Below are positions 1 through 11,404 of a stretch of 11,404 nt of DNA, piece by piece. The stretch's first letter is position 1. The number at the start of each line of letters is the position of its first letter. Source of the stretch: an uncultured bacterium. Lineage in GTDB: Bacteria; Cyanobacteriota; Vampirovibrionia; Gastranaerophilales; Gastranaerophilaceae. The DNA lies in the NCBI GenBank assembly GCA_905211505.1, contig CAJMAX010000037.1, forward strand, positions 1-11,404, read 5' to 3'. Made by a program: the position numbers and the translations under genes. The notes beneath the pieces were generated by a model, which saw only the letters and a program-made list of their open reading frames with translations, searched no databases and had not been told where the DNA came from.

Positions 1-33
1 TAAATTTTTAATTTCTAAAATATTTGTATTCAT
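1..33 (-). CDS. Start of a probable ABC transporter ATP-binding protein (partial, runs off the left edge)
   Basis: On the minus strand an ATG at 31-33 opens a frame that stays open to the window edge and reads MNTNILEIKNL. The ILEIKNL opening is typical of the first beta strand of ABC ATPase subunits, before the Walker A motif, which would lie outside the window. It follows recR in the same direction after a gap of about 43 bp. The Shine-Dalgarno signal is weak (only an AGG about a dozen bases upstream). Eleven codons cannot prove identity, so the call rests on the opening motif alone and the transported substrate is unknown. Confidence 0.35.
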   Translation of the reverse strand, partial: MNTNILEIKNL

Positions 34-76
34 AACACTAAATATAACCTGAGTATAAGTAAATAATAATGCCCGA

Positions 77-676
77 TTAGTTTATTTCTCGACGACCTTC
101 TATTGCTTTTGCTATTGTAATTTCATCTGCGTATTCCAGGTCGGCTCCAACAGGCAATCCAAAAGCTATGCGGGAAACTTTTATACCAAAAGGTTTAATA
201 AGTTTTGTCAAATACAGACTGGTGGCTTCCCCCTCAACTGATGGACTGAGGGCAAGAATAACTTCTTTTACTTCATCGTTAGTCAACCTGTTTAATAGTT
301 CTTTAATTCTTATGTCATCGGCTCCAATACCGTCCATAGGAGAAATTAAACCTTGCAGAACATGATAAAGCCCTTTGAATTCGTTAGTTTTTTCAATGGC
401 AATTAAATCTTTTGTTTCTGCGACAACGCAGATAGTTGAACGGTCTCTTTGAGAAGAAGAACAGATTTCACAAGGACTGGTAGCAGATAAATTGAAGCAA
501 ACTTCACAGGTGTGAGTGTTTTGTTTTGCTTCAATTACTGCTTTTGCAAATTTTTCAACATCAACCATGGGCATTCTTAAAAGGTGAAATGCCATTCTTT
601 GAGCAGATTTTGGACCAACTGAAGGGAACTTTTGAAATTGCTCTATTAAGGTTGCTATTGATTTAGGATATATCAT
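77..676 (-). CDS. recR: Recombination mediator RecR
   Basis: RecR works with RecO/RecF to load RecA on gapped single-stranded DNA during recombinational repair. The 199-residue product matches the usual family length of about 200. Visible domains in order: a helix-hairpin-helix (residues 17-33, FPSVGPKSAQRMAFHLL), a C4 zinc finger (C57, C60, C69, C72), and a Toprim domain from about residue 81 (CVVAETKDL onward), ending in the GADLEYAD region expected near the C-terminus. The start codon shares one base with the ybaB stop (TAATG arrangement), which implies translational coupling and a shared transcript. The ybaB-recR pairing is conserved across bacteria. Identity is very secure. Confidence 0.98.
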   Translation of the reverse strand: MIYPKSIATLIEQFQKFPSVGPKSAQRMAFHLLRMPMVDVEKFAKAVIEAKQNTHTCEVCFNLSATSPCEICSSSQRDRSTICVVAETKDLIAIEKTNEFKGLYHVLQGLISPMDGIGADDIRIKELLNRLTNDEVKEVILALSPSVEGEATSLYLTKLIKPFGIKVSRIAFGLPVGADLEYADEITIAKAIEGRREIN

Positions 677-1017
677 TATTTAAATAGTCCTGGAATTTTT
701 AAACCGCCTGTTACTTGAGTCATTCTTGATTCCATTTCTTTTGAAGCTTTATCGTTAGCTTCTTTAATAGCTGCAGATATAACGTCTTCAAGCATTTCAA
801 TTGTTTCTGAATCAACAGCTGACGGATTTTCAGGATTAACTGCTTCCGGTTTTATAGTGATAGATTTGAATCTTCCTTGACCGTCGCAAATAACTTTTAC
901 AGCGCCGCCTGCAGATTCGCCTGTTACTTCAAGATTAGCAAGCTCTTCCTGCATGATAGTTGCTTTTTTTTGAACATTTTGAACTTGTTTCATGATATTC
1001 ATTAAATCCATACCCAT
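676..1017 (-). CDS. ybaB: YbaB/EbfC family nucleoid-associated protein
   Basis: A small dimeric DNA-binding protein of 113 residues (family about 100-115). Visible features are the N-terminal MNIMKQVQNVQKKATIMQEEL helix, the ATxxGGAVKVxxxG-type strand region (GESAGGAVKVICDGQG), the phrase ITIKPEAVNP, and a C-terminal helix ending in the GGLKIPGLF tail typical of the family. Start: the ATG at 1015-1017 has AAGGAG seven bases upstream (complement of 1025-1030). A second ATG two codons in is a less likely start. It lies first in an operon with recR, overlapping it by one base. A consensus -10 box lies upstream on the same strand (1068-1073). Confidence 0.97.
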   Translation of the reverse strand: MGMDLMNIMKQVQNVQKKATIMQEELANLEVTGESAGGAVKVICDGQGRFKSITIKPEAVNPENPSAVDSETIEMLEDVISAAIKEANDKASKEMESRMTQVTGGLKIPGLFK

Positions 1018-1067
1018 AATTTTTCTCCTTAGTCTGTATATCTCTTACTTTTCTTCTTGTGAATTTT

Positions 1068-1073
1068 ATTATA
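1068..1073 (-). promoter_or_regulatory. -10 box of the ybaB-recR promoter
   Basis: The minus strand reads a perfect TATAAT, about 50 bases before the ybaB start. The expected -35 region (about 1091-1096) reads TTTTCT and is weak. It falls inside the first codons of the divergent protease gene, so the two genes share this short intergenic space. Confidence 0.5.
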
Positions 1074-1083
1074 CAATAAAAAT

Positions 1084-1893
1084 ATGCAGAAGAAAACTTA
1101 TTTACAAGAATCGGTAAAAAATGGTCGTTTAATGCGGTGGAATATGATGCCGTTGAAAGTTTATATTGCACCGATGAAGTTTTACTCTAAAAAAGGGCAG
1201 GATTTAAAATATCGTCAGTATGTAAAACAGGCTCTTGATGAGTGGCACAGAGTTTCTAACGGGAAAGTTTCATTTGTAGTTGTGGATACTTTGTTACAAT
1301 CTAATATTAATATTGATTGGAAGAGAGTTGAGCGTCAGGCGCTAGGACATTGCTATTTTCAGTATGATAATGCAAATCGTCTGTATAGTGCGGAGGTTGC
1401 AATTGGTTTAACAGAGGGGCTTGTGCATGCTGATTATATGGATGAAGAAGAAGTTTATCATACTATTTTACATGAAATCGGGCATGCAATCGGGCTTGGA
1501 CACAGTCCGTTCAAAAAAGATATTATGTATACTCCGCATCAAAAAGGTGTAATGCATATCGGAGATGGGGACAGGTTATCTGTTAATTGGCTTTATACTT
1601 TCCAGCAAGGAAAATCTGTGTCTGAAATAGCCTCAAAATACGGTGTTGCAGGTAATGATTTAGATGAAGTTGTTGCCAGAATTATATCAAAGCAGGCAAA
1701 GACAGATTTTGAAAAGGTAAAAGATAATATCCAGCCGCAGCAAACACGTAATTTACTTGAAGAATCAGAGACTATTGCGAATTTACGAAAATATCATATG
1801 ACACTGCAAAATATCAAAATCTCCGGAGATTTGCAGGAACAAATCAGAAAACATTACAGGGATAGTTCAATGAATTCCAAAAATGATTTGTAA
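1084..1893 (+). CDS. Metzincin-type (matrixin-like, M10) zinc metalloprotease
   Basis: The 269-residue product has the metzincin zinc site HExxHxxGxxH at residues 130-140 (HEIGHAIGLGH: ligands H130, H134, H140, base E131) and a Met-turn at M148 (DIMY), the matrixin arrangement. The N-terminal part (RWNMMPLKVYI, then ALDEWHRVSNGKVSF) resembles matrixin-like proteases of cyanobacteria and relatives. No signal peptide or membrane segment is visible, so it looks cytoplasmic or is exported without a Sec signal. The last 120 residues are charged and helical, with a possible helix-turn-helix-like stretch (SVSEIASKYGV). The ATG at 1084 is the first start after an in-frame stop at 1060 and lacks a Shine-Dalgarno sequence, so a start at 1132 or 1144 is possible. 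Substrate unknown. Confidence 0.88.
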   Translation: MQKKTYLQESVKNGRLMRWNMMPLKVYIAPMKFYSKKGQDLKYRQYVKQALDEWHRVSNGKVSFVVVDTLLQSNINIDWKRVERQALGHCYFQYDNANRLYSAEVAIGLTEGLVHADYMDEEEVYHTILHEIGHAIGLGHSPFKKDIMYTPHQKGVMHIGDGDRLSVNWLYTFQQGKSVSEIASKYGVAGNDLDEVVARIISKQAKTDFEKVKDNIQPQQTRNLLEESETIANLRKYHMTLQNIKISGDLQEQIRKHYRDSSMNSKNDL

Positions 1894-1919
1894 ATATTTT
1901 CATATAAATTATAAAATTT

Positions 1920-1947
1920 TTGCCACTTAAACTTTTTTGTGTATAAT
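1920..1947 (+). promoter_or_regulatory. Sigma-70-type promoter of accD-accA
   Basis: TTGCCA (1920-1925), a 16-bp spacer, then a perfect TATAAT (1942-1947). It lies about 60 bases before the accD start, in the gap after the protease gene, so the carboxyltransferase genes probably have their own transcript. Confidence 0.65.
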
Positions 1948-2008
1948 TAGGTGTGTAAGTTAAATTATAAATTTTCTTATAGGGATATAGTTAAAGGATT
2001 AAGATATT

Positions 2009-2872
2009 ATGACAGTTCAAGATTGGTTTGAAAAGCGTAAAGAAGCACAAATTCAACGCAGAGCTTTAGAAGCCAGAGTAGAAATTGAGGCAAATCCTGA
2101 TTTATGGACAAAATGTGTTCATTGTGATACTCAATTATTGAAAAAGGATATTGAAGAAAATGGAATGGTTTGTCCTGTTTGTGATTACCATTTCAGGGTT
2201 AATGCAAGAACAAGAATTAAACAATTGTTTGATGAGGGTTCTTTTCAAGAATTATTTACAGAAATAAAACCAACTGATCCTCTGGATTTTGTTGATACAG
2301 AAAGTTACAAAGACAGGCTACATGCTGCTCAGTCAAAAACTGGTTTAGACGATGCCTGTATCGCAGGTTTAGCCTCCATTAAAGGTCATAAGTTAGCTGC
2401 TGCCGTTATGGATTTTGATTTTATGGGCGGTTCTATGGGTAGTGTAGTTGGTGAAAAAGTTACACGAACAATGGAAAAAGCTATTGAGTTAAGACTTCCT
2501 GTTTTAGTTATTTCTTCTTCTGGTGGAGCTAGGATGCAGGAAAGTGCATTGAGTTTAATGCAAATGGCTAAAACATCATGTGCTTGTGCTAGATTGGATG
2601 AAGCCGGTCTATTGTATATTAATTTAATTACAGATCCTACATTTGGCGGTGTTACCGCAAGTTTTGGAACTTTAGGAGATATTATTGTTGCAGAACAAGG
2701 TGCAAGAGTTGGTTTTGCAGGCAGAAGAGTTATTGAACAAACTATAAGACAAAAACTTCCTGCAGATTTCCAAACTGCCGAATATCTGATGAAATATGGT
2801 CAGGTTGATGTTGTTTCTTCGCGTAAAGAGCTAAGAGATACATTGGCAAATATTTTGGCTATGCACGAATAA
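2009..2872 (+). CDS. accD: Acetyl-CoA carboxylase carboxyltransferase subunit beta
   Basis: AccD and AccA form the carboxyltransferase that moves CO2 from biotin on the carrier protein to acetyl-CoA, giving malonyl-CoA, the first committed step of fatty acid synthesis. The 287-residue product has the N-terminal zinc ribbon (C36, C39, C55, C58) followed by the crotonase-like domain with GGSMGSVVGEK (140-150), SSSGGARMQE (169-178) and the GRRVIEQTIRQKLP segment (238-251). Residues 189-194 read TSCACA where most AccD proteins lack this cysteine pair. A Shine-Dalgarno-like AAAGGA (1993-1998) precedes the ATG by 10 bases. It is followed directly by accA, whose AAGGAG overlaps the accD stop. Identity is certain. 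Confidence 0.98.
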   Translation: MTVQDWFEKRKEAQIQRRALEARVEIEANPDLWTKCVHCDTQLLKKDIEENGMVCPVCDYHFRVNARTRIKQLFDEGSFQELFTEIKPTDPLDFVDTESYKDRLHAAQSKTGLDDACIAGLASIKGHKLAAAVMDFDFMGGSMGSVVGEKVTRTMEKAIELRLPVLVISSSGGARMQESALSLMQMAKTSCACARLDEAGLLYINLITDPTFGGVTASFGTLGDIIVAEQGARVGFAGRRVIEQTIRQKLPADFQTAEYLMKYGQVDVVSSRKELRDTLANILAMHE

Positions 2873-2884
2873 GGAGTATGATTG

Positions 2885-3838
2885 ATGGCTACAGCTTTAG
2901 ATTTTGAAAAACCTATATTGGAGATTCAAGAAAAAATTGAGGAATTGAAAAAAATGAGTTTGGAGTCCGGCATGGATTTAAATAAAGATATTGAGATATT
3001 GGAACAGGAAGCAGAAGATTTCAAAAAGGAATTGTTTGCGAATCTTGATCCAACACAAAAAATGCAGATTGCTCGTCATCCGGAGCGTCCTAAGTTTTTG
3101 GATTACGTGAACTTAATGTGTACTGATTTTGTTGAACTTCACGGGGATAGAGTTGGTACAGATGACAGAGCCATTGTTGGCGGTCTGGCGAAACTTGATG
3201 GCAAGCCTGTTATGATTATCGGGACAATGAAAGGTAAATCTACCAAAGAAAATCTTGAGTATAACTTTGGTATGCCACAGCCTGAGGGATATAGAAAAGC
3301 TTTAAGATTATTTAAGCATGCTGATAAATTTAATATTCCAATAGTTACAATTATTGATACTCCAGGAGCTTACCCGGGAATAAGCGCGGAAGAGCATGCT
3401 CAAGGGGCTGCTATTGCAATGAATTTGCGCGAAATGGCAAAGCTGAGTGTTCCTGTTATTGCAATTATTTCTGGTGAAGGATGCTCAGGCGGAGCTTTAG
3501 GATTAGCTGTAGCCAACAAAGTTTATTTGCTTGAACATGCTTACTATACTGTAATTTCACCGGAAGGATGTGCTTCTATTTTATGGCGTGATGCTTCTAA
3601 AAATCTCGAAGCTGCTACGGCTCTTAAGATTACAGCACCTCATCTTTTACAGCATGGAATTATTGATGGGGCAATAAAAGAACCAACCCGTGGTGCTCAT
3701 ACAAATTATGAGGTAATGGCTGCGGAGATGAAAAAGACTATTCTGGAAGCGTTGAATGAACTTTCAGGGCTGACTGATGAAGAATTGAGAACTCAGCGTT
3801 ATGATAAGTTTAGAAAAATGGGTGCTTTTTTGAGCTAG
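2885..3838 (+). CDS. accA: Acetyl-CoA carboxylase carboxyltransferase subunit alpha
   Basis: Partner of AccD in the carboxyltransferase. The 317 residues match the usual length of about 315-320. It has a coiled-coil-like N-terminal helix pair (residues 10-50), the HPERPKFLDYV segment (65-75), VELHGDRVGTDDRAIVGG (83-100), DTPGAYPGISAEEHAQG (158-174), the oxyanion region GEGCSGGALGLAVA (197-210) and the signature SPEGCASILWRDA (225-237). I chose the ATG at 2885, which lies eight bases after AAGGAG (2871-2876). A TTG one codon upstream is in frame but closer to the Shine-Dalgarno sequence. An out-of-frame ATG at 2878 meets a stop quickly. It follows accD after 12 bases and is followed by a hairpin terminator. 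Confidence 0.98.
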   Translation: MATALDFEKPILEIQEKIEELKKMSLESGMDLNKDIEILEQEAEDFKKELFANLDPTQKMQIARHPERPKFLDYVNLMCTDFVELHGDRVGTDDRAIVGGLAKLDGKPVMIIGTMKGKSTKENLEYNFGMPQPEGYRKALRLFKHADKFNIPIVTIIDTPGAYPGISAEEHAQGAAIAMNLREMAKLSVPVIAIISGEGCSGGALGLAVANKVYLLEHAYYTVISPEGCASILWRDASKNLEAATALKITAPHLLQHGIIDGAIKEPTRGAHTNYEVMAAEMKKTILEALNELSGLTDEELRTQRYDKFRKMGAFLS

Positions 3839-3856
3839 TTTATAAAAATATTACAT

Positions 3857-3884
3857 AAGGGTGGGATTTATATCTCCCCTTTTT
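3857..3884 (+). terminator. Probable intrinsic terminator after accA
   Basis: AAGGG-T-GGGA pairs with TCTC-CCCTT across a 6-base loop (nine pairs including one G-U, with a single bulged T), followed by a short T tract. It is modest in strength, so some read-through into prmA is possible. Confidence 0.6.
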
Positions 3885-3900
3885 AGTTTAAGGAATTGTT

Positions 3901-4824
3901 ATGGATAATAATTATTTTGAAGTAAGATTGCAAATAAATCCGGAGATGGAAGATTTAATATCAGAAATATTTTTTGATAATTTTGACTGCGAGGGTGTTG
4001 TTCTGGCAGAAGAAACATACAAAGATTTAGAGATGGTTTCAACAACAGAGGGTACCCTAAAAATCTTTTTAAGAAGTAGTAGTGGAGAAACTTATGAAGA
4101 TTTGAAATATGATATTGAGAATATTCTAGATTTGTCTCGTGAAGAATTTTTGTCGCGTGGGTTTACCGATGAAAATTTGGGATCTTGGGATTTTGAACTT
4201 GAGGAAAAGCAAACTGAAGACTGGTCGCAAAAATGGAAAGAAAAATGGGATGTAACGCATGTTACGGATAAAATAGCAGTTGTCCCTGATTGGATTGATT
4301 ATGAGCCAAAAAATAATGAAGTTACGATAAAACTTGAACCAGGGTGTGCATTTGGTACAGGTACTCATCAGACAACTCAATTGTGTATGAAAGCTTTAGA
4401 AAAATATATGAAACAAGGGGATAGAGTTGCCGATATAGGTATGGGGTCAGGCATTTTGTCAATTCTTGCTAAAAAACTCGGTGCTTCTTATGTTTACGGT
4501 TGTGATAATGATGAAACTGTAATTGAAGTTGCCAAAGAAAATGCAGCGAAAAATAATGTTGAAGCTACATTTGAACTCGGTACAGCAGATAAAGTTAATG
4601 ACAAATTCGATTTCGTTGTCGCAAATATTCTGCATTTTGTGCTTGCTGAGATTATGGGAGATTTGAAAAATATAATGAAATCTGGAGCGTTGATGTCATT
4701 AAGCGGAATTTTGGATGAGAAAAAGCAAATGGTTATTGAAGCTTACGAAAAAGAGGGTCTTGAACTAGTTGAAGAAATTAAACAAGACCAGTGGACATCA
4801 TTTGTTGTAATGAAAGGTTTGTAA
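3901..4824 (+). CDS. prmA: Ribosomal protein L11 methyltransferase
   Basis: PrmA is an S-adenosylmethionine-dependent enzyme that methylates lysines and the N-terminus of ribosomal protein L11. The 307-residue product has an L11-recognition domain at the N-terminus (residues 1-95), the family hallmark LEPGCAFGTGTHQTT (145-159), the SAM-binding motif VADIGMGSGILSILA (176-190; a methionine stands where most have cysteine) and VVANILHFVLAEI (239-251), the NIL motif of the family. AAGGA (3890-3894) precedes the ATG by six bases. The next small gene starts at the very next base after its stop, pointing to a shared transcript with the downstream membrane peptide and kdsB. Confidence 0.96.
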   Translation: MDNNYFEVRLQINPEMEDLISEIFFDNFDCEGVVLAEETYKDLEMVSTTEGTLKIFLRSSSGETYEDLKYDIENILDLSREEFLSRGFTDENLGSWDFELEEKQTEDWSQKWKEKWDVTHVTDKIAVVPDWIDYEPKNNEVTIKLEPGCAFGTGTHQTTQLCMKALEKYMKQGDRVADIGMGSGILSILAKKLGASYVYGCDNDETVIEVAKENAAKNNVEATFELGTADKVNDKFDFVVANILHFVLAEIMGDLKNIMKSGALMSLSGILDEKKQMVIEAYEKEGLELVEEIKQDQWTSFVVMKGL

Positions 4825-4986
4825 ATGTTTTTGTTGCAACCATTAGTTAATTTTTATAATAATCTTACTTCAGGGAACCCTGTTGTATATGTTATATTGT
4901 TTGTTGTATTTATTTCTATTATCGTAGGATATAAATCTGCAATGGGTGATATCATTAGAGAAAGATATTGGAGGAATAAAAAATGA
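4825..4986 (+). CDS. Small single-pass membrane protein (53 residues), unknown function
   Basis: A short frame fills the gap between prmA and kdsB exactly. Its ATG abuts the prmA stop and its TGA overlaps the kdsB ATG (ATGA). GAAAGG (4812-4817) lies seven bases upstream and works as a Shine-Dalgarno sequence. The product starts MFLLQPLVNFYNNLTSGNP, has one hydrophobic helix at about residues 19-36 (PVVYVILFVVFISIIVGY), then a basic tail (RERYWRNKK). This tight packing, with a ribosome site for kdsB embedded in its end, argues that it is translated. I do not recognise the family. A coupling or leader role for kdsB, or a small envelope protein, are both possible. It is below the size most gene callers report. 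Confidence 0.65.
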   Translation: MFLLQPLVNFYNNLTSGNPVVYVILFVVFISIIVGYKSAMGDIIRERYWRNKK

Positions 4987-5717
4987 CTAAGACAGCAATA
5001 ATAATACCTGCACGATACGGGTCATCAAGATTAGAGGGCAAGCCGTTACTTGAAGTTTTGGGTAAACCTATTATTCAATGGGTGTATGAGAAAGCTCAGG
5101 CTTCTAAGTTGGCGGATATGATTATTGTTGCAACTGATGATAAGAGAATTTATGACTGCGTAAAATCTTTTGGCGGGGAGGTTGAAATGACTTCAACAGA
5201 GCATAAATGCGGTTCAGATAGAATTATGGAAGTTGTATCACGTCATCCTGAAATTTCTTATATTTGTAATCTTCAAGGAGATGAGCCTTTGATAAAACCT
5301 GAAAGTATAGATGATGTAATTCGAAATGTAAAAGACGATGAATCCGCGGATATTTCAACTCTAATCAGAGTTCTTAAAGATGAAGTAGAAATTAATAATC
5401 CAAATCTCGTCAAGTGTGTTGTTGATAATAATGGTTTTGCACTTTATTTTTCTCGTTCAAAGATTCCGTTCGAAAGAAATTCAAATGTTGCAACTTTTTA
5501 TGGACATTTGGGCATTTACGGATATAAGCGAAAAGCCTTAGAATCAATGACAACCTTACCTCAAACGCCGTTAGAAAAGACTGAAAGCCTTGAACAGTTA
5601 AGAGCTTTAGAAAACGGTATGAAAATAAAAACTTCTGTTGTTGACTTTGTGCCTGTTGGAATTGATACAAAAGAAGATTTGGAGAAATTTAAACAGATTG
5701 TGGAAGCTAAACTTTAA
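4983..5717 (+). CDS. kdsB: 3-deoxy-manno-octulosonate cytidylyltransferase (CMP-KDO synthetase)
   Basis: KdsB activates KDO with CTP to give CMP-KDO for the inner core of lipopolysaccharide, in the cytoplasm. The 244-residue product has the nucleotide-binding start IIPARYGSSRLEGKPL (7-22), the metal and substrate motif NLQGDEPLI (96-104), SRSKIPF, YGHLGIYGY and the late GIDTKEDLEK segment, all expected. GGAGG (4970-4974) lies eight bases upstream of the ATG, inside the preceding small gene, which overlaps by four bases. The 3' end overlaps the convergent XRE gene by four bases, with the two stop codons interlocked. Its presence implies an LPS-bearing outer membrane. Confidence 0.97.
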   Translation: MTKTAIIIPARYGSSRLEGKPLLEVLGKPIIQWVYEKAQASKLADMIIVATDDKRIYDCVKSFGGEVEMTSTEHKCGSDRIMEVVSRHPEISYICNLQGDEPLIKPESIDDVIRNVKDDESADISTLIRVLKDEVEINNPNLVKCVVDNNGFALYFSRSKIPFERNSNVATFYGHLGIYGYKRKALESMTTLPQTPLEKTESLEQLRALENGMKIKTSVVDFVPVGIDTKEDLEKFKQIVEAKL

Positions 5718-5938
5718 TTCTTTTCGAAGAAATATTGGGGCTGTACATTGAATAAAAATGCCAGTTTTAACAGCATTTTTAAACTTGGTTTTTCTTTTAA
5801 ATTTTCCATTCTGCTCACGAATTCTCGTGAGCAGTTAATTTTTTCTGCAAAAGTTTCCTGTGACATTTTTGCATTTTTTCGTAGTTTCTTAATGTTATTT
5901 GCGATTATTTTGTGATACATTACTTCATATTTTTGCAT
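5714..5938 (-). CDS. XRE-family helix-turn-helix transcriptional regulator
   Basis: A 74-residue protein that is almost entirely a Cro/CI-type DNA-binding domain: IKKLRKNAKMSQETFAEKI, then the recognition helix region CSREFVSRMEN (36-46) and the closing KPSLKMLLKLAFLFNVQPQYFF. It lacks any sensor or oligomerisation domain. It overlaps the end of kdsB by four bases (convergent) and is divergent from the prepilin gene. An operator-like palindrome lies over codons 4-9, and a near-copy lies before the prepilin gene, so autoregulation and pilin control are likely. No Shine-Dalgarno sequence is visible for the ATG at 5936-5938. The ATG at 5918-5920 (M7) is an alternative start that would leave the palindrome mostly in the untranslated region. 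Confidence 0.88.
   Translation of the reverse strand: MQKYEVMYHKIIANNIKKLRKNAKMSQETFAEKINCSREFVSRMENLKEKPSLKMLLKLAFLFNVQPQYFFEKN
5913..5927. promoter_or_regulatory. Operator-like palindrome, copy 1 (within the XRE gene start)
   Basis: TGATACATTACTTCA on the plus strand is the reverse complement, with two differences, of the perfect dyad at 5973-5987. One half-site (TAC-T-TCA) is intact and the other (TGA-T-ACA) is degenerate. Over 19 bases (5911-5929 against 5971-5989) the two arms match at 17 positions in inverted orientation. Confidence 0.6.
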
Positions 5939-5962
5939 ATTTTAATTTTGATTGTTTATAAT
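5933..5962 (+). promoter_or_regulatory. Promoter of the prepilin gene
   Basis: A perfect TATAAT (5957-5962) with a weak -35 (TTGCAT, 5933-5938) at an 18-bp spacing. The operator-like dyad at 5973-5987 would lie just downstream of the expected transcription start, a repressor position. Confidence 0.5.
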
Positions 5963-5972
5963 ATTCTTACTA

Positions 5973-5987
5973 TGAAGTAATACATCA
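5973..5987. promoter_or_regulatory. Operator-like palindrome, copy 2 (prepilin side)
   Basis: TGAAGTAATACATCA has the form TGA-n-GTA-n-TAC-n-TCA: 12 symmetrical bases in 15, typical in size and shape of an XRE-family operator. Its centre is about 60 bp from that of copy 1. Confidence 0.65.
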
Positions 5988-6001
5988 CAATGAGGGATTT
6001 T

Positions 6002-6676
6002 ATGAGGAAAGGCTTTACTTTATCGGAAGTTTTAATTACGCTCGGTATTATCGGTATCGTTGCAGCATTAACTATTCCATCGCTAGTGAGTGCATATCAA
6101 AAACATGTTGTGGAAGAAAAACTTAAACAGGCTTATTCTATACTGGTTAATGCAAGTCGAATGGCACAAGTTGACCCTGATTTCAGTTATACCCCTCCGA
6201 AACAGTATACCGCAGAAGGTTTATATGAAAATGATAAATATGGAATTTTTAAGGCTTATTTTGTACCATATTTGCAGGGCGTTACTGAAATGAAAAGAGC
6301 TAAATATAGTTGGAATGGTAAAACTCCGGCTGGTGAAGGCTCTTTAGCAACGTTCAGTAAAGGATGTTTTTGTTTGAATAACGGTATGTGTTTTATGATG
6401 GTTAACCATGGGACTAATTATTTTTACATATATGTTGATTTAAATGGACCATCAACTCCAAATGTAGTTGGGCGGGATATTTTTTATTTTGCGTTGCACT
6501 TTACAGATAATGGATTGAAAATTGATGGTAAGGTTTATCAGGTTTACAATTCAACTACAAATGATGAATTGCTGCGATGGTGTGGTAAAACAGCATCAGG
6601 TTGGGAGGGTGGTAAATCTTGTACTGAATTGATAATTAGAAATAGTTGGGAAATTCCAAAAGATTATCCGTGGTAA
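6002..6676 (+). CDS. Type IV pilin-like / type II secretion pseudopilin (prepilin)
   Basis: The 224-residue product starts with a prepilin leader: MRKG is cut before F, giving mature FTLSEV with glutamate at +5, followed by a long hydrophobic helix (LITLGIIGIVAALTIPSLVSAY). It would be processed by the prepilin peptidase at the inner membrane and assembled into a pilus or pseudopilus. The C-terminal half has several cysteines (CFCLNNGMC, then WC and SC near the end), the phrase DLNGPSTPNVVGRDIFYFAL, and ends in IPKDYPW, a pattern I associate with the many Gastranaerophilales pilin-like proteins. I chose ATG 6002 over 5990: GAGG (5992-5995) is six bases upstream, and only this start gives the short leader. 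It is divergent from the XRE gene. Confidence 0.88.
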   Translation: MRKGFTLSEVLITLGIIGIVAALTIPSLVSAYQKHVVEEKLKQAYSILVNASRMAQVDPDFSYTPPKQYTAEGLYENDKYGIFKAYFVPYLQGVTEMKRAKYSWNGKTPAGEGSLATFSKGCFCLNNGMCFMMVNHGTNYFYIYVDLNGPSTPNVVGRDIFYFALHFTDNGLKIDGKVYQVYNSTTNDELLRWCGKTASGWEGGKSCTELIIRNSWEIPKDYPW

Positions 6677-6707
6677 TATTTTTTCCTAAAATCTTTCAAA
6701 CTTATAC

Positions 6708-6736
6708 TTGCAATTTTTTGTAAATTAGTGTAACAT
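6708..6736 (+). promoter_or_regulatory. Candidate rpaB promoter
   Basis: TTGCAA (6708-6713), 17 bp, TAACAT (6731-6736), each matching the sigma-70 consensus at four of six bases. It is weak, but the HLR1-like repeat at 6717-6734 lies right across it. Other AT-rich hexamers between 6738 and 6776 could also serve. Confidence 0.35.
6717..6734 (-). promoter_or_regulatory. HLR1-like direct repeat (candidate RpaB binding site 1)
   Basis: The minus strand reads GTTACACT-AA-TTTACAAA. The cyanobacterial HLR1 site is (G/T)TTACA(T/A)(T/A)-nn-(G/T)TTACA(T/A)(T/A). Here all but one position fit, and the two TTACA cores are exactly 10 bp apart. Confidence 0.55.
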
Positions 6737-6798
6737 ATTGTTATAAAAATATAAAAAAATAAACATAACGTAATATTTTTTTGTTTTTAAGCAATTGG

Positions 6799-6818
6799 TG
6801 TAAGATTTTGTAATGTAA
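6799..6818 (-). promoter_or_regulatory. Second cluster of TTACA cores (candidate RpaB binding site 2)
   Basis: On the plus strand TGTAA (the complement of TTACA) occurs at 6799, 6809 and 6814. The first two are 10 bp apart, as in HLR1, though the flanking bases fit less well than in site 1. The cluster ends just before the Shine-Dalgarno sequence of the rpaB-like gene. Confidence 0.4.
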
Positions 6819-6832
6819 GTAAGGAAAAGACT

Positions 6833-7582
6833 ATGTCAGAAAATGTTGAAATGGCTAATGAAACAGAAGATCGTCAAAGAATTCTTTTAGCAGATGACGA
6901 ATCTAGTATTAGACGTATTTTAGAAACCCGTTTAAAAATGGCAGGTTATGATGTGTATACAGCACAGGACGGAGAAGAAGCTGTTGCTGCTTTTAATAAA
7001 TATAATCCTGATTTGGTAGTGTTAGATGTAATGATGCCTAAGATGGATGGTTATGGAGTAACAAGAGAAATTAGAAGATCTTCAGATGTTCCTATTATTA
7101 TTCTGACAGCTTTAGGTGATGTATCAGAAAGAATTACCGGTTTAGAATTAGGTGCAGATGATTATGTTATTAAACCATTCAGCCCTAAAGAATTAGAGGC
7201 AAGAGTTAAAGCAGTTTTGAGAAGAACAAATAACAGAGAAATGGTTACTCCATCTGGTAAGGTTACTAAAAATGTAATTACAACAGGTAATATCAAAATT
7301 GATACTGCACGTCGTCAAGTTTATAGAAAGAATGAAAGAATCAGGCTTACCGGTATGGAATTCAGTTTGTTAGAATTGCTGGTTAATAATTCCGGTCAAG
7401 CTTTCTCTAGAAATGAAATTCTTCAACACGTTTGGGCTTATCCTCCTGATCACAGAATTGATACACGTGTCGTTGACGTTCATATCTCAAGATTACGTTC
7501 AAAATTAGAAACAGATCCTGCTAATCCTGAATTGATATTGACAGCACGTGGCATAGGTTATATGTTTCAGAGAATAAATTAG
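6833..7582 (+). CDS. rpaB: RpaB-like OmpR-family response regulator
   Basis: The 249-residue two-domain regulator has a receiver domain with acidic pocket D21/D22, phosphoacceptor D65 (VVLDVMMPKMDG), T92 and K114, then a linker and an OmpR-type winged helix (LTGMEFSLLELLV, RVVDVHISRLRSKLE, ending LTARGIGYMFQRI). Long stretches (SIRRILETRLKMAGYDV, ITGLELGADDYV, KPFSPKELEARV) match cyanobacterial RpaB, whose partner kinase there is NblS (Hik33). No kinase gene is in the window. It contains no cysteine at all, although cyanobacterial RpaB usually has one in the GYGVC segment (here GYGVT). AAGGA (6821-6825) precedes the ATG by seven bases. HLR1-like repeats upstream suggest autoregulation, and a strong terminator follows. 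Confidence 0.93.
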   Translation: MSENVEMANETEDRQRILLADDESSIRRILETRLKMAGYDVYTAQDGEEAVAAFNKYNPDLVVLDVMMPKMDGYGVTREIRRSSDVPIIILTALGDVSERITGLELGADDYVIKPFSPKELEARVKAVLRRTNNREMVTPSGKVTKNVITTGNIKIDTARRQVYRKNERIRLTGMEFSLLELLVNNSGQAFSRNEILQHVWAYPPDHRIDTRVVDVHISRLRSKLETDPANPELILTARGIGYMFQRIN

Positions 7583-7585
7583 TTT

Positions 7586-7615
7586 AAAAAGGGCTTGTTT
7601 TGCAAGCCTTTTTTT
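7586..7615 (+). terminator. Intrinsic terminator after the rpaB-like gene
   Basis: AAAAAG-GGCTTG pairs with CAAGCC-TTTTTT around a TTTTG loop, followed by Ts to 7615. It lies 3 bases after the stop codon. Confidence 0.9.
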
Positions 7616-7627
7616 AGGAGATGTGTT

Positions 7628-8041
7628 ATGAATAAACTTATAGATATATTATTGAGTTCTAAAGGTGCGGTCCCATTTATTGCTTGTGCTGTTTTATTTG
7701 TTGTTATTACTTTTTTGAATCCACCCCTTACAACTGTTGAATGTGTAAGTAAAGATCAATCCTGTGTTGTTTCTTCAAATTTTTTAGGTTTTAAACAAAC
7801 AAATAATACTTTAGAACCAGAGAGTATTGCAAAAACTACTGTTAAAGAATATTCTGTAAGATATTCTGGAAGGAAAAGGAGACATAATTATAAACGTTAC
7901 AAGCTATATGTAGTTGATAGTTCAGGAAACAGTAGTTTGCTACTGGATAATATTAGTACTAAATATGAAGCTGAAGAATTAGGGGCTGATTTGTTGACTT
8001 GTATAAATGCTCAAAATTATCCTTGTAAAATATCTAAATAA
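7628..8041 (+). CDS. Membrane-anchored hypothetical protein
   Basis: A 137-residue protein of unrecognised family. Residues 14-30 (AVPFIACAVLFVVITFL) form one membrane helix or an uncleaved signal anchor. The rest would face the periplasm and carries four cysteines (C39, C46, C125, C133) that could form two disulfides, a very basic patch (GRKRRHNYKRYK, 81-92) and a strand-rich middle. Start: the ATG at 7628 has AGGAG (7616-7620) seven bases upstream. An in-frame TTG at 7595 lies inside the rpaB terminator and is not credible. Because the Shine-Dalgarno sequence directly follows the terminator's T run, expression may depend on read-through from rpaB. It precedes tRNA-His. Confidence 0.75.
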   Translation: MNKLIDILLSSKGAVPFIACAVLFVVITFLNPPLTTVECVSKDQSCVVSSNFLGFKQTNNTLEPESIAKTTVKEYSVRYSGRKRRHNYKRYKLYVVDSSGNSSLLLDNISTKYEAEELGADLLTCINAQNYPCKISK

Positions 8042-8096
8042 TGTAGATTTAGTTATTTTAGTCGGAAATTGTTGTATTCAACTTTAAAATATATAC

Positions 8097-8124
8097 TTGA
8101 TTTTAAACATTTTTTTGATAATAT
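8097..8124 (+). promoter_or_regulatory. Candidate promoter of tRNA-His
   Basis: TTGATT (8097-8102), 16 bp, TAATAT (8119-8124), about 18 bases before the tRNA. A GATAAT overlaps the -10 region and may be the actual box. Confidence 0.45.
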
Positions 8125-8141
8125 ATGAATATAGATTTGAT

Positions 8142-8218
8142 GGCGGGTGTCGCCAAGCGGTTAAGGCCTCGGATTGTGGTTCCGATATGCGTGGGTTCGA
8201 ATCCCATCACCCGCCCCA
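8142..8218 (+). tRNA. tRNA-His (anticodon GTG), with encoded CCA
   Basis: All four arms can be paired by eye. The acceptor 8143-8149 pairs with 8208-8214, the D-stem is GCC/GGC, the anticodon stem is TCGGA/TCCGA with loop TTGTGGT (GTG at 8176-8178), the variable loop has five bases, and the T-stem GTGGG/CCCAT encloses loop TTCGAAT. The histidine-specific extra G(-1) is encoded at 8142 and faces C73 at 8215, and CCA is encoded at 8216-8218. The last 17 bases plus three Ts recur exactly at 9040-9059, so this gene looks like the integration site of an element. Confidence 0.98.
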
Positions 8219-8221
8219 TTT
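8202..8221 (+). repeat. Left direct repeat (attL-like) in tRNA-His
   Basis: Sequence TCCCATCACCCGCCCCATTT. It spans part of the T arm, the 3' acceptor strand, CCA and three trailing Ts. Confidence 0.8.
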
Positions 8222-8223
8222 TT

Positions 8224-8249
8224 AAAAGACGTTTTTAAAACGTCTTTTT
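8224..8249 (+). terminator. Intrinsic terminator after tRNA-His
   Basis: AAAAGACG pairs with CGTCTTTT around a T/A-rich loop, ending in five Ts. The complete palindrome has 12-bp arms (AAAAGACGTTTT and its complement) around one T. It lies two bases inside the left direct repeat, so it belongs to the inserted segment. Confidence 0.85.
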
Positions 8250-8357
8250 AATTGCTATTGTTGCATTTGAACTGTTCGAGCATTTTTCTTTGATTTATAA
8301 TTCAAAAAAGAGTTAAAAAGTTTAATGCTTGTGCCTTTTGGGTTTTAGACCTTGCTT

Positions 8358-8612
8358 TTACCCCTTATGGGTTTCGAACTCAATTTTTTCTTTTAAGATT
8401 TTTTTATAATATGCAAATAAATATGTGTATCTTTGATATTCTTTTAGTTTTTCTTCATCATTATTTGCTAATATAATATCTTCAAACTCTTTATCAATTT
8501 GTTCTTTTAGGACTTCAATTAAAAGATGCAATTTTTCAGAATTGCTCATTGTATCTTCAATTATTATTTCCACAGGTATACCATCTATTACTGTTCGTTT
8601 AATATAATTCAT
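8358..8612 (-). CDS. Small acidic hypothetical protein (84 residues)
   Basis: I do not recognise this product. It begins MNYIKRTVIDGIPVEIIIED, which would form a beta hairpin, then a charged helical region (SEKLHLLIEVLKEQIDKEFEDII, DEEKLKEYQRYTYLFAYYKK, ILKEKIEFE) suited to a helical hairpin or dimer. There is no membrane segment or known motif. No Shine-Dalgarno sequence precedes the ATG at 8610-8612. A minus-strand TTGATT, 16 bp, TATATA arrangement ends within ten bases of the ATG, so the message would be nearly leaderless. The ATG at codon 22 is an alternative start. It sits between the tRNA-His direct repeats, divergent from the structured RNA, and is the element's only clear protein gene. 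Confidence 0.5.
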   Translation of the reverse strand: MNYIKRTVIDGIPVEIIIEDTMSNSEKLHLLIEVLKEQIDKEFEDIILANNDEEKLKEYQRYTYLFAYYKKILKEKIEFETHKG

Positions 8613-8614
8613 AT

Positions 8615-8642
8615 TTGTTATATAATGATGTTTATTTATAAA
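8615..8642 (+). promoter_or_regulatory. Candidate promoter for the structured RNA
   Basis: TTGTTA (8615-8620), 16 bp, TATAAA (8637-8642) would start transcription about 20 bases before the closing stem of the RNA. A perfect TATAAT at 8621-8626 with a poor -35 is an alternative. It overlaps the possible minus-strand promoter of the 84-residue ORF, so the two units share a back-to-back promoter region. Confidence 0.4.
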
Positions 8643-8668
8643 TCAAATATGAACTTTGAAAATTTAAA

Positions 8669-8893
8669 CACAGGGTAAAAATAGGCCTTTCTATAGGAAA
8701 CCAACCGACAACAATATTATAGACCTCGGGTTAGTTCCCGACTAGGAAGGGGGCAAGTATGAACGATTTCAATTTAAGTTTATTTTTAATTTATTTGATT
8801 TTGAACATATTAAAAACGGCTCTCATTCAAAAGAATAAGAACCGTTAGACCTCTACAAGGCTTATCGGTAGCTTAGGAAACTACCACCCTGTG
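8669..8893 (+). ncRNA. Structured RNA of unknown family, about 225 nt
   Basis: The ends pair perfectly over eight bases (CACAGGGT 8669-8676 with ACCCTGTG 8886-8893). Inside are hairpins at 8681-8694 (ATAGG/TCTAT), 8726-8741 (TCGGG/CCCGA), 8815-8846 (AACGG, TCT and ATTC pairing with GAAT, AGA and CCGTT, separated by two symmetrical C-A mismatches, AAAA loop) and 8867-8885 (GGTAG/CTACC, stacked on the closing stem). A stem AGGGG/CCTCT (8748-8752 with 8850-8854) encloses an AT-rich domain. The 3' end is followed by CTTTTATTAT, a weak terminator. TAGGAAAC occurs twice (8695, 8874) and TAGACCTC twice (8720, 8846). It does not fit tmRNA, RNase P, SRP, 6S or the common riboswitches. Strand is chosen from the G-U pairs and the T tract. 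Confidence 0.6.
8759..8848 (+). CDS. Hydrophobic 29-residue peptide ORF inside the structured RNA
   Basis: An ATG preceded by AGGAAGGGGG (8744-8753) opens a 29-codon frame starting MNDFNLSLFLIYLILNILK and ending in a basic KNKNR tail. One membrane helix and a charged end resemble type I toxin peptides. The frame fills the AT-rich domain between the GGGG and CCTC strands of the RNA, so its ribosome site would be paired in the folded molecule. AT-rich sequence gives hydrophobic codons easily, so chance is a real alternative. No antisense RNA gene is evident beyond the hairpin-rich opposite strand. Confidence 0.3.
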   Translation: MNDFNLSLFLIYLILNILKTALIQKNKNR

Positions 8894-9013
8894 CTTTTAT
8901 TATAAATCATATTTTTAAATTTTTCAATATTATAATTACAATATATTAACTTGATATTCTTTTATTGCGTAATCAAGCAAAATTGATTCTGTAGAAATAA
9001 AGGCTGGAAATAT

Positions 9014-9030
9014 AACTTTTTTAAAAAGTT
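9014..9030. repeat. Palindrome near the right end of the mini-element
   Basis: AACTTTTTTAAAAAGTT has perfect 8-bp arms about one T. It lies nine bases from the right direct repeat. The rest of the gene-free stretch 8894-9228 is AT-rich. Besides this palindrome, the right direct repeat and the terminator, I see no gene with a start codon in it. Confidence 0.5.
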
Positions 9031-9039
9031 CGTGCAACG

Positions 9040-9059
9040 TCCCATCACCCGCCCCATTT
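9040..9059 (+). repeat. Right direct repeat (attR-like), displaced copy of the tRNA-His 3' end
   Basis: Identical over 20 bases to 8202-8221. The bases before it (GTGCAACG) do not continue as tRNA, so it is a partial copy, not a broken second tRNA gene. Confidence 0.85.
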
Positions 9060-9068
9060 AAAGAAATT

Positions 9069-9088
9069 GCACCTTCGGGTGCTTTTTT
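9069..9088 (+). terminator. Intrinsic terminator after the right direct repeat
   Basis: GCACC-TTCG-GGTGC with a stable UUCG-type loop, followed by six Ts. It reads on the plus strand and has no gene just upstream except the tRNA copy, so it was probably the terminator of tRNA-His before the insertion. Confidence 0.92.
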
Positions 9089-9228
9089 GTTAGGAATGAT
9101 AAAGGTTTTCAGGGTTCGAACTTTGCTATTTATACTTTCTTTAGTTTTTTATTACGATAGTCAGAGACTTCCAAATTAATTGTTACTTATATTTGTATAT
9201 TTTGATTTATAAAACTTAAATTTTATGG

Positions 9229-9783
9229 CTATAGTGATAGTTGTTTGTATTCTTCATTTTCCAGTGTTAGAAGTTTTATTTTGTTATTTAATCCGCCTGT
9301 GTAACCTGTGAGCTTTCCATTTGAGCCGATTACTCTGTGACAGGGGATAATTATAGCAATAGGGTTATGTCCTACAGCTCCGCCAATAGCCTGTGCTGAC
9401 ATTGATTTTTTATTATATTTACTAGCAATGACTTCTGCTATTTCTTTATATGTCACTGTTTTTCCATATGGAATTTTACAGAGAATATTCCAGACATCTA
9501 GTTGAAAAGGTGTTCCGGTAGGTGCCATTGGAATTTCTGAAATTTCAGGTCTTTCCTTGTTGAAATATCTGTTGAGCCATTCCTTGGTTTGAATAAATAC
9601 TTTCAGGTTGTTATTTTTTAGTATTGTATTATTTTTTATGGATGCTTCAAAATTTTTTTGCCCCTCAAGCCAGACTCCTGTAATATTATCAGCATTGCTT
9701 GCGATAGTTAATTCTCCTAAAGGTGATTTATATGTTGTTTTGTAGTATATAACATGACTATTTTTCATTATATGCCATTTCAT
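9229..9783 (-). CDS. ogt: Methylated-DNA--[protein]-cysteine S-methyltransferase (Ogt type)
   Basis: A suicide repair protein that moves the alkyl group from O6-methylguanine to its own cysteine. The 184 residues comprise an N-terminal ribonuclease-H-like domain (YKSPLGELTIAS, 18-29) and the C-terminal alkyltransferase domain beginning TPFQLDVWNILCKIPYGKTVTYKEIA, with SAQAIGGAVGHNP (129-141) and the active site IPCHRVIG (C148), then GKLTGYTGG. There is no Ada-type metal domain. It overlaps the upstream HAD gene by 26 bases if it starts at 9783, or by 11 bases at the ATG at 9766-9768. Neither has a Shine-Dalgarno sequence, so translation is probably coupled to the upstream gene. Confidence 0.96.
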   Translation of the reverse strand: MKWHIMKNSHVIYYKTTYKSPLGELTIASNADNITGVWLEGQKNFEASIKNNTILKNNNLKVFIQTKEWLNRYFNKERPEISEIPMAPTGTPFQLDVWNILCKIPYGKTVTYKEIAEVIASKYNKKSMSAQAIGGAVGHNPIAIIIPCHRVIGSNGKLTGYTGGLNNKIKLLTLENEEYKQLSL

Positions 9784-10447
9784 TTATGAATAAATGTTTA
9801 TATAACTCTTCCGGTGAATAAAAACAAAAATTTGCATTTTTTTTCATAAAACTGCTTATTTCAGGAACATTATGCGCCCAGCAGGCTGCGGCAAATTTTA
9901 CATTACTTGATTTTGCCATTGCATACCCGGGTTTTAAATCATCTACTACGAGTATATCTGAGGAAGTTAGATCTTTAAATTTTTTCAAAATTTCATTGAT
10001 TGCGTAAGGGGATGGTTTAACAAGTTCTAGAGGTAGTTCTTTTCCAAAAATAAGGTCAGGTAGAGGTAGGTTATTTGCTTTGTAATCTCTCAGAATATTT
10101 GTTTGTAATGAGTGTGAAGCTACACATACATATCCACCAAGTTCTTTTTGCTTTAAAATTACTTTTTTCATCCATTCATAAGCTATGGGAACATGCTGTG
10201 CCACATATTCTTTCCAATGCTGGAATTCTAATATTGATTCTTCTTTATTTAATTTGATAATATGTTGGCAAAAATTGACAAATCCTGGATGACAGTTCAT
10301 TTCATAGAATTCATTTAAACTCATTTTTAATTGGGGTCTTAGTGTTTTCATTATTTCTACGAATGCCGGATAATGTATCGTTGCTGTACTATTAACTACG
10401 GTGTCATCATGGTCTAAAACTAAACATTTATATTTCAAACTTTCCAT
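9758..10447 (-). CDS. HAD-superfamily hydrolase (phosphoglycolate phosphatase-like)
   Basis: The 229-residue protein has all four HAD motifs: nucleophile motif LDHDDTVV (D12, D14, T16), motif II serine in VASHS (about residue 111), motif III lysine in LVKPSPYA, and motif IV VVDDLKPGYAMA. The region after motif I is helical, as in C1-capped enzymes. It should be a cytoplasmic small-molecule phosphatase. Its substrate cannot be read from the sequence, though phosphoglycolate or a sugar phosphate is usual in this class. AAGGAG (complement of 10453-10458) precedes the ATG by five bases. It is first in a two-gene unit with the overlapping ogt and has a good promoter upstream. Confidence 0.9.
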   Translation of the reverse strand: MESLKYKCLVLDHDDTVVNSTATIHYPAFVEIMKTLRPQLKMSLNEFYEMNCHPGFVNFCQHIIKLNKEESILEFQHWKEYVAQHVPIAYEWMKKVILKQKELGGYVCVASHSLQTNILRDYKANNLPLPDLIFGKELPLELVKPSPYAINEILKKFKDLTSSDILVVDDLKPGYAMAKSSNVKFAAACWAHNVPEISSFMKKNANFCFYSPEELYKHLFINEMAYNEK

Positions 10448-10481
10448 TTATTCTCCTTAAAAAGGGGGTGTATATAGTAAT

Positions 10482-10510
10482 ATCATATTATGAGTACTGT
10501 ATCTAATCAA
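10482..10510 (-). promoter_or_regulatory. Promoter of the HAD-ogt unit
   Basis: On the minus strand TTGATT (complement of 10505-10510), 17 bp, TATGAT (complement of 10482-10487), about 35 bases before the HAD start. Confidence 0.6.
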
Positions 10511-10592
10511 TCCTTTTTGCAGTTATATTGAAATAAGATTTACAAAGTGTCCTGCTTGTTGTTTTTTGGTAGAATATACTATGGGAGGAAAG

Positions 10593-11404
10593 ATGGAAGA
10601 ACATTTTGTATCTGCTGCGACAATGACAAATTGGCAGCGGTTAAATGTAAGTGAGGCTGAAGTTAAATTCAGGTTATCTAAAAGAGCAAATAAAAGGTTT
10701 TCGACCAAAAAATTTATTCCTGTTGAATATTTTGTTAATAAGAAGAATGTTGTGTTTGTTGAAACTATCTTGGATTATGTAAAAGTTAACAGTTTAAATA
10801 CTAAAGCTGTTATTTACAATGTTGCTTTAAATCTTTTGAATAGAATGAATATAATTCATATTAATAATTCTAATAATATATTTACTAATAATACATTTTT
10901 ATCTGAAATATTGAATGATTTTTCTCAAAGTGTAGATGATTATTTGATATCTATTCCAATACCTTTAGAAGAGTTCGATTTTCTTGGAGTGTTATATCAA
11001 TCACTATTAAATGAAGGAGTTAAAAACTGTAAAGGTTCTTATTATACTCCGACTTATCTGCTGCAAGATTTTATGCAAAATTTAAATTTTGATACGAAAT
11101 TCTTAGATCCTTGCTGTGGAACAGGCAGTTTTTTATTAGCGGCTGCAGATAAAATTGATAATCCAAATTACATTTATGGAGTTGATTCTGATGAAATTGC
11201 GTGCTTTATTGCAAAAATAAATTTAATAATTAAATATCGGAATTTTGAATTCAAACCAAATATCTATAATACAGATTTTCTTTTAGATTGTGGAGATTTA
11301 GAGGATGAAAGATTTGATGTTATAGCGACTAATCCGCCATGGGGAGCTAAAACAGACAATATGTATAATAAAATTTATCCGGAAATTTTATCAGGTGAAT
11401 CATA
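10593..11404 (+). CDS. N6-adenine DNA methyltransferase (Eco57I/TaqI-like), 5' part, runs off the right edge
   Basis: The first 270 codons are present and the frame is still open at the window end. After a roughly 140-residue N-terminal region with helix-rich, basic sequence (possibly DNA- or partner-binding) come GSYYTPTYLL (148-157), SAM-binding motif I FLDPCCGTGSFLL (170-182), motif II YGVDSDE (195-201) and catalytic motif IV DVIATNPPWG (242-251), which is specific to N6-adenine amino-methyltransferases. The order fits gamma-class enzymes of type I or type IIG/Eco57I systems. The Shine-Dalgarno sequence GGGAGGA (10583-10589) selects the ATG at 10593. An in-frame ATG at 10581 overlaps it and is unlikely. 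TATACT (10575-10580) looks like a -10 but would exclude the Shine-Dalgarno sequence from the message. A restriction or partner gene may follow outside the window. Confidence 0.9.
   Translation, partial: MEEHFVSAATMTNWQRLNVSEAEVKFRLSKRANKRFSTKKFIPVEYFVNKKNVVFVETILDYVKVNSLNTKAVIYNVALNLLNRMNIIHINNSNNIFTNNTFLSEILNDFSQSVDDYLISIPIPLEEFDFLGVLYQSLLNEGVKNCKGSYYTPTYLLQDFMQNLNFDTKFLDPCCGTGSFLLAAADKIDNPNYIYGVDSDEIACFIAKINLIIKYRNFEFKPNIYNTDFLLDCGDLEDERFDVIATNPPWGAKTDNMYNKIYPEILSGES

What the first reader, a model, noticed from the sequence alone, without database searches (positions are those of the whole stretch)
8669..8893. Unrecognised 225-nt structured RNA with a perfect closing stem
An 8-bp stem joins both ends, and at least four internal hairpins and a long-range stem can be drawn. 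One hairpin has 12 pairs with two symmetrical C-A mismatches. The GC-rich paired blocks stand out in a very AT-rich surround. It matches no family that I can recall (tmRNA, RNase P, SRP, 6S, group I or II introns, common riboswitches). Carriage on a putative mini-element makes it a candidate selfish or regulatory RNA.
Basis: partly seen in the sequence, partly recalled or inferred. Interest (0 to 1): 0.8.

Follow-up and report, generated by a model that had tools for sequence, protein, structure and literature searches.

The report
Mobile type I toxin-antitoxin locus
The folded stretch looks like a tiny poison-and-antidote gene pair read from both DNA strands, a short membrane peptide and the small RNA that should silence it, carried on a mini mobile element in gut bacteria, where many copies each seem to have their own matching antidote sequence.

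Summary
The 225-nt structure is real, but it is not one unknown non-coding RNA. Both strands are used, as in a type I toxin-antitoxin locus. The + strand reads as an mRNA with a Shine-Dalgarno and a 29-codon hydrophobic ORF (8759-8848). I studied 120 full-length homologues from Gastranaerophilales genomes; an antisense covariance model matches 131 of 367 genomes of the order. Wobble pairs put the terminator and first hairpin on the antisense strand and, less firmly, one long-range stem on the mRNA strand. Two direct repeats, typically 8-11 nt, in the mRNA 5'UTR and the antisense RNA are among the most variable parts of the locus yet match within a copy (z 27). Predicted cognate pairing beats non-cognate pairing in 70 of 72 same-genome tests. 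The copy here lies on an 838-bp integrase-less element at tRNA-His. The nearest known design is Fst/par of pAD1, with mRNA folding resembling AapA/IsoA; no family was found for the peptide. Toxicity and expression are untested.

The parts
8202..8221 (+). left direct repeat = 3' end of tRNA-His (8143-8218) plus 3 nt
   Evidence: 20-nt exact repeat with 9040-9059; tRNA-His
9040..9059 (+). right direct repeat; a terminator and flank like those after tRNA-His in relatives follow it
   Evidence: uninserted arrangement in relatives L016, L010, L028
8222..9059 (.). 838-bp mini-element inserted at tRNA-His; no integrase gene
   Evidence: repeat spacing 838; ORF list
8358..8612 (-). 84-aa ORF of the element, unknown family
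   Evidence: no Pfam family above cut-off, no PHROG; relatives in the same place beside other copies
8669..8893 (+). inferred toxin mRNA (5' end about 8669-8671; 3' end not determined)
   Evidence: stretch between the closing arms is 221-235 nt in 95 copies; long-range stems covary
8669..8676 (+). 5' arm of closing stem (with 8886-8893), start region of the mRNA
8886..8893 (+). 3' arm of closing stem; its complement is the start region of the antisense RNA
8681..8692 (+). 5' segment that can pair with the 3'UTR (8858-8865) or with the Shine-Dalgarno (candidate anti-SD)
   Evidence: SD pairing predicted; long-range partner covaries
8720..8727 (+). variable direct repeat, 5'UTR copy (TAGACCTC)
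8745..8753 (+). Shine-Dalgarno GGAAGGGGG
   Evidence: sequence; SD-like motif in 114 of 116 copies with the ATG in place
8759..8848 (+). toxin ORF, 29 aa: MNDFNLSLFLIYLILNILKTALIQKNKNR
8846..8853 (+). variable direct repeat, 3' copy (TAGACCTC; overlaps the stop codon); its complement GAGGTCTA is the recognition segment of the antisense RNA
8899..8927 (-). antisense promoter TTGAAA-17-TATAAT
   Evidence: 11 of 12 matches; 11 of 12 in 97 of 101 copies
8810..8892 (-). inferred antisense antitoxin RNA, about 83 nt
   Evidence: promoter and terminator; covariance model R1
8867..8885 (-). antisense hairpin 1
   Evidence: covariation; wobbles favour - strand 61:15
   Evidence: wobbles 190:1 for the - strand

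Best explanation
This is a type I toxin-antitoxin locus of Gastranaerophilales bacteria, carried here on an 838-bp tRNA-His-targeted mini-element. (1) The + strand gives an mRNA of about 225 nt coding a 26-29-aa hydrophobic peptide, the presumed membrane toxin (sequence evidence; toxicity inferred). (2) A stronger promoter on the - strand makes an antisense RNA of about 83 nt: hairpin, unpaired recognition repeat, intrinsic terminator (sequence and covariation; transcription inferred). (3) The antisense RNA is complementary to the 3' part of the mRNA; its recognition repeat also matches a second site in the 5'UTR about 31-39 nt before the start codon. I infer that it pairs at one or both sites, disrupts the mRNA's 5'-3' pairing, frees the 5' segment to hide the Shine-Dalgarno and lets RNase act. 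(4) The repeat differs between copies, so each antitoxin should mainly silence its own toxin (predicted). (5) Loss of the element would stop synthesis of the antitoxin while toxin mRNA persists: addiction (inferred by analogy).
For: Peptide: 116 of 120 full-length copies have an ATG in place, 114 of these 116 behind an SD-like motif and 114 of the 116 with a 23-31-aa peptide; of six frames the + frame 0 has the lowest pN/pS (0.417), with stops in 1 of 105; mean best 15-aa hydropathy 2.81, n=105. Antisense: promoter 11/12 in 97 of 101 (mean 10.95, shuffled 7.33); terminator 14 pairs; both hairpins covary. Strand: internal wobbles 190:1 (terminator) and 61:15 (hairpin 1) for -, 58:13 (second long-range stem) for +. 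Repeats: mean shared length 8.40 against 4.51 +/- 0.14 in 500 re-pairings, z 27, n=106; same-genome 8.48 (n=56) against 4.20 (n=74); own antisense RNA is the better predicted partner in 70 of 72 ordered pairs from 26 genomes; repeats are among the most variable 8-nt windows. SD paired to the 5' segment with mean probability 0.29 in the full mRNA and 0.72 without the 3' part, rise in 76, fall in 3 of 95.
Against: No expression or toxicity data. Predicted SD accessibility does not rise on 3' trimming (0.21 full, 0.22 without 20 nt, 0.17 cut at the ORF end; falls in 43, rises in 10 of 95), so AapA-type activation is not supported. The mRNA promoter is weak (8.43 against 7.29 shuffled, n=98; 8 of 12 in the window) and no terminator for the mRNA was found near 8893 on +. 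Strand assignment of the long-range stems depends on how pairs are counted: a looser count gave 85 (+) to 100 (-) for the second stem and 60 to 204 for the closing stem, against 58:13 and 32:29 in the stricter one, 203:64 on MAFFT columns with 209 mismatches and 11:4 on A1, and 52:23 for the closing stem by columns. The 5'UTR hairpin leans to - (51:32). One - strand frame is also mostly open (stops in 4 of 105, pN/pS 0.616). In 2 of 72 same-genome pairs another copy's antisense RNA is predicted to bind better (L201, L212). Seven copies have a displaced start or altered ORF. Sequences are related, so z and counts overstate independence.
Confidence: 0.87

Rival explanations
1. An antisense-repressed small membrane protein that is not a toxin (for example a regulator of a membrane enzyme); the locus has type I architecture but no addiction role.
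For: Toxicity is untested; the same in-silico signals would appear.
Against: Accessory distribution (131 of 367 genomes), several copies in some genomes, tandem arrays and tRNA-side or phage-side locations suit an addiction module better than housekeeping; repeat diversification suggests insulation between copies.
Confidence: 0.12
2. A single long non-coding regulatory RNA of the mini-element, read from one strand; the small ORF is chance.
For: Long-range covarying stems span the full 225 nt; one - strand frame is also largely open.
Against: SD-like motif plus ATG in 114 of 120 copies, lowest pN/pS 0.417 in that frame, and wobbles of 190:1 for the - strand in one helix against 58:13 for the + strand in another (the latter depends on the counting method).
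Confidence: 0.03
3. An RNA-guided mobile element (bridge-RNA or omega-RNA type) in which the repeats are DNA guides.
For: Variable repeated segments, mobile context.
Against: The repeats are identical to each other and are explained by antisense-mRNA pairing; no transposase or nuclease among the element's ORFs; no Rfam match. What such RNAs look like is recalled, not tested.
Confidence: 0.02

Closest known systems
Fst/RNAII par locus of plasmid pAD1 (Fst/Ldr family), PMC7472228, passages read
   Same: mRNA of about 230 nt for a small hydrophobic peptide; short antisense RNA from a convergent promoter; direct repeats crossed by both transcripts in opposite directions; a 5' stem-loop hiding the SD; repeat divergence presumed to insulate co-resident loci; present on plasmids, phages and other mobile elements.
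   Different: No bidirectional terminator: the terminator hairpin pairs on the antisense strand (190:1) and long-range stems place the mRNA beyond it; no P-x-x-x-G motif in 116 peptides and no family match; Gastranaerophilales rather than Firmicutes; tandem arrays of diversified copies.
AapA/IsoA of Helicobacter pylori (aapA3/IsoA3), PMC6733600, passages read
   Same: 225-nt toxin mRNA with a 5'-3' long-distance interaction; SD-sequestering structures in the nascent mRNA; antisense RNA of 80 nt; 30-aa peptide; module-specific antitoxins.
   Different: Trimming of the 3' end does not expose the SD in my predictions; a duplicated recognition repeat links antisense RNA and 5'UTR; peptide not compared directly.
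MsoT1/MsoA1 of Microcystis aeruginosa, PMC12390103, outline, abstract and passages read
   Same: Candidate type I locus in Cyanobacteria; antisense RNA complementary to the 3' end of the coding region and the 3'UTR.
   Different: Toxin predicted with two membrane helices; the main text holds no mention of Melainabacteria; 'direct repeat' occurs once in it, in a passage I did not identify.

Membership tests
Type I toxin-antitoxin system | small hydrophobic peptide gene with ribosome-binding site, conserved as protein | tested here: met
Type I toxin-antitoxin system | antisense RNA with its own promoter and terminator, complementary to the toxin mRNA | tested here: met
   (sequence level; transcription not observed)
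Type I toxin-antitoxin system | peptide is toxic and the RNA neutralises it | not testable with these tools
   needs expression assays
Fst/RNAII (par) family | direct repeats crossed by both RNAs in opposite directions | tested here: met
Fst/RNAII (par) family | shared bidirectional terminator | tested here: not met
   terminator hairpin wobbles 190:1 for the - strand; terminator found there on - only
Fst/RNAII (par) family | Fst-type peptide (P-x-x-x-G motif) | tested here: not met
   motif in 0 of 116 peptides; no Pfam or NCBIfam family above cut-off; motif definition from PMC7472228
AapA/IsoA family | 5'-3' long-distance interaction of the mRNA | tested here: met
   stems covary; that they form in the mRNA is likely but count-dependent
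AapA/IsoA family | 3' trimming opens the SD | tested here: not met
   prediction only
AapA/IsoA family | AapA-like peptide | not tested
   no direct comparison made; no Pfam or NCBIfam family above cut-off
Known Rfam RNA family | covariance-model match | tested here: not met

The most novel reading that the evidence does not exclude
Gastranaerophilales carry a large, fast-diversifying family of mutually orthogonal type I toxin-antitoxin modules that spread as near-minimal selfish cassettes. Each module consists of an mRNA and an antisense RNA read from opposite strands of the same 225 bp, and both transcripts begin at the two ends of one inverted repeat. Specificity lies in a duplicated 8-11-nt key that changes in concert at both places, so that new copies are not silenced by resident antitoxins; tandem arrays and integrase-less tRNA-targeted mini-elements would be products of this specificity race.
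Probability: 0.45. Interest if true: 0.75.

Novelty: new variant of a known kind. Interest (0 to 1): 0.63.

Why it matters
PMC12390103 (2025) says that type I systems were known only from Proteobacteria, Firmicutes and Tenericutes and reports a first candidate in Cyanobacteria. The family described here sits in a gut lineage of the same wider phylum (non-photosynthetic, as I recall), is found in about a third of the sampled genomes of its order (131 of 367), and offers over a hundred natural variants (109 after thinning) in which peptide, antisense RNA and recognition key vary together. It gives a ready data set for how antisense RNAs gain new specificity without losing function, an example of strand assignment by wobble pairs, and a case of an addiction module on a very small mobile element.

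Tried and rejected
Non-coding RNA, riboswitch or ribozyme readings: no Rfam match, and helices split between the strands. Bridge/omega RNA and retron readings: considered when the direct repeats were seen; rejected because the repeats are explained by antisense pairing and the element has no such enzyme gene; retron features were not tested by a tool. A coding frame on the - strand (recurring K-I-K-K-I residues, seen by eye): it is the antisense of the ORF, has stops in 4 of 105 and pN/pS 0.616, and is broken by a stop in the window. Phage and plasmid records: only short matches with E>=0.3, and no match to a peptide query in phages. Viral contigs: 0 matches to four exact patterns, a weak test because only exact matches count. 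Activation by 3' trimming: not supported. Structure prediction of the peptide was not run.

Rows dropped: of 134 profile hits 14 partial ones were dropped, leaving 120; 116 distinct sequences, 109 after thinning; 106 with the start codon in the expected place, 105 with ATG, 95 with both mRNA ends recognised, 101 and 98 for the two promoters. A1 used 20 of the 31 sequences aligned; A2 used 45 of 87 thinned sequences. The same-genome energy test was first run on 15 of the multi-copy genomes (42 of 42); that list had left out genomes with poorly matching repeats, so I repeated it on all 26 (70 of 72, 2 identical pairs left out) and report the latter. In the covariance-model searches of many genomes only the best 10 candidates per genome were scored, with stricter filters; two candidates per genome.

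Full report
WHAT WAS CHECKED. The 225-nt stretch 8669-8893 has the perfect 8-bp closing stem and the hairpins described. It folds better than all 200 shuffles on both strands, and better on the - strand (-70.1 kcal/mol, z -5.42) than on the + strand (-62.1, z -4.90). No Rfam family matches (seven homologue loci). This was the first hint that the - strand is transcribed there.

WHERE IT IS. AccA relatives place the window in Gastranaerophilales (MAG titles). The stretch lies on an insert between two exact 20-bp copies of the tRNA-His 3' end, 838 bp apart. In relatives L016, L010 and L028 the tRNA-His is followed directly by a terminator and flank like those that come after the right-hand repeat in the window. 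The insert has no integrase. It holds the structured stretch and an 84-aa ORF of no known family, whose relatives (31-64% identity over part of it) sit in the same place beside other copies.

HOMOLOGUES. BLASTN found relatives in 104 of 383 genomes of the order at E<=1e-5; a few of these are short AT-rich matches of 27 nt (G006, G280, G349). I took the loci given there, 20 larger regions and 80 further places; a profile search of these gave 134 hits in 119 loci, 120 of them full length. A covariance model of the antisense part (R1) matches 131 of 367 genomes of the order, with up to 8 matches in a genome, and 74 of 386 in a phylum-wide sample. All 74 bear handles already met in the order searches; no handle first met in the phylum sample (G384 and up) is among them, though the number of such genomes is not shown.

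THE PLUS STRAND CODES. An ATG is in place in 116 of 120 copies, 114 of them behind an SD-like motif; a typical peptide is MDKFNISLLLIFLILYILKNGSYLNR. Of six frames over codons 2-18 of 105 sequences, the + frame has the lowest pN/pS (0.417) and 1 of 105 with a stop. Of 105 thinned peptides 80 have 26 aa and 19 have 29 aa; they are strongly hydrophobic. Five peptides reach no Pfam or NCBIfam cut-off, and the window peptide no PHROG. Seven copies have a displaced start or an altered ORF (L120, L168, L170, L186, L196, the second copy in L218, L221).

THE MINUS STRAND IS AN ANTISENSE RNA. A promoter with 11 of 12 consensus matches is found in 97 of 101 copies, and its -10 box ends 7 nt before the CAGGG of the closing repeat in 97 of 101 (mean score 10.95, shuffled 7.33); the mRNA promoter is weaker (8.43 against 7.29, n=98). 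The - strand terminator at 8846-8815 has 14 pairs and a T-rich tail; a run of 4 or more T follows the hairpin in 96 of 106 copies. Hairpin 1 and the terminator hairpin covary: 97.2% of cells paired, 90 double-change cells against 23.8 in shuffles.

WHICH STRAND EACH HELIX BELONGS TO. A wobble is a G-U on one strand and a C-A mismatch on the other. Wobbles flanked by Watson-Crick pairs in 106 copies favour the - strand for the terminator hairpin (190:1) and hairpin 1 (61:15), and the + strand for the second long-range stem (58:13); the closing stem is neutral (32:29) and the 5'UTR hairpin leans weakly to - (51:32), which I do not explain. For the terminator and hairpin 1 a looser count agrees (264:15 and 151:41), but for the long-range stems it does not (second stem 85 on + to 100 on -, closing stem 60 to 204). 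By columns the second stem gives 203:64 for + with many misaligned cells and 11:4 on A1, the closing stem 52:23 for +. So the antisense helices are firmly placed, the mRNA helices less so. In 20 sequences the two long-range stems together show 35 double-change cells against 10.8 in shuffles.

THE RECOGNITION REPEATS. Copies carry the same short word, typically 8-11 nt, twice: in the 5'UTR about 31-41 nt before the ATG, and at the end of the ORF, where its complement lies in the antisense RNA between hairpin 1 and the terminator. These are among the most variable 8-nt windows of the locus (entropy 1.30 and 1.27, against 0.43-0.58 for SD region, ORF and terminator; a 5'UTR hairpin arm reaches 1.26), yet the two copies agree: mean shared length 8.40 against 4.51 +/- 0.14 in 500 re-pairings (z 27, n=106; 49 different shared strings of 7 nt or more, some nested in each other). 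Agreement is poor in some copies (for example L097, L108, L142, L201, L204, L212, L214). Within single genomes cognate pairs share 8.48 nt (n=56) and non-cognate pairs 4.20 (n=74). Predicted duplexes of antisense segment and 5'UTR average -17.3 against -11.5 kcal/mol, and in 70 of 72 ordered same-genome pairs from 26 genomes the own antisense RNA binds better; the two exceptions are L201 and L212.

HOW IT PROBABLY WORKS. Shown at sequence level: a peptide ORF with SD, an antisense RNA with a strong promoter and terminator, complementarity at the 3' part and at the 5'UTR repeat, and copy-specific repeats. Predicted: the SD pairs with a 5' segment with mean probability 0.29 in the full mRNA but 0.72 when the 3' part is missing, as in a nascent or antisense-bound mRNA; the rise is seen in 76 and a fall in 3 of 95 copies. 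So antisense binding could free the 5' segment to hide the SD. Not supported: exposure of the SD by 3' trimming (0.21 full, 0.22 without the last 20 nt, 0.17 cut at the ORF end; falls in 43 and rises in 10 of 95). Inferred: toxicity, RNase involvement and post-segregational killing.

CONTEXT. 34 of 134 hits lie within 1 kb of a tRNA, all 34 on its 3' side, 22 at tRNA-His (some loci end near the hit). L127 has repeats of a tRNA-Thr tail at +140, +298 and +1142 around its copy. The copy in L141 lies between a phage integrase and, further on, a terminase small-subunit gene; copies in L136 and L143 lie within about 3 kb of baseplate-like or tail-fibre genes. L136, L137 and L138 hold tandem arrays of 5, 3 and 2 profile hits, 303-329 bp apart except for one gap of 679 bp in L136 that holds a diverged unit; their repeats differ except for the first two units of L136.

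COMPARISON. The nearest design is par of pAD1 (passages of PMC7472228): mRNA of about 230 nt, convergent antisense RNA, direct repeats crossed by both RNAs, repeat divergence presumed to insulate loci. It is not a member: the bidirectional terminator and the Fst peptide motif are not met. The mRNA resembles aapA3 (225 nt, long-distance interaction, nascent SD traps, module-specific antitoxins; passages of PMC6733600), but the 3'-trimming step is not supported. PMC12390103 reports a first candidate type I locus in Cyanobacteria; its main text does not mention Melainabacteria. A search for toxin-antitoxin with Gastranaerophilales gave 2 papers, judged from title and abstract start not to be about this; the listings I saw (15 of 199; 7 of 7; 10 of 32) show nothing matching this family. 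Papers outside that open library were not searched.

VERDICT. A family of type I toxin-antitoxin-like loci with par-like recognition repeats, for which I found no RNA or protein family; new variant of a known kind. Function is inferred from sequence alone.

Noticed in passing
window 8358-8612 (-): 84-aa ORF beside the locus on the mini-element; relatives at 31-64% identity over part of its length sit in the same position next to other copies (L098, L112-L114, L118, L119, L168, L048, L096), so it may be a second conserved gene of the element.
   Followed up: partly
L136 10640-11060 and about 11400-11500: The five-copy array also holds a diverged unit with a similar promoter but a different peptide (MQMDLLIYLFLDYLIQKYKKKVPDLELLELFIKS behind GGAAGGAGGTG) and a truncated unit (by eye): a likely sister subfamily.
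   Followed up: partly
L127 8472-9700: tRNA-Thr tail repeated at +140, +298 and +1142: tandem att-like sites that suggest stepwise accretion of small elements at one tRNA gene.
   Followed up: no
G187, G179, G064, G243: Seven or eight antisense-model matches in one genome; copy number varies widely between genomes of the order.
   Followed up: no
window 8669-8676 / 8886-8893: Both inferred transcripts begin in the arms of the same inverted repeat (ACAGGG...), so the closing stem is also the start region of both RNAs.
   Followed up: partly
L025 13530-16140: Two stretches similar to the window's tRNA-His downstream flank lie about 1 and 2.4 kb after tRNA-His, hinting at other small insertions at the same site.
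   Followed up: no
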